Part shown: positions 1 to 64,000 of the stretch, piece by piece
Position numbering within the stretch: position 1 is the stretch's first letter
Layout of the letters: each line of letters begins with the position of its first letter
From: Plumapathes pennacea
Taxonomy: Eukaryota; Cnidaria; Anthozoa; Antipatharia; Myriopathidae
DNA length: 64,000 nt
Direction: 5' to 3'
NCBI GenBank assembly: GCA_964036295.1
Contig: OZ038463.1
Location: 23,919,069 to 23,983,068, forward strand
Translations under genes and position numbers: made by a program
Notes under the pieces: generated by a model
The model's input: only the letters and a program-made list of their open reading frames with translations
Database searches by the model: none
What the model was told of the DNA's origin: nothing

Positions 1-1804
1 CCATCATGGGTATTTTGAAAATTGTGATTTTGTAAGGATGTGGAGGAGAGGGAAAGGAAGGGAGGGGAGGGAAGGGAAGGGGAAAACAGACAGACAGACA
101 CATTCAACACAGAAAAACGGGGAGGGAGCGAGAAAGCAAAAGGGGAAAAAAGGCAGATAGCGCGGGATGGAAACACGCAATGTCCCTTTCAAAAGAATTC
201 AGATCAACATGTCACTAAGAGGTACATCTGCACAAACAGTAACCCCTGAATTACAGATCACTTGAGCATCACATGTCCGGCTTACCAGGAAAAACCGGGA
301 TATACCGGTGCGTGGCACAGAGAGCTTTTACAAAAATATCACACGTCGTTAGTGTGGGGTGCGATTGGACAACCCTTTAACCTCCATGCAACTAAATGAT
401 CTTGTTAAGTTGGCTGGGTTTTGAAACTGTCCTACAGAAGATGTACACAGCAAAACGCTGTTGCGATCGTTGGCCGCCATAGATGATACACGCTTTGATT
501 TGTACAGTCCGTTTTGTTAAACGTGTACTAAAAGCGTTTGAGTCTCGGCCAGTTAAGTGAAGAGCGCAGGGAGATGAGAGGCGCTATATCAGGCGCATAC
601 ATTTTCTGCACGAACAAGAGATTGGCCTCGAAGAACCCAAGTAGAATCCTTATTTGTTATGGCGATAACAGACCACCATTGACTTCTCAAGCGAAAGACC
701 CGCTTTCACGAAATACATCCTTTCTGCCAGTTGGGAAATTCTCGTTTGACGATAATCTCCCAAATCTTCCGCTTTTCTGCTAAGCCGAAACTATGTCCGA
801 GAAAGCCAACAGCTTGTACAACATGTGCGAACGGAAAGGGGAAATGGAGTGATTTCAATATCACGTTTAACGTAGTCACCGCTGCACAGGCCTTTACAAA
901 TTCAAAGCACTTAAAGAGTATCAAGCACTCACTTCCCTTGAAGCGATGGAGAAGCGCCGACAGCAGATCTGTGGCTGCCTGATTAGCAATAATCAGCAAA
1001 CGACAGAAAGGGCTGGAACTAGCGTTTCCCGGGAAACGTTGCTTTTGGAGGAGAATGAGCGAGTAAATAGGTTTTGAGTACTTCCCGAGGCCACATTTCG
1101 GCTGCCCGATTAGAGGATTAGCGAACCCGATAAATATGAAGAGATTATAGAAGATAGGAAAGTCTCCGAACGTGCTAGGAGAGACGCACACGATTGGTTT
1201 TTCACAGAAACAAATTTTTCCATCGTCTTTCTGTAACCAGGACACTGGCGCGACTCAATCAATTCGCCCGAAAAGCTAGGCAAATAAGCCATATCAACAA
1301 TCTGGTTGCCATAACCAACATACAAAGTAAAACAAGTCAGCAAAAACATGACAAAATTTGTTTGTGCTCGCAGCGATTACACTGCAAATTTGCCCAGTGT
1401 GCAAATCTTCTTAGTTTGACGGGAATATTACCGAGGAGCGAGAAAGGCTTTAGTTTTCTATGAAAAGAAGGCAAATTAGCTCTTTTCCGATGAAAGCCTG
1501 GTTCTCGAAACAACACAGCAGATTTCTCACTTCTTAATTGTCACAAAAGATGCAATCGCCTCCCAAGCTGTTCAAACTGCCCCCTCTCTCTATGGTTACA
1601 TGTTATCGGTAATCTACTCAGCAGAACAATAAATTCTTTCTGACCAGGTAGACGTTCCCGTGGTTTTCTTTCAACTGTGAGAATATCGAACTGGCTGAAA
1701 GAGGGCGTTGCGTAAGTTTGTTCCCCGGGTACGAAAAATGGCTTCCTCTCTTGTGCCCTTTTTTCTTTCTTCTTGTAAGATTAGTGGTTGTCACATCAGT
1801 TGAA

Positions 1805-1837
<33 letters not shown>

Positions 1838-4130
1838 AGAAACGCATGTGTTAACTTCTTTTGTGAGTTCTCTGGAGGCGAAGTCACTGTCAGCAAAAAG
1901 ACAGCAGTTTCTAAGTTGTGCTTTAATTTCACTGTGTCACAACTTGCGGATAGAAATCAACCCGGAAAATGCGATTGATTGAAGTAGTACTTTTGAGAGT
2001 TCAGAATGGGTCAGATTTCTTCTGAAGTGTAAAAAATAAAAAATGAGGGCCCGGTCACACCAGACTGAGGATATTGTAGTTAATGATAACTAAGCATTCA
2101 GACCAAAGCGACGGCTTAATGGAAGCTTGGTAGAAACTCACCGACATATTGTCGGCGACAAAGTCGACGTTAGCATTTGAAAAGTTGTGTCGAGACTCTT
2201 CGTCACAAGTGCGATCAGGGCCTAAGTGCAAAAGTCTGGCAAACTAAGGCACAACAGTAGACACAAAGATTTGGCAAGCCAGTGAATACAGACCTTCACA
2301 AGGCCGATGTGCAGAACCAAAGACAATCACGCACAAAGAAAGACAGAAATTACAACAAGAAATCTGAGTGCCAAGGCAAGTGAAGATGTTCAAGGTTCAA
2401 GATATTTCGAAACAAGCCTAAATTATTTCAATTATGGAAACTGAGATAAATATTCCCGCTTTCCGATAAAGCTAAACAAATGATTATAACATCACTGACT
2501 GAATGTGTATCTACACGAATATTCCACTACAATCTTATAATGACACTTTGAAAGCGAAAAGTAGTCAAAAATGAAAAGCACTGACATAATTTAACCAGAC
2601 CGAACTGCTTCCTTGAACACACCATCGAGTTATTTCAGAAGCTTCACTGTAGAAGAACACCGAGTGGAAAAGGTTTAAAGTTATAAGAAATATAAGCTGA
2701 AATAGTGTAAACATTATCCATGTCAATGAGACTCGCCGTTACCTCCATATCTTTCAGAATCCAAAAAAGCCCTCGAATTTTCTTAGTTTACAATTTCAAA
2801 ACCAAAGCAGCGGCGACGTCAACAAAATAAAATAAAAAACAAATGAGACAAAAAAAAATAAAAGCGAGCTATAATTACGGCCGAATACGTCAAGAACAAA
2901 AACGAATAAATAATGTTTTTGCTTCACTTAACGCCGAAATTCTATTTTCGTGTGAAGTCAAGGTACCAAGTCAAATGGCTCCAAGAACGAGAGGAAAAAA
3001 AAACGAATTATTTTTTTAGTAAGAAGATACACTATACAGCGTTGCCACTGCGGTGTATTGATTGTCGGAAAGGCAAAAAAAAAAAAGTGTTTTTAGCAAG
3101 GGATTAAAATGATCAAACGATACCCACTAACACTTTGCTAACTGATCCCCCAAAAGCCAGGAAAATTATTTACCTCGTCTTACAGTATATTCCAGTGGAG
3201 AAAAAAGTACATCAAAAAGCCGGGATCCGTACGATCATAAATCTGGGTTAATACAACGTGAATTCACCGCAATATCTCGTGAATTCAAAACTCAATTTTA
3301 CAATTTAAAATCAGTCCAAAACAGTGGCCATAAATCAATGGAAAAACATATCAACAATCGATCACAGACGTCAGCAGTCGTCACGTGAAACGACTCGCTA
3401 AATCCTGTTTGGTTGTCTCGGTGCAGTTCTGGCCACAGTTGTTTTGAACGTCCGTCAGAAAGAGTGGGCGGATAATCCAAACACCTACCTTTGCTTGACG
3501 TAAATGCAGGGGCATAAATTGGCAGCTTAATTTCTTTTTCGATCGGCCAGCTTCCCAAACTGAAGTAAAATAGGTAGATACACAGCAAATCAGAGTTTAC
3601 ATCGGTCTATTCGCAAAACTATTTAGCATAAGAGATCAAATAAAAGACAACAATATTAAACCTTTCTAAAGGACTTATATTTTTATGTTAAAAAATCTCC
3701 GTGTTTAAATCCTAACTAAAATAATAATTTACTCTCACTGACGCGACGGTCCGGCCAAACAATTATTTTTTAAAAGCTCTATTTAAAATTAAACGTGTGA
3801 GCGGCAAGATTAAAAGCAATTAACGTTTTTTTTTTGAAGTTTGAAACACAATCTTTGTTTAAAAAAACTTGTCCACTCCAGGAATAGAAGTTCAATCTTT
3901 GCCCGCAATTAACAGGTCGTTTGCACGGAAATGCACCCTGCGTGCGCGAGTAAGTCGTTGTCATTTGTCGTTTTTATCGCACAGATATACCTTTTATAAG
4001 AAAGCACTTAAAGGTCTCAAAAAACTTGGAAACAAATATTACCTAATCTTAGAATGGACATAAAATATATTTTACGATATACGGCATTTGGAGTCGTCAA
4101 GACTAATGTTTTATAGCATCGAGACGGATA
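1..4130. other. Gene-free left edge with low-complexity tracts
   Basis: No coding region I can support. The stretch starts with a purine-rich G/A tract (about 40-180), holds a 29-base poly-A run near 1807-1835, and is AT-rich with scattered short A-runs from 2.8 to 3.1 kb. Open frames between 538 and 1460 overlap on both strands and show no recognisable domain. A possible degraded inverted-repeat element lies at about 2047-2225, whose ends begin with similar GGCCC-containing sequence, but the match is weak. Confidence 0.5.
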
Positions 4131-4318
4131 ACCCTATCACTCCCAAGCTCAATCAACTTTTTAAGAAAATGTATTGAGTGATGAGTGAGAATTGATAGTT
4201 TTATCAGCATTCATCTGAGCCAGCTAACAAAAGCCAAGTTCTCCATACTGTATGATATATTTCTGGTGAGAGACTAAGGGAGAAAATTGAAGTTGATCAC
4301 TCTTGGGAGGGAAAGGGT
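4131..4318 (+). mobile_element. Family A MITE, copy 1
   Basis: A non-coding element of about 190 bp whose ends are inverted copies of a motif like CTTGGGAGTGAAAGGGT. The interior carries the marker phrase CCATACTGTATGATATATTT followed by TCTGGTGAGA. Related copies or fragments are at 6330-6508, 15916-16094, 16112-16290, 19080-19280, 37898-38000, 59404-59515 and 62715-62837, so this is a genuine dispersed family. There is no coding capacity, and I cannot assign a transposon superfamily. Confidence 0.75.
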
Positions 4319-4384
4319 GAGTATTTGCTCTTTTATTGTACGTGTGTTCATCTACATCACTGCGTGTATTTGCGTGAACGTGTT

Positions 4385-4452
4385 AAACCATTAATATTAT
4401 TATTAGCTGTATGTGTACGTGCGTGTACGTGCGTGTACATGTGTGTGTGGGA
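4385..4452. repeat. TG/TACGTG-rich microsatellite
   Basis: A short run of GTGTACGTGC-like units grading into plain TG dinucleotides. It explains the long open frame seen on the opposite strand here, which is not a gene. Confidence 0.7.
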
Positions 4453-4734
4453 GTAAGGTAGCATTGCACTACAGGCTCCACACAATATTGCCTCGTAATG
4501 TTCCGTGAATGCAACCCCGCGTCTGCTTATAAAACGATGCAGTGTACACACACTTGACGGAACAAGGTACAGTGTGTTTCCTTGTTGAACTAATGTCACG
4601 TCCCTAACAATACTAACCCAAAATAGCAGCAAGTTCAAAAAAGGTCAAAACCAAAATGTACCTTGCATCTTGCACGAACAGAAGGCCTTGCAGGTCGTTT
4701 AGTGGTATTTAAACGGGTCTTTGAATAGTAAACT

Positions 4735-4776
4735 AACTTGTAAAATACACCTGTAAATGTTTATTGAGTTGGCCCC
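4735..4776 (-). mobile_element. Family B MITE end fragment
   Basis: About 42 bp matching one terminus of family B (complete copies at 5917-6140 and 45337-45501). It contains the terminal words TGTAAAATACAC and TTGGCCCC. Only this end is present, so it is a relic. Confidence 0.6.
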
Positions 4777-5214
4777 AGCATGGGTCTCGTTGGACTGCGA
4801 ACAATCATACACCCATACAGCTCTTCCAAAGCACAGCCAACGTGGCTAATTTGGGCTGCGCTTAAACAATAGGACCATACTGTGTAAATTCAGTACGTGA
4901 TGTCTTTACAGAAGTTCGTTTCGCCTCGGTGCTCAATGAAGTGAACAACCATATCGGTATCACAGTAAACTAGCTTAATAATGCATCAGAGGCACTTGTC
5001 ATACCTTGTCAATCAACGCCCCCCTGATTGGTTTCAGCAGGCTCTGCTCTTATGAGACGGCAGACCAACATACACTAGTCTAGCTTCTCCCAAGTTACTC
5101 CACGATGACAGAATTCCTCCCAGGACAGCTGTACTGTCGTTTTCGTGTGACAACGAGAATCTCGCAGCTGTCACAATCCCATCGGTCTTCTTCTGACTCC
5201 TGAATTTTAAAACA

Positions 5215-5870
5215 GCAGAGAGGAGAGCAAACAGCACAGTACAAAGCATGCAGAATACAGTACACAACACGACACATACAAAAAGTACAGTACAACACAA
5301 CATAACATAGCACAATATACAACACGACATAACACAGCACAGTACAACAAAACACAACACAGCACAACAAACCACAGCACATTACAACATAACACAACAC
5401 AGCACAGCAAAACAGAATGTGCACAATACAAAGCAACACGCGACACGACCCATGCAACGCAACTACGCGATTACAGTACACCACTCGGACGTACAAGTAC
5501 AAGTTACACTGCCCTTTCTATGCGCTAACCTACGCTCACTACACTATACTACACCGCACTGTAAAACACAACACAACAACACACGACATTATAGTACTAC
5601 ATGTGTTACACAACACCATGCCATCACACCTGCAATGCAGATTTCTATACTATACTAACTGCACTGTATTAATTACGATGCACGCAAGACTACATTATAC
5701 TGTACCACAACACCACACATTTCGCCACACAAAACTACACAAGTCTAAATAATATTAAACTACAATACACTACACACATTTCACCACAGAAAATACACAA
5801 CACTAAACTATACTGAATTGCAACACTACACTACACTACACTCACTTCGCTACATGATGCTATGCATTGT
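5215..5870. repeat. Degenerate A+C-rich satellite (ACACA/TACAC type)
   Basis: About 650 bp in which the plus strand is almost free of G and built from loose units such as ACACAACAC, AGCACAGTAC and CTACACTACA. The periodicity is imperfect and drifts from CAACA-type to TACAC-type units to the right. Several long minus-strand open frames rich in Cys, Val and Leu arise only from this composition. Similar tracts recur at 59880-60430 and, on the opposite strand, at 63450-63560. Confidence 0.8.
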
Positions 5871-5916
5871 CTGCAGTACAGTTTAGGCTTGTGTACTTGC
5901 ATCAGAATTTAATCCT

Positions 5917-6140
5917 GGGGCAAATTCGATAAACATTTACACGTGTATTTTACAAGTTGGACCATTATTCTAACACCACTAAAAGGACTCTAATCTAGCA
6001 AAGTCTGTACAATATTAGAGATACAGGTCCCCAGCGCACAACCACAACAGCATTTTGCGATGTTATTGGATTAAAATGTGTTTTAACGTGTGGGGCCGAC
6101 TTGTAAAATACACTTGTAAATGCTTTATTGGATTGGCCCC
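5917..6140 (+). mobile_element. Family B MITE, copy 1
   Basis: The element has inverted ends. The left reads like GGGGCAAATTCGATAAACAT and continues into TTTACACGTGTATTTTACAAG. The right end is the reverse complement (ACTTGTAAAATACACTTGT, then a run ending GGCCCC). The interior phrase GGACCATTATTCTAACACCA is shared with copy 2 at 45337-45501. Non-coding. Confidence 0.75.
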
Positions 6141-6329
6141 TGTTCTATGATCCTAATAAGTGCGCCAAAATAACACGAACCCGGCAAACTGGACTATTAC
6201 GAATACATAAACGCACCAACCATCCATTTTTTGTGATTGCGAATTACAGTACCGTACCAACATGTATTTCATACACTCCAGTGTTGATTGGTTTGTGAAT
6301 GAATCATGACAAATGTAACTGTCCTTATC

Positions 6330-6508
6330 GCTTTCACTCCTGGGAGTGATCAACTTCAATTTTCTCCTTTAGTTTCTCTCCAGAGATGTATTTGATAGTT
6401 CACTCAAACGAATATTGATCGGCTTATCAATTCTCACTATATCGCTCATACATTTTCTTCTTGGATACTTAAGAGGATTTATACTCTGAGTTCAGGAGTG
6501 AAAGGGTT
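6330..6508 (-). mobile_element. Family A MITE, copy 2 (reverse)
   Basis: A reverse-orientation relative of the element at 4131-4318. It begins CTTTCACTCCTGGGAGTGAT and ends GGAGTGAAAGGGTTA, with the internal TCTCTCCAGAGATGTATTTG phrase in complement. Non-coding. Confidence 0.7.
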
Positions 6509-6729
6509 ATTTCTTGCGTTCAGATTGGATGGTTTGTGAAGGACCGGTATTTTTGAACTCACTCTTCTCCAAACTGATGGAAGAACTTATATTGTACATT
6601 AGTCACATAAAATTCAGTACAGTACCTATATGCATCATAATCTGCATTTAATCAGTCTAAAGGGCAATTCACACGAGTAAAGTAAGTGCAAACGCAAGTA
6701 ACCGGTTCACATGCGAAAAGTTTGGATGC

Positions 6730-7700
6730 AAGCACAAGCACAAGCACAAGCACAAGAGAATGGAAATTTTTCATTCTCCTGTGCTTGCTTTATGAAAACA
6801 TAAACTGATCTTCCAGTCTCTAAACTGTTTCCTGGAAAGCATTTATGTATATAAAAAAAAAACCTTCAAGTTTTTGTCACCATTCAAGAATTGGTTTTTT
6901 TCAACAAGCAGTCATCATGATGTCTACAGATAACTGAATGTGTAAAAAGACAAACTCAGACAGCCTCTACTGACAGCAAATGTGCCAATCATAATAATTA
7001 TGGCAATAACAGACATATCACATGTATTGTCTGATTGGTGTACATCTGCACCACTCACATACGCTCCCCATGTACTTATATCCATACATTGTGTACCAGT
7101 CACTTGAAGTAACTGCTTGGTTCTACTGCACAACCCTCATGGGATTCCACACAATTTTCTCCTCCAGAAGAATGATGTAAACGAGTTTCTTATTTGGGCT
7201 AATAAAAGTAAGTGGGAACCCAGGTTTTGAAATGAGCTCTAATGCCAGTTATTGCAGGGGTTACAATATTATTATTAAAGTGTTGTGTATGACAAAAACA
7301 AAAAGGACAAAAGAACAAGAAAAGACAAAAAACTAAACAAAATCAAACAAACTGAAGAGTACTGCATGTCTCTTTAGTACTTCTTGATAAAAAGCATGGT
7401 TCGTTCAGACTGAGACAACTTTTGCTGAAGGCATTTTCCGTTTGTGTTGTTGAAGAGCACTTTCTGATCATTCAGTTCAATGTGGTCTTGTTATAGTTCA
7501 TTCTTGGTGCATTGCCCAAAACATGTTAAAAACCACAACCAGGTGGCAACCAAGACAGCGAAACCCAACACTTGATGCTTCTACAATCCCATGTAACAAC
7601 AATATTCTTCACAAGTCAAACCTAAAATTCCCACTAACACTAAAATTCTGTATACAAAATTCCATGTACATGTACATCACCTGAGTGTGGTGCTGTGCCA
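6730..7700. other. Intergenic stretch downstream of the dsRBD gene
   Basis: No gene seen. It holds a short CAAGCA hexamer repeat (about 6730-6757) and ordinary AT-rich sequence that may include the 3' untranslated region of the minus-strand dsRBD gene ending at 7753. I could not pick a convincing polyadenylation signal. Confidence 0.4.
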
Positions 7701-7752
7701 TGGATTGGTGCCTGTGTTTTGTTCAAATATACTGTGTGCATCTTTGCACAGA

Positions 7753-10700
7753 TTAAACTGGTGCAGGAGGAAGAGGTCCTAGAACCTGTAGAGCCAGGCG
7801 AGCAGCGCTTTGTTCAGAACCTTTCTTGGTATGGCAATTAGAGCTGGTAAACTTTTTGCCTTCCACTGTCAATGTACATCCAAACATCCCCTGAACTTTA
7901 ACACATTCATACACTGGATTGCCAATTTTCTTTTTTTGACAGTGCTCCTGAAGTTCATTCTTGTATGACACAACAAAGGGTTGATGGGCCTGTATCATGT
8001 CTGCAATTGATTCTTCTCCACTTGAAGTTGTGTTTGTTGAAGAAGCAGCAGCTGTTGGAGGTTAAAATATCTCATGAGTGTGACCAAAAGGAGAAAATAA
8101 AAGATATTGTCAATGCCTTGCAGTGTATGATCTCCTGTCATGTGCTAATCTTACACCCAGAGCCTTCTAAGTTCTTACTATGCAATGCTACAGCAGATGA
8201 AATCAGAAGGTTCTGGAAAGGACTGGCCATCACCATATTGACCAAACAAACGATGTTAAAAATATGTTGCATAACATACAGTTGGCAACTCCTTTCTATT
8301 TTCCACCTCTGTTCCCTGTAAACTATGTCATACAAATTCCAAAACTATCTGGCTGACCCCCAATTCTGCAGCACAGTGTTTGAAGCCAGTGCACATAACT
8401 GCTGCCAAAAATGCTGACAAGTTTCCATGATTCAAAAATATGAAAAAAAAAAAAAAAAAAAAAAGTGAAATCTATGTTCCAAGTCCCAATTTTATGCCAA
8501 AAAAAGTAGTGTGCCTTACATGTAGCTATGGGTGTTTGTGGTATTGTTCAGTGGTGACTGAGAGAAAGTCCCTCCCCCCTCATGGAGTTATGTTGTTTGT
8601 GATGCAATGTGTCATGTGAACGAGAAAGAGAGAGGTAGAACTTGCAAAAACAAACAAACAAACAAAAGACAATGGCGGCGAGCAAATTAAACAGTGTTAT
8701 TGTTCTGTGAGATGAGTTATGGTGTACCTTCATGAAACAAGGCTGGTCTAATGGTACATACCTGAGGTAACTGCACCTGCAATGGTGTGATTACCAGAAG
8801 ATATCTGCATGCATGTTTGTATCACATTCTTCAGACTGGGTTCCGGAGGGGGCACTTGGTTCAATTTGCTCAGTACAAACTGTGCAACATTCTCCTCCGC
8901 CAACTTCCTGGTAATTTGTGGGGCAGTGCTCTGGTACACTTTGCCATTATAGACCAGAGTGGCCGTGAAACCTTGGCTTGAATTTCTGACCGCTTCATAT
9001 TTTGGTGGAGGCAAGTGGAACTTCTGGCAAAACTCATTCAGTTTGCTCTTATAGGCTACATTAGATGACATATTTGGTTCCACTTTGACTTTCTTGGCAG
9101 GTGGGGGGACTGGTGCACTGGTACTTTGGTTGGGCCTCTTCACACCTGCAAATTATTATTTCAACACTCAGTGTCAAAAATGTGGTTAAAAGAAATTTAG
9201 GCAAAGTGAACTTCAAGACAATGCTGGTCAGCAGTTGCTCCCCTGCAGTCAGGCTTGCCCCAGGGGCAGTTTTGCTTGCTCAACAGTCACTACTGATGGG
9301 TTTTTTTGGGCTATCCTTGCAACTGCTTAAGTTGCTTCATAACTGTGAGAGTCACTTTCACTCTCATTTTATGTTCCATGGATTCACATGATTGTGTGAT
9401 TCATCATGTACATACATCTTATTCGATGGTTTAGCGCGTAATACGGGCCGGTATTTTACGAGTTGCTCGTATTTTTCCGAGCCCCGCCGCGGGGCGAGGA
9501 AAAATGCGAGTAACGAGTAAAATGCCGGCCCGTATTATGCGCTAAACCATCGAATGAGGGATTTATTATATGACTGTGACGTAGTTTTACCTTTATATGA
9601 AATATATTTCAGCAAACATAAAACAGAGACTTCGAGCAAAACTGTTTTCACTCAATCCCAGGCAAAATGTGCGCACACTCATTTACACAAAGATTCACTT
9701 ACAGCTTCCAATCCGGTCATCGATTTAAAAATTTTGACAGAGAAAATTAAAGACGTTATGCTAGAAAATGATCGAAGTTCAATTCAGATTAAATGTGCTG
9801 AGATAAATGCGCTGGAGACGAAAATGCTTGCTTCGACAGAATAAATATTCAGCGAACAAACGTGCTTCGAGCGGTTCAAATCGATCACTTCGCTTAAACT
9901 TTCAACCATTTTTGTTCTTCAGTAGCAAGCAGCTTTGTACTCAAAACAGGGTTTTTATTTTCTCGGAGTAGTTAAGGAATAAACACAAGAACAGAGCCAG
10001 CGAATGTGTACGTTGAAGAATCTGAAACTTTGATAACACAACTAGGATTTTTACCGCCGACACGTTGTCAAGTTTTAGATTATTAACAACTCACCGATTT
10101 CCTGCCTGGTTGTAGAAAGTTTAAGACCCCTTCCAGCAAAGGAACCACTCAAAACAGTGTTCGTACACGGCGAAAATCATTTTGCAGTGTTTACAGTGAC
10201 GGCATCGTGGGGAAAACTTTACGGAGTCAGAACTGCCGTTTGTCCATGGCGATTGTTCGCTTTCCACCAACTGAACTGTGCTTTCTATTCCTTGACAAAT
10301 TATCCAGTAACAGTTTCTTTCGATGGAAGGGTCTTGTATCTGAAAAGTCATAGACTTTCGTTGCACCGTTTTACCTTGCACTCAGAAAAATCTTTCATTC
10401 ATTTGTGATACGCGCGCGTCTAAACCGGTCAAACCGGTTTTCTACAGTGTAATACGGATTTGAAGTGTGTAATACGCTCCCGTACCGGCACTCTGTTGCG
10501 ACCTTATATGGTAAAACTACGTCACAGTCATATAATAAAGTACAGTATGTCATACAGTATCATAACAGGTGATGTTGGTGAAGCTAAACAACAGCAATGC
10601 CTTGTCTTACCTGAGATTACTGGCTTAGTGTTGAACTCCACTGAAGGAGGAAAAAGTCCCAAAGTCTTCAGAGCTGTGAAAGCTGCATTTTGCTCGGCCT

Positions 10701-13535
10701 CCTTTCTGTCCTTGTGCATGCTACCACTTTTAAAAGGCTGTCCTGACACCTCCACTCTAGATGAGAAGCCAATATTACTATTTTTGAATGTTCTATAAAA
10801 GGGCACGGGCAGATGTTTCTTTTGGCAGTACTCTTGCAAACTGTTCTTGAATGAAATAAAGTTTGCTTCACCAGGCACGCGCACTGTGGACACAAAAAAG
10901 CACACGTGATCAAACACAGTGTACACATGTAGAAAATATTAAGATGATCACGAACAAAAGGTCTACAACCACAGCCCATTATCTACATAATAATACACTA
11001 AGACCATTTCCATCTGCTGGTGTGTCTGTAACGCTATTTCCCAGGTCTCCTCATTAAAAAATCCAACATGGCTGCCACTGTGATTGAAAGAAAGTACAAA
11101 TATTGGCCTTGTATTCCAACCACAGTTCTTTTCAAAAAATCTGCATTCTGAGCTAGAGCTTTGGCTAAAAAAATAGCTACACTAGGTTTGTCAGAATATA
11201 TATAATCAGTATATTATAACAACAGTTGCACTGGGTCATTGTCTAGAAACTAACATCTTGAGGTAGGACGCAAGTTGCAGCTTGATGGATCACAACATAA
11301 CATATCATTTTGACCTTAGGGCACATTCAATTGGGTCTATTCTGAAATAGGAGTAGTGATACTGATTGATAAAATATTTAGCTTTGGAGCTGAATTATGT
11401 CAAGATGTATCTGGAGCTGTTCAAAATGCCAGCATGAAAGTTTTGAAAACAATCCCTAAAGCAATTTCCCCCAGAAAAAGCCAAACTATAAATCCTTTTA
11501 GCTATGTCTATTCCAGAATTCAGTCAATCAAATGCACCCTTAGTCACCAAAGTCAAGATGTTTTAAAATACAGTAAGCAAAAGGGATCTGACATGAAATA
11601 ACATGTAAATCAACATTTCTGGAAAGTTTTAACAGCATACTCACATCTGTAGATCTCAAAAGACATTGGAGATACCACATAAATTGTGTCTTCAATACCT
11701 TTTTGATACTTCATCCCATGCAATATTAAAACTTTCCAAATACGTTGATTTGTTTACCTGGAGGTTACGGTATCTTAGAGATGAAAGTGGTTACTTTCAT
11801 GTGAAAGATCTCAGTTAGCTAATTTCCACCACAAATCACAAAGCATGATAAAGGTTTACAACTCTTACTTGGAAATGGATTCAAGCTGGTTAGAGTATCT
11901 CAGTTATTCTCTTCTGTATAAAACCATACCTTTAATACTGTTATTCTGTATTTGTCCTTGGGTTAGGCTGGATGAAAAATACCTAGTTGCTGTGTTAAAT
12001 CCAGATTGCTGTAAGCCAGGAGTTTGTAAACCAGGTTTTTGTAAGCCAGGATTTTGTAAACCAGATTTTTGCAAGCCAGACTGTTGAAAGCCAGACTTTT
12101 GTAAACCAGGTTTTTGCAAGCCAGATTGCTGAAAGCTAGGATTTTGCAAACCAGGTTTTCGCAAGCCAGAGTGCTGTAAGCCAGGGTTTTGTAGACCAGG
12201 TTTTTGCAAGTCAGATTGTTGAAAGCCAGGTTTTTGCAAACCAGATTGCTGTAAGCCAGGATTTTGTAGACCAGGTTTTTGCAAGCCAGATTGTTGAAAG
12301 CCGGGTTTTTGCAAGCCAGACTGCTGTAAGCCAGGATTTTGTAGACCAGGTTTTTGCAAGCCAGATTGTTGAAAGCCAGGCTTTTGCAAACTAGGTTTTT
12401 GCAAGCCAGATTGTTGTAAATCAGGATTTTGCAAACCAGGTTTTTGTAATCCAGAGTTTTGCACAACAGGTTTCTGTGAGTCAGGGTTTTGCAAGGAAGG
12501 TTTTTGAAGGCAATGTTGTTGTAAGCCAGGTTTTTTCAATGCCGACTTTAATTCAGGTGTCTGGACACTCATTTGGTTGGACGTTGCTTGGCTAGGTTTT
12601 GGTGTGATTGATGACCCATTTTGAGATGCTGTACTGCTCTTTTCACTTTTTACTGTTCCATTCAATTTAGGTCCTTTCCCCTGGCCTACACCAGGAGCCA
12701 CTTCCTCATGGCCACGGTCCCTGTCAGGCACCTGACCTAACCCACCTCTATCCTTTCCCTGTGATGCTAGTTCATTTGAAAATCTTCTGGGAGGGTAGCG
12801 CCCTCCACCCCTCGAAGAGGGTGGACCTTCTCTTGGATGATAATGTACTCCTCTATCATAACCATTACGACAATCATCGTAATCTCTCCAAAAGTCATTC
12901 CTGGGGGGTGGGGGCTGTCTGTAATAGCCACGAGGTGGTGGGGGTGCATCTGTGTAATCTCTTCTTGGATCATCCCAGGGGGGAGGTGGATGAGGATCTT
13001 CGTGATAAGGTCCTCCATAACGATCTCTTGGAGGAGGTGGGTAGTCATCGTGAAAGTCTGGGGGTGGTGGTGAGCGTTCTCTTCCATACTCTGGGGGTAG
13101 TGGTGGACGTTCTCTTCCATACTCTGGGGGTGGTGGTGGGCGTTCTCTTTCATACTCTGGGGGTGGTGGTGGGCGTTCTCTTCCATACTCTGGGGGTGGT
13201 GGTGGGCGTTCTCTTCTATAATCTGGGGGTGGTGGTGGGCGTTCTCTTTCATACTCTGGGGGTGGTAGTGGGCATTCTCTTCTATATTCTGGGGGTGGTG
13301 GTGGGCGTCCTCTTCCATACCCTGGGGGTGGTGGTGGGCGTTCTCTTTCATACTCTGGGGGAAGGGGTAGGCGTTCCCTTCGATACTCTGGGGGAGGTCG
13401 TGGGTGGTCTCTTCTGTAGTAGTCTGTTTGGTACTCTGGGGGAGGCAGTGGATAGTCTCTTCGGTAATCATCTGGGGGAGGTGGGTAGTCATTCAGGTAG
13501 TCTGGGGGAGGTGGCCCCAGGTCAAATCTTCGCAT
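7753..13535 (-). CDS. Triple dsRBD RNA-binding protein with proline/glutamine repeat head (possible HYL1/DRB-like)
   Basis: Four coding exons, joined by phase-1 introns: 13535-11930, 10883-10611, 9145-8762 and 8051-7753. All have AG acceptors and GT donors (for example AAAG/GTATGG, TCAG/GTAAGA, TCAG/GTATGT), and the sum is 2562 nt, or 853 residues plus stop. The start ATG is 2 nt inside an exon preceded by a pyrimidine-rich acceptor, so the 5'UTR is spliced. Residues 1-about 190 are PPPPPEY/RER repeats, and about 340-530 are LQKPG/LQNPG/LQQSG repeats. Three dsRBDs follow at about 546-613, 657-722 and 782-846, each with a YKNxLQExCQK-like first helix and a KxAExxAA-type last helix. That pattern resembles plant DRB domains, and cnidarians are known to carry HYL1-like proteins acting with Dicer in microRNA processing. 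Domain identity is clear; the HYL1 role is inference. ILF3- or Staufen-like alternatives lack this repeat head. Confidence 0.85.
8441..8464. repeat. Poly-A tract in intron
   Basis: A run of 24 A on the plus strand within the last intron of the dsRBD gene. It could be the tail of an old retroposed copy, but no body is recognisable next to it. Confidence 0.7.
9421..9555. repeat. 135-bp near-perfect GC-rich palindrome
   Basis: The left arm begins ATTCGATGGTTTAGCGCGTA and the right arm ends with its reverse complement, GCGCTAAACCATCGAAT. The arms run about 65 bp to a CCCCGCCGCGGGG centre near 9488, with only scattered mismatches. The sequence would form a strong hairpin in the pre-mRNA. It lies in the intron between dsRBD1 and dsRBD2 (9146-10610) and abuts the inverted-repeat element that begins at 9562. 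It is probably a foldback transposon or part of one. Confidence 0.9.
9562..10539. mobile_element. 978-bp element with 30-bp perfect terminal inverted repeats
   Basis: The left end, 9562-9591, begins TTTATTATATGACTGTGACG. The right end, 10510-10539, is its exact reverse complement over 30 bp. The interior has two short open frames, one on each strand (9554-9844 and 10121-10381); neither shows a transposase motif, so the element is probably non-autonomous. No clear target duplication is visible. The right subterminal part repeats CCGGTACGGG/GTAATACG words that also occur in the adjacent palindrome, suggesting the two are related or form one composite element. Confidence 0.8.
11990..12535 (-). 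repeat. 15-nt coding tandem repeat (LQKPG/LQNPG/LQQSG)
   Basis: A coding minisatellite in the first coding exon of the dsRBD gene. The 15-nt unit encodes five residues. Units alternate in a higher-order pattern of about 75 nt (QKPG, FQQSG, QKPG, QNPG, QQSG), which suggests recent unequal exchange. Because the unit length is a multiple of three, other frames also stay open; the alternative minus-strand frame 11963-12466 is a by-product. Confidence 0.9.
13050..13430 (-). repeat. 33-nt coding tandem repeat (RERPPPPPEYx)
   Basis: About eleven copies of an 11-residue unit, RERPPPPPEY plus G, E or R, near the start of the dsRBD protein. Neighbouring units are nearly identical at the nucleotide level. 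The repeats keep a 260-residue plus-strand frame (12761-13543) and a second minus-strand frame open; both are artefacts of the repeat. Confidence 0.9.
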
Positions 13536-14573
13536 TCTGGTAAAAAATAAAACAAAGATCACCAATGTTCAGTATGGTAGTCATCTATTTTACATGGTTG
13601 GACTGGCTTGAACCAATAAGCACCAGTTTCAAGCAAGCACAAGGGATAGGGTTAAAAATCTTACTTTCATGTCTTGGACTCGTACCAAGTATAAACTGGG
13701 TATGATTCAACATTCATATGACATACAATTCAGCCACTCATGTACAGCACGACAGTTTTAATACACTGAATACAGAGAAAGCCTCAGAAATTCTACATGG
13801 GTGGGAAACATACAGTACTGTAACCTCCACTCACAAGTCCAAATTTGGAGAGGTCAGATTCATACAGGAAATCCACATGAGTTCACAGGTGAGTAGCAGA
13901 CATGCCAACTCTCCCGCTTTAAGTCTCCTGCATGAGCTCCTCATCTCATACATGAATATGAAATCTCATGCATAAACAGTGAAATCTCTCACTCTCCACA
14001 ATCAAGAACATATTTTGTTGAATCTTCTTCCCTTTGAATAAGAGTTGAATGCGACAATAAGTCTTGCAAGAAGCTTCAAAAGGCATAATATCAGCTCACT
14101 GCATTGGCCAAAGTTCCTCAGCTCTACAGCAGACTTAGTTCACTTGTCAACCTCTCACCCTACCTTGCCTCTCCTACCCTATATGCCATTCAGCTGAGTG
14201 GGCCCCAGACCTCCAGCCAAAATCTCCTGCCTGAAAATTTTTGGGGATTGGCATCTCTGGAGCAGGAGGTGAGGCGCTCATGCAAGAGACTGCAGAGATC
14301 TCCCACACAGGTGTGTCAATCTCCCACATATGAGCTTCATTTCCCACATAAATGTGTAAAACTCTTGTATGTCTTGTATCATGCATGAAAGGTATTGATT
14401 TTTTGTCTCCAGTCCCCAAACTCAGACCATTTCTATTTTCTCGTTTGACTGATTATACCTAACAGAAGGATTTGATCTGTTATATAAAACACAAGTCGTG
14501 GTATAAAGTTTTGTAAAGAGCTAGAGGTACGAACAAAATTATGTAGCTTTCCCGCAATGAGATTGTCAAGTTA

Positions 14574-14960
14574 GGCTCGGTTCAGACGCCGCTCCTGACA
14601 TGCGCCGAACCTAATAGTAATAGATTCGACCCTGGTTCGACATAGGAGCGACTGTTAATTCAAACAGCGAACTTTTCCTGCCGCACCAAATACACAATAG
14701 TGCTTATGTTTAAGGATACATGTTTTTAATTCAAAATAATTTAAAATTATTCATGCAATAGGTACGGCACATGTGAAGAGCGGCGTCTGAATCAACGTCG
14801 CTCCCACGTCGGATTATGCGACAGCGTCAGTCAAACCTAATACCGCTGCCGTACCTAATTCAAATATGCCGAACCTAATTGATTCAGACGCCGCTCTTCT
14901 GCCGTATTTAATTCAAGCATTAGGTTCGGCGCATGTCAGGAGCGGCGTCTGAACCGGACC
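14574..14960. mobile_element. 387-bp PIF/Harbinger-like MITE
   Basis: The terminal inverted repeats are about 40 bp. The left begins GGCTCGGTTCAGACGCCGCT and the right ends AGCGGCGTCTGAACCGGACC. TTA flanks both sides (14571-14573 and 14961-14963), matching the 3-bp target preference of PIF/Harbinger elements. The interior holds further internal copies of GCCGAACCTAAT in both orientations and no coding frame. A shorter relative is at 31802-31920. Confidence 0.85.
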
Positions 14961-15146
14961 TTACTGTCTGTGAGTGCTTCTTGATACTACAGCAAACTGT
15001 CGTTGCTAAAGGCCTAGCCCGGATCCCCTATCCCTTTTTATCCACACGAGATTAAATAAAAAAACAGATATGCAGTAGTAAACACAGTATTTACGATCGA
15101 AATACGCTGTAAAATGTACGGCAAATAGACGACGTAGATTTAGTAC

Positions 15147-15340
15147 CTCGTTCAGTGAAGAGACGTTCCCAGGTAATGTCTGAAGAGTTCACAGAGAGCT
15201 CATAAACTGCTACAACGCCAAGGCTGTCCGGTCTATTTAGAGCAGGGAAGGACCATCAACAGGAGAAAAGGGAATAATGTAGAAAGTCCTTCACAGAACG
15301 GACCCATAAAAAACAAAGATGGCCGACGTATGACAGCACG
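15147..15340 (-). promoter_or_regulatory. Probable promoter and non-coding first exon of the dsRBD gene
   Basis: The dsRBD start codon is preceded by a splice acceptor at 13537, so an upstream exon must exist. The minus strand has a plausible donor, AACGAG/GTACTA, with the exon ending at 15147. Upstream of it lies a GC-richer stretch with AAGATGGCCGAC (plus strand, about 15316), the kind of motif often found at metazoan transcription starts. Placement is inference. Confidence 0.35.
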
Positions 15341-15915
15341 TGGACGCGCATGCTCGCAGGACCCCTCTCCCTTTAGGGTGATCATTTGACACTAGCCCGC
15401 ACAACCCGAGCGCGAGACTTCAACTCTTGTTCAAAAAAGACAATAGAGAGACAATAGTTTGAGCGAAACAAAAGAGATAGGAAAAGGTGTCATCTCAATG
15501 CTTTGACAAAGTCCCCTACCGCACCCTCACCCCCAGAGTTCTCCGCCGATCGACCGAGCGGGACCCAGACTCCCCGTCCTGAATCTCCCGCCTGAATGTT
15601 TATGAAGTCAAGATTAGGCTGTTTCACGCAAAAAGAGGTTTCATTCTTGAGCTGGAATGAAGAAGTCATCCTCCAGCACTTCTTCTCCAAGCGAGATTCG
15701 AAGTGAAGCAAAAGCGAGGTACTGAATCCCGGGCCGAATCTGTGCAAACGTCACGTACTATGATCGAGATCAAAACAGCTCGCCCTATGTAGCTTGGTGC
15801 AGTGATATTTGTAGAATTTGACGTTGTGAGAAGAGGTATATCCTGTGTTTTGACATAGACACATGCTTAGTTACTTAACGTCGCGATCGTTAAGTATTTG
15901 ATGTACTCTGTAGGT

Positions 15916-16094
15916 CATCACTCCTATAAAATCACTTCTATCAACTTCAGTTTCTCGTTACGGTTAATCATACAGAGAACTTGGATTTTGATAGCTTATT
16001 CAGATGACAGCTGGTTAAACTAATGAGTTCTCACTGCATCACTCAATACATTTTCTTAAAAGGGAGAATCTGCATTTTGAGCTTTGGAGTGAAA
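15916..16094 (-). mobile_element. Family A MITE, copy 3 (reverse)
   Basis: A diverged reverse copy. ATCACTCCTATAAAATCACT at one end and GGAGTGAAAGATTCA at the other correspond to the family termini. Confidence 0.55.
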
Positions 16095-16111
16095 GATTCA
16101 AAGTGCCATCA

Positions 16112-16290
16112 CTCCTTTATGGTTTTCATGGTACACATTTTTGTCTCAAAGAAGAAGTGTATGAGTGACAAACGAGAATTGACAATGGATATTTTACTGA
16201 TAGTTTAATCAACGTTCATCTACATATTGCTATCATATGCCAAGTTGTCTTTACTGTATGATTTTTTGTTTCTTGTACTCTGGTAACTGA
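16112..16290 (+). mobile_element. Family A MITE, copy 4 (diverged)
   Basis: A diverged forward copy directly next to the reverse copy 15916-16094. It has ATCACTCCTTTATGG at its left and TTTACTGTATGATTTTTTGT in the interior. It ends close to the proposed first coding exon of CIBAR1, so that promoter region may have been shaped by the insertion. Confidence 0.5.
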
Positions 16291-16304
16291 CATAGGTTGA
16301 GGTG

Positions 16305-19300
16305 ATGAGAAGGTGTGCTGCAAAAAGATACACAGCCCAGTTGTTCAAAGCTCGGTTAAGCACAGTTTAACAAATTCTGTCTCTCGTGATTGTGGCCAAC
16401 AAACTGAGACTAACCAAAAGTTTTGTTCCAGCTTAAAATATAGCAAGGAAGTTATTTTGTTTGAGAAAAGTTTTTCAACTTCAGGCTTAAAATGACAACA
16501 AAGATTAGACCTTGCTTTAAACAGCTGGGCCCAGTACTGTGGCACAGGTTTAACGAGGTTTGGACTTTACACCTATGATACAGTGTATGTTGACCTTCAG
16601 GGAGCATGAGATGAAGGTCATTACAGAGCGGATCTCCATGACAGAGAGGAACTTCACAACACTGATGAAAGATTTTGCTGCCTTCAACGTGGCCCTTGAT
16701 GGATTGAGGGAGAAAGGCAATAAACTGTCTGTGAGTGTTGATTCATACTCTGAAGAGGAATATCCGTCAGTGAAAATGAGCCTTGCAGCTGTAGCTGAGA
16801 ACCTGGCGACTATACAGGATACCTGCACAGGACAGGTAAGGAAAATCAGTCTGTGCTCCAGTGCATTTCTGGACAGAAACTTGTGTACTGTCAAATTTAC
16901 ATTACAGGGTGGTTCAATTCTTTGGAAGAGCTGTATTATGAGATACAGAATATATATAAAACAGTACAGCTGACAAAAGATAACTAACAGAGATTTAGAA
17001 ATGTTTTTGAGGTACTATAGCATAGTAAATTATTATTTTAGTAATAATTATGTCATACTGAAGTATTAAAAGTCGTCAAATTGCCATCTGTGTTCTCTGA
17101 CAAACATTTTATGATGAGTGGTGCAGTTCACTTTTGAATTATGTAGTGAATTTCCATTAACAAATTAAGGTCATTTTCTTGTTTGCTAGCTATTGTTTAC
17201 TAACATACAGGTACTGTACCACTTTAATCTGACACGGCATTTGGATCCTGATGATAGACATCAATGTGTATTATCCTATCTCCAAATGCATGGCCCTATA
17301 GTGTGTCCACAACCTTGGTGATTCTACAGTTCGGTATTTGTATGATTTCAGGTTAATTTCATTCAAGGTGGTGTTGTTATGCCACTGTCCCTTTACAGCA
17401 CCAACTGCAAAATTGTCAGAGACTATGTGAAAGGATTGACAACAGCAAGGGACAAGGAACTGCTGAAGCAAAAGGCGCTTGATAAAGTGAAGACAAAAGA
17501 CCCTCATAACAAAGGGAAAATTGTATCCTTCACTTTCATTAAATCTCTTTGTTGTGTAATTAGTCTCTGCTACCTGACAAAAAAGGTCCAATCTGGTTGA
17601 AAATTGAGCTGATATTTATTTCTGCCTAATAGTAAGTAACATGCCATGAGTAGTTTTTGTGCTTGTACAATACAGTTTAGCTCTGTAAAGCAACGAGATT
17701 TACAAAGCACAACCCCTCCCCCCCCCCCCGCCTCTCCCTCCCTCTCCTATTAGTTTGTGGTTGTGCATTTCGGGAAATATTTAAATCACTGTTTTTTTTC
17801 ATTGATTATGAATGTATGTCTATCAACACATTTTGTGTACGAAAATTAGGCCCTTGGTATAGAAAGACTTAGCATTGTGACTGTTTGAAGTCAGGGAGCT
17901 TAACATAATATCAGTTATATGTGCTGTGTTTACAGTATATTTAATGTGTTTTTCCTTGACGTATCCATAGTCACAGGTGTGTACAGGTTTGAACCCAGGA
18001 GTGTGAACAGTACGTTGGTTGTGCAATCGTCCAGGTTAGAGTAGGATGATCACAACCAATGTACACACAAGTTCAACAGTTGCTGGAGTCTCACTGTCTA
18101 CTATGTCTGTTGAGTTTTTAGTAATATTATTGAATGATGAGCCTGTGGCAATCATGGTATCATTTGTGTCAAGTTCAGTTCCAGTGTTTTTCTTTCAAAA
18201 ACATTAATTCATATCCACAAAATCTGCTACAACTATAATGTACTTGAGGCCACTTTAATCTGAGATGGGTTTCTTGTGTTTTTTGGTGGGAATTTGCAGG
18301 CAGAGCAGATGCTACAGAAAGCAGCCGTGGACTCTAACAGGTGTAGACAAACTTTGGAGGAACAGATGATTTCATTTGAGAAAAAGAAAATAGAAGATAT
18401 CAAGGTAATAGTCCATACCTCGCAAGGGGGGTGGCAATCCCTATATATGATGGACTAAGGGGAGGCTCTGTCAAAGGGTCCCTTTTCATGGCCCCCAAAT
18501 ATAGGCAGGGTACAGAAGAAATTCTTCAATCTTGGCAAAGGCAGAGGTCTAAAAAAATACCCTTAACAGAGTTGTACCAGTCATTTCTATCTCACACCAT
18601 TTTCTTCTCGTGCTGCACATTGCCAGGTGTTTCTTGCTGACTGTGTTTATACACTTACATGAGCATGCCTGTTGAAGTCTTCTAGGCCAAAGGTGTACAG
18701 TATAAGCACCATTTTGACCCCCAGATGGTTTGGTAGAGTGTTTGAAGTCAGTGGATGAAACCCACCTATACAAAATGCCTTATGTGCCTAAGTCAGCAGT
18801 CAATGCAATTATCTTGACCCTTTTTTCCCCTTGCTCTATCAGTGTTTGTCTCAGCCTTAGCCTTAAGTGTTAGCCTTCCTGCTATAGATGATTTATACTG
18901 TTCACCTTTTGTTTTACAGAAAATATTTGGGAACTTTTTTCACGCCCAAATGCTGTTCCATGCAAAAGCTCTAGAAATATACACCCAAGCCTGCAGTAAC
19001 CTGGGGTTGATTGAGGAAGACCAGGACCTTGAGGTAATGTTAAGTCAATGGCTTAAGAATTCAGTTCCTCTCAGCCTTAACTCTTTCACTTCCAAGCTTA
19101 AAGTGCTGAGTCTCTCACCCTTTAAAGAAGAAAATGTATGAGTGATGTAGTGGGAATTGAAACTTTAATCAGCTTTCATCTGAGCAAGGTATCAAAGTTC
19201 GCCTTACTGTATGATGTGTTTCTGGTGTGAAACTGAAGGAAAAAAATTGAAGTTGATCGCTTTTGGGAGTGAAAAGGGTTGAGTATTTTAATACTTAAAA

Positions 19301-20201
19301 GTTTAAAAGCTGGTCAGGGCGTGGATCCTTCATCACGGACGTCTCCTGATACCGACGTATCGGTCGACAGTTGACCGGCTGTCGACCGATGGAGGCTAAA
19401 GTGCACTTGGTCCGCTTTCTCCAGGTCAGGTAAAAGTTGTTGAAATTCTCTCTTTTGAGGTGAAGGAAAACTCTGAAATTTCGATCGATCGTCAAGATAA
19501 ATTTGATATTTCAACGTTAGGAGTCACGGAAAAAAATCTTGGCCAGGACAGATTGAAGTTTTTTAGACAGTCAAACATGTATCATGCAGACACCCGGCTT
19601 TATATAGTGAACAGCTGTCAAAGGCGGAAAGTTTAGTTAGTGAGATATTAACCTGACACCCTGACTGTACTTCTCGCCTGAATCAAAACGGAAATAGAAA
19701 AGTGCAGGTTAACTGAATGGTCAGTGCAAGTCATTTTAGGAAGTTCTGTTTAGTTCCAGACGCATTTTTTTCCTGTTGAGATATCCGTCGATTTATGATA
19801 ACGGATGGAGTTTGTATTAATTTACACAAAAAAGGCAAGCGCGAGTGAAATTGAACGTTCGCAGTTTTGAAGCAGTTTCAAAGATATAGTAATAAAGAAG
19901 AGAAAGCCCAAAATGTCCGTAAAGAAAGCGAAGCCTTCAGTCCATCTTTGGAATTAAGCACCTAAACGAAACCTGTTTGGAGTCTAAACGTGTGCTCTGT
20001 TTGATCCTTCAGGCTTTCCAAAACGCCCTTCACGTGGCTTCCATACCCTCTCAATTGGATGCGACGAAGGCTGGTTCCCAGACCTCTCTCAACCGCTTCA
20101 GCTCGCAGGGTTCCCTGGGAGGATCTCAGCTCTCGCTCAACAGGACGGGACAGAGTTTCCAGAGTCGGGGGACTGAGGACGAGGACAGTGACTTTGGTTG
20201 A
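16305..20201 (+). CDS. CIBAR1: CBY1-interacting BAR-domain protein (CIBAR1/FAM92 orthologue)
   Basis: Six exons: 16305-16312, 16601-16835, 17352-17522, 18300-18404, 18920-19033 and 20013-20201, giving 822 nt or 273 residues (human CIBAR1 is 289). Residues follow the FAM92 BAR domain over most of the length. Marker stretches are GVVMPLSLY (exon 3), FEKKKIEDIK (exon 4) and MLFHAKALEIYTQA then EEDQDLE (exon 5). The tail is Ser-rich and ends in the acidic EDEDSDFG. All later introns are phase 0. The first exon (ATG AGA AG, then GTGTGC) is inferred because it restores the MRRE start typical of the family; its donor is weak. Family members bind Chibby and act at the ciliary base and on mitochondrial inner-membrane curvature. 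Identity is firm; exon 1 is tentative. Confidence 0.9.
16332..16530. mobile_element. Inverted-repeat element (GGGCCCAG type) in CIBAR1 intron 1
   Basis: The ends read CAGCCCAGTTGTTCAAAGC and, in reverse complement, GGGCCCAGCTGTTTAAAGC. It is related to the better-preserved element at 34820-35063. It has an AT-rich interior with no coding frame. Confidence 0.6.
19080..19280 (+). mobile_element. Family A MITE, copy 5, in CIBAR1 intron 5
   Basis: Begins CTCTTTCACTTCCAAGCTTA and ends CTTTTGGGAGTGAAAAGGGT. It is a full-length member with the CTTACTGTATGATGTGTTTC interior. Confidence 0.75.
19359..19390. repeat. 12-bp perfect hairpin arms in CIBAR1 intron 5
   Basis: ATCGGTCGACAG and its reverse complement CTGTCGACCGAT are separated by 8 bases. 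The surrounding 19310-19600 stretch is GC-richer than the rest of the intron and may be an unidentified insertion. Confidence 0.6.
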
Positions 20202-22861
20202 ACGTGATACGTTCTTACACAAACTCCTATTATTTTTTGAATTAAGTTTTCAAGTATGTTTAGTTTTGTATTTAGGGTATTTATTGTGTTATGTATTTAT
20301 TGATGCTGATATATTTTACGAAGACAACTGTTACTTTTTCCGGCAGACGTTCCTTATCAAGGAAAAACAAGTTCAAATTTCAGGAACTAACAATGAAGCG
20401 GTTTTTGATTGAGTTTCCAAAGCCGTTTACCAAAGTAGTTGCAGCACCAATCACAGAAGTCGTAAGAAAACGCTTTCAACCAGCAACAATCAGCGATGCA
20501 AAAAAAAAAAAAAAAAAAAAAAAAAATCAGCGATGCGAGTAAACGCTTACGCAGATCGCAATCGGTCATTTTTGCTTGTTTCTGATTGGCGAATAATGAA
20601 TTGACGCTAAACTTGTTAGTCTGTAGTAAAGGCAACCTAAAGCGCACAACTTTCAAGCAACTTCAGCCGTCGTTTTGGTGGTGTATTTACGCGTTTAGAC
20701 GAAAACATTGTTTTAAGACGTTAAAAAATATGGCTGTGTGCTTGAAAAACTGGTGTCCTGATAATATCCTGAAACGTTTTGAGTAAGAGTAAGAGTATCA
20801 ACCCTCAAAAGGCAGAGCATAAGCACGTGACCTGAGTTTTAGCAGACCATCGTGACGTCTTCAGCTCCACCACCATCATCATCCTCGTCACGTCACATCG
20901 CCATCTTTATCATTACCAGTGCGATCATCAGCATGGTACACCGTATGCACCATCATCACCACAATCATTAATACCATCAACAACACCACTTCTACCATCA
21001 ACAACACCACTTCTACCATCATCAACACCATCATCGTCGCCACTATAATCATTGCATGTCATCATCACCACAATTCCAACAAAATCATCTTCATCGCCAT
21101 CATAAACAGGGACTGGGCGTGAACGAACACTAGAAATAACTCCATTTTTTGACGCGTTAGTAGCCTGGTAATAGTACCGGTCACTGATTCACAAATCGAG
21201 CAAGGCTATTTCAACATCGGTACAAAACAAACGCCTAACTGCACACTATAGGTAAGAAAATATGCTGAAGAAAGTAATTGGCTTTTTATGTCGACTATTA
21301 GGCTGACTCATTAGTACAAATTAGTAAAAGGGTCACTCGGTATAGAGAGTTTCCTTAACCAAACCAAAATATGGTACTGCTTGCTATTAGAAAGCAGTAC
21401 CGGCATTTTCAAGAACACGTCAAACGTAACATCGCCTTAAGTAGCACAAGTGCCAAGATATACAAGTTATTTCCAGTTGATAGTATAACGATATTTGCAT
21501 TTCCTCGCTCTATCAAAACTCACCACCGCTCATCCTCGTGGGGTAGGAAAAGAGCCTGGGAACGAGGATGACCAACGCGCACGAAATGTTTTTTAAACCG
21601 TTTAAAAAAAAACATTTAGAAGGTGACCTTCACACGTATCGTTTTCTGGTCGCCATCGTGTGTGGTCCTGTGTTGGAGCATTTTCTCGACATCGTACATA
21701 TTTGAGTAAAGCCCCTCATATCAGCACAGAAAGACTAGCCGTTTGCAAAGAAAGCTGTACCTCTTGCCCCAAACTTAACCTTCTCAGGTGCGCAAACAAC
21801 GGAGGTAAAATTATTTTACAGCGAGCCCAAACTGTAGACTTTGCATTTGTCGTCAGAGTTTCTTTTTTCCCACCTCCACCATGGTACTCGTGCAAAATAT
21901 TCTTGTTCTCTCCTCCAACATGGCCGACATCCCCACAAGGAGGTGTATACGGCTAGCATTTACAACTGAGTGATTCTGCCATGAATGCTATTAAAACCAA
22001 TAGCGAGATGCCGAAAAACGCAGAGAATATGCTAAACCCTTGTACTTCGGACAAATATCTCTTACAACCACTCAAAAATCAAGACTGGTCACGCGGACGC
22101 AAAGAAGACAGTTTGTGATACCTTCCCCCACACCCCAGAAGCTTGTTCAACTCCATTCTCCTTCGCAAAACCTCACAGGACGGTGAATTCACAAAGCATC
22201 ATTCCCGTGAAGTGCCCCCGTGCTGTATAAAGTGTCCTGACAACCGCCTCTCGTCTCTGTAACCAGGAGACCGAAGTACGACCAGCAAAGATGCATTATA
22301 GAAGACCGCGCAAACAAAGACTATTGTGGTTCGGCTCTCAGGAAATAATTATATGGAGATCTGTCAACAGTTCTATCGCTTTCGAAAAGCTTTTATTGAG
22401 CAAAATGCGTTCTGTATGGTACGCAGAATAGAAGCTTACCTCCAAAATGTCAATCAGTGCTACAACGAGAGAAAAAAAAAAAAAAGAAACTAGTAAAAGT
22501 AGAACTTGATCCTGTCTCTTTCACCTATATTGTCTGGATCTGTGTACAGTAGTTATCCACTAATTATTAGCATACAAAAACCACAAACAACAATTGAAGA
22601 GAGTGTGAGTTTAACAGTGATGTGTTGTCCGGCTTTTCAATAAAAACCACAGGAATAAGATTAATAAAGACAGGTGGAGCAATTTTTCAATCCAGTATGT
22701 CATAACGACGCTCGCATCAAAGTGGACCCCTACAACTTTCCCATCAAGGGTAACCCTAACCTGAATACCTCTTATTACCTTTCATACCGAAATCCCGTGC
22801 TAAACAACAGTGAAAAAAATAAAATAAAGCTTTTTACTGAACTTTAGCCCCTTCGTGTGTC
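20202..22861. other. Intergenic stretch with simple repeats
   Basis: Contains a poly-A run (about 20500-20526) and an ATC/ACC trinucleotide-rich tract (20870-21110, repeated CATCATCACCA units). The rest is ordinary AT-rich sequence that must include the CIBAR1 3'UTR (left) and the 3'UTR of the RBM12-like gene (right). No further gene seen. Confidence 0.5.
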
Positions 22862-24253
22862 CTATATCAAGAAGAGCTGGACGTTCCTAGTCCCCACTGG
22901 TTTGAGATTCAACTGCTCGATTGCATTCATGGCGTCTGACGCTGTTGGTAGAGTGATCATCGCATCTCCAGAGCTTCGACCTGGAGCGAGGTAGTGAATT
23001 CGAATGGAATCTGGTGCCACATTGAACCCATAAAAGAAATCCAGAATTTCCTCGGCGGTGATGGAGGAAGGCAGATTGCGAATTCCCACGACGCAACCTG
23101 AACGGATGTCGTTGGCGTTTACATTCGCACCAGTGGCAAGTTGCATCATCAGTGCTGCTTGCTTATGTTCCACGGCGAGTGTTCGACCCCTAACGTGGCC
23201 CTCCATCCTACTCCCACCTAACAACTTTATAGCCGAATCAGGACTCAGTGAATCCTTTCTCTCGTGCCGTCGCTCTTCAGCTAGATTCATTCTCGGAGAA
23301 TCCTCGCCCGAAGCACTGATTTCCCGAAGCATCTGGTCCCTGGAGCACCGTTTTACTTCAACATAGCGCTTGCCTATAAACTGGTGATTCCTGCTTTCTG
23401 CATGAATGCAGTCACCAACCGACCTGAACTCGACGTATCCCCAACCATTTGGCTTTCCCGCGAAGTTCCCCGACTTATGCCTTAGAAAATGGATGCCTAC
23501 TATGTTTAACCCCTCGAAAAACTTTCTCACATCTTCCTCTCGGGCATGAAATGGTAGACCTATGACGCGAACGCAAGTCAGCGGGCCTTCTGATGAATCA
23601 TTCTCTTCGACGCTTGAGCGATCCCTTCGTCGGCTATCTCGTCGCTCACTGCCAGTTCTACGTACCTCAGAGCCATTTTCCCGCCTGTCTCTTCTCTCGA
23701 AATTGCACCTATCACTGGGCGGACCTCGCTCGAATCGAGCTCTTTCACCATGAACGCGTTCCAACAGCTCGTCATGTTTACTTGCCCTTCGCGGTTCGTA
23801 AATCACTCTACCGCTACTTCCATAGCTCTTGTGGCGGCCGAGAGGACTACGGCTTCGGCTTCGCCTCCCAAAGCCGTTTTCTCTGTCGCCAAGGGTGTTT
23901 ATGTTTCTGTTTCCATTCCTTCCACGCATCTCGACATTATCACTTTCGCGTCGCTCGGAGCGCGGTTTGCGAGGTTCTGGAACACCTTCGAGCAAATATT
24001 TGTCCATTTCTGTCACACTGCTTAAAGCCAGTTCAACATAGCGTTTTCCAATGTACTTGCCAGTTCGAAACATTGCCTTTCGAGCATCCTCATCTCTATG
24101 AAAGACGGCGAATGCGATGCCGGAAGCTTTACCGTCCTTGCTCGGAGCCAAATGGATGTCTTCCTCGCTCAAAGTCAAACCTCGAAAAAATTCCCTCACT
24201 TCTTTCGCCGACGCCGACCATGGCAATCCTCTGAGCTTGATAATTATTGTCAT
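22862..24253 (-). CDS. RBM12-like protein with three RRM domains, intronless
   Basis: A single uninterrupted frame of 463 residues from an ATG to TAG. Three quasi-RRM domains are visible: residues 3-78 (IKLRGLPWSAS; later GKRYVELAL), 226-300 (VRVIGLPFHA; GKRYVEV) and 387-462 (VGIRNLPSSI; EEILDFFYGF). The linker 92-222 is Arg/Ser/Glu-rich with RSRSRSP. The EILDFFYG motif of the last RRM closely matches the C-terminal RRM of RBM12, and RBM12 and RBM12B coding regions are also intronless in mammals; this protein is about half their length. RRM1 also resembles hnRNP H/F. Expected role: nuclear RNA binding, probably splicing. The fold is certain; the exact orthology is less so. Confidence 0.85.
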   Translation of the reverse strand: MTIIIKLRGLPWSASAKEVREFFRGLTLSEEDIHLAPSKDGKASGIAFAVFHRDEDARKAMFRTGKYIGKRYVELALSSVTEMDKYLLEGVPEPRKPRSERRESDNVEMRGRNGNRNINTLGDRENGFGRRSRSRSPLGRHKSYGSSGRVIYEPRRASKHDELLERVHGERARFERGPPSDRCNFERRDRRENGSEVRRTGSERRDSRRRDRSSVEENDSSEGPLTCVRVIGLPFHAREEDVRKFFEGLNIVGIHFLRHKSGNFAGKPNGWGYVEFRSVGDCIHAESRNHQFIGKRYVEVKRCSRDQMLREISASGEDSPRMNLAEERRHERKDSLSPDSAIKLLGGSRMEGHVRGRTLAVEHKQAALMMQLATGANVNANDIRSGCVVGIRNLPSSITAEEILDFFYGFNVAPDSIRIHYLAPGRSSGDAMITLPTASDAMNAIEQLNLKPVGTRNVQLFLI

Positions 24254-24765
24254 CGCTCCAGATAATCACGAAGAAGGACCTTACATTACAGACGGACAGC
24301 GTGTAAGAGCCTTCGTGTACATTCCAGCCGTGTGCGAGGGAACGCAGCGGAAGTGCAGGGGCACGCCCCCGAATACCAGTAGACCGGAAGTTAGTCTAAC
24401 AACTAAATTATTTTACAGAAATTTGTTTAGACTTCAAAAGACTCGCCACTATAAGCCCTCGATGAGCACGACAACATTTGAAATTAACACTGAACACTAC
24501 AAAAGCTGGCAGGGTATCATGCATATATTTATTATCAGAAAAATTACATTCTGCTCGGAGTCTTTCGGTTACCTGGTGAGACCTCATAAGAGCGCTTTCT
24601 TGTACCATTATACAATAATTTGCAGTATAAACAGAATATAAACGGAAAAAGAGCAGAGGAGACATGCCGGCCCACTGCGGAGCACACTAAAAAAGTAATA
24701 ACCTGTTGGCTTGCAAGTGGCGCCGCGCCACAATTTTTGCGTGTGACCGGCCGAAAAGTTCCTAA

Positions 24766-24979
24766 TGCTGTGTTTACACAAGAGACATTTACCGCAGTAA
24801 AAAAATTACCGCGATAAATTTGCATTTACATGTCCTGCAAGATGGTAAATTGGCATTTACTACGGTAAATTTTCTATTGTTCTCAAAGGTTTTGTGAATT
24901 GTCTACCGGCACGCGTGGTACGTTTACTGCAGTAAGTAAATGCTTTCACCGAAGTAAATGGGTCTCGTGTAAACTCGCC
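24766..24979. mobile_element. About 210-bp MITE with GTTTACACxAGAGAC ends
   Basis: The left end reads GCTGTGTTTACACAAGAGAC; the right end, reverse-complemented, reads GCGAGTTTACACGAGACC. The interior is built of repeated inverted words such as TTTACCGCAGTAA and TTTACTGCAGTAA. Non-coding. Confidence 0.65.
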
Positions 24980-26129
24980 ATAAAGCGAATTGGTTTGAAA
25001 CACGCGACAAGTTTAATTGTGCCATCAAGTACTAGGATTTAAATCCTAGTACTTGAACAAATAAAACAGGGCTGTTTATTAGAAACTCCAACATCACTGT
25101 ATCAGCCAGAAAAAACTTAGAAACTGTTGTTGTATTTTGCTGTCCAATAATTAAACAGTTCAATTTTGTCTCAACTTCAGTTGGTGGAGTGGGAGTGTCA
25201 AAAACAGGTGATCAATTCAACAAGCTATTTCCCGTACCGACACGGGTATCTTTGTTACAGGTGTCTCACACTCCGGCAAACTAAGCTGACGCGAAACGAA
25301 TAACGCCGATCACAGCTTCACATCCGTGTTAGGTCGTGTTTGTTAGTATGTACTGGACTTGAGATACAAACTTCAGCTTGAGTTGGGATAGCAATAAAGC
25401 AATATGGATTTTTGACCACTGGCATGTGGTCAAGGTAACGAGACCCAACTGTGGGGTATCGCTTTCAAATCAGTGTTGTTGTTCTTTTCACGAGGGAAAC
25501 AAGTGTCGGTCTTATACAAAACTATATAAATTAGTATACAACTTCGACTTTTTCTCCCTTTCGGTCGGGTCCCTTTGGATATATGTTAGCCATGCTAATT
25601 TTCAGTCTAGTAGTTGCGTGTAGAAGTTGTCTCAGCGAATTTTGGAGTTCAACTACGTGCACAGTGATGCGTTTTTCAAGTTTTCGACGTTTTCTGAACT
25701 ATAAAACCAGACTGCCGTGCCGGGACAAAGATATTTTTTTATAGCCGGCCGACTGGTGACGTCGCTGTACAACCATGGTTTGTAAAATCGATTTTAAAAT
25801 AATCTCCCAGCGTAAAATAGTCAAGAATCCAGCTCCCCAAAAACTCACTACAGGTCGAGGGTATATCTGCGATTATCGTACTTCTACTAATATATAGAGC
25901 AGGTCGCGAGTAACAAGAGAAAAATTTTGAATATAGCCGTCAAACTTCAACATTGGTTGCGTCGACCGATAAATTCATATATCTTTTGCAACAGGGACAG
26001 TTTTAACATCCCCGCCCTGAGGTCTAAAAAAAAAAAATTAAAGTAAAGTGTCTTTATTTATACACGGTAAGTAATTCAGCAGAGCTGGTGGGGCCGTGTT
26101 TTAAACTCAACGTAAATCTGTTAAAAATC

Positions 26130-26215
26130 CCAACTGGTCGAAGGCTAACCAGTTGGCTATTCACATAACGTGGCCGAGGATTTGAACGCGGGGCTACCGT
26201 GCTACGTCTAGAAAC
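26130..26215 (-). mobile_element. SINE 3' fragment (reverse)
   Basis: The reverse complement matches the body of the SINE at 31307-31465. Shared words are CGTGGCCGAGGATTTGAAC, GGGGCTACCGTG and the complement of ACTGGTTAGCC. The tRNA-like head is missing, so it is 5'-truncated. Confidence 0.65.
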
Positions 26216-26622
26216 GAGGATGCAGTTTTGAACCCCACTCCCACCCCCAAGAAAGGATAAACCACCGGCGTACAAATACATGACTGTGATATCAGTCAAA
26301 CAAGCGGGGATATGCCTACATGTACATCACTAACATTATTGCATTCTTAGCTCACTGTAGATTCTGCCACTTCGAACTGCACGTTTTTCTTCACTTCACT
26401 CCAAAGTGGGGTGGGGAGGGTAAATTTGTGTCAAATATTTGTTTGGTTGGAGCCCATCCAAGGAAAAACTTTCAGTGTTTCTACGAAGAGAACACAGCAG
26501 GGTGAATAAAAGAGAAAGTTTATATTCGGCTGTCCGTTTCACTTTGTCATGATGACGCTCCTCACCCTACACAGTCCAATATTTTTCCTCGTTCCCAGGC
26601 TCTCTGAGTTCAAACTTCAAAG

Positions 26623-27342
26623 ATGGCTGTCCATTGCATAGATAGTGAAGAAACTTTGCGGCAGGAAATCTGCTCTTTGATCGCAAAGAAATCATCAATA
26701 GCTATCGAAGATCATGGATTCTTTACTGTCGGATTCTCAGGCGGAAGTTTGCCAAAAATCGTCTGCCCAGGCTTGCTGTCCGCACAGATCGAGCTTTCGA
26801 AATGGCGAGTGTTCTTTTGCGACGAGAGGTACGTAGCGCTGGATGATGCAGACAGCAATTACAGAGTTGTCAAGGAGCAGTTTCTGGACAAGTCCTCTGT
26901 GAAACCAGAAAACGTCCTGGCCATTAATTCGTCACTTCCGTTAGACGAGGCCGCTAGAGAATACGAAACTCGACTGAAGTCTTGGTACAGCTCCGAAGAA
27001 GTCCCTCAACTGGACATGTTGCTTCTTGGAATGGGTCCTGATGGCCATACATGTTCGCTTTTTCCGGGCCATCCTCTCCTCCAAGAGACTAAGCGTCTTG
27101 TGGCTCCCATTTCTGACTCACCGAAACCACCTCCTTGCCGGATTACACTGACGTACCCAATTATCAATGCAGCCAAGTGTGCGATTTTTGTTGCAACGGG
27201 CTCAAGCAAGGCAACTGTTATTCAGAAAGTCTTGGAAGGTAGCGATGAAGAACCTCTTCCATCAGCACGGGTGAAGCCTCTGAACGGGGAATTGCACTGG
27301 TTTTTGGACAAGGCTTCTGCTAGTTTGTTAACCAGTAAATGA
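26623..27342 (+). CDS. PGLS: 6-phosphogluconolactonase
   Basis: A single exon of 239 residues (human PGLS 258). It hydrolyses 6-phosphoglucono-delta-lactone to 6-phosphogluconate, the second step of the oxidative pentose phosphate pathway, in the cytosol. Family signatures are in order: GFSGGSLP at residues 37-44, DERYV at 67-71 with SNY at 78-80, and the active-site loop GMGPDGHTCSLFPGH at 136-150. The ATG follows AAAG and is the first in frame. An AATAAA lies at 27500-27505, about 160 nt past the stop, with another at 27757-27762. Absence of introns could mean an old retrocopy, but the reading frame and key residues are intact. Confidence 0.95.
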   Translation: MAVHCIDSEETLRQEICSLIAKKSSIAIEDHGFFTVGFSGGSLPKIVCPGLLSAQIELSKWRVFFCDERYVALDDADSNYRVVKEQFLDKSSVKPENVLAINSSLPLDEAAREYETRLKSWYSSEEVPQLDMLLLGMGPDGHTCSLFPGHPLLQETKRLVAPISDSPKPPPCRITLTYPIINAAKCAIFVATGSSKATVIQKVLEGSDEEPLPSARVKPLNGELHWFLDKASASLLTSK

Positions 27343-27499
27343 CTCTCAAAAAACAATGCATTCGCGTGGCAGTCTGCAAGCCAAGGACAAAAAGCGTCCC
27401 TTTGCAAAGCATGAGTAGCATAGTAAAGTTTAAAATAATTTTGATTAGAGTAAGAATTTTGGTAAAACAAGTTTCACGAATTTTGAGAATTTTCCAACC

Positions 27500-27505
27500 A
27501 ATAAA
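27500..27505 (+). terminator. Candidate PGLS polyadenylation signal
   Basis: AATAAA about 160 nt downstream of the PGLS stop codon; a second copy at 27757-27762 could serve as an alternative. Confidence 0.45.
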
Positions 27506-28649
27506 CTAAGGTACAAGGCAGTTGTATTCTTGTACTCCAAGTTGTACACCTTTTGCTTTTGGGGTTAGTAATAGCTTATTGCATGTAATTAACTGGTACT
27601 ACCGAAGGCTGAGCAGTATTGTTAAACTTAGAAGTTAAAAATTTGGTGAAGTGTAATGGTACTGTAAATATTTTCCAAATACTCAGTGTTGCATTGACCG
27701 GCATAACAAACTGAGCACCACCAGAAATCTAAAAAAATTTGGAACTGCAGCATGAAAATAAAGTTCACTATTATAACTCAGCTGGCATTACTTTTGTGTT
27801 TTATTGCACAATGAAGCACCTTCATGCAGTTGCTGTCTTAATTGCTCATCTCATCTTAAATAGTTTGTCTGCATGTTTCATGGCTTGGGCACATTTTATA
27901 CTTGACAGACACATACCTTACTGACAGAATTTGTTTTCACACTAACTAGTTTTTTTTTTTTTCTTTTTTTTTTTGTGATTTTTTCTCTGCTGTGTAATAT
28001 ATTTTTGTAAGGAGTTATGTGAGAACATGACTGTACACTCAGTTCAGGTTTATTTGTGCAGCCTTGATTTTCTAACTTATATGCATTTCACTGTGGAGTA
28101 CTCTGGAGCCAAAACTCTGCCATATATTCATCTCCTCTGCCCTCAGAATGTAAAGCAAAGAAAAATCCTGAAAACCCCCATAAGTGGGAGTTACTGTAGT
28201 GTAGTGCACCAAAACAAAGAGTATCAAATAGTGTTGATGGTAATGTGGCTGAGGAGTACAGTGCTTATAAAGGAAAAAATGAAAATCTAATGTCACTCAC
28301 ATTTTACGGGGTCCCACTAGTATGTTTATAACATTAGAGATTAAAATAATAATTGCTCTATACCTTTTACTTCATTTGTACATTACAGTTGTTTCAGTCT
28401 CCTAATACAAACAGTGGTAAAACATAGGCTAGTGAACATTTAACTCCTGCATTTCTGGTCAACAAACACAAAGAGCCTATCAGTATTGCAATCTCCAGGA
28501 TTGTCTGACATGCATTCCACCTTGGCAAACTCAAAAATCTAGTTTGCCAGACCTAAGTAGTTTGATGGCTGTCTACAGGTCTTTCATTTGCATTAAGTCT
28601 AACTGAGACTATTTGCTAGTCAGCAGCAATTTGTTTGGGAGGGGGCATC

Positions 28650-28655
28650 TTTATT
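28650..28655 (-). terminator. Candidate CHMP4 polyadenylation signal
   Basis: TTTATT on the plus strand (AATAAA on the coding strand), about 190 nt past the CHMP4 stop at 28841. Confidence 0.45.
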
Positions 28656-28840
28656 GGATTACATTATACTACCAAAAAATAAAAAACAAAAAACAAAAGA
28701 AACAATAATATGCTTTGAGACTACTTCTATGTGTATGATATGAGAAGATATCAAACACTCTACTGACAATATCGGTACCCATAAACAGAGGCTGGAATTG
28801 CCCAGCAGAGTTTACTGCTTGGTTATTTAACATGTAATCC

Positions 28841-31800
28841 TCATGATGCCCAGGCTTCAAGTTCTGCTAGATCATCATCCTCTGTGTGCTTTGCCTTTGG
28901 TTTACCAGCTGCACAGAGTAAGAGAAACAAGGGCAATCAGGGCAAGAATGGAGCTGTGGCCTGCCTAATTCTTGGTTTTCATCAATAGGTCATGTGGCCA
29001 CAACACCCTCTAAAATGGTATACATGTTCACTTTATTTGAGTTACCAATTCATGACTTTGTTGCCTTGATTTTGGTGCCATAGCAGTAATTGATTTTCGG
29101 AAATTTGATAAAGCTTTGTATACACCCAGGTGGACTCTAATCTGAAACATTATTTTGTGCTTCCATTTGATTCTGTGACACTTTGGCAGTGTCACTTCTG
29201 CAGCTGTACATGTTCCTAGATTCAGACACAAAACATTAATTTCAGTCAGCCAAAAGCATGACACACAGCTTTGTTGTCAAAATATCCAAACATCCATAGA
29301 TCTTGATAAAAGCTCTGTGTATCAACCTAGTATTTTGCATGAAGACTTAAGTCACAAACTTCTTGAACATATTAGTGTATGAGCTATGAACAAAAATCAT
29401 GAAATCTATGGCTACTAGAACCAGTATTTGATTGGCCATCAACAAGCCAACTGATGTCACAATAACTAAGGCCTATTGGCCGTGTTTTCACGAGGGTTTT
29501 TTTTAGTCGCTTAGCGAGTGATCTCCGGAAATCTCATGAAAACAGCTGCCTCTCCAACTTGCTTAAAGTTAAGAGGGTAGAGGTTTGACGTAAAAAGCCA
29601 AAATATTTAAGCCACCAAACGAGGTCGCTTAAGTTTGTCGGGAATTAACTTCCACCAATGAGAGTCCATTGAACTAAAACTTTTGACGGGAGCTGTCAAA
29701 TTGGAAATTTGCGGTTTCTTCGAGCAACAGCTACTCATTTTTTGACTGGAATCGCTTGCCGCATGTTTGTATCCTGATGCACCAAACGTGGCGCAACTAG
29801 ATTGCAGAGAACACAAAAGGTTTGTCTTGAAATCCGAAAATGTTTACGCCACATGTTATTTTCGTACTGGTTTTAGTACCATGTGCTCAAACCAAAATTG
29901 CAGTCTTTCAAGAACCTACGCTGTTTTTCTCTTTCAACCGATCACTGCCCTCCTTTTCGACTGAAGTCGTTCTAAGACAGAAGCCTCAATTCTTCTTCTC
30001 CTGGTAATTGCTAGCAACCTAAGCCTAAGCCTCCGTCGAATAAAAAGTAAGCGCGATAAAACAGCAATGAACACAAGAGCAATATACTTGTAAGCTTCTC
30101 CGTTGTCCACCATCATTGATGTGTTTTCAGTTCGGATGCATAAATTACTTGGATCAAATATCACACGTCCGCTCGTAAAAACACCCAAATTAGTTAAGTT
30201 GCTTACTCAGGTCGGTAGACAAATCGGCATGAGGAATGTTAAGCCAGAAAAACTGCATTGTGAAAACACAGCCATTGTTCATATATTTTGTAAATCAATA
30301 TAGCAATCATATAATAATACATCACTACTATGTATCATGATATGAAACGAATGACTTAATGAGAGTGAAAAACTGAGATAACGAGTGAACAAGCAAGGAA
30401 GTGAAGGAGGGCAGAAAACAGGGAGTGATTGAAGATGTGAATACTACACTGGAAGAGTGAGAGTGAATGAGTGAATTCAGCAAATGAGTACAATAACATG
30501 TGAAGGTGAACAAGTATATGTGTAAAAGACTGAGCCCAACGCATAATGTCACAAACACTGCTTACAAACTGACAACAGGCAAGCAAACACATCTTATATT
30601 ACTGAATCTGATGACAAAAAAATTCTATAATATGAAAACAAAAAAATTATGAAATGAAGAAAAACTGACGTCACAAAACTAAGTTCAGTTGAACAGTTAA
30701 AATAAGTGGCTGAAAGTCAGTGAGTGTTCATTGGGCTAAAAGCCTTACCTGGAACAGCAGGGAGATCAGCAGCAGGTACTTCAGGAAGTGAAGCTGTGCC
30801 ACCAACCTGTAGCAAGGATTCATCTAATCCTTCCTGTTCCAGTTCCTCTAGCTCAGCATTCAATTCATCCTGGGGTTGAATAGCAAAAGGTAATATTTGT
30901 GTGGAGACTACACAGTCACGTACTGCATGACATGTTGCTAAAATATATATGAGTCTAAAACTACAGTTAGTAGAACTTCAGTTTAGATCGACTTACATCA
31001 TCAAAGTCCATGCCAAATCCAGCAGGTTCAGATATAGCCCTGGATATTTCATCTGCAAGCTCTGTCTGCTCCTGAATGTCATCCATCATGTCATGAACAT
31101 CGTCAACATCCCTACAAACAGATTGTCACATGACCTTGAGCAACTCTTAACTGACTATCAAAATTGTGTGATTGCTTTGGTTTTGTTTTTTGTGTAACTT
31201 TACACTTTTGAATTGCTTATGCCTACAGGCAATCCAATAGTTGATTGATTAATTTGTTATTATAAAATTATTGAGTATTGGATGGTATACATAGCATAAA
31301 TACTATGGGGAGGTGGCGTGGCCAAGTGGGAAGGGCACCGGACTTGAAATCCGGAGGTCCCAGGTTCAAGTCCCGCTCTGGGCACTAGCTAAATTTGTAA
31401 CACGGTAGCCCTGAGTTCAAATCCTCGGCCACACTGCCAACTGGTTAGCCTTTGACCAAATTAATTCATAGTTTATGATATTTGATTTCTGCATTTCAAA
31501 TCTCCCCACTTAGCACGGCAGTGCTAAATATATTGAGACTTAAACCAAGTGACTGTATGCAATTTGAAATTTTGCATGACATAAAGAGTATGTGAATTGA
31601 CTGTCAACAATTCAGAAATTTGGATGGGAGTGTAACAAAGTAGTAATTTGCCATATTTAGTCAAAAAAGTGTATTGGCTTTGCTTTTGGATTGGTTCAAA
31701 CAAGTTTGGCAGCATTCTTCACCAATCAGGAACAAAAAGCAAAACCTGATCACAATCTTCTTATGCAAGCAAGCAAGTGACAATGGCATTGTGTCTTCTT

Positions 31801-33635
31801 AGGCCCAGTTTAGACATCACTCTTTTCATGAGCCGAACTCAACACAAATGACAAAAGCCATTGTTCAAGCTAATTTGCATTAAGTTTGGCACATGAAAAG
31901 AACAATGTCTGAACTGGGCCTTACAGAGTGTCTGATTGGTGCTTGTTTTGCAAAGTCATCAGAAAACAACTCTGTTCCACATGGTTTGTATGTGCTGGGA
32001 ACATCTCACAGTCAACCCAATATGGATGACACACTGACATTAATATTTGACAGCAACATATACCAAGTGCTACACATGGTGTGTTAAAGACAAGTCTTGT
32101 TCACCAATCCCCCAGCGTAGTTAATTAAGTAAACTGAATGAAAAATCAATTGATAACAATCAAAACCCAGTATTGTTTGTTTCCGATTACAGTATGTTCA
32201 CTACTTGGACATAGCAGAACACTTTTTGGCGAGTTTAATTACCGAACCAAAATCAATCTGATTTGTTCAGTTTTGTTTGGTAAAAAGCAAAATGTCCTAA
32301 ATATTGATTACCACTGCGACCATAATAAGATCTTGAGATTTCTCAATGCTAACAGCGAAGGAACACTCATGGTAGCACTTGTAGGTAACACTACTGTAGG
32401 TTGTGAATTATTATCTTAACCTCCAATGTGCCTGCTACTTGAGTTTGGGATATGTTTAAACCCATGCATAACTTTTTGGAAGTGCAAAGTATGTTGGATA
32501 CTTTAGCATAACTCTGTTTGAAACTGGTTTTGAATGTCATGGTGCATCAATCAACAGTTTGGATGCACTGGATTGACAAAAAATTGGTAATAAAACATTC
32601 AATAATTGACATTTAATTATTGTGCTCACCTGGCAAAGGTTTGATAATCAAATGTTTGATTGTGTCTGATCAGGAAATTATTTTGGTGAGTTTGATTTAT
32701 CAAACTCAACTGGAAAAAATCAACCAATTGAAGTTTGATTAGGTTTGATTGCGGAATGTTAGATTGGTTATGCTGGGCAATCTATAGAAACTCATAGCCT
32801 TATACAGGTAGTAATCAATGAATCATTGGTGTCTACAGTACAGTACACGTTAACTGTGATCTCAGACACATGTACATGTACTGTATGACTTTTTGATGAC
32901 AATGTGTTGTGGTACACCCTCTAAAATAATCTATGCACAGGAGAAAACGTGTGACAGGCTGAGAGAAATGTGTCACTGGACTTCACAGCATTTGTTCCTG
33001 TACTAGGGTGCAGCATAACATGCTGTAACCTGTGACATGAATGAAATATCAGATCTCCAAACGAGAAAAAGGCAAACAACTTTGATAGGATGCAGGTTGT
33101 TGGATAGTGATTAAATAGAATGAAGTAAAGTAGAGTGCTGTGTGCATACAAAGAAGTTTTCAACACATACAGTTGCTGGTGAGCCGCCTTGAGAGCCTTG
33201 GCTGCGTACGACATATTCTTGAGAACTTCGGAGTTCGTTCCAGCGTTTTCTAGTGCATCTCTCTGAAATTCGATGGTAGAGAGGGTCCCGTCGATTTGTT
33301 GGAGCTGTTTTTCCAGCCGTTTCTTTCTTTTCAGTGCCATAAGGGCCGCTGGTGAGACAAATCAGGAACAAATACTGAATGATAAAGTAACGTCCACCAT
33401 CACATCAAAGTGTTACTAAAAAAAGAAAGCCAAATTTTGGTAATCAAACTATCAATATACTACCTCTCTTATTCTTCGATGCATTCTTTCTTGCTAATTG
33501 TACTTCGCTTTCGATCTTTTTCTCCAAGAAGTCACTCTTTTTCTGCAATAGCTCTTCAGTTGATCTCAACTTCTGAATCGCCTCCTGTGTCGTTGGCGGC
33601 TCCTCTTTCTTTTTACCACCAAATATTTTGAACAT
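28841..33635 (-). CDS. CHMP4: Charged multivesicular body protein 4 (ESCRT-III, Snf7 family)
   Basis: Five exons: 33635-33464, 33348-33171, 31111-30997, 30869-30749 and 28908-28841. Phases agree throughout, giving 654 nt or 217 residues (human CHMP4B 224). The start is MFKIFGGKKKEE. The basic helix 1 carries TQEAIQKLR. The conserved core contains LKRKKRLEKQL, IDGTLSTIEFQR and MSYAAKALKAAH. The acidic half has DVDDVHDMMDDI and ELEELEQEGLDE, and the protein ends in an ALIX-binding-like helix, LAELEAWAS. This subunit polymerises on membranes for multivesicular-body sorting, abscission and membrane repair. Introns 2 and 4 are large and carry a SINE and two inverted-repeat elements. Assignment to CHMP4 is firm; which vertebrate A/B/C paralogue it matches is not meaningful here. 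Confidence 0.95.
29478..30273. mobile_element. About 800-bp Harbinger-like element in CHMP4 intron 4
   Basis: The ends GGCCGTGTTTTCAC and GTGAAAACACAGCC form a 13/14 inverted repeat, flanked on both sides by ATT, a possible 3-bp target duplication. The interior includes a minus-strand open frame (29934-30188) with a hydrophobic segment followed by an Arg-rich stretch, loosely like the N-terminal region of some Harbinger transposases. That resemblance is weak, and no catalytic DDE domain is present. Confidence 0.55.
31307..31465 (+). mobile_element. tRNA-derived SINE in CHMP4 intron 2
   Basis: Starts GGGGAGGTGGCGTGG. It has an A-box-like TGGCCAAGTGG (31319-31329) and a B-box GGTTCAAGTCC (31363-31373), with a CCGGA/TCCGG stem around the loop CTTGAAA (a TGA anticodon, Ser-like). 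The acceptor stem does not pair, so it is not a functional tRNA. A second part follows, with TAACACGGTAGCCCTGAG and ATCCTCGGCCAC, also found at 26130-26215. Confidence 0.8.
31802..31920. mobile_element. 119-bp PIF/Harbinger-like MITE in CHMP4 intron 2
   Basis: The ends are GGCCCAGTTTAGACATCACT and, reverse-complemented, GGCCCAGTTCAGACATTG, with TTA on both sides (31799-31801, 31921-31923). Subterminal CATGAGCCGAACT matches the larger MITE at 14574-14960. Almost the whole element is arms, so it would fold into a hairpin. Confidence 0.8.
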
Positions 33636-33699
33636 TGTTGAATGCTTTATCTGGATACGTTCAAGACAGGCCAAACAGGGAAAGCAGAGTCAAAATATA

Positions 33700-36109
33700 G
33701 TGTAAATTCCTCGTCGACGTTCCCTCCGCCAACGATTCTTCGTTCACTGCTGTTTTTAGGTTCATGACGTCACTTCGCTAGACCAAGGCCTCTTCGTAGG
33801 GAATGGAACGCCTGTCGATTCTTGCAAACTTCATAGAATGTCGCAGTGGTGCGAAAACGTTAGGTCGCTTTCAAATCACTGACTGCTTTCCATGTTAACT
33901 GCGTACACTCCCTCGCACTTTTTCCATGGGTCTCCACTTACTAAAATTACTTGGCATCGCAAACAAACGCACAATTTTGTGAAAAAAAAAGAAAAAAAAA
34001 AAAGAATCGAAACACAAATAAGGCCGGACTTGCATTACGGAAGTCAAATTTTACGGTATGCCGGTACAGGTTATAAACTTGGGAAGTTTAGAACGATATG
34101 TTATTCACTGTAATGTTCATAAACAGATGTAAGGCAAAGCTTTCACGGACACAGGTTGGCAGATCATTTAATTCGTGTCAGTATTTGATGCATTACTAAG
34201 TGCTTTTACTTAAAGACAGTTCCAGTTGAAATTGAATTTCACTTAATCTGACTACCGACGTTGTGATAACTATCACGGTTCTATATTGGCAAATGGCTTG
34301 AAAACAGGAGTACCAGTCGCATGTTACCTCAAAGTTCAGCCGGTTATTTATTACACGTGTTTTAGATTAATTAGATGCTGGACGTGACTCGATCAGTGCG
34401 AAAAAACACCATCCGGATCTTGCACGCCATCTTGATGCCACTTGAAACAAATGAAGGTAAACACTTCAATACTGATTTGTCGTGAATCTGTGACGTGCAT
34501 TGAGCAATCTGCGACACATTTTCATCGATAGGAGTCTCATAGTCCCTTGTTACGAAGTATTTCAAGAAACACCTGACCCACCCCTTTCGCCGACAAGATT
34601 TGCGCTTGTGGTTTTAATATTTTGAAAAGAGACTCATTTCAGATGTCGTTTAAATGTGATCATGCGTTAATTCATCAGTTTTAAATTGAAACGGTAACAT
34701 TATCACTATTGTTGTCGCAAGTAAAATGTTCACGTCATCATTACGAGCCTGACTTACGAGCCTGACGTCATCATGCGTGGCGGGAGCCGTCTCGTCACAC
34801 ATTAGGGACTTTAAGATACAGGGCCCGGTTTTTCGAAAGCCGATTAAGCTAATCCAGGATTAACGAAATTCTTTCTCTCAACCCCGCTGCCAATAAACTG
34901 CAGAGTTTTGTTCAAAGATGGATTAAAAAGCTTGTTCCAGCTTAAAAACGCATAAAGGAAGTTGTTGTGGACGAAACCTTCGCATTTTCAGGTTTATAAA
35001 TGACATGAAACTTTAGACCTAATCCAGGATTAGCCTAATCGTGCTTTGAAAAACCAGGCCCAGGACGCGAGAGGACGACGGCGACGTCTGTGAAACAATA
35101 AAACTAATCAAAGAAGACAAAAGAAGCACGTGAATATCTGAAATTGACATGTTCTCGGGGTCGTCGTGCTCTCGTGTGCGACTTCAAATGCTTCTTTTTT
35201 ACGTCGTTGTCAGGACGTGGACGACAGTTCGATAAAATAACGGCAGTCGTTCTTCTTAGTAGGAAACGATGAAATCAATAGAACCTAGGCAAAAACGGAA
35301 CAAATTGAGCAACCTAAGAATAGGCAAAGTTACAAAGACATAGAAAAAACAGAGACACTATTTTTTGGTTCCTCGCGTTGCCGTCGCCGTCCTAGGTTTC
35401 TTAAATTCCCTATTATTTCAATCGAAATGCAAATTGCATGGTTGCGTAATAGCGTCAACTGTCTGTCTTCACCGGCATTACGCAATGGAAGCTCGTCATC
35501 CGCACATATTACAAGACAAGGCGCAATTGGCGAAGGAAAAGTTTGTCCTTCCGAAGTCTAACCGTGATAAAAACGAGCTCCAACGTAACGTATGATTAAA
35601 CCTCACAATATTACTCGTTCACTTTCTTTGCAAATGACAGGAAGAATTTGAATTATCGAGTTTGAAAAACAAACGTCAATTTGCAACGACGATTTACAGC
35701 GTAACATGTTTTTTTTTCTCTATACTTTTTGCCTAGTAATCCTCTAAACTATCAATTAATAGCAATCTTTGCACAACATTTTGCCTTTGAGAAGGTTCAC
35801 AAAATTGTAGGTCTTGCGCGACAAATTTTCGTTAAAAATCGTCTCGCGTAATATCACCTTTAAGAAACGATGGGCCACAAGTAGTGGCTGTAACTGGTCT
35901 CAGCTACTGTTGAATATAAACAATTATGAAATTGTGCTTTATTCATTCAGTTTACTTATTGCTGGTAAAAGAAACTCGAGTGGTACATAGCATAATATTT
36001 GAAGCTCTTTTCCTCACGTCCTGTTCTTAGTTCAATCTTAACTGATTCCTGAGTTGTCCATGGGGTGTGTATTAGACAATCCGCGTATGAACTTATGTCA
36101 CCTCGACTT
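33700..36109. other. Intergenic stretch right of CHMP4
   Basis: Presumably carries the CHMP4 promoter (about 33640-33850), a 244-bp inverted-repeat element at 34820-35063, and otherwise AT-rich sequence. No gene is supported. Confidence 0.5.
34820..35063. mobile_element. 244-bp MITE with GGGCCxGGTTTTTC ends
   Basis: The left end is GGGCCCGGTTTTTCGAAAGC followed by TAATCCAGGATTA; the right end is an imperfect reverse complement ending AAAAACCAGGCCC. The total inverted repeat is about 40 bp with a few indels. Diverged relatives lie at 16332-16530 and about 58115-58260. Confidence 0.8.
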
Positions 36110-36637
36110 TCATCCAAAAAATTGCATAAACGAATCAATGATTTCTCCTCTCTTTAAATTCTCGCTCTCTATCTCCCGCTGAAACTTTTCGCTTGTCAGG
36201 GGTTGCGAGCCAACGGTTCGTCTGCGATGTTTCTTCAGTACCGTACTGCCGGTTTTCGCCCGTTTGAGATCTGTTAAATCCAACGAAATGCATCGCCCTG
36301 AACTCCTAAGACCATACGGAACACTTGAAGCTCTGCTTCCATCTCGTAGCGACGCGGCTGTTTGCCTCGTCTCCATCTTGGCCCCGCTTGTGGACGATGA
36401 ATCTCTTGTCGAACTCACTTCAGATTTTCGCTGAGGAGCTGAGTTGAGAAATCTCCGAGCGCAATCCTTTCCTTTTGAAGATTTTGTCCTTGGTTTACTA
36501 GCAGCCGCCAAGTTTTGATCTCCATTTTCGTCGTGTCTTTTACTCCGCGAGGCAGCTGCGTTTTTCGCGTCGAGTACATTAAAATGCCTTGAGTAAGAAA
36601 TACGCGGAACAGTTCCCAGTCCTGAGTCTTCCAACAT
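36110..36637 (-). CDS. Small disordered basic protein, member 1 of a local trio (uncharacterised)
   Basis: The frame runs from ATG at 36637 to the stop at 36110, 175 residues. It is rich in Ser, Arg, Lys and Thr with no recognisable fold, and the last residues are IIDSFMQFFG. A strong acceptor (TTCTTTTTCAG, exon from 36666) precedes the ATG, so a 5' exon exists. The separate candidate exon 36753-36875 does not join to it in frame at that acceptor. It would join in frame at an alternative acceptor at 36587 (TTACTCAAG), giving a longer protein lacking the MLEDSG start. The C-terminal pattern I-[ILV]-x-S-[WF]-[LM]-x-[FL]-[FY]-[GS] is shared with the proteins at 39588 and 45981 on the same strand. 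Function unknown. I am fairly sure it is coding because of frame length in AT-rich surroundings, and unsure of its start. Confidence 0.55.
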   Translation of the reverse strand: MLEDSGLGTVPRISYSRHFNVLDAKNAAASRSKRHDENGDQNLAAASKPRTKSSKGKDCARRFLNSAPQRKSEVSSTRDSSSTSGAKMETRQTAASLRDGSRASSVPYGLRSSGRCISLDLTDLKRAKTGSTVLKKHRRRTVGSQPLTSEKFQREIESENLKRGEIIDSFMQFFG

Positions 36638-36752
36638 GGTACTTTCGGCTGAATGTATTACCCCAACTGAAAAAGAAAGAACTTTGGCTTGGATTCTAAT
36701 GAACACGTATTGAGATGGTCTTAAGCGTGCTTCACCTGTCAAACCGGCTCAC

Positions 36753-36875
36753 CATACGCTGACATCCAACTCCACCAAATATGTCAGTAAATGCTTCAAT
36801 TTTTCGGCAAAATTCACGCGCAGCGTCACTGTAGAGCGACCGAGTTGAGTAAATTCTACAACAGGTGTTCCGTCT
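36753..36875 (-). CDS. Candidate coding exon upstream of the first trio member
   Basis: A 123-nt open stretch bounded by a strong acceptor (TTTCTTTTTCAG) and donor (GTATG/GTGAGC), phase 2 at both ends. The peptide is compact and fold-like (GTPVVEFTQLGRST, LRVNFAEKLKHLLTYLVEL), unlike the disordered product downstream. It could be an internal exon of the same gene if the acceptor at 36587 is used, or of an otherwise unseen transcript. I do not recognise the domain. Confidence 0.35.
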
Positions 36876-36899
36876 CTGAAAAAGAAAGAGCTCTTAAGT

Positions 36900-39587
36900 C
36901 GTCCGAGGAAATTACCATGTACAGCCGTCACATGCTTATTTGTGTTTTCTCTGTTGAATGACAGTTATTCATCTAAACGGCATATATGATATTTGACTAG
37001 CGAATGGAATACCTGATCCTCGAAAATGCTGTCGCACTTTTAGAAACGCTTTCAATTTTATGACGTTAGAATATAATGGATGGTCTGTTATGACACAAAA
37101 TAAGAAAAGCTTTTAGATGAAGTGTTATGCGCAAAAGTTATTAGACAAAGAAACGCATTTAATAACTGAGTGTATGATATAAGCTTGTGATTAGACCAAT
37201 AACTTGCGAATGATGCATAGCACATTCCCTAAAGCAGTATTTTAGAGAGAGATTCCTTCAAGCCTTTGGCTCTTAATTTCAATAAATCTGCGTCAAAAAC
37301 ATAAACAATAATAATAAATGCGATTTTTGTTGTTGTTAACTAACTAGACTGAGGTTGGATATAATGATGCTATCCTGGGTCAGGCAAAAGTTTAACATAT
37401 TCACCAGAAAATCCAGACTGCTAAATGAGTTTGCCGACTATGCACGCTGTGGTTACCATGGAGATAATGTTTGAGAATTTCGAGTTTGCCAGCTATTTTT
37501 TGTTCGCGGGGGCCTGGGGCCCAGCGCGAGCTTAAAAACGCAAATTTATATATTTTTTCCTTTTTGTCGGTCGAGAATGGGCACACGGTGATTGGTTCAG
37601 ATTATCACGTGATATGCAATGACGTAATTGACTTTGTTAAACAACTCGACTGTGGCTATGAATTGCTCGGTACTTGTGTGTAAAAGTTAACTGCATTTAA
37701 TCCAAATTCAACACCGTTTGGGTTTGTGCCAATTACAGGCACTGATAAACTGGATGTTAGGGAACGATTTTGGCTTGCGATCTTTAGTTCGCGCGGAAGC
37801 TTTGAGAATAGCCGTAAACAGATGTTTGATGGATACCGCTGGGGGATTGCAAATATCTCTGTAGCCACTAAATATTAGTCCCGACGAAACTTTCTGTTGT
37901 AATGATAAATTTATAGTTTAATCAGGTTTCATTTAAGCAAGGTGTCAAAAGCCAAGTTCTCCATACTGTGTGATATATTTCTGGTGAGAAACTGGAAGTC
38001 TCCCGGAAGTTCCGCTCTTGTCCTTGCTTTCCATTTTAGTTTATTCTACTCTCAACCCAACTAACGCCGCGAGCTCACTGGCAACACCAGGCTAGGAAAG
38101 ATTACAGGCAACGCCACACTGAAACAACCAATTGATAATTCATGTCCGACTAATAAGAAAAGTGGCGGTTCTTGCTGGTTTTAGTTTCAATCTATAGTTT
38201 GATTGGGCAATTTAAAAAAATCGCTTATATTTCGATATGTTTCCAGAAAAAACAAATGGAAGAAAGAAAAGGTGAAACGGCTTACATCGCGAATGAGTTA
38301 TCGCGGGAGTTGCTTTGAAGTTGATGATTCGGTACAAGTTACTGGATTGGAAAGTTATACGGACTACACGTCATGATATCAGTCGATCAACAAAAACAAA
38401 ATAGATCTTTTTAACAATACACCTCTCGTTTCCATCAACCCCCACCCACCCACCCCTGTGCGAAAGAACCTGTTCGCGGGCTCAACTCGCTCGCTGTCAC
38501 TACGCAGCCGTGTGCCATACTTATGCACATTTGTGTTAAAATTTAAAAGTTCATTTTGAATACAGAGACATAAAATATTACATGCGCACGATTTAGCAAC
38601 CATAAGACAAAACAAGAGGAAAGTCAGAGAAAAAAAAAACCGATTTTAATAATTTGTCGCATGCAACCTTCTTATGACGCGTTTGATCCCATTTTTTCGT
38701 CTGCCATCTTGGGACTATGTTTTTTGCCGTACTGCGTGACGATAAGCGCGAACCACGCGTTTGCTCGTGTACCAGTATACGGCTTTGCAACTTATGAACC
38801 AACCCGTATGATCTACGAAGTTCGAGTTTAAACCCTAAAAGCTGTTAATACTATTTGTCAATACGCTACAGCGGTCACCAACTATTGAATTGTTTCTTTT
38901 TGTCACTAAAAACACACAAACACACGCATGCGCTTTGCTGCTCTTATCACAATACCGGCAGAAAAGGCGCAGTTTCTAATTTTAGGATACTCAAGGCCCT
39001 TTTGCACTATCAAATATTTTCGCCCACACCGTTCCGGCAGGAAAGAGCAGAACCCAGTTGTGATTTGTATTCAATAACATTCTTCTAAGAGACAGCACTA
39101 GCCCGGTATGCTTCGTTTGTAAACGGAAACGAGAATGGTTGTTTCTGAATTTATTAGCGAGTTTTGCTCTAAACACATGAGACTGCTATTCAGTTTCTGG
39201 TTGTTTCTTTCTGAATACAAAATGATGATATGCATAATTATACACTAGTGGTACGTGCGGCACCCATAGAGACCAGCTCCCAGAGAAACAAAGGCATGCT
39301 ACTAATATCATAATCTGCTTGTTTGGAAGCACGAACGACGAGATATTTCTTGACTGAATTTAAACTTACGCCCAACTGACCAGAACAATAAACTAGTACT
39401 TGTACTTCCTTGTAATTCAATTGTTGTCTACGACTAGTTCCGGCCATTCAGCTTCTTTGTTTTATCATACAAGGTTCTATTTTAAGACTCCTTTCTCCGG
39501 AGCGATAATATTGTTATATTCCACCAGCTGTTTGTATTAAACTGGCTCAATTTTGGTTTAACCGTTCGGTTTTGCGTTTGTTTCGAC
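36900..39587. other. Intergenic stretch with dispersed repeats
   Basis: Contains a family A fragment (37898-38000: CCATACTGTGTGATATATTT) and, at 38690-38803, a segment resembling 62018-62128 (GCCATCTTGGGA, then ACTGCGTGACGATAAGCG versus ACTGCGCGCTGATAATGAG), so a further dispersed repeat. A 69-residue minus-strand frame at 39238-39447 has an ATG but no recognisable feature, and I do not call it. Confidence 0.5.
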
Positions 39588-40118
39588 TTAACTATAAAGC
39601 ATTAACCACGACCGCACAATAGGATCAGTGTTGAGTGTGAACCTTTCTTCCATCTGTCTGTAATACACATTGTCCGTACTCGCTCCGCCGCTTGGGATAA
39701 AATCCGGAAATAAACGCTGCAGTTTCTCCAGCCCAGCCTTGTCCCCGGGCTTTTGGCGAAGAGCAGCGGACGGTTGCGCAAGTCGCGACGCCTTTCCTGC
39801 TTGTGGTTTGTCTTGAATATGAGTGTGATTCTCCGAGTGCGCGTCAAGTTCTGAGGCAGAACACTTGAGTTCCTTTTCTTTAAGCGGTTCTTGCTTGGGC
39901 TTCTTCGCAAGTTTAGCAGGTGGAATATTTTCTTCACCGCTGCTGCGGCCATCGCTACCGTGTTTCTCGTCCGCGCAACGTGCGCCATGTATCTGAGTTG
40001 GTTTTCTCTCTTCTGTGGCTGCTTCATTCTCGTGAACCTCAGGGATCGTGCTAAGTCTGCCCTGTCGTTTTCTGTTAAAGCGAGAGAAGACCGTGGCTTT
40101 CCTTTTCGCGTTACTCAT
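39588..40118 (-). CDS. Small disordered protein, member 2 of the local trio; candidate LxxIxE motif
   Basis: A single frame of 176 residues from ATG (MSNAKRKATVF) to stop. It is highly charged and low in hydrophobic residues except at the end, KLQRLFPDFIPSGG and PIVRSWLMLYS. Residues 22-27 are LSTIPE followed by VHENE, fitting the PP2A-B56 docking consensus LxxIxE with downstream acid. The same arrangement (RLSIIQE) occurs at a similar position in the protein at 45981, and both also share F-[ST]-R just before it. No known domain. No intron is evident and the neighbours are on the same strand. It may be a regulatory phosphoprotein; that is inference. Confidence 0.6.
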   Translation of the reverse strand: MSNAKRKATVFSRFNRKRQGRLSTIPEVHENEAATEERKPTQIHGARCADEKHGSDGRSSGEENIPPAKLAKKPKQEPLKEKELKCSASELDAHSENHTHIQDKPQAGKASRLAQPSAALRQKPGDKAGLEKLQRLFPDFIPSGGASTDNVYYRQMEERFTLNTDPIVRSWLMLYS

Positions 40119-40802
40119 ATCTTTGCTGAGCGGCTATGCTGTGCTTCTTCTGGAAGTTCTCTTTTCATCTGACGCGTGTTGCGCAGGTGAAGCAGGTCTT
40201 AAAAGCTTACATTTCAATTAAACCTCATTTAAATTGGAGATTTCTAGATAGTTCTTAAAATATACCACACAATGACAGCTCATTTGATGTCCTCCTGTTG
40301 TACTCAGCCGGTCGGTTGTCCACTGCAGCCGCAATTGACATAATCATGTTGTTATTTTGCGTGGAATAAAAGTGGAATAAAATGTTGAAAATAGCTCCAA
40401 AGGCCACTTTTCTGGCAGCTACAGCATTATTTGAAATTTCACGATTTTTGACAGTTTTGTTTGTCGTGATACGAGAGAGAAGAAAATGCCATCACAAATA
40501 TGGCATTTGTCATAGCATATTCTAGAGAGAGAGGAATCTGTTTTTTTTTTCTGTTTTTCGCTCACGACCAACTTAGAATCAGTTATTGCGCGCCTTGTAA
40601 CACAATCGTCACTTAGTTTCACTTGAATCTTTTGGTGATTTTCTTCGCCCACCGCCCCCGCATCGGTTGCCGCGCATCTGTTTTAAAAACCATCAATTTA
40701 AAGTTGGCAAAGGAAACTTGAAAAAATTGTTTTAGCATTCATTTGCACTAAAACGGCTCGTGTGATATAATTAGCACAAAAACGCAAGTGACGCACAACG
40801 GG

Positions 40803-41533
40803 CAAACGCATGCCTTTTAGAATTTAGAATTTTTGTGTTTTTCCTCCAAACTCAATTATAGCTTGACATGGCGACAAACGAAAAATAACAACACGCAAAC
40901 TTTACATTATGCCCGTAAAAGAAGTGCTTCAGTTCCACTCACGGATTGGAAACTTTAACCTTAAATGAGAAGAGAGAGAGAGAGATAAAAAACAAAAACA
41001 AAAAAACAAAAAAAAAAAAAAACACTAGTCTGAGAGATTTCATTGGAAATCATCTTATTCATTCTCAGTAGAGATTGAAAGTCTCCAGAACGAGTCTATA
41101 TAATTGTACAGGGCGTAAAGGAGGGTTCAACGTCAATCCGAATTTGAGCTAGAAATTGTATCATTCTCTGAACCTATTCTAATTTTGTTCGGGATAATTT
41201 CTCAATTTTTCCCCACAGGAACAAAAATAGCCATACAGTATTTCGGATTGGACCGAGTTGGACAGTTTGGACACATTATGATAGAACCTTCGAGAAGTTC
41301 CAAAGCTGGTATTAGACGAGGTCTTGCTGAAAAACATCGGCCGATCTGCGGACCCAAGCAGTAATTTGATTGGAGTTTTTGCAAACTGAATATGACTGTA
41401 AAAAGTTCAAATGTTACGTTGATTATAGGTAATATGGTAAACCAAGATGTTCTCACACTCTGTAGCGGTGTGGGCGGAACTTGTTTCCATTTGATCGAGA
41501 AAGATCCACTGACTTGGTTAAAATAATAGTTGC
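40803..41533. repeat. Tandem duplication unit, copy 1 (731 bp)
   Basis: Begins CAAACGCATGCCTTTTAGAA and ends AAAATAATAGTTG. It is nearly identical to the following unit 41534-42235. It contains a GA/A-rich tract (40973-41025) that is about 30 bp longer than in copy 2. No convincing gene. After a CCCCACAG acceptor-like site an open stretch on the plus strand exists, but the two copies differ by a 1-nt indel there. Confidence 0.9.
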
Positions 41534-42235
41534 AAACGTATGCCTTTTAGAATTTAGAATTTTTGTGTTTTTCCTCCAAACTCAATTATAGCTTGACATG
41601 GCGACAAACGTAAAATAACAACACGCAAACTTTACATTATGCCCGTAAAAGAAGTGCTTCAGTTCCACTCACGGATTGGAAACTTTAACCTTAAATGAGA
41701 AGAGAGAGAGAGAGAAAAAAAAAACACTAGTCTGAGAGATTTCATTGGAAATCATCTTATTCATTCTCAGTAGAGATTGGAAGTCTCCAGAACGAGTCTA
41801 TATAATTGTACAGGGCGTAAAGGAGGGTTCAACGTCAATCCGAATTTGAGCTAGAAATTGTATCATTCTCTGAACCTATTCTAATTTTGTTCGGGATAAT
41901 TTCTCGATTTTTCCCCACAGGAACAAAAATAGCCATACAGTATTTTGGATTGGACCGAGTTGGACAGTTTGGACACATTTATGATAGAACCTTCGAGAAG
42001 TTCCAAAGCTGGTATTAGACGAGGTCTTGCTGAAAAACATCGGCCGATCTGCGGACCCAAGCAGTAATTTGATTGGAGTTTTTGCAAACTGAATATGACT
42101 GTAAAAAGTTCAAATGTTACGTTGATTATAGGTAATATGGTAAACCAAGATGTTCTCACACTCTGTAGCGGTGTGGGCGGAACTTGTTTCCATTTGATCG
42201 AGAAAGATCCACTGACTTGGTTAAAATAATAGTTG
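41534..42235. repeat. Tandem duplication unit, copy 2 (702 bp)
   Basis: Direct repeat of 40803-41533, starting CAAACGTATGCCTTTTAGAA. Differences are a few substitutions, the shorter GA/A tract, and an extra T in CACATTTATGATAG (copy 1 CACATTATGATAG). The high identity indicates a recent event. Confidence 0.9.
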
Positions 42236-44992
42236 ACAACGTCGTCCAACTTGATGGAAATGCTGTCGTTTATTATCGTTGTGCAAAATCGCGGAAATTA
42301 TTTCCGAGTACACTTAGGAAAACTGACGACTACTTGTAGTTGAACTAAAGCACAAGCTAAGAGAGCTTCATTAAGTAGTAAACTTGAACAAAAGAACCAA
42401 ATGCTGAACTATGAACAAAGAACCAGATGCTGAACTTGATATTGAGGCTAGAACACTAAATGCAGACTACTTGAAATAAAGACTAAACTGAACGACCGAT
42501 GAAGCACAACATAAATTAACTACAAGAACTTAAACTAGGAAAACACTTTTGCCTATGGTGGCACTAACACACTCAGCAAGCGATAATACGCCTGACAGTG
42601 TGCAAAACAATAGGAGTATATGGATATTGATGATCGAGGACGATTATATACAATTTAAAAAAAATATTTCGACTTGACTTGATCTTCTGGCTGCGTGACT
42701 GTTACTTTGTATAAATTAACATAGGAATTAAAAATAGTGCACTGTAAGTACCTTTCAAATAACAGTATGGACTAATTGGTTGTGCTTTGTCGGTTTTTTA
42801 TTCTTTTCACTTTTAAAAGGCGGCCGAAACATTTCAGTCTTGAGGCTTTAAAAGCCCTCCAGAGCTAATGGAACAAAGTGACAGGATGTGGATACCTTGG
42901 CCTGCTTGTGGTTCTGTGTGAAATAGCAGTTTATGAATGAAAAAGGTTGGAAGTCTGTTATTATTTTCTTCGTGAGCATTTTCTCCGTACATCTTTTGTA
43001 CATTTAATGAGGTTAAATTATTCAAAACGAGCCTAATGAAACTGTATCTTCCTACTAATCGGCTTGGTTAACGTCGTGACTTTTCGGCTCTTTTACGATG
43101 TAACTAGGAGAATTTTAAACAAAATAAAATACACAAGGCCAGATATTTCGAGAACATTTGAAATTTGGAGGTTCAAAGACGTGACGGAAATTACATTGGG
43201 CCACGTTCATGTTAAAAATGAACTTGGCCTCAGCCTTTTCAAATTTTCGGCGACAAGCCCATTAGCCAAGGCGAAGCGAGCATGTCACACAATAGCACGT
43301 ACAGTTTGTACGAGAAGTTTCCATATGCAGCCAGTTTAGTTATGATCATGTAGACCGCCATAGCTTAGTATTTTGTATTCAATAATATCATTATGTAAAA
43401 GTGTTCATCTTCAAAGTATATGTAATAGACTAGTTTTAGCTGTTCCAAGCAATTTAAGCTTTTGGCTGTCAGTTCCCCAATAATAAAAACAAATATATGT
43501 AAAACGTATGTAATATGAACATCTATATTCGCACGTGTTCTCTACAGATTTTTGCAAAGACATTCAATAATTTCGGCCTTTAGTCCTGTGAAGTATAGAT
43601 GATAAATACGTCGATAAAATAAGGCCTAATTTAGACTGAATAACTACAATTTAAAGAATCCCGCTAACTCGAACCCCCCGCTATCTCGAACAGATTCAAA
43701 CAACTCCACTCCCTTGCATGTTACACTAAAACTGAAGCGCTCGTCAGTGAATTGCAATGTCTACCGGCAGAAAATGAAATTTTTAGCGTGCTGAAAATAT
43801 GGCCCTTGCAAGAAACAAACTTCACAAAGACCGCAGCGTGCTGTTTAACAACCTCCTGAGCAAGCTGTAGAAACATGCTAAATAAACACGGCTTAAGTGA
43901 AAGCATCAGAACAACCAATGGTGTGCACACTAGTTTGACAAGCCAGGATATTTAATTTCTGTGACGCTTTTCTGATCGTGCCGTCGCTTTAAATTACTCG
44001 GAACGTCTATTGTTGTCGTGTCTTCGCAAAAAGAACAAGCTAACTGTTCAGGATTGTTTCCCACTTGTCTCTTGATTTATGAAATAGTCAGTGTTAAACC
44101 CCACGGTCTTCTCGCCATTCCGCCTCTCTCAGCTCCCACATGACTGAGACGAGTTGCTTGACCAAAAACAGGAATCAGCGTTTTCTTCGGATTCGATAAA
44201 GAAAGCAAACTGCTTCATTCGCCAACTGTTAATTTTAAATTCTTCTGTCGTATAATACTTTGTACCGACGTGGAGTTTGAAACCGAACATGAAATTCTGC
44301 TTTTAGAGCGCCATTAGGCCATTGTTTACTTCATTAGCACGATCACAGGGTGGGTGACTCCGCTGACAGATCGCAGGCGCAACTTGATGGCGTGTGGAGA
44401 TTTTTTCACTCGATCACACAACACGGACTTTAACAAATAAAATGAAACTTAAACACACTGACCTGGTTTATTTGTGTCTTCTGCTTAACTGGACGGGTTC
44501 CAGGGCCATTGACATTGTTATTAGTGGGAGGAACCATTAAAAATAATCGAACCGCCACACATCATCGAAATTCAAAGTTCAGCCGTTACAATGGATTTTC
44601 AACCCCCTGGTGAACTCTGTCGACATAGATTACTTCAACATCACAACTCTTTTAAACCCAACCGCCATCATGTTGCGCCCACGAACTATCAGCGGAATAA
44701 CCCCAGAAGCTTGGGCCGCCTGTTATTAGTTTAGCATGTTGGCACTCTGCACCGGTGTGACCAGAAAACGCTTGGAAGGCGCAGTGTGCTACGAGCGTGC
44801 TAAAAGAGCGCTTTGAGCTCTAACGTAACCGGTAGAACCCCGCTTTCTCGAACGATCTGCTTGAGTCCGTGAAATCTCAAGGAACGCGCTTATATGTAGT
44901 CTAAGTATATAGCTAAGTATATGTAGTCACTTTGTTCGCTGAGACGTGCACTTTTCGTATTTCGCGCACAACCTACAGTTGTATAAGTTATA

Positions 44993-45323
44993 CCGTGTGG
45001 CATGAAAGTTTCGCGGGAGTATAATTTCGCTGATTGCCAATTTTTTTTGCGTTTTGCGGGAACATATTTTCGCCAATTTGGATTTCAGATTTTACTTCTG
45101 GGAACAATAATTCACGTATTCGGGCAAGTTCCTGTTCAAAAAGATCGTAATATTGTTTGCAGTCAAATTTAAATGAAAGTCAGCAATCTAAATAAATATA
45201 GCAAATTTTCCCGGATTTCTTCCTTCGTAGGAGTTTAAATTTACGGGATCTATTTCTCGTGGACCGTTGGAAATTCGCAAAATTCGCGAAAATTAGATTC
45301 CGCGAAAACTTCATGCCACACGG
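44993..45323. mobile_element. 331-bp Tc1/mariner-type MITE
   Basis: Begins CCGTGTGGCATGAAAGTTTC and ends GAAAACTTCATGCCACACGG, an inverted repeat of about 26 bp. TA dinucleotides at both sides (44991-44992, 45324-45325) match the target site of the Tc1/mariner superfamily. The interior is AT-rich and non-coding. Confidence 0.85.
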
Positions 45324-45336
45324 TAGCTGTATCCAA

Positions 45337-45501
45337 GGGCCAATTCAATAAACATTTGCACGTATATTTTACAAGTTGGACCATTATTCTGACACAACTA
45401 AACGGACTCTAATCTAGCTGAAAGTCTCCACAATACTACAAAACAACCACTTGCAAAACTTGCAAAAATACACTTCAAAAATGTTTTATTGAATTGGCCC
45501 C
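45337..45501 (+). mobile_element. Family B MITE, copy 2
   Basis: GGGCCAATTCAATAAACATT at the left, TTTATTGAATTGGCCC at the right, and the interior GGACCATTATTCTGACACAA. It inserted 13 bp from the end of the mariner-type MITE. Confidence 0.8.
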
Positions 45502-45980
45502 AAGATGCTTGAAATAACACAAGTAAAGCACCCCAAAACAGACAAACAAAAGCTTTTAAACATTTAGAGCATTCCAAGCTCTATTCTAAACCCTATAAAA
45601 AAGCAAGCCGCACATCAAACGTCTCTTTTATGCTTTGTTTCAATGCTTTCGAATATAATTGTGAGCTTATACATTTGCATAATGAACGCACAGAAGGAGT
45701 AGCTGGAAATATCAGCCAGCTGAACTGAATACTGCACTATACATCTGTAACTTGGTGTTCTTTGAAGGGTTTGGTAAAGGAAATCGGACCGATAATTCGG
45801 TGTGGCCACTAATTGACGTTAAAACTTATTTTAATATGTTAAAACAACAATCTCTTAACGTCTATTTTAACCGAACATATAAAGTTGCATAATATATCTG
45901 AAAGTCACTTTTTCACACTGATGAATCCGCCGTGTCACTTTATGCATCGAACAGATTTCAGAAAGCAAAATAGTTTTACA

Positions 45981-46415
45981 TTAACCAAAAAACTGAAGCC
46001 ACGAGGCTAGAATGCGCGACTCCTTTTCTGATGCATCGGTAAAACCTCTTTTTGAGGCACAAACTTGATATTTCTTGGATTGAGCTCCAAAATCTGGAAG
46101 CTTGATTTCTTGCTTCTCACTGTTCACTGCATTTCTGTTGGCATCACTAAAGCACCTTCGTTCGCATGGTACTAGTTCCTCAGTGTTCACAATTGTCGGC
46201 AAGATAAGTGGTTTGGTTGGCAAGGACCCCGAAGCTTCACTAAACGAGTGCGTCTGTCGGGAAGATTGTTGTACAAGTTTCGCTTTTCTGTATTCCAGTC
46301 TGCGTTCCTGTGAAGAGGAATGCGTATCAACAAACTCCTCGCTGCTCATTTCCTGTATGATACTCAGCCGCTGAACTGATTTCGATCTGGTAAACGACAG
46401 AGTACTGCGAAACAT
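45981..46415 (-). CDS. Small disordered protein, member 3 of the local trio; candidate LxxIxE motif
   Basis: From the first ATG (46415, MFRSTLSFTRSK) to the stop gives 144 residues. The frame is open further upstream to 46466, so a 5' exon is possible. Residues 17-22 are LSIIQE followed by MSSEE, again an LxxIxE-type PP2A-B56 docking motif with acidic residues after it. The C-terminus is RILASWLQFFG, matching the ends of the proteins at 36110 (IIDSFMQFFG) and 39588 (PIVRSWLMLYS). The rest is Ser/Lys/Glu-rich and probably unstructured. Same strand as the other two. Function not known. Confidence 0.55.
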   Translation of the reverse strand: MFRSTLSFTRSKSVQRLSIIQEMSSEEFVDTHSSSQERRLEYRKAKLVQQSSRQTHSFSEASGSLPTKPLILPTIVNTEELVPCERRCFSDANRNAVNSEKQEIKLPDFGAQSKKYQVCASKRGFTDASEKESRILASWLQFFG

Positions 46416-46466
46416 CTCGTTTATCCAATAGCAAGCGCGACAAGGTAAATCTTTTTCCTCTGGCAA

Positions 46467-48346
46467 TGGTTAGGATCTCTGGTAGCGGTTATTTTTACAT
46501 CTTTTAAGAGGAACTTTAACCCGGAAATTGCCAATACGCAAGGAGAATAAATTTAAGCCAATAGCTGCAGTTATTTTGTTCAACGCGTTTTTGTCCGAGG
46601 CGCATTCTTTCGATTAGACAAAAACCCTTTGACGTAGATACGTTCAATTTAATTACCTGTTTAGAAGCCAGATCACGTCCTGGTTCCAAGCCGGAGAATT
46701 TGTTGCACTCAGATAAAGTTGAGAATAAGACCGCACTGAGAAGGAATGAGGAAAAGTGTATACATTACAGCCAATTTTACTGTCATGTTAAAATTCGATT
46801 TGAAATATTAAAAACGCTAAAAGAACTACAGAAAAATAATATTTTCAACAACAACAATTATACTGCAGCTATTTCATACAATGAATTCATAGAGAGCTGT
46901 GGTTTGAGTGGTCACATTTAGTGTCATTTGTCAGTTTAGATAATTCTCATTTGGCAATGGGTGAAAAGTCTCTAACAGATAATGAAAGGAAGAAAAAGAA
47001 CACATCAACCCAAACAAAAGTACACTCGACATAACAGAACGTTTACAAGCGTTATTCTGGTATCTGATTGTTTGAATTTATAAACACTGACATGATGAAG
47101 AGTAAAACAGCTGGAAACGAAGGAAACGAAGGAAAACACAGCACTTCTCCGGGCTGACACAAGTGAATTTCCTTCGTATGGTTATGAAAACTTTGTACGT
47201 ATGATGATATAATTTACATATTTTTATTTATATGATAAAGCACATATCTATGAAGTGCGGGCGGCACAAGTGACAGTGAAAGTGACTATCGTGTAGTAAG
47301 ATTGACCAACTACTGCCTAATTCTCTGTCAGAGGAAAAAGACATTTACCATTTTCTATCTTCTGATTGTGACAGCTAAAAACAGTCTCTGATATAGAACA
47401 AAGGTACGCAGCATTTTATACACCGCAAACCCCCAAAAGTCGGGATGTCAAGTCTCGTACACCATCCGCTTACATGTATAGGCGACATATTTTCTGTGTA
47501 AATCATAGCACAGTTCCAAAGCCCATTAGTAAACTGTCTTGTAACGAATAGCACGGATTGAAATCAAAGTTAATGTGTATCCTAAAATCTGCGCCACATT
47601 AATGATACCGGCGTTTGCTTATTTCCATATGGTTCTGTGTACCAGTCGACAGAGCATTTAGGCCGGCGATAATAATGCTTTTAAAACGTCACCACATCAT
47701 CGCCTTATCGCTAACTGCTACCGCATTTGTTTTCTTGGACAAAACATAATGTCGTTAGTTCAGGAAGTGTGACACTGTGGAAACCGCTTGTGGTCAGTTG
47801 TTAAAGAGACCCCTTAGTTTTAACCACAACGCTGAGAATATGACTTCGTTTGGTCTAAGAAAAAGGAAGAAAGCTATTTAACTATTTTTCTGCCAACTTA
47901 TTATGTTTCTTCGTGTTGGGTACCAAAACAGGCCTTTAATTGTTACACGCTGATAAAGGAAAAACAAAAAATCACCCTATTTGCACGTTACCGAGGGATT
48001 TGCATAAAATACAACTTGTGTACTTCTGCTTATATTTGTACTCGTCCTTGTCAGTTAAACTGAGTTTATAAAGTTCAGTTAATACTATAGGATTCATACA
48101 AATATACGGCCGTACTAATACACACTTAAACGCGACCACTCGCTATAAAAGGAGTGCTTCCTAGGGAAGATGTGACTCATTTGTGATTGACAGAGGGGCC
48201 GAGACAAGAGCTCCTACTGTTGTTAGTTAAAAAATTAAATTATTCAACACATTCTCTCTTGGGTTATCTGAACATCCACAAACAAAATGAGGAATGCTTT
48301 ACGACCTTTCACGAACAAAGTATTCATTTTGAGGAAAACTCCAAAC
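46467..48346. other. Gene-free stretch left of the segmental duplication
   Basis: AT-rich, with no supported gene, RNA or recognisable repeat. It may include the promoter of the small minus-strand protein ending at 45981. Confidence 0.45.
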
Positions 48347-51300
48347 CACATTAAATATTCAGCACGTGCGGCTACGGCACTAAAGTCCCGCGAATTTCAA
48401 ATTCTAGTTTTAGCGAAACTAAAGGCTCAACTTAATATTATTCATGTTGAAATTTACATTGTAGTGGTTTTATCTGGAGATTGCAAACTGAGGCTTTTTG
48501 GGGTTGGAAGCCAGAGTTAAACTTTGTAATAAAAGAGCAAGTGTTTGAACACTTTCTGATGCACATGCAGCTGTAACTATGCAAATTTTATGTTTGATGG
48601 AGACGGGGCTCTCCCATTTATAGCGAGCGCTCGCGTTAAGCGTCTCATAAGAAAACAATTCTACAAAAAAAAAAAAAAAAGAAAAAAAAGAAAAACCCAA
48701 AAAAACAAAAAGCAAAAACAAAAACAACAACAACACACATTTGTATTGGTTAGGTATAATTAAATTCTTAAAAATACAAAGCAAAATAAAAGTTCCCAGC
48801 ATGCTGAACAGAAAATCCCCCGAAAATAATAACAGAAATGTGTTCTTGTATTTATTTCGTCGCCATAAAAGATCTCGACAGGTAAAGCGTGTATGTTTCT
48901 TGTCAGTTATAAAAGACTCCGTCCGTTTATCCAAATTAACTTGTTTTCATTTAAAAAATAAGTTTTTTGCCCGACGGTTCTAAAAACATACGTGAAATGT
49001 AACTACACAAAGTCGGAGACACCGTTCAGATTGCGCGCGAGTACTATGCAAGTTCTCTTTTCGATACAAGCATTATAATACTATGAATAGTTGAGTGTGG
49101 AAAAAATGGCAGTTGGATCTCTTGCTTGGGTTCGAGCTGGTCAGACTGTCAATTCTCCTAACTCTACTCATACATTTTGTCCAGGGAAGGTTAGGAGAGT
49201 CAGCACTTTTAAATGTTTAACTAGCCCTCTCAACCACAAACCATTTGGGCGCCGAAATAGTCCAACTTGCAAAACACGTGTAAAATCCCGATTTCTTTTG
49301 AGTCGACGTTTTCGAGTTCGATTTTTCTATCACCATTCCGGCCTTTTCGTCTTCCGGAGGAAAAAAAGTAATAATTCGAAGTTCCTTTGTATTTGAAGCG
49401 GTTCTTTATTTTGAAGTTCATTGACATTCTTAATGGTCTCCAAAACTGTACCCAAGCCCGCGCATGCGCGAGAGCTACATTGCGTCAGGTGTAATAGAAT
49501 CTATATTCATTTTTATTCATATTCAATTTCTCAATAACGAACTGTCCGGATTATTGACTTGGCAGAGTGACACCAAACCGCAGATGGCTTCTAGAAATGG
49601 AGCGAGAGGTTTATTACGAAGACAGCGTGAAAAAAAAGCAAGGAAAACGCGAAGTTTGGGAGGCTTACTGGGCGATGCTGAGAAATAACACGATCTTCTT
49701 GTACGATGATGAAAGCGAAGACGTAAAAAACAATTTCGCCGAATGCTATGAAAAAATCCCTATCACTCCTGGCGCACACTGCGTTGTTGTCAAACGCAGA
49801 ATGTATAGTTTTCGCTTCAAACTTGTCACGGAAGCAAATGTGTATTTTTTAAAGTGTGCTTCGAACTTGCAAAGACACCGCTGGATGCACAACATTGAAC
49901 TGGCAGCCAAGAACAGAGTGTTTTTTCCACGCGAACAGCATGATGCTCTACTCCTTCAGCCAGTCCTTACAGACACCGATTTAAAACGGTATTTTTACGG
50001 CGAGGACAAGGAGAAAGATGAAGTCAATAACAATAGCAAAGACTACAAAGGCAAGTCTGCATTGTCTGTAACAAGAGCTTCCTCGGCAACATTCACCGTG
50101 AGGTCTGTGAAAGTGAAAGAGAGTCGCCGTGTGAAAAGTGCGACATTTCTGCCTTGGAACGCACGGTTACGTAAAGTTCATTCTAGCGACGCGGAAGGAT
50201 TGGCGCGCCGGCTTGAGAATCTGGCTTTGTCAGACGATGGGATGGGTAGTAATGCGGTATCTAGCAAGAAACAAACCGTTGGGCCTGACACAACGCCATA
50301 AATCATATTCGAAACGCGGAAGTGAGCTAAACCTATTTACTTCACATCGTCTCAAGTTCTGCTGCGAAGGAAAAAAGAAGAAGAAAAAAAAATATATATA
50401 TATATGCATCTGTTTATGCAAGCGAGATCATCAATTAAAATGACTTGTCTAGTTTTGCGCCTTCCAATCGGCCAAATTAATTATTTTTCCATTCAATTTT
50501 TGCCACCTGCTAGTGCTTGTAGTTCATGGATGTAATTTCAGTCGGGCACTGTTAGTCTAACCTTACTAAGAATAAGGAGAAGTCAAAATTACGTTTCGGT
50601 AAGTTTCCATGCCCTAAGACGACAAAAAACACTTTCAAAAGTTGCTTCTTGTGTAAAAATGGATAAGTTTCATTTGCATGTTTATTATACACGGAAATTA
50701 AATGCTGTCTGGAAAGGTGCGAATTTTCATCGTTACTATAAAGATTTAAAACCGCAATGGAATAATATAAGCCACGTAAATAGACCTCAAATAAAAAGAT
50801 ATGATTACATATTTTGCCATAACATGTGGTTTCGCTGCCGCAAACTTGCTGTTATTAGAAGCAATACGTGTAATGTCTTGTGAATTGTCCCTTTGCGTGG
50901 CAGCAATCAAGTCTGAAAGTTCAAATAGGAGAGGCTTCATTCGCTTGAAGACACGAGCCTGGTCTGCAATAATTAAATGTAGATTTCATTTAATGGGTAT
51001 AAATATTTATGGCGCTATAACAACAAAACAAACCTCGAGAAACGTAACCAACGAAAAAGAGATTGATGCAAGACAAATGTCCTTTTAGTATTCCCAGTAC
51101 TTCAAATTGTGTCAGATTCCCGGTATAAAGCAACTACCACCAGCCATTTTTTTACGATATTATATATTATTTGGAATAGGGGTCTGAAATGGCGTCGAAA
51201 CACCTTATATTATTATTTTGGAGTACCACCAGTGGGGGATTTCTTCTTCAAATTAAAACCAAACGCAAACTACCAAGGCTTCTGATTGGTTGAAAGTGTT

Positions 51301-51796
51301 TTCTTGCAAATTCTTTGATTGGCGATTTAATTACTTTGGTTTTGGTTTATACCCAAGTGTTTGTTAAAAGTTAATGATACCATGGAAACTACATTCGGAT
51401 GAATTACTGTACAATCAATTGTTTTCACATTTTTGGGCTCAGAAGATGCAAAATCTGAACTATACAGCTTATGAAAGTAGTGCCATAAAAAGTATAAAGA
51501 TCTCTCAAACTGATACATGTACATTACTGTGCATTAATTACATACTTTGTGCTCAAAGTTTTTCTTTTTCAGAATTTATCCCAATTAGCATTACAGCTTT
51601 TCTAAAAAGCCATGGCTTACTCGCACAAAAGTTTTGCAAGTTATATTTAAAAAACGGGTGCGAAAAAAAAGTTATCAAAGACAAAGCACAAATTTTTGAA
51701 ACAGCCTAGCTTTGGTAAAACATTTAGTCTAGTCGAGCGAGATTAAATGCTCAAGAAGTGTCAATCTGGCTAACCTGCGATCAGACCCTCTTTTCC
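48347..51796 (+). repeat. Segmental tandem duplication, copy 1 (about 3.45 kb)
   Basis: Begins at CACATTAAATATTCAGCACG and ends at GACCCTCTTTTCC. It is nearly identical to 51809-55291 at an offset of 3462 bp. It contains the intact PH-domain gene. Copy 1 lacks about 45-50 bp present in copy 2 near 48950 (the CTTAAGCTTTTCC stretch). The two copies are separated by 12 unshared bases. Confidence 0.95.
49597..50301 (+). CDS. PH-domain protein (intact copy)
   Basis: Frame from ATG at 49597 (MEREVYYEDS), 234 residues. A PH domain covers about residues 5-106: WEAYWAMLRNNTIFLYDDES forms the first strands, with CVVVKRRMYSFRFKL in the middle and the closing helix ending HRWMHNIELAAK, whose Trp is the family hallmark. 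The C-terminal half (LKRYFYGEDKEKDE onward) is basic, Ser-rich and unrecognised. A frame-open ATG-less extension and an acceptor-like site (ACTTGGCAG/AGTGAC, 49566) lie just upstream, so a spliced 5'UTR is likely. It probably binds phosphoinositides or acts as an adaptor; the layout loosely resembles STAP-type PH domains. An alternative ATG at 49584 opens only a short out-of-frame peptide. Confidence 0.8.
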   Translation: MEREVYYEDSVKKKQGKREVWEAYWAMLRNNTIFLYDDESEDVKNNFAECYEKIPITPGAHCVVVKRRMYSFRFKLVTEANVYFLKCASNLQRHRWMHNIELAAKNRVFFPREQHDALLLQPVLTDTDLKRYFYGEDKEKDEVNNNSKDYKGKSALSVTRASSATFTVRSVKVKESRRVKSATFLPWNARLRKVHSSDAEGLARRLENLALSDDGMGSNAVSSKKQTVGPDTTP

Positions 51797-51808
51797 TGAA
51801 CTGCAAAT

Positions 51809-54800
51809 CACATTAAATATTCAGCACGTGCGGCTACGGCACTAAAGTCCCGCGAATTTCAAATTCTAGTTTTAGCGAAACTAAAGCTCAACTTAATATT
51901 ATTCATGTTGAAATTTACGTTGTAGTGGTTTTATCTGGAGATTGCAAACTGAGGCTTTTTGGGGTTGGAAGCCAGAGTTAAACTTTGTAATAAAAGAGCA
52001 AGTGTTTGAACACTTTCTGATGCACGTGCAGCTGTAACTATGCAAATTTTATGTTTGATGGAGACGGGGCTCTCCCTTTTATAGCGAGCGCTCGCGTTAA
52101 GCGTCTCATAAGAAAACAATTCTACAAAAAAAAAAAAAAAAAAAAAAAAAGAAAAGACAAACAACAAAAGAAAAACCCCCAAAAACAAAAAAACAACAAC
52201 AAAAACAACAACAACACACATTTGTATTGGTTAGGTATAATTAAATTCTTAAAAATACAAAGCAAAATAAAAGTTCCCAGCACGCTGAACAGAAAATCCC
52301 CCGAAAATAATAACAGAAATGTGTTCTTGTATATATTTCGTCGCCATAAAAGATCTCGACAGGTAAAGCGTGTATGTTTCTTGTCAGTTATAAAAGACTC
52401 CGTCCGTTTATCCAAATTAACTCGTTTCCATTTGAAAGTTTTCTTAAGCTTTTCCGCCTTTCTAAAACGACGACTTAAAAAACAAGTTTTTTGCCCGACG
52501 GTTCTAAAGTCGAGGGTTTTGAAAACGTACGTGATATGTAACTACACAAAGTCGGAGACACCGTTCAGATTGCGCGCGAGTACTGTGCAAGTTCTCTTTT
52601 CGATACAAGCATTATAATATTATGAATAGTTGAGTGTGGAAAAAATGGCAGTTGGATCTCTTGCTTGGGTTCGAGCTGGTCAGACTGTCAATTCCCCTAA
52701 CTCTACTCATACATTTTGTCCAGGGAAGGTTAGGAGAGTCAGCACTTTTAAATGTTTAACTAGCCCTCTCAACCACAAACCATTTGGGCGCCGAAATAGT
52801 CCAACTTGCAAAACACGTGTAAAATCCCGATTTCTTTTGAGTCGACGTTTTCGAGTTCGATTTTTCTATCACCATTCCGGCCTTTTCGTCTTCCGGAGGG
52901 AAAAAGTAATAATTCGAAGTTCCTTTGTATTTGAAGCGGTTCTTTATTTTGAAGTTCATTGACATTCTTAATGGTCTCCAAAACTGTACCCAAGCCCGCG
53001 CATGCGCGAGAGCTACATTGCGTCAGGTGTAATAGAATCTATATTCATTTTTAGCTAATTTCTCAATCACGAATTGTCCTACTAGAAATGGAGTGAGAGG
53101 TTTATTACGAAGACAGCGTGAAAAAAAGGCAAGGAAAAGGCGAAGTTTGGGAGGCTTACTGGGGGATGCTGAGAAATAACACGATCTTCTTGTACGATGA
53201 TGAAAGCGAAGACGTAAAAAACAATTTCGCCGAATGCTACGAAAAAATCCCTATCACTCCTGGCGCACACTGCGTTGTTGTCAAACGCAGAATGTATAGT
53301 CTTCGCTTCAAACTTGTCACGAAAGCAAATGTGTATTTTTTAAAGTGTGCTTCGAACTTGCAAAGACACCGCTGGATGCACAACATTGAACTGGCAGCCA
53401 ATAACAGAGTGTTTTTTCCACGCGAACAGCATGATACTCTACTCCTTCAGCCAGTCCTTACAGACACCGATTTAAAACGGTATTTTTACGGCGAGGACAA
53501 GGAGAAAGATGAAGTCAATAACAATAGCAAAGACTACAAAGGCAAGTCTGCATTGTCTGTAACAAGAGCTTCCTCGGCAACATTCACCGTGAGGTCTGTG
53601 AAAGTGAAAGAGAGTCGCCGTGTGAAAAGTGCGACATTTCTGCCTTGGAACGCACGGTTACGTAAAGTTCATTCTAGCGACGCGGAAGAATTGGCGCGCC
53701 GGCTTGAGAATCTGGCTTTGTCAGACGATGGGATGGGTAGTAATGCGGTATCTAGCAAGAAACAAACCGTTGGGCCTGACACAACGCCATAAATCATATT
53801 CGAAACGCGGAAGTGAGCTAAACCTATTTACTTCACGTCGTCTCAAGTTCTGCTGCGAAGGAAAAAAAGAAGAAAAAAAAAAAAATATATATATATATAT
53901 ATATGCATCTGTTTATGCAAGCGAGATCATCAATTAAAATGACTTGTCTAGTTTTGCGCCTTCCAATCGGCCAAATTAATTATTTTTCCATTCAATTTTT
54001 GCCACCTGCTAGTGCTTGTAGTTCATGGATGTAATTTCAGTCGGTCACTGTTAGTCTAACCTTACTAAGAATAAGGAGAAGTCAAAATTACGTTTCGGTA
54101 AGTTTCCATGCCCTAAGACGACAAAAAACACTTTCAAAAGTTGCTTCTTGTGTAAAAATGGATAAGTTTCATTTGCATGTTTATTATACACGGAAATTAA
54201 ATGCTGTCTGGAAAGGTGCGAATTTTCATCGTTACTATAAAGATTTAAAACCGCAATGGAATAATATAAGCCACGTAAATAGACCTCAAATAAAAAGATA
54301 TGATTACATATTTTGCCATAACATGTGGTTTCGCTGCCGCAAACTTGCTGTTATTAGAAGCAATACGTGTAATGTCTTGTGAATTGTCCCTTTGCGTGGC
54401 AGCAATCAAGTCTGAAAGTTCAAATAGGAGAGGCTTCATTCGCTTGAAGACACGAGTCTGGTCTGCAATAATTAAATGTAGATTTCATTTAATGGGTATA
54501 AATATTTATGGCGCTATAACAACAAAACAAACCTTGAAAAACGTAACCAACGAAAAAGAGATTGATGCAAGACAAATATCTCAGACGTCCTTTTAGTATT
54601 CCCAGTACTTCAAATTGTGTCAGATTCCCGGTATAAAGTTTTTTTTTTACGATATTATATATTATTTGGAATAAGGGTCTGAAATGGCGTCGAAACACCT
54701 TATATTATTATTTTGGAGTACCACCAGTGGGGGATTTCTTCTTCAAATTAAAACCAAACGCAAACTACCAAGGCTTCTGATTGGTTGAAAGTGTTTTCTT

Positions 54801-55291
54801 GCAAATTCTTTGATTGGCGATTTAACTACTTTGGTTTTGGTTTATATCCAAGTGTTTGTTAAAAGTTAATGATACCATGGAAACTACATTCGGATGAATT
54901 ACTGTACAATCAATTGTTTTCACATTTTTGGGCTCAGAAGATGCAAAATCTAAACTATACAGTTTATGAAAGTAGTGCCATAAAAAGTATAAAGATCTCT
55001 CAAACTGATACATGTACATTACTGTGCATTAATTACATACTTTGTGCTCAAAGTTTTTCTTTTTCAGAATTTATCCCAATTAGCATTACAGCTTTTCAAA
55101 AAAGCCATGGCTTACTCGCACAAAAGTTTTGCAAGTTATATTTAAAAAACGAGTGCGAAAAAAAAGTTATCAAAGACAAAGCACAAATTTTTGAAACAGC
55201 CTAGCTTTGGTAAAACATTTAGTCTAGTCGAGCGAGATTAAATGCTCAAGAAGTGTCAATCTGGCTAACCTGCGATCAGACCCTCTTTTCC
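51809..55291 (+). repeat. Segmental tandem duplication, copy 2 (about 3.48 kb)
   Basis: Direct copy of 48347-51796. The flank right of it starts with the left arm of a hairpin (55283-55386). Relative to copy 1 it has lost about 45 bp just before the PH frame (53055-53085) and retains extra sequence at 52440-52520. AT dinucleotide and poly-A tracts differ in length between copies. Confidence 0.95.
53088..53792 (+). pseudogene. PH-domain gene, duplicated copy with disabled start
   Basis: Same reading frame as 49597-50301, but the start reads ATG GAG TGA (stop at 53094-53096, CGA in the intact copy), and the upstream acceptor-like region is deleted. The rest of the frame is open to the normal stop. 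The first in-frame ATG is at 53166, which would drop the first strand of the PH domain. By eye, eight amino-acid replacements against one silent change separate it from the intact copy (for example SFRF to SLRF, VTEA to VTKA), as expected for relaxed selection. A truncated protein from 53166 cannot be excluded. Confidence 0.75.
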
Positions 55292-55386
55292 CTCCCTGGT
55301 GGCGAAATGGCCATGAGAGACTGGGGAGGGGACCCCAGTATCTCATGGCCATTTATATTTTTTGCCACTGGGGAGGGAAAGGAGGA
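55283..55386. repeat. Hairpin at the duplication boundary
   Basis: The left arm CTTTTCCCTCCCTGGTGGCG and then AAATGGCCATGAGA pair with the right arm TCTCATGGCCATTT and TGCCACTGGGGAGGGAAAGG. Copy 1 of the segmental duplication ends a few bases into the equivalent left arm, so the breakpoint coincides with this structure. Confidence 0.75.
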
Positions 55387-56687
55387 CCTTATTGCAGGTT
55401 ACAATATGGCAAATGGTTTGAACCAGGGAGCATGAACAGCCTATTTTAGACCAAAATGCACAATTTTCGACTCTATTTCAGACCAAATATCAAAATCTCT
55501 GATCCTAAATCGATACCCTATTCAGACTAAAATGCTGAAAATGATACCCTACAACAACAACAACAACTACTACCACTACCACTACTACTACTACAGTCCT
55601 TCTGGAGACTACTCTCATCTAAACGATCACATCCCCAATGTAAAGTGTCAATTTGTTGAATATTACTTATCACTTAGTGCCATACATGTATATAGCTGAA
55701 TACAGTGAAATATTCTGATTTTATACATGTTAATAACATTTTGACAATAATCATTACTACACTTTTATGTATCAGGTGTTTTTTATGCAAATAAAGATGT
55801 GTGGTTGAGAAGGGAATTAAGATAAATAGCATTGCAAGATTTATAAATTTGGATGCCACACTTAATCACACTAGTGTCATATGTGGCATTACTGGTGTGA
55901 TACTGCCTTCAATGTGGCCAAACAGAAAGATGTTACATGTAGCTTCAGAACAGATTCAGTATAGGGTGATGGCAAAGCTCATTAACTGTTGAGAAATATT
56001 ATAGGAAAATGAATGATCCTGTTTTATGTAAGCAGGTGCTATACTGATATTTTTGGTCCTGTCTTTTTTGTCCCTACAGTGGGCCCTTTAATAGCAACAT
56101 TGATCATAGAAGAGACTCTGTGTATCATTAGATCATAAAATATTATTTATGGCCATGTATATGTAGGCAGTGTTGGGAATCAGTTGTGATTTCATAAACG
56201 ATTATGGGATTGTTGATTGGTTTTAGTTTTACTGTGGTGGTCCTTGTTTCCTGTTCATTCATTTTGAGCCCCAAGCAACAATGCTTAAAACTTTTACCAT
56301 GTTTAAATAAAAATTATTGTATTGTTACTATTATAATATTGAATACAAGACACACCAGAATGTTAAATGTGTATCATAGTCTTCTTGCAACAACTTATTT
56401 ATTTTTTCATGACAATCGGTTATGCATCAAGCATAATTGATTGTTGCATTGCTAAAAGCTTTCAATCGTCGATTAAAATTGACAATCGGTACATCACTAG
56501 TATTAGGTACTGTAACTTGAAAACCCTCACAAAAATCAAGCATTCTTTTGTAAGTTTCTTTGAAGATAACAATACTTAATTGGCACAGTATACGTCCATG
56601 TTTCCTGACCATGGTTAATTCATTCAATATAAATTACACTGTCATATAAATTACACTGCATAAATTAGTTGACCTTCCATGGTAGGT
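55387..56687. other. Intergenic stretch left of the galactosyltransferase gene
   Basis: Contains a trinucleotide tract of ACA/ACT units (about 55550-55600) and AT-rich sequence that includes the 3'UTR of the minus-strand glycosyltransferase; TTTATT on the plus strand near 56396 is a possible polyadenylation signal for it. No other gene. Confidence 0.5.
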
Positions 56688-57815
56688 CTATGATTGAATA
56701 CATCTTTTATAGATAACATACAAAGTCACAAACAAACTGTATGATAAACTACACAAAATTCCTGGAAGATAGAATTTGTTCCAGTGACACCCAGCATCAA
56801 CATTTAAGGACTCAAGTGCTTTGAGCTTTATGTGCACATTTTGAATGAGTGTAGTCGACATTTGATGACCAACAGCAAGGAAGCTGGCAAAGTCACAGAC
56901 AGAAAATTCCTCAAAATCGGTTTCACTAAATGGAAAGTAAAATCTAAATTCTCTAATATGCACAGGGGTAACACCAAGTGATCCCGCTAGAATTCCCATG
57001 TATGCATCCTCAATAGTGAGAAGTTTAAAATACCTGGCTGCACGTAACATGTCTCCAAGGATATTAGAGGAAAGGATATAGAATGGTCCACCACAATAGG
57101 GAGGATAGCGATGTCCACTAAAGGTTTCTTCACTTACATAGTACTTTGAATTTGTCCTTCTCACAGGTGAAGCACTGCTATGCACTTGTCCCGCGTACAA
57201 ACGAAGGGGAAGTTGGGGGTTAGAGAGCCATTGGATCAGCCTTGGGACATGCACATACACATCATCATCAGCTTTGAGGACGTAAGTGCAATTCACTGCC
57301 GCTGCTGCCCACGAAAATGACGTTAAAGTCTTCACAACCAAGTTATCGTATGAATCTTGAAATTTTCCCATTAAAATGTCATCATTCTTCCTCGCCTCAG
57401 AAGCGATTTCAGCATCGAGGTAATCGTTTTTCTTTCCCACAACGAAGACTATTTGCCAGTTGTTTTCGTTCAAATATTTATGGCTGGTTTTATAACGTTC
57501 GGCGTCGCCCCAAGTTTTTCGAATGGCATTCCTCTGATCAAAATTGGTCGGTGCAGACGGCACAAGTATCAGAAGCCACAGTCTTCGTTGTAACTTTGGG
57601 ACGAGCAACAGTTTTGGGAGTGTAAAATTATTGCGAATGACATGAGTTGTTCTTTTGTTCTGGTCTTCCCAGGTATAAAGCAAGTATAGCGTGGTCGTTA
57701 GCAAGGACATAGCACTCACAGCAAAGAAAAGCACCTTCCAGCCGGCGAGATGACGGACGCCGAGGCAAGAGGAGAAGTTGTAGAGTGAAGTCCATGAGTA
57801 ATGACAGTGTTCCAT
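56688..57815 (-). CDS. Beta-1,3-galactosyltransferase-like enzyme (GT31)
   Basis: A single-exon frame of 375 residues. It transfers galactose (or GlcNAc) from UDP-sugar in beta-1,3 linkage in the Golgi; the exact donor and acceptor are unknown. It has a type II signal anchor at about 25-48. GT31 motifs appear in order: RNAIRKTWG (95-103), the metal-binding DDD in KADDDVYVH (181-189), YCGGPFYILSS (240-250) and EDAYMGILAGSLG (269-281). N-glycosylation sequons are at N63 and N175. The length is slightly above the usual 310-350 because of a C-terminal tail that is unusually hydrophobic (about 349-369, YLPGILCSLSYSLFVTLYVIYK), which could be a second membrane segment. Single-exon coding is common for this family. 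Confidence 0.9.
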   Translation of the reverse strand: MEHCHYSWTSLYNFSSCLGVRHLAGWKVLFFAVSAMSLLTTTLYLLYTWEDQNKRTTHVIRNNFTLPKLLLVPKLQRRLWLLILVPSAPTNFDQRNAIRKTWGDAERYKTSHKYLNENNWQIVFVVGKKNDYLDAEIASEARKNDDILMGKFQDSYDNLVVKTLTSFSWAAAAVNCTYVLKADDDVYVHVPRLIQWLSNPQLPLRLYAGQVHSSASPVRRTNSKYYVSEETFSGHRYPPYCGGPFYILSSNILGDMLRAARYFKLLTIEDAYMGILAGSLGVTPVHIREFRFYFPFSETDFEEFSVCDFASFLAVGHQMSTTLIQNVHIKLKALESLNVDAGCHWNKFYLPGILCSLSYSLFVTLYVIYKRCIQS

Positions 57816-58557
57816 TTCATCTGATCGTCAACACGAACGCATTTCTGAAGACATGCATAATTGTCCTTTGTGTAGAACTTCATATACTGTGTCCTCAATC
57901 CGCAGACCAAAGCATAATGATTGCGGGCGCTAACGTTTTTGCAAAAATTGTATTTAATTTTTGCTAAATTTATACTGATACTTGAAGTGGATTATTCTAT
58001 GATACGTGCAGTTAAATATCAAGGGCTTGTCGTCTCTTTTTTCAGAATACAAAAGTTTCCAGTATTAGCAGGCCATGTAATTTTGTCAATTTCTTGAAGG
58101 ATAAAATGCCAAGTTTCGGTCATAAAACCACCAAAGAGCTTGGATTAGGTTAACAAATTTCAACTTTATGTCAAAGAAAGAATCCAGTATCCAGAACTTT
58201 TACTAACAGACAAAATTTTGACCAAATCCAGGATTATCGTAATCGTCTTTGAACAAAAAGCAAAGTAACGCGTCTTAAAAAGCACTCACATTGCATGGCT
58301 TTGTCATGAAAAAACAAAGTTAAAAATGTAAAAACGTCATAACTTCATTAAACTGGCTAAATGTAAGGTTTCCACGTAACTTTAACTGATAACGCGGACA
58401 CAATTGAATACAAACGTCAATAAATATTACTTTATGTTCCGGCAAAAGAACTATGTGGTTAGCGTAGCCCAACCAATGTGGGCTTAAGTCTCATGTATTT
58501 TATCGCCGTTTAGGCCAGAATATGTGAAGGCAACAAGTGCGCTTCCCGGGACTCTTC
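57816..58557. other. Intergenic stretch between GT31 and RTK genes
   Basis: Presumably holds the promoter of the minus-strand galactosyltransferase on its left and the RTK 3'UTR on its right. A diverged inverted-repeat relic (about 58115-58260, with AAATCCAGGATTATCG) resembles the element at 34820-35063. No gene. Confidence 0.45.
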
Positions 58558-61500
58558 TCAAGAGTGCAGGGCTCCCGTAATTTTTCGCACCCGAGTTGCG
58601 TCAAATTTCCCAGTACTGTCGTCATCCACAGTTGTGGCTGGTACTCCGACGCATGCGTGCATAATTTCCGGGCTTTCTGACAAGATCTGGACAATGCGCG
58701 CCGCAGATGGTCGGTCCAGAGGATCCCAGCTCCAACACATGCGTAGTAGGCTCGCACTGTAAGGATGTGAAGAAAACAAAAAGTACATATGTGGTAAAAT
58801 TTAGTATGACTCGATATCAAGTAATTGTAAACATGATGGGGCTGCATCCGGTAGACCGGTAGCTTGCGAAAACAGACGGATTTTCTGCAAAAACGAATCG
58901 ACAAGCGCTTGAAGGGGAATATGGAAAGCAATATGGCTAGCCAAAACACTCCACTCGTGGCTAGCGATAGATGTTGCCGGGATGACCTAAGTATCAGGTC
59001 CAAAGGGGAAAGGACACAGTTGGTGGGTCAGTAAGACTTGAGTGTAAATGTCCAATTTGAACAAATAGAGCAAATCAACAACTCACGCTTCAAATGTGCA
59101 CTGAGGTGGAACTGAGATAGTCTCGCCTCCACAAACTCGCTCCAAGACCTCTGCGTTTGAGAGACCCTGATACGGGAAGCCCCCAAACGTAAGGAGCTCC
59201 CAGAGCGTGACACCATAAGACCACACGTCTGTGTACCGAGTGAACATGCCCTCCCTTAGAGACTCAGGGGACATCCAGCGAACAGGGAACATTCCTGAAA
59301 CAAAACAAGGAAAAACGTCGTTCAAGTTTGCTTGCAATGAATAACAAGGACTATTGAGGGAAAAAATGAGCAAACTGATGGTTGAAAAGTACTCACAGTT
59401 TAACCTTCTCACTCCTGAGCTTAAAACACAAATTTTTCCAGCCATTCAAGAAGATGTATGGGTGATGCAGTGATAATTGGTAGTTGAATCAGCGTTTCTC
59501 TGAGCAAGCAATAAAATGCCACTGGGTTCACCATTCTCACGAGCGAACGGTCTTGCCATATTTTTGAAATGTGCTACCGTTTCTTTGTTCTTCGCACTTT
59601 TAGTGGAACGCATTCGTTTTTTCTTGGCATGCACGTATATAAAGACTGCCTGTTTCCATAGAAACTGACCTTTTTTCTCGTAGCGGTAGTAATCGGATCC
59701 TATCAGTGGCCTAGACAAGCCAAAGTCGCCAATCTTGACCACATTACCAAAACCAACCATACAGTTCCTTAATGCCAAGTCCCTAAAGTGCAAAATGCTA
59801 TCAGCAAACACATCACTATATATCAAACTACTCATCATCCACATACAATATTAGAAAGCTCCATAGATCATTCCACAATGCACGTCATCACATTGCACGA
59901 CGCAGGAGCGCCTCATATGACACTATACTGCACCATATGATATGGGTCTGCTATACTATTCTACACTTCATTACAACTGCTTTACTGTCAGTACATTACA
60001 GCACATTTCAGCAACGCACACTCTACGACGCTGCACACCACTAAGTATCTCTTCTTCACTCACTGCGATGATCAAACTCACTATTCATTCCTATCCGCAG
60101 TTCATATATATGAGTTTATCATATATACATCATATCACACTGTACTACACCACATTATTCTATACTACACTAACACTAAACTAAACTACACTACTATATT
60201 GTGCTACACCACACTATTCTACACTACACTAACACTAAACTAACACTAAACTAAACTCCACTGTACTACACCACACACACTACACTTCACTAACAGTAAA
60301 CTAATAGTAAACTAAACTAAACTACACTACTACATGGCACTGCACTGCACAACACAACACTAAACTACAGTACAGTGGCTATACTACACTACACTACACT
60401 ACACTACACTGCATTACACTACACTCTAAGCTCACATGATTATACCAAGCTGATTATTACACCGTAGTTGTGTTAGTTGGGGTTGTGTTGGTAATGTGGT
60501 TTATAAGTTTAGCTCAAACGAACAAACACACAAACAATTACTGCACGAACTACCTGTGAACAAACTTGTTCTTAGCGAGATACTGTAACCCCCGCGCAAT
60601 ATCCATTGCCATGGCAGTGAGTCGCCGTGGAACCACTTCATCCGCCTGTTGCACGTGTAACACAAATATTAGCCCCGCATACGAATTGATGTGGTGCTCA
60701 GCGTAGCCAACAGTTTTAACTACAACTCAAACTGTTAATAAATAGCTGTAATAGAGGAGTAGAACTACGATTTGGTTTAACTAGACCTATAAGTATACAC
60801 AATATTTTAAACTGTACTATATTCTAATCCACGAACGTAACTATACGTAAATTGAATGTCTCCGTTGTTTGAAGACTGACAGAAAATAACAGAGCTATGA
60901 ATAATAACCAGCTGAGGTAAAGCAGAATTATGGTCAATGTTTTGATTTGTTCAAGGACAAATAGCAACAAATGATTTGATATAAAATGATCACAGACCTC
61001 TGGGGATCCCGGTTGATTCATAACACGCCTTCTTGCCAGCAAGAAACTTTTTAAATCACCTGGAAATAATGAATTTCAAAGAGGACTTTTAGTTCCTCTA
61101 TTTTGCTACGCAAAATCGAAGAACGGCGCATTCTAATGTTTCAATTGATGAAGCTGCATTTTAAAGGTAGAGCCTTAGAAGCAATTATGTGTATTTGTGT
61201 GCTGGTGAGGGGTGGAGGTAGGCGGGTTGAGTAGGGAAACAATGTTGACGGAGATTTAAAGACTCACCGTGAATCATGAGTTCCATTACAATGTACACAG
61301 GCTCGCCTACAGTACACACGGCCAGCAGTTGAACGATGTTGTCGTGCGAAAATTGTTTCATTTTGTCGGCTTCGCTTAAAAACTCCACCTGAAAGAAAAA
61401 ACACGAGAACTTGCTTATACTTTTTTTTACACTTTTATTTTATTTTAATTCCTAATTAATACAGAAGTTGGAATGACCCGCAATCGAGGCGGGTCAGTCT

Positions 61501-64000
61501 CTAAACATTACAGCATGCCTCTACACACGTGATTAGCCACAGGACGTGATCAAACTACGGCACGGGAATAGCAGTAGATCATACCTTTTCTTCAACAGTA
61601 GAACCTGTCCTGAGCGCTTTTACAGCTACAGGTATAGGCTTTTCTTCCTCCATCACTCCCAGGGCCTCGCCACCAAATACAGCACCGAAAGCGCCCTCTC
61701 CAAGTTTTCGGTTCAACAGAATCTTGTCGGCGGGGATTTCCCACTCGTCCAAAGCAAATATATGGGTAGAGCGACTTCCATTCAAAAGGCCAAGCTCACG
61801 CAGACGGTTCTTTGTGGTTTTGTACTTTGATGAATATCTGGAAAAACCGACAAGCTTTAGGCTGGCTCACACGTGCGACGCAAGTGGTGAACCGGAACGA
61901 CGCAAGCGAGAGCACGAGCACAAGTAAAAGGAATGTTTTCCTTTGTTCCGTGCTTGCGTCGCTATTTCGTTCCTGTGAACCGGTACGACACATGAATTAT
62001 TTGTAATTAGTTATTACAATTTTTGTCGGCCATCTTGGGATCTATGTTTGTTCCCAGACTGCGCGCTGATAATGAGCGAAGCACTGCACATGCGTGTGTT
62101 CTTGTGCTTACGCTTGAGTCGTGTGAACCAGTCTTTTACCGGTGTATGGAAAATTAATTTGTTAACAGGGCACAGTACGTATACAGTGTACAAAAGACGA
62201 AGTCAGTTATAATTAAGAAATATATAACGCGCCACCGTGTAAAATAGTAGCCTCATCTAAACACGCGGGAAGTTGGGAGAACACGAGAGTAGCGTAAGGA
62301 AACCACGAGGCCGCCGAGTGTTTAGACGAGGCTAGATTACACGGGAACACGTTATATATTTCTTTTATAAAATAATTAGCCAAGTAAAAAACATCGCGTA
62401 TCGCGTCAGCGTGTAATATACTCTCATCTAACACGGTTATTTAGCCAATCAGGGAGCGCGTAGTATCATAGTTATTTTATAAACAATAATATATTGTCAG
62501 AAAAATGAAATTATGCAGGTTTAAAATGTCCAATAGAAATGTATTTCAAAATCTCAACATTAGTTGATAGTTTTAGAATTTTTCAAAAAAAGATTTCTTT
62601 ACAAGTTCAACTGATCAGCAGGTGTTTGAGAGTTTTGAAATACATTTTCTATTGGACATTTTAAACCTGCAGTTACTTTTTCCTGTATAGCTGTTTGAGA
62701 AGAATTAGAATCTAGAGAATTTTTAGAACATTTATCTAAATAAGCTATCGATTGCCGAGCTCTCCATACTGATATACATTTTTGGTGAGAGACTGAAATA
62801 GAAAATCACAGCTGATAGTTCTCAGGAACGAAAGGGAAAGGAAACAGTTTTCTTCGTCTTTACACACGTCATTAAGACAGTTTAACAACACAGGGACCAT
62901 AACAAGCGTCTCTTTAAACTATTAAGTCGGAAGGTTTACCTCCTCTTCAACACGAAGATGACTATGGCGAGTAACAACACCACAAGCGTGACACCTACAT
63001 GAAAGACAAAATGTAATAACAGTGAGATACTCTCAAAATATGTTGTGAATTTATAATACAGAGAAGATGAAAAAAAGAAAATTACTATTACTATTATTTT
63101 TATCATTATTATCAAATTGTGGAAGGAGAGGGTACTATGGGATTGTCACTTCTTGTACAAACAATATAATATCGCCGTTTATGTTGCGCAATGAGCATTC
63201 CGTGCTCGATAACAGTTATAATCAAACAATTACGAAATCCTGCTACTCTTGGGCATCCTTCGATAGCTCAGTTGGTAGAGCGGAGGACTTTAGAGTTGCA
63301 TTGTCATCTTTAGGTCGCTAGTTCGACTCTTTTTTTCCCCTTATATTTCGTTCTTTTCAATTATCATGACATTTGTGGCGATGACAGGAAAGCCAACCTC
63401 TTTCCCAGATCCTCCGCCGCTGAAGTAGAGGGAGAGAGCCTGTTCACAGACTACGCATTGTATTATGTTGTGTTGCATTGTTTTACATTACACTGTATTG
63501 CACTGACTTGCATTATAATACAATGCATTACGTTGTAGTGCATTGCATTTGATCGTACGTATTGTATTGTGTATCTTGATTACTACAAAATGAAAGTTGG
63601 GGTATGGTAGGAGTAAGAAAGTGCTGCAATAGATAATATGAACACACCAATAACAATGGCTACCGCAGTTGCCTCCGCACAAGTCAGGTCCAGAGCTTTC
63701 CTTAATGTTTCTGCACCACACTGCTTTTTATTGGAGGGGTCTGATAAGTAAGGTGCATCAAAGTGTCAGAAAGGAACTAAAACTTACGCATTTGTCAGTA
63801 GATCATTCAAGCTTTTCATAGTCAGCCTTCAGTCTCATATCGTACTTCACGAATAAATTTCATACTAACCTTCAAGGCTGTCACGTGCTATGTGTCCTGT
63901 AGCCCACTTGATCAAAGGCAAGTTTAACTTCAACTTTCCCCTGACCGAGTTGCTGGAGTTGATGATGGGAACAAATTCACCAATCTCCACTGAGTACGTG
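58558..64000 (-). CDS. Receptor tyrosine kinase, insulin-receptor-like class (3' part, 5' end outside window)
   Basis: Exons seen: 64000-63870 (partial), 63740-63648, 62994-62940, 61837-61585, 61388-61268, 61059-60998, 60645-60554, 59782-59670, 59294-59087 and 58756-58558; phases agree at every junction. An extracellular piece precedes a TM helix built across two exons (AVAIVIG, then [18 protein letters not shown]). The kinase is complete: [17 protein letters not shown] (ATP lysine), HGDLKSFL, HRDLALRN (catalytic loop; usual form HRDLAARN), DFG in KIGDFGLSR, activation-loop [19 protein letters not shown] and [21 protein letters not shown] before the glycine loop, NCMV and PYQGLSN resemble insulin receptor/ROS/ALK-type kinases. 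It ends 66 residues after CTFEA with no obvious docking tail. Ligand unknown. Cnidarians have expanded RTK sets of this kind. Confidence 0.9.
59404..59515 (+). mobile_element. Family A MITE fragment in RTK intron
   Basis: TTCTCACTCCTGAGCTTAAA is followed by GATGTATGGGTGATGCAGTG and AGTTGAATCAGCG; it lacks the right half of the element. Confidence 0.5.
59880..60430. repeat. Degenerate TACAC/ACACT satellite in RTK intron
   Basis: Loose repeats of CTACACTACA, ACTAACACTAAACTA and similar, nearly G-free on the plus strand. They are of the same kind as 5215-5870 and fill much of the intron between the HRDLALRN exon and the preceding one. Confidence 0.8.
61858..62136. mobile_element. About 280-bp MITE in RTK intron
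   Basis: The ends GGCTGGCTCACACGTGCGAC and, reverse-complemented, GACTGGTTCACACGACTCAA form an imperfect inverted repeat. Internal GAACGACGCAAGC/GCTTGCGTCGC words are also inverted. The right part (62018-62128) resembles 38690-38803. Confidence 0.6.
62216..62366. mobile_element. About 150-bp foldback element in RTK intron
   Basis: AGAAATATATAACGCGCCAC and then CCTCATCTAAACAC at the left pair with GTGTTTAGACGAGG and AACACGTTATATATTTCT at the right. The arms are about 50 bp around a short loop. The following 62380-62440 has related words (CTCATCTAACACGG), so it may be a nested or larger element. Confidence 0.75.
62514..62671. mobile_element. 158-bp MITE in RTK intron
   Basis: Begins TGCAGGTTTAAAATGTCCAA and ends TTGGACATTTTAAACCTGCA, an inverted repeat of about 45 bp with few mismatches. 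Non-coding. Confidence 0.85.
62715..62837 (+). mobile_element. Family A MITE fragment in RTK intron
   Basis: The interior phrase CTCCATACTGATATACATTT and the right end CTCAGGAACGAAAGGGAAAG identify it. The left end is degraded. Confidence 0.5.
63257..63332 (+). pseudogene. Degenerate tRNA-Tyr-like sequence with intron
   Basis: The 5' half matches tRNA-Tyr closely: CCTTCGATAGCTCAGTTGGT, then AGAGCGGAGGACT. An 11-base insertion, GTTGCATTGTC, sits where eukaryotic tRNA-Tyr introns lie, just after the anticodon loop. The anticodon is TTA instead of GTA. The T-arm (GGTCGCTAGTTCGACTC) is present, but the 3' acceptor strand is replaced by a T-run and C-run, so a mature tRNA cannot form. It lies in an RTK intron, opposite to the gene. 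It is either a tRNA pseudogene or the head of a SINE. Confidence 0.75.
63450..63560. repeat. T+G-rich degenerate satellite in RTK intron
   Basis: Loose units like GCATTGTATTATGTTGTGTT. This is the complement-strand counterpart of the A+C-rich tracts at 5215-5870 and 59880-60430. Confidence 0.6.

Follow-up and report, generated by a model that had tools for sequence, protein, structure and literature searches.

The 64,000-nucleotide stretch of Plumapathes pennacea DNA analyzed here (the window) contains a gene that probably encodes a cnidarian HYL1-like dsRNA-binding protein of the plant-DRB class. At the level of the class, the designation "cnidarian HYL1-like" is supported. The sequence-only reading had proposed a new form of HYL1-like protein; the class stood and the novelty did not, since the gene looks like a member of a known family. 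Cnidarian HYL1-like proteins have been used to argue that miRNA biogenesis is common to plants and animals, and a clean gene model provides one more likely member together with a testable hypothesis on its head.

A four-exon gene with one dsRBD in each of exons 2 to 4

The gene lies on the minus strand, with the initial M at 13535 and the end of the stop codon at 7753. With splicing read from the sequence, its coding sequence of 2562 nt is predicted to encode a protein of 853 amino acids and 94.8 kDa. Coding exon 1 (11930-13535) is an open frame from the M to the donor AAAG/GTATGG and encodes a 535-residue head, and coding exons 2 (10611-10883), 3 (8762-9145) and 4 (7753-8051) each encode one dsRBD, the last followed by the stop codon. 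The three introns are all in phase 1, and the coordinates, strand and four-exon model that had been put forward were reproduced, with GT-AG borders and matching phase. An acceptor-like site sits immediately 5' of the ATG and makes an untranslated exon further 5' likely; the search upstream, up to 22.9 kb, yielded no convincing coding exon.

The second intron carries a repeat element (9562-10539, no strand assigned) with 30-bp perfect inverted ends, which is outside the protein. A genome search with 304 nt of this element gave 348 candidates, 40 of which were scored, and the 39 non-self ones were 96-99% identical. Two 70-nt arms that are 87% complementary (9418-9558) adjoin the element.

The three dsRBDs resemble those of plant DRB proteins

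Pfam dsrm matched three stretches of the protein (6.6e-33 for the whole protein), and dsRBD1 (8.7e-11), dsRBD2 (1.3e-10) and dsRBD3 (2.3e-15) were each above the cut-off as single domains. Weaker dsRBD-like families were also above the cut-off for the whole protein, namely DND1_DSRM (3.1e-8), DSRM_DHX29 (1.9e-6) and dsrm_Ferlin (5.8e-6). No deaminase or DZF domain was found in the protein by Pfam.

We searched the three-dsRBD region against the PDB with phmmer. The top five matches were plant DRB4 and HYL1, followed by 1whn and DRB2; 1whn is titled as mouse cDNA only, and we take it to be DUS2, with which the neighbouring dihydrouridine-synthase hits agree. In this search, dsRBD2 aligned with Arabidopsis HYL1 dsRBD1. 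Searched singly, dsRBD1 had plant DRB4 as its top PDB match (8.3e-9), and dsRBD3 matched DRB4 (1e-8) and HYL1 dsRBD2 (2e-8). For dsRBD1 and dsRBD3, the best plant DRB chains ranked above the DUS2 chains, but some plant chains did not. None of the 23 PDB sequences matched by the three-dsRBD region at E <=1 was a TARBP2, PACT, Loqs, ILF3, STAU or ADAR chain, and DGCR8 and RNase III chains were present among them, weakly. With E values up to 10, dsRBD1 alone gave a weak match (0.006) to R2D2, an animal DRB protein, and dsRBD3 alone matched DGCR8 (5e-4); the third dsRBD of TRBP, PACT or Loqs was not among the 25 PDB hits of dsRBD3.

The GPxH motif of the strand 1-2 loop is missing in all three window dsRBDs, whereas HYL1 dsRBD1 has it; it is also missing in HYL1 dsRBD2 and in the three dsRBDs of a paralogue on contig C7. 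Basic motifs of helix 2 (RKEAE, RKLAE and KKGSE) are retained in the window dsRBDs. Plant HYL1/DRB proteins contain two dsRBDs and are not known to have a comparable repeat head, and plant HYL1/DRB1 itself is excluded as the identity of the gene by the three dsRBDs and the cnidarian genome. Dias et al. (PMC5435087) report that affinity shifts map to the strand 1-2 loop and a small stretch of helix 2. Because GPxH is missing but the helix-2 basic motif is kept, each dsRBD on its own would be expected to be a weak RNA binder, and the three may act jointly or serve partly as protein-binding surfaces. Their joint targets would be short RNA hairpins, for example pre-miRNA.

Placement of the dsRBDs in a 40-row tree

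The dsRBD tree comprised 40 rows, 23 from the genome and 17 from PDB chains, the latter taken from HMMER printouts. The genome rows were 21 of the 24 dsrm matches plus dsRBD3 of the C7 paralogue and the third dsRBD of a TRBP-type gene, these two read by eye; C2:35397628, which has an internal stop, and the partial matches C2:35398594 and C11:360756 were left out. The STAU, ADAR and NKRF names of genome rows are presumptive, assigned by eye, and DRB2 d1, DRB3 d1, Loqs and R2D2 are absent from the tree. The window domains clustered with those of the C7 paralogue, plant DRB1/2/3/4, DUS2 and a C2 single-dsRBD gene, and this cluster was separated from all other rows, which include animal DRB, STAU, ADAR, ILF3 and DGCR8, with an SH-aLRT of 90.5 and a UFBoot of 95. 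Together with DRB4 and HYL1 as top PDB matches, this split bears out the earlier description of the dsRBDs as plant-DRB-like.

The dsRBDs are short, and the finer branching of the tree is poorly separated. A clade of the window, C7 and plant DRB domains had an AU p of 0.56, with a log-likelihood 0.6 under the best tree; the AU value was 0.46 for a clade of the window domains with DUS2 and 0.32 for the three window domains as a single clade, neither of which is rejected. Grouping the window domains with DGCR8 was rejected by the AU test (0.024) but not by the SH test (0.29), and the DGCR8-like gene of the genome itself sits elsewhere. A one-to-one pairing of the window domains with the three C7 domains fitted poorly, with an AU value of 0.09-0.10 in full searches and 0.010 with quick constraint trees.

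Since the DUS2 dsRBD lies close by in the tree, "plant-like" may amount to "unspecialised" instead of marking one-to-one HYL1 orthologues. The gene could encode an animal dsRBD protein that was separately derived from a DUS2-like or other unspecialised dsRBD and is unrelated to Dicer, such as a WW-tethered mRNA-processing factor. PPxY and Arg-rich heads are frequent in nuclear RNA-processing proteins, which speaks for such an origin, as do the pairing of dsRBD1 with DUS2 (SH-aLRT 77, UFBoot 91), the AU value of the window-DUS2 clade and the presence of a TRBP-type gene elsewhere in the genome. We nonetheless consider it rather unlikely, given that the best plant DRB chains beat the DUS2 chains for dsRBD1 and dsRBD3 and that Nematostella Hyl1La likewise consists of three tandem dsRBDs and a long non-dsRBD part (PMC9098223).

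The tree was also examined for a grouping with ILF3, STAU or ADAR, which the sequence-only reading had named as refuting its proposal; the AU test rejected placement of the window domains with two STAU pairs (<0.001 and 0.0027) and with ADAR2/ILF3 (0.0009; the genome's two further ADAR genes had rows in the tree but lay outside the constraint). Placement with TRBP d2 was likewise rejected (p <0.003). These tests used the full alignment only, and every pair or group constrained in them is monophyletic in the best tree. Constraints that joined all TRBP-type d1/d2 or all STAU domains to the window domains, run on a trimmed alignment as well, were discarded, since neither set forms a monophyletic group in the best tree. 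TARBP2, PACT and Loquacious are Dicer partners that also have three dsRBDs, but of another class, and their third dsRBD is absent from the 25 PDB hits of dsRBD3 of the window gene, whereas a TRBP-type gene on contig C9 does have such a match. These observations, the AU rejections and the Pfam result for deaminase and DZF domains make a relative of TRBP/PACT/Loqs, Staufen, ADAR or ILF3 hardly credible, despite the shared number of dsRBDs with TRBP and the R2D2 match of dsRBD1.

A single-dsRBD gene at C2:23482576-23482758 lies near the plant-DRB-like cluster and gave a weak match to LIX1 (0.0022), below the cut-off.

Relation to Nematostella Hyl1La and Hyl1Lb

Nematostella possesses two HYL1-like genes, Hyl1La and Hyl1Lb (PMC9098223, PMC10548089), which are the product of an ancient cnidarian duplication (PMC10548089). 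Hyl1La is reported to contain three DSRM domains, to be ubiquitous, to bind pre-miRNA and to be required for the levels of most miRNAs, and Hyl1Lb is reported to be cnidocyte-specific and to have further domains (PMC9098223). The window gene has in common with Hyl1La its three dsRBDs, its plant-like DRB class, the large size of its protein and its cnidarian source, and by homology it may function in small-RNA biogenesis.

The genome contains a second multi-dsRBD gene of the plant-DRB class, the C7 paralogue (C7:18233071-18237500), which has three dsRBDs and DRB4 as its best PDB match (1.2e-13); these are the two multi-dsRBD genes of this class found, the same number as the Hyl1L genes described for Nematostella. 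A Nudix exon lies on the same strand some 2.9 kb further downstream and is possibly part of the C7 gene; with this possible extra domain the C7 gene may fit Hyl1Lb better. By domain content, we lean toward equating the window gene with Hyl1La and the C7 gene with Hyl1Lb. The exon number lends no support to this assignment, as Hyl1La has 11 exons in Nematostella and the window gene has 4 coding exons.

The long head had been regarded as unusual for the family, a view that does not hold. For Nematostella Hyl1La, the tagged construct was put together from pieces of DNA 1.6 and 1.7 kb long, and its band on the blot is marked at 110 kDa; the fluorescent marker is cleaved off via a P2A peptide (PMC9098223). 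This size is far beyond the need of three dsRBDs, indicating that a long extra region is no peculiarity of the window gene. The make-up of the head is striking in detail; a long extra region as such is not new for the HYL1-like family. Among the papers listed by a literature search on HYL1-like proteins with proline-rich or disordered heads, no title was to the point.

The head contains a PPxY array and a Q-rich array

The sequence-only reading had described three dsRBDs behind a head of about 530 residues made up of tandem repeats. The dsRBDs and the length of the head were confirmed, but tandem repeats cover just two parts of it, a PPxY array and a Q-rich array. The PPxY array (13057-13414, minus strand) has a 33-nt period, corresponding to an 11-residue unit, and 10.8 copies (TRF score 548). 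It contains 10 of the 12 PPxY motifs of the head, all of which lie within residues 10-150. This number exceeds that expected from the composition of the first 170 amino acids, for which 2000 shuffles gave a mean of 2.6 and a maximum of 8. The Q-rich array was detected by TRF at 12025-12547 on the minus strand (period 75, score 480), and a list of its units resolved it into 35 pentapeptides, mostly [GSD][LF]Q[KNQ][PS], that span 175 amino acids (residues 337-511; 12003-12527). About 175 non-tandem residues, among which Gly, Pro, Ser and Arg are the most abundant, separate the two arrays.

We compared the units of each array at the codon level. Between units of the Q-rich array, pN/pS was 0.42 in the coding frame; the shifted frames gave 1.0 and 5.9. 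This contrast supports translation of the array and selection on it at the protein level. The PPxY array gave no codon-level signal, with a pN/pS of 0.89 in frame and 0.47 in one shifted frame.

The codon-level constraint in the frame of exon 1 bears on whether the repeat exon could belong to another gene, or be skipped, with the real start at or near the first dsRBD. The join of exon 1 to exon 2 is predicted from sequence, and an unspliced exon 1 would run 8 codons beyond the donor before reaching a stop, both of which would be compatible with a separate exon. This arrangement is nevertheless quite improbable in view of the constraint on the Q-rich array, the open frame of 535 codons, its good donor, a phase that fits exon 2 and the comparably large Nematostella Hyl1La (PMC9098223).

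Taking the head as part of the HYL1-like protein, we envisage it as a disordered recruitment arm, in which a PPxY array for WW partners would be followed by the Q-rich array. Group I WW domains have PPxY as their classical ligand. A search of the genome listed 26 WW matches. The DGCR8-like gene on contig C6 also contains a WW domain, which was spotted by eye and matches DGCR8 in the PDB at 7e-14; it falls narrowly below the Pfam cut-off and is absent from the 26 matches. Candidate WW partners are Pasha/DGCR8, with its WW domain in the genome, and NEDD4-type ligases. In human cells, the PPxY motifs of WBP2 were reported to be dispensable for DGCR8 binding (PMC8200299). That the 12-copy PPxY head is a dedicated scaffold that tethers WW-domain proteins to a HYL1-like cofactor of Dicer is a long shot; if true, the Drosha step would be physically tied to the Dicer step, or Hyl1L levels would be under ubiquitin control. 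A role of the head in condensate formation is possible.

Two genes on contig C9 with dsRBDs matching TARBP2

A three-dsRBD gene on the minus strand of contig C9 (C9:13202300-13205600) has second and third domains of the TRBP/PACT/Loqs type. The whole query matched TARBP2 d2 at 2.9e-21, entirely from its dsRBD2, which also joined TARBP2 d2 in the tree (89/98); the exon join within this domain was inferred. Its dsRBD3 matched the third dsRBD of PACT (5.2e-14) and also TARBP2 and Loqs, and grouped with TARBP2 d3 and PACT d3 (99.4/100). For its dsRBD1, the match to TRBP is not clear (2 bits) and the position in the tree is not firm. A second gene on this 17.4-Mb contig (C9:17045377-17046627, minus strand) contains two dsRBDs and matched TARBP2 (1.1e-23) ahead of STAU (2.2e-18) in the PDB; its first dsRBD leans to a STAU pair in the 40-row tree (46/81).

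Tripathi et al. 2022 and a 2022 review state that homologues of PACT, Loqs and TRBP are missing from cnidarians. Dias et al. (PMC5435087) mention "DRB-like proteins from cnidaria" within the animal DRB/Staufen clade, so the published claim of absence is not unanimous. The occurrence in one genome of HYL1-like genes and a gene with TRBP/PACT/Loqs-type dsRBDs bears on the published view of a lack of the latter type in cnidarians and a replacement of one by the other in bilaterians. If both products are Dicer partners, two kinds, Hyl1L and TRBP-type, would operate in parallel in one animal; the product of the TRBP-type gene on C9 could be the main Dicer partner, a possibility that counts against the main reading of the window gene.

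Cnidarian markers of the genome

The assembly searched consists of 24 contigs and 290 Mb. A 21-nt query presumed to be miR-2022 was found without mismatch on the minus strand at C12:3187665-3187685, and the reversed pattern gave 0 hits. The site forms the 3' arm of a folded hairpin (z -2.2), and 3 of 200 shuffles folded equally well. A second site, with one mismatch, is at C2:21091335. miR-2022 is stated to be present in every cnidarian genome sequenced to date (PMC10548089).

Contig 24 is the mitochondrial genome (17.7 kb). In the 17.0 of its 17.7 kb that were scanned, tRNA-Met and tRNA-Trp were the only tRNA hits in the standard mode, and a looser mode gave at least one further candidate. 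The cox1 gene, identified by Pfam, is split by an intron carrying a reading frame that was read by eye as LAGLIDADG type, and nad1 and nad3 are positioned as if within a split nad5, with gene names assigned by eye. Such a layout points to an anthozoan, with sea anemones as the closest likeness. The miR-2022 hairpin and the two standard-mode tRNA hits of the mitochondrial genome agree with the cnidarian source that had been presumed from the window.

Other features of the window

Two near-identical open reading frames about 3.5 kb apart were noted by eye at 49558-51706 and 53097-55201, and their near-identity suggests a recent tandem duplication. A satellite-like array with a period of about 59-61 and ACTAC-like units was detected by TRF at 60137-60425.
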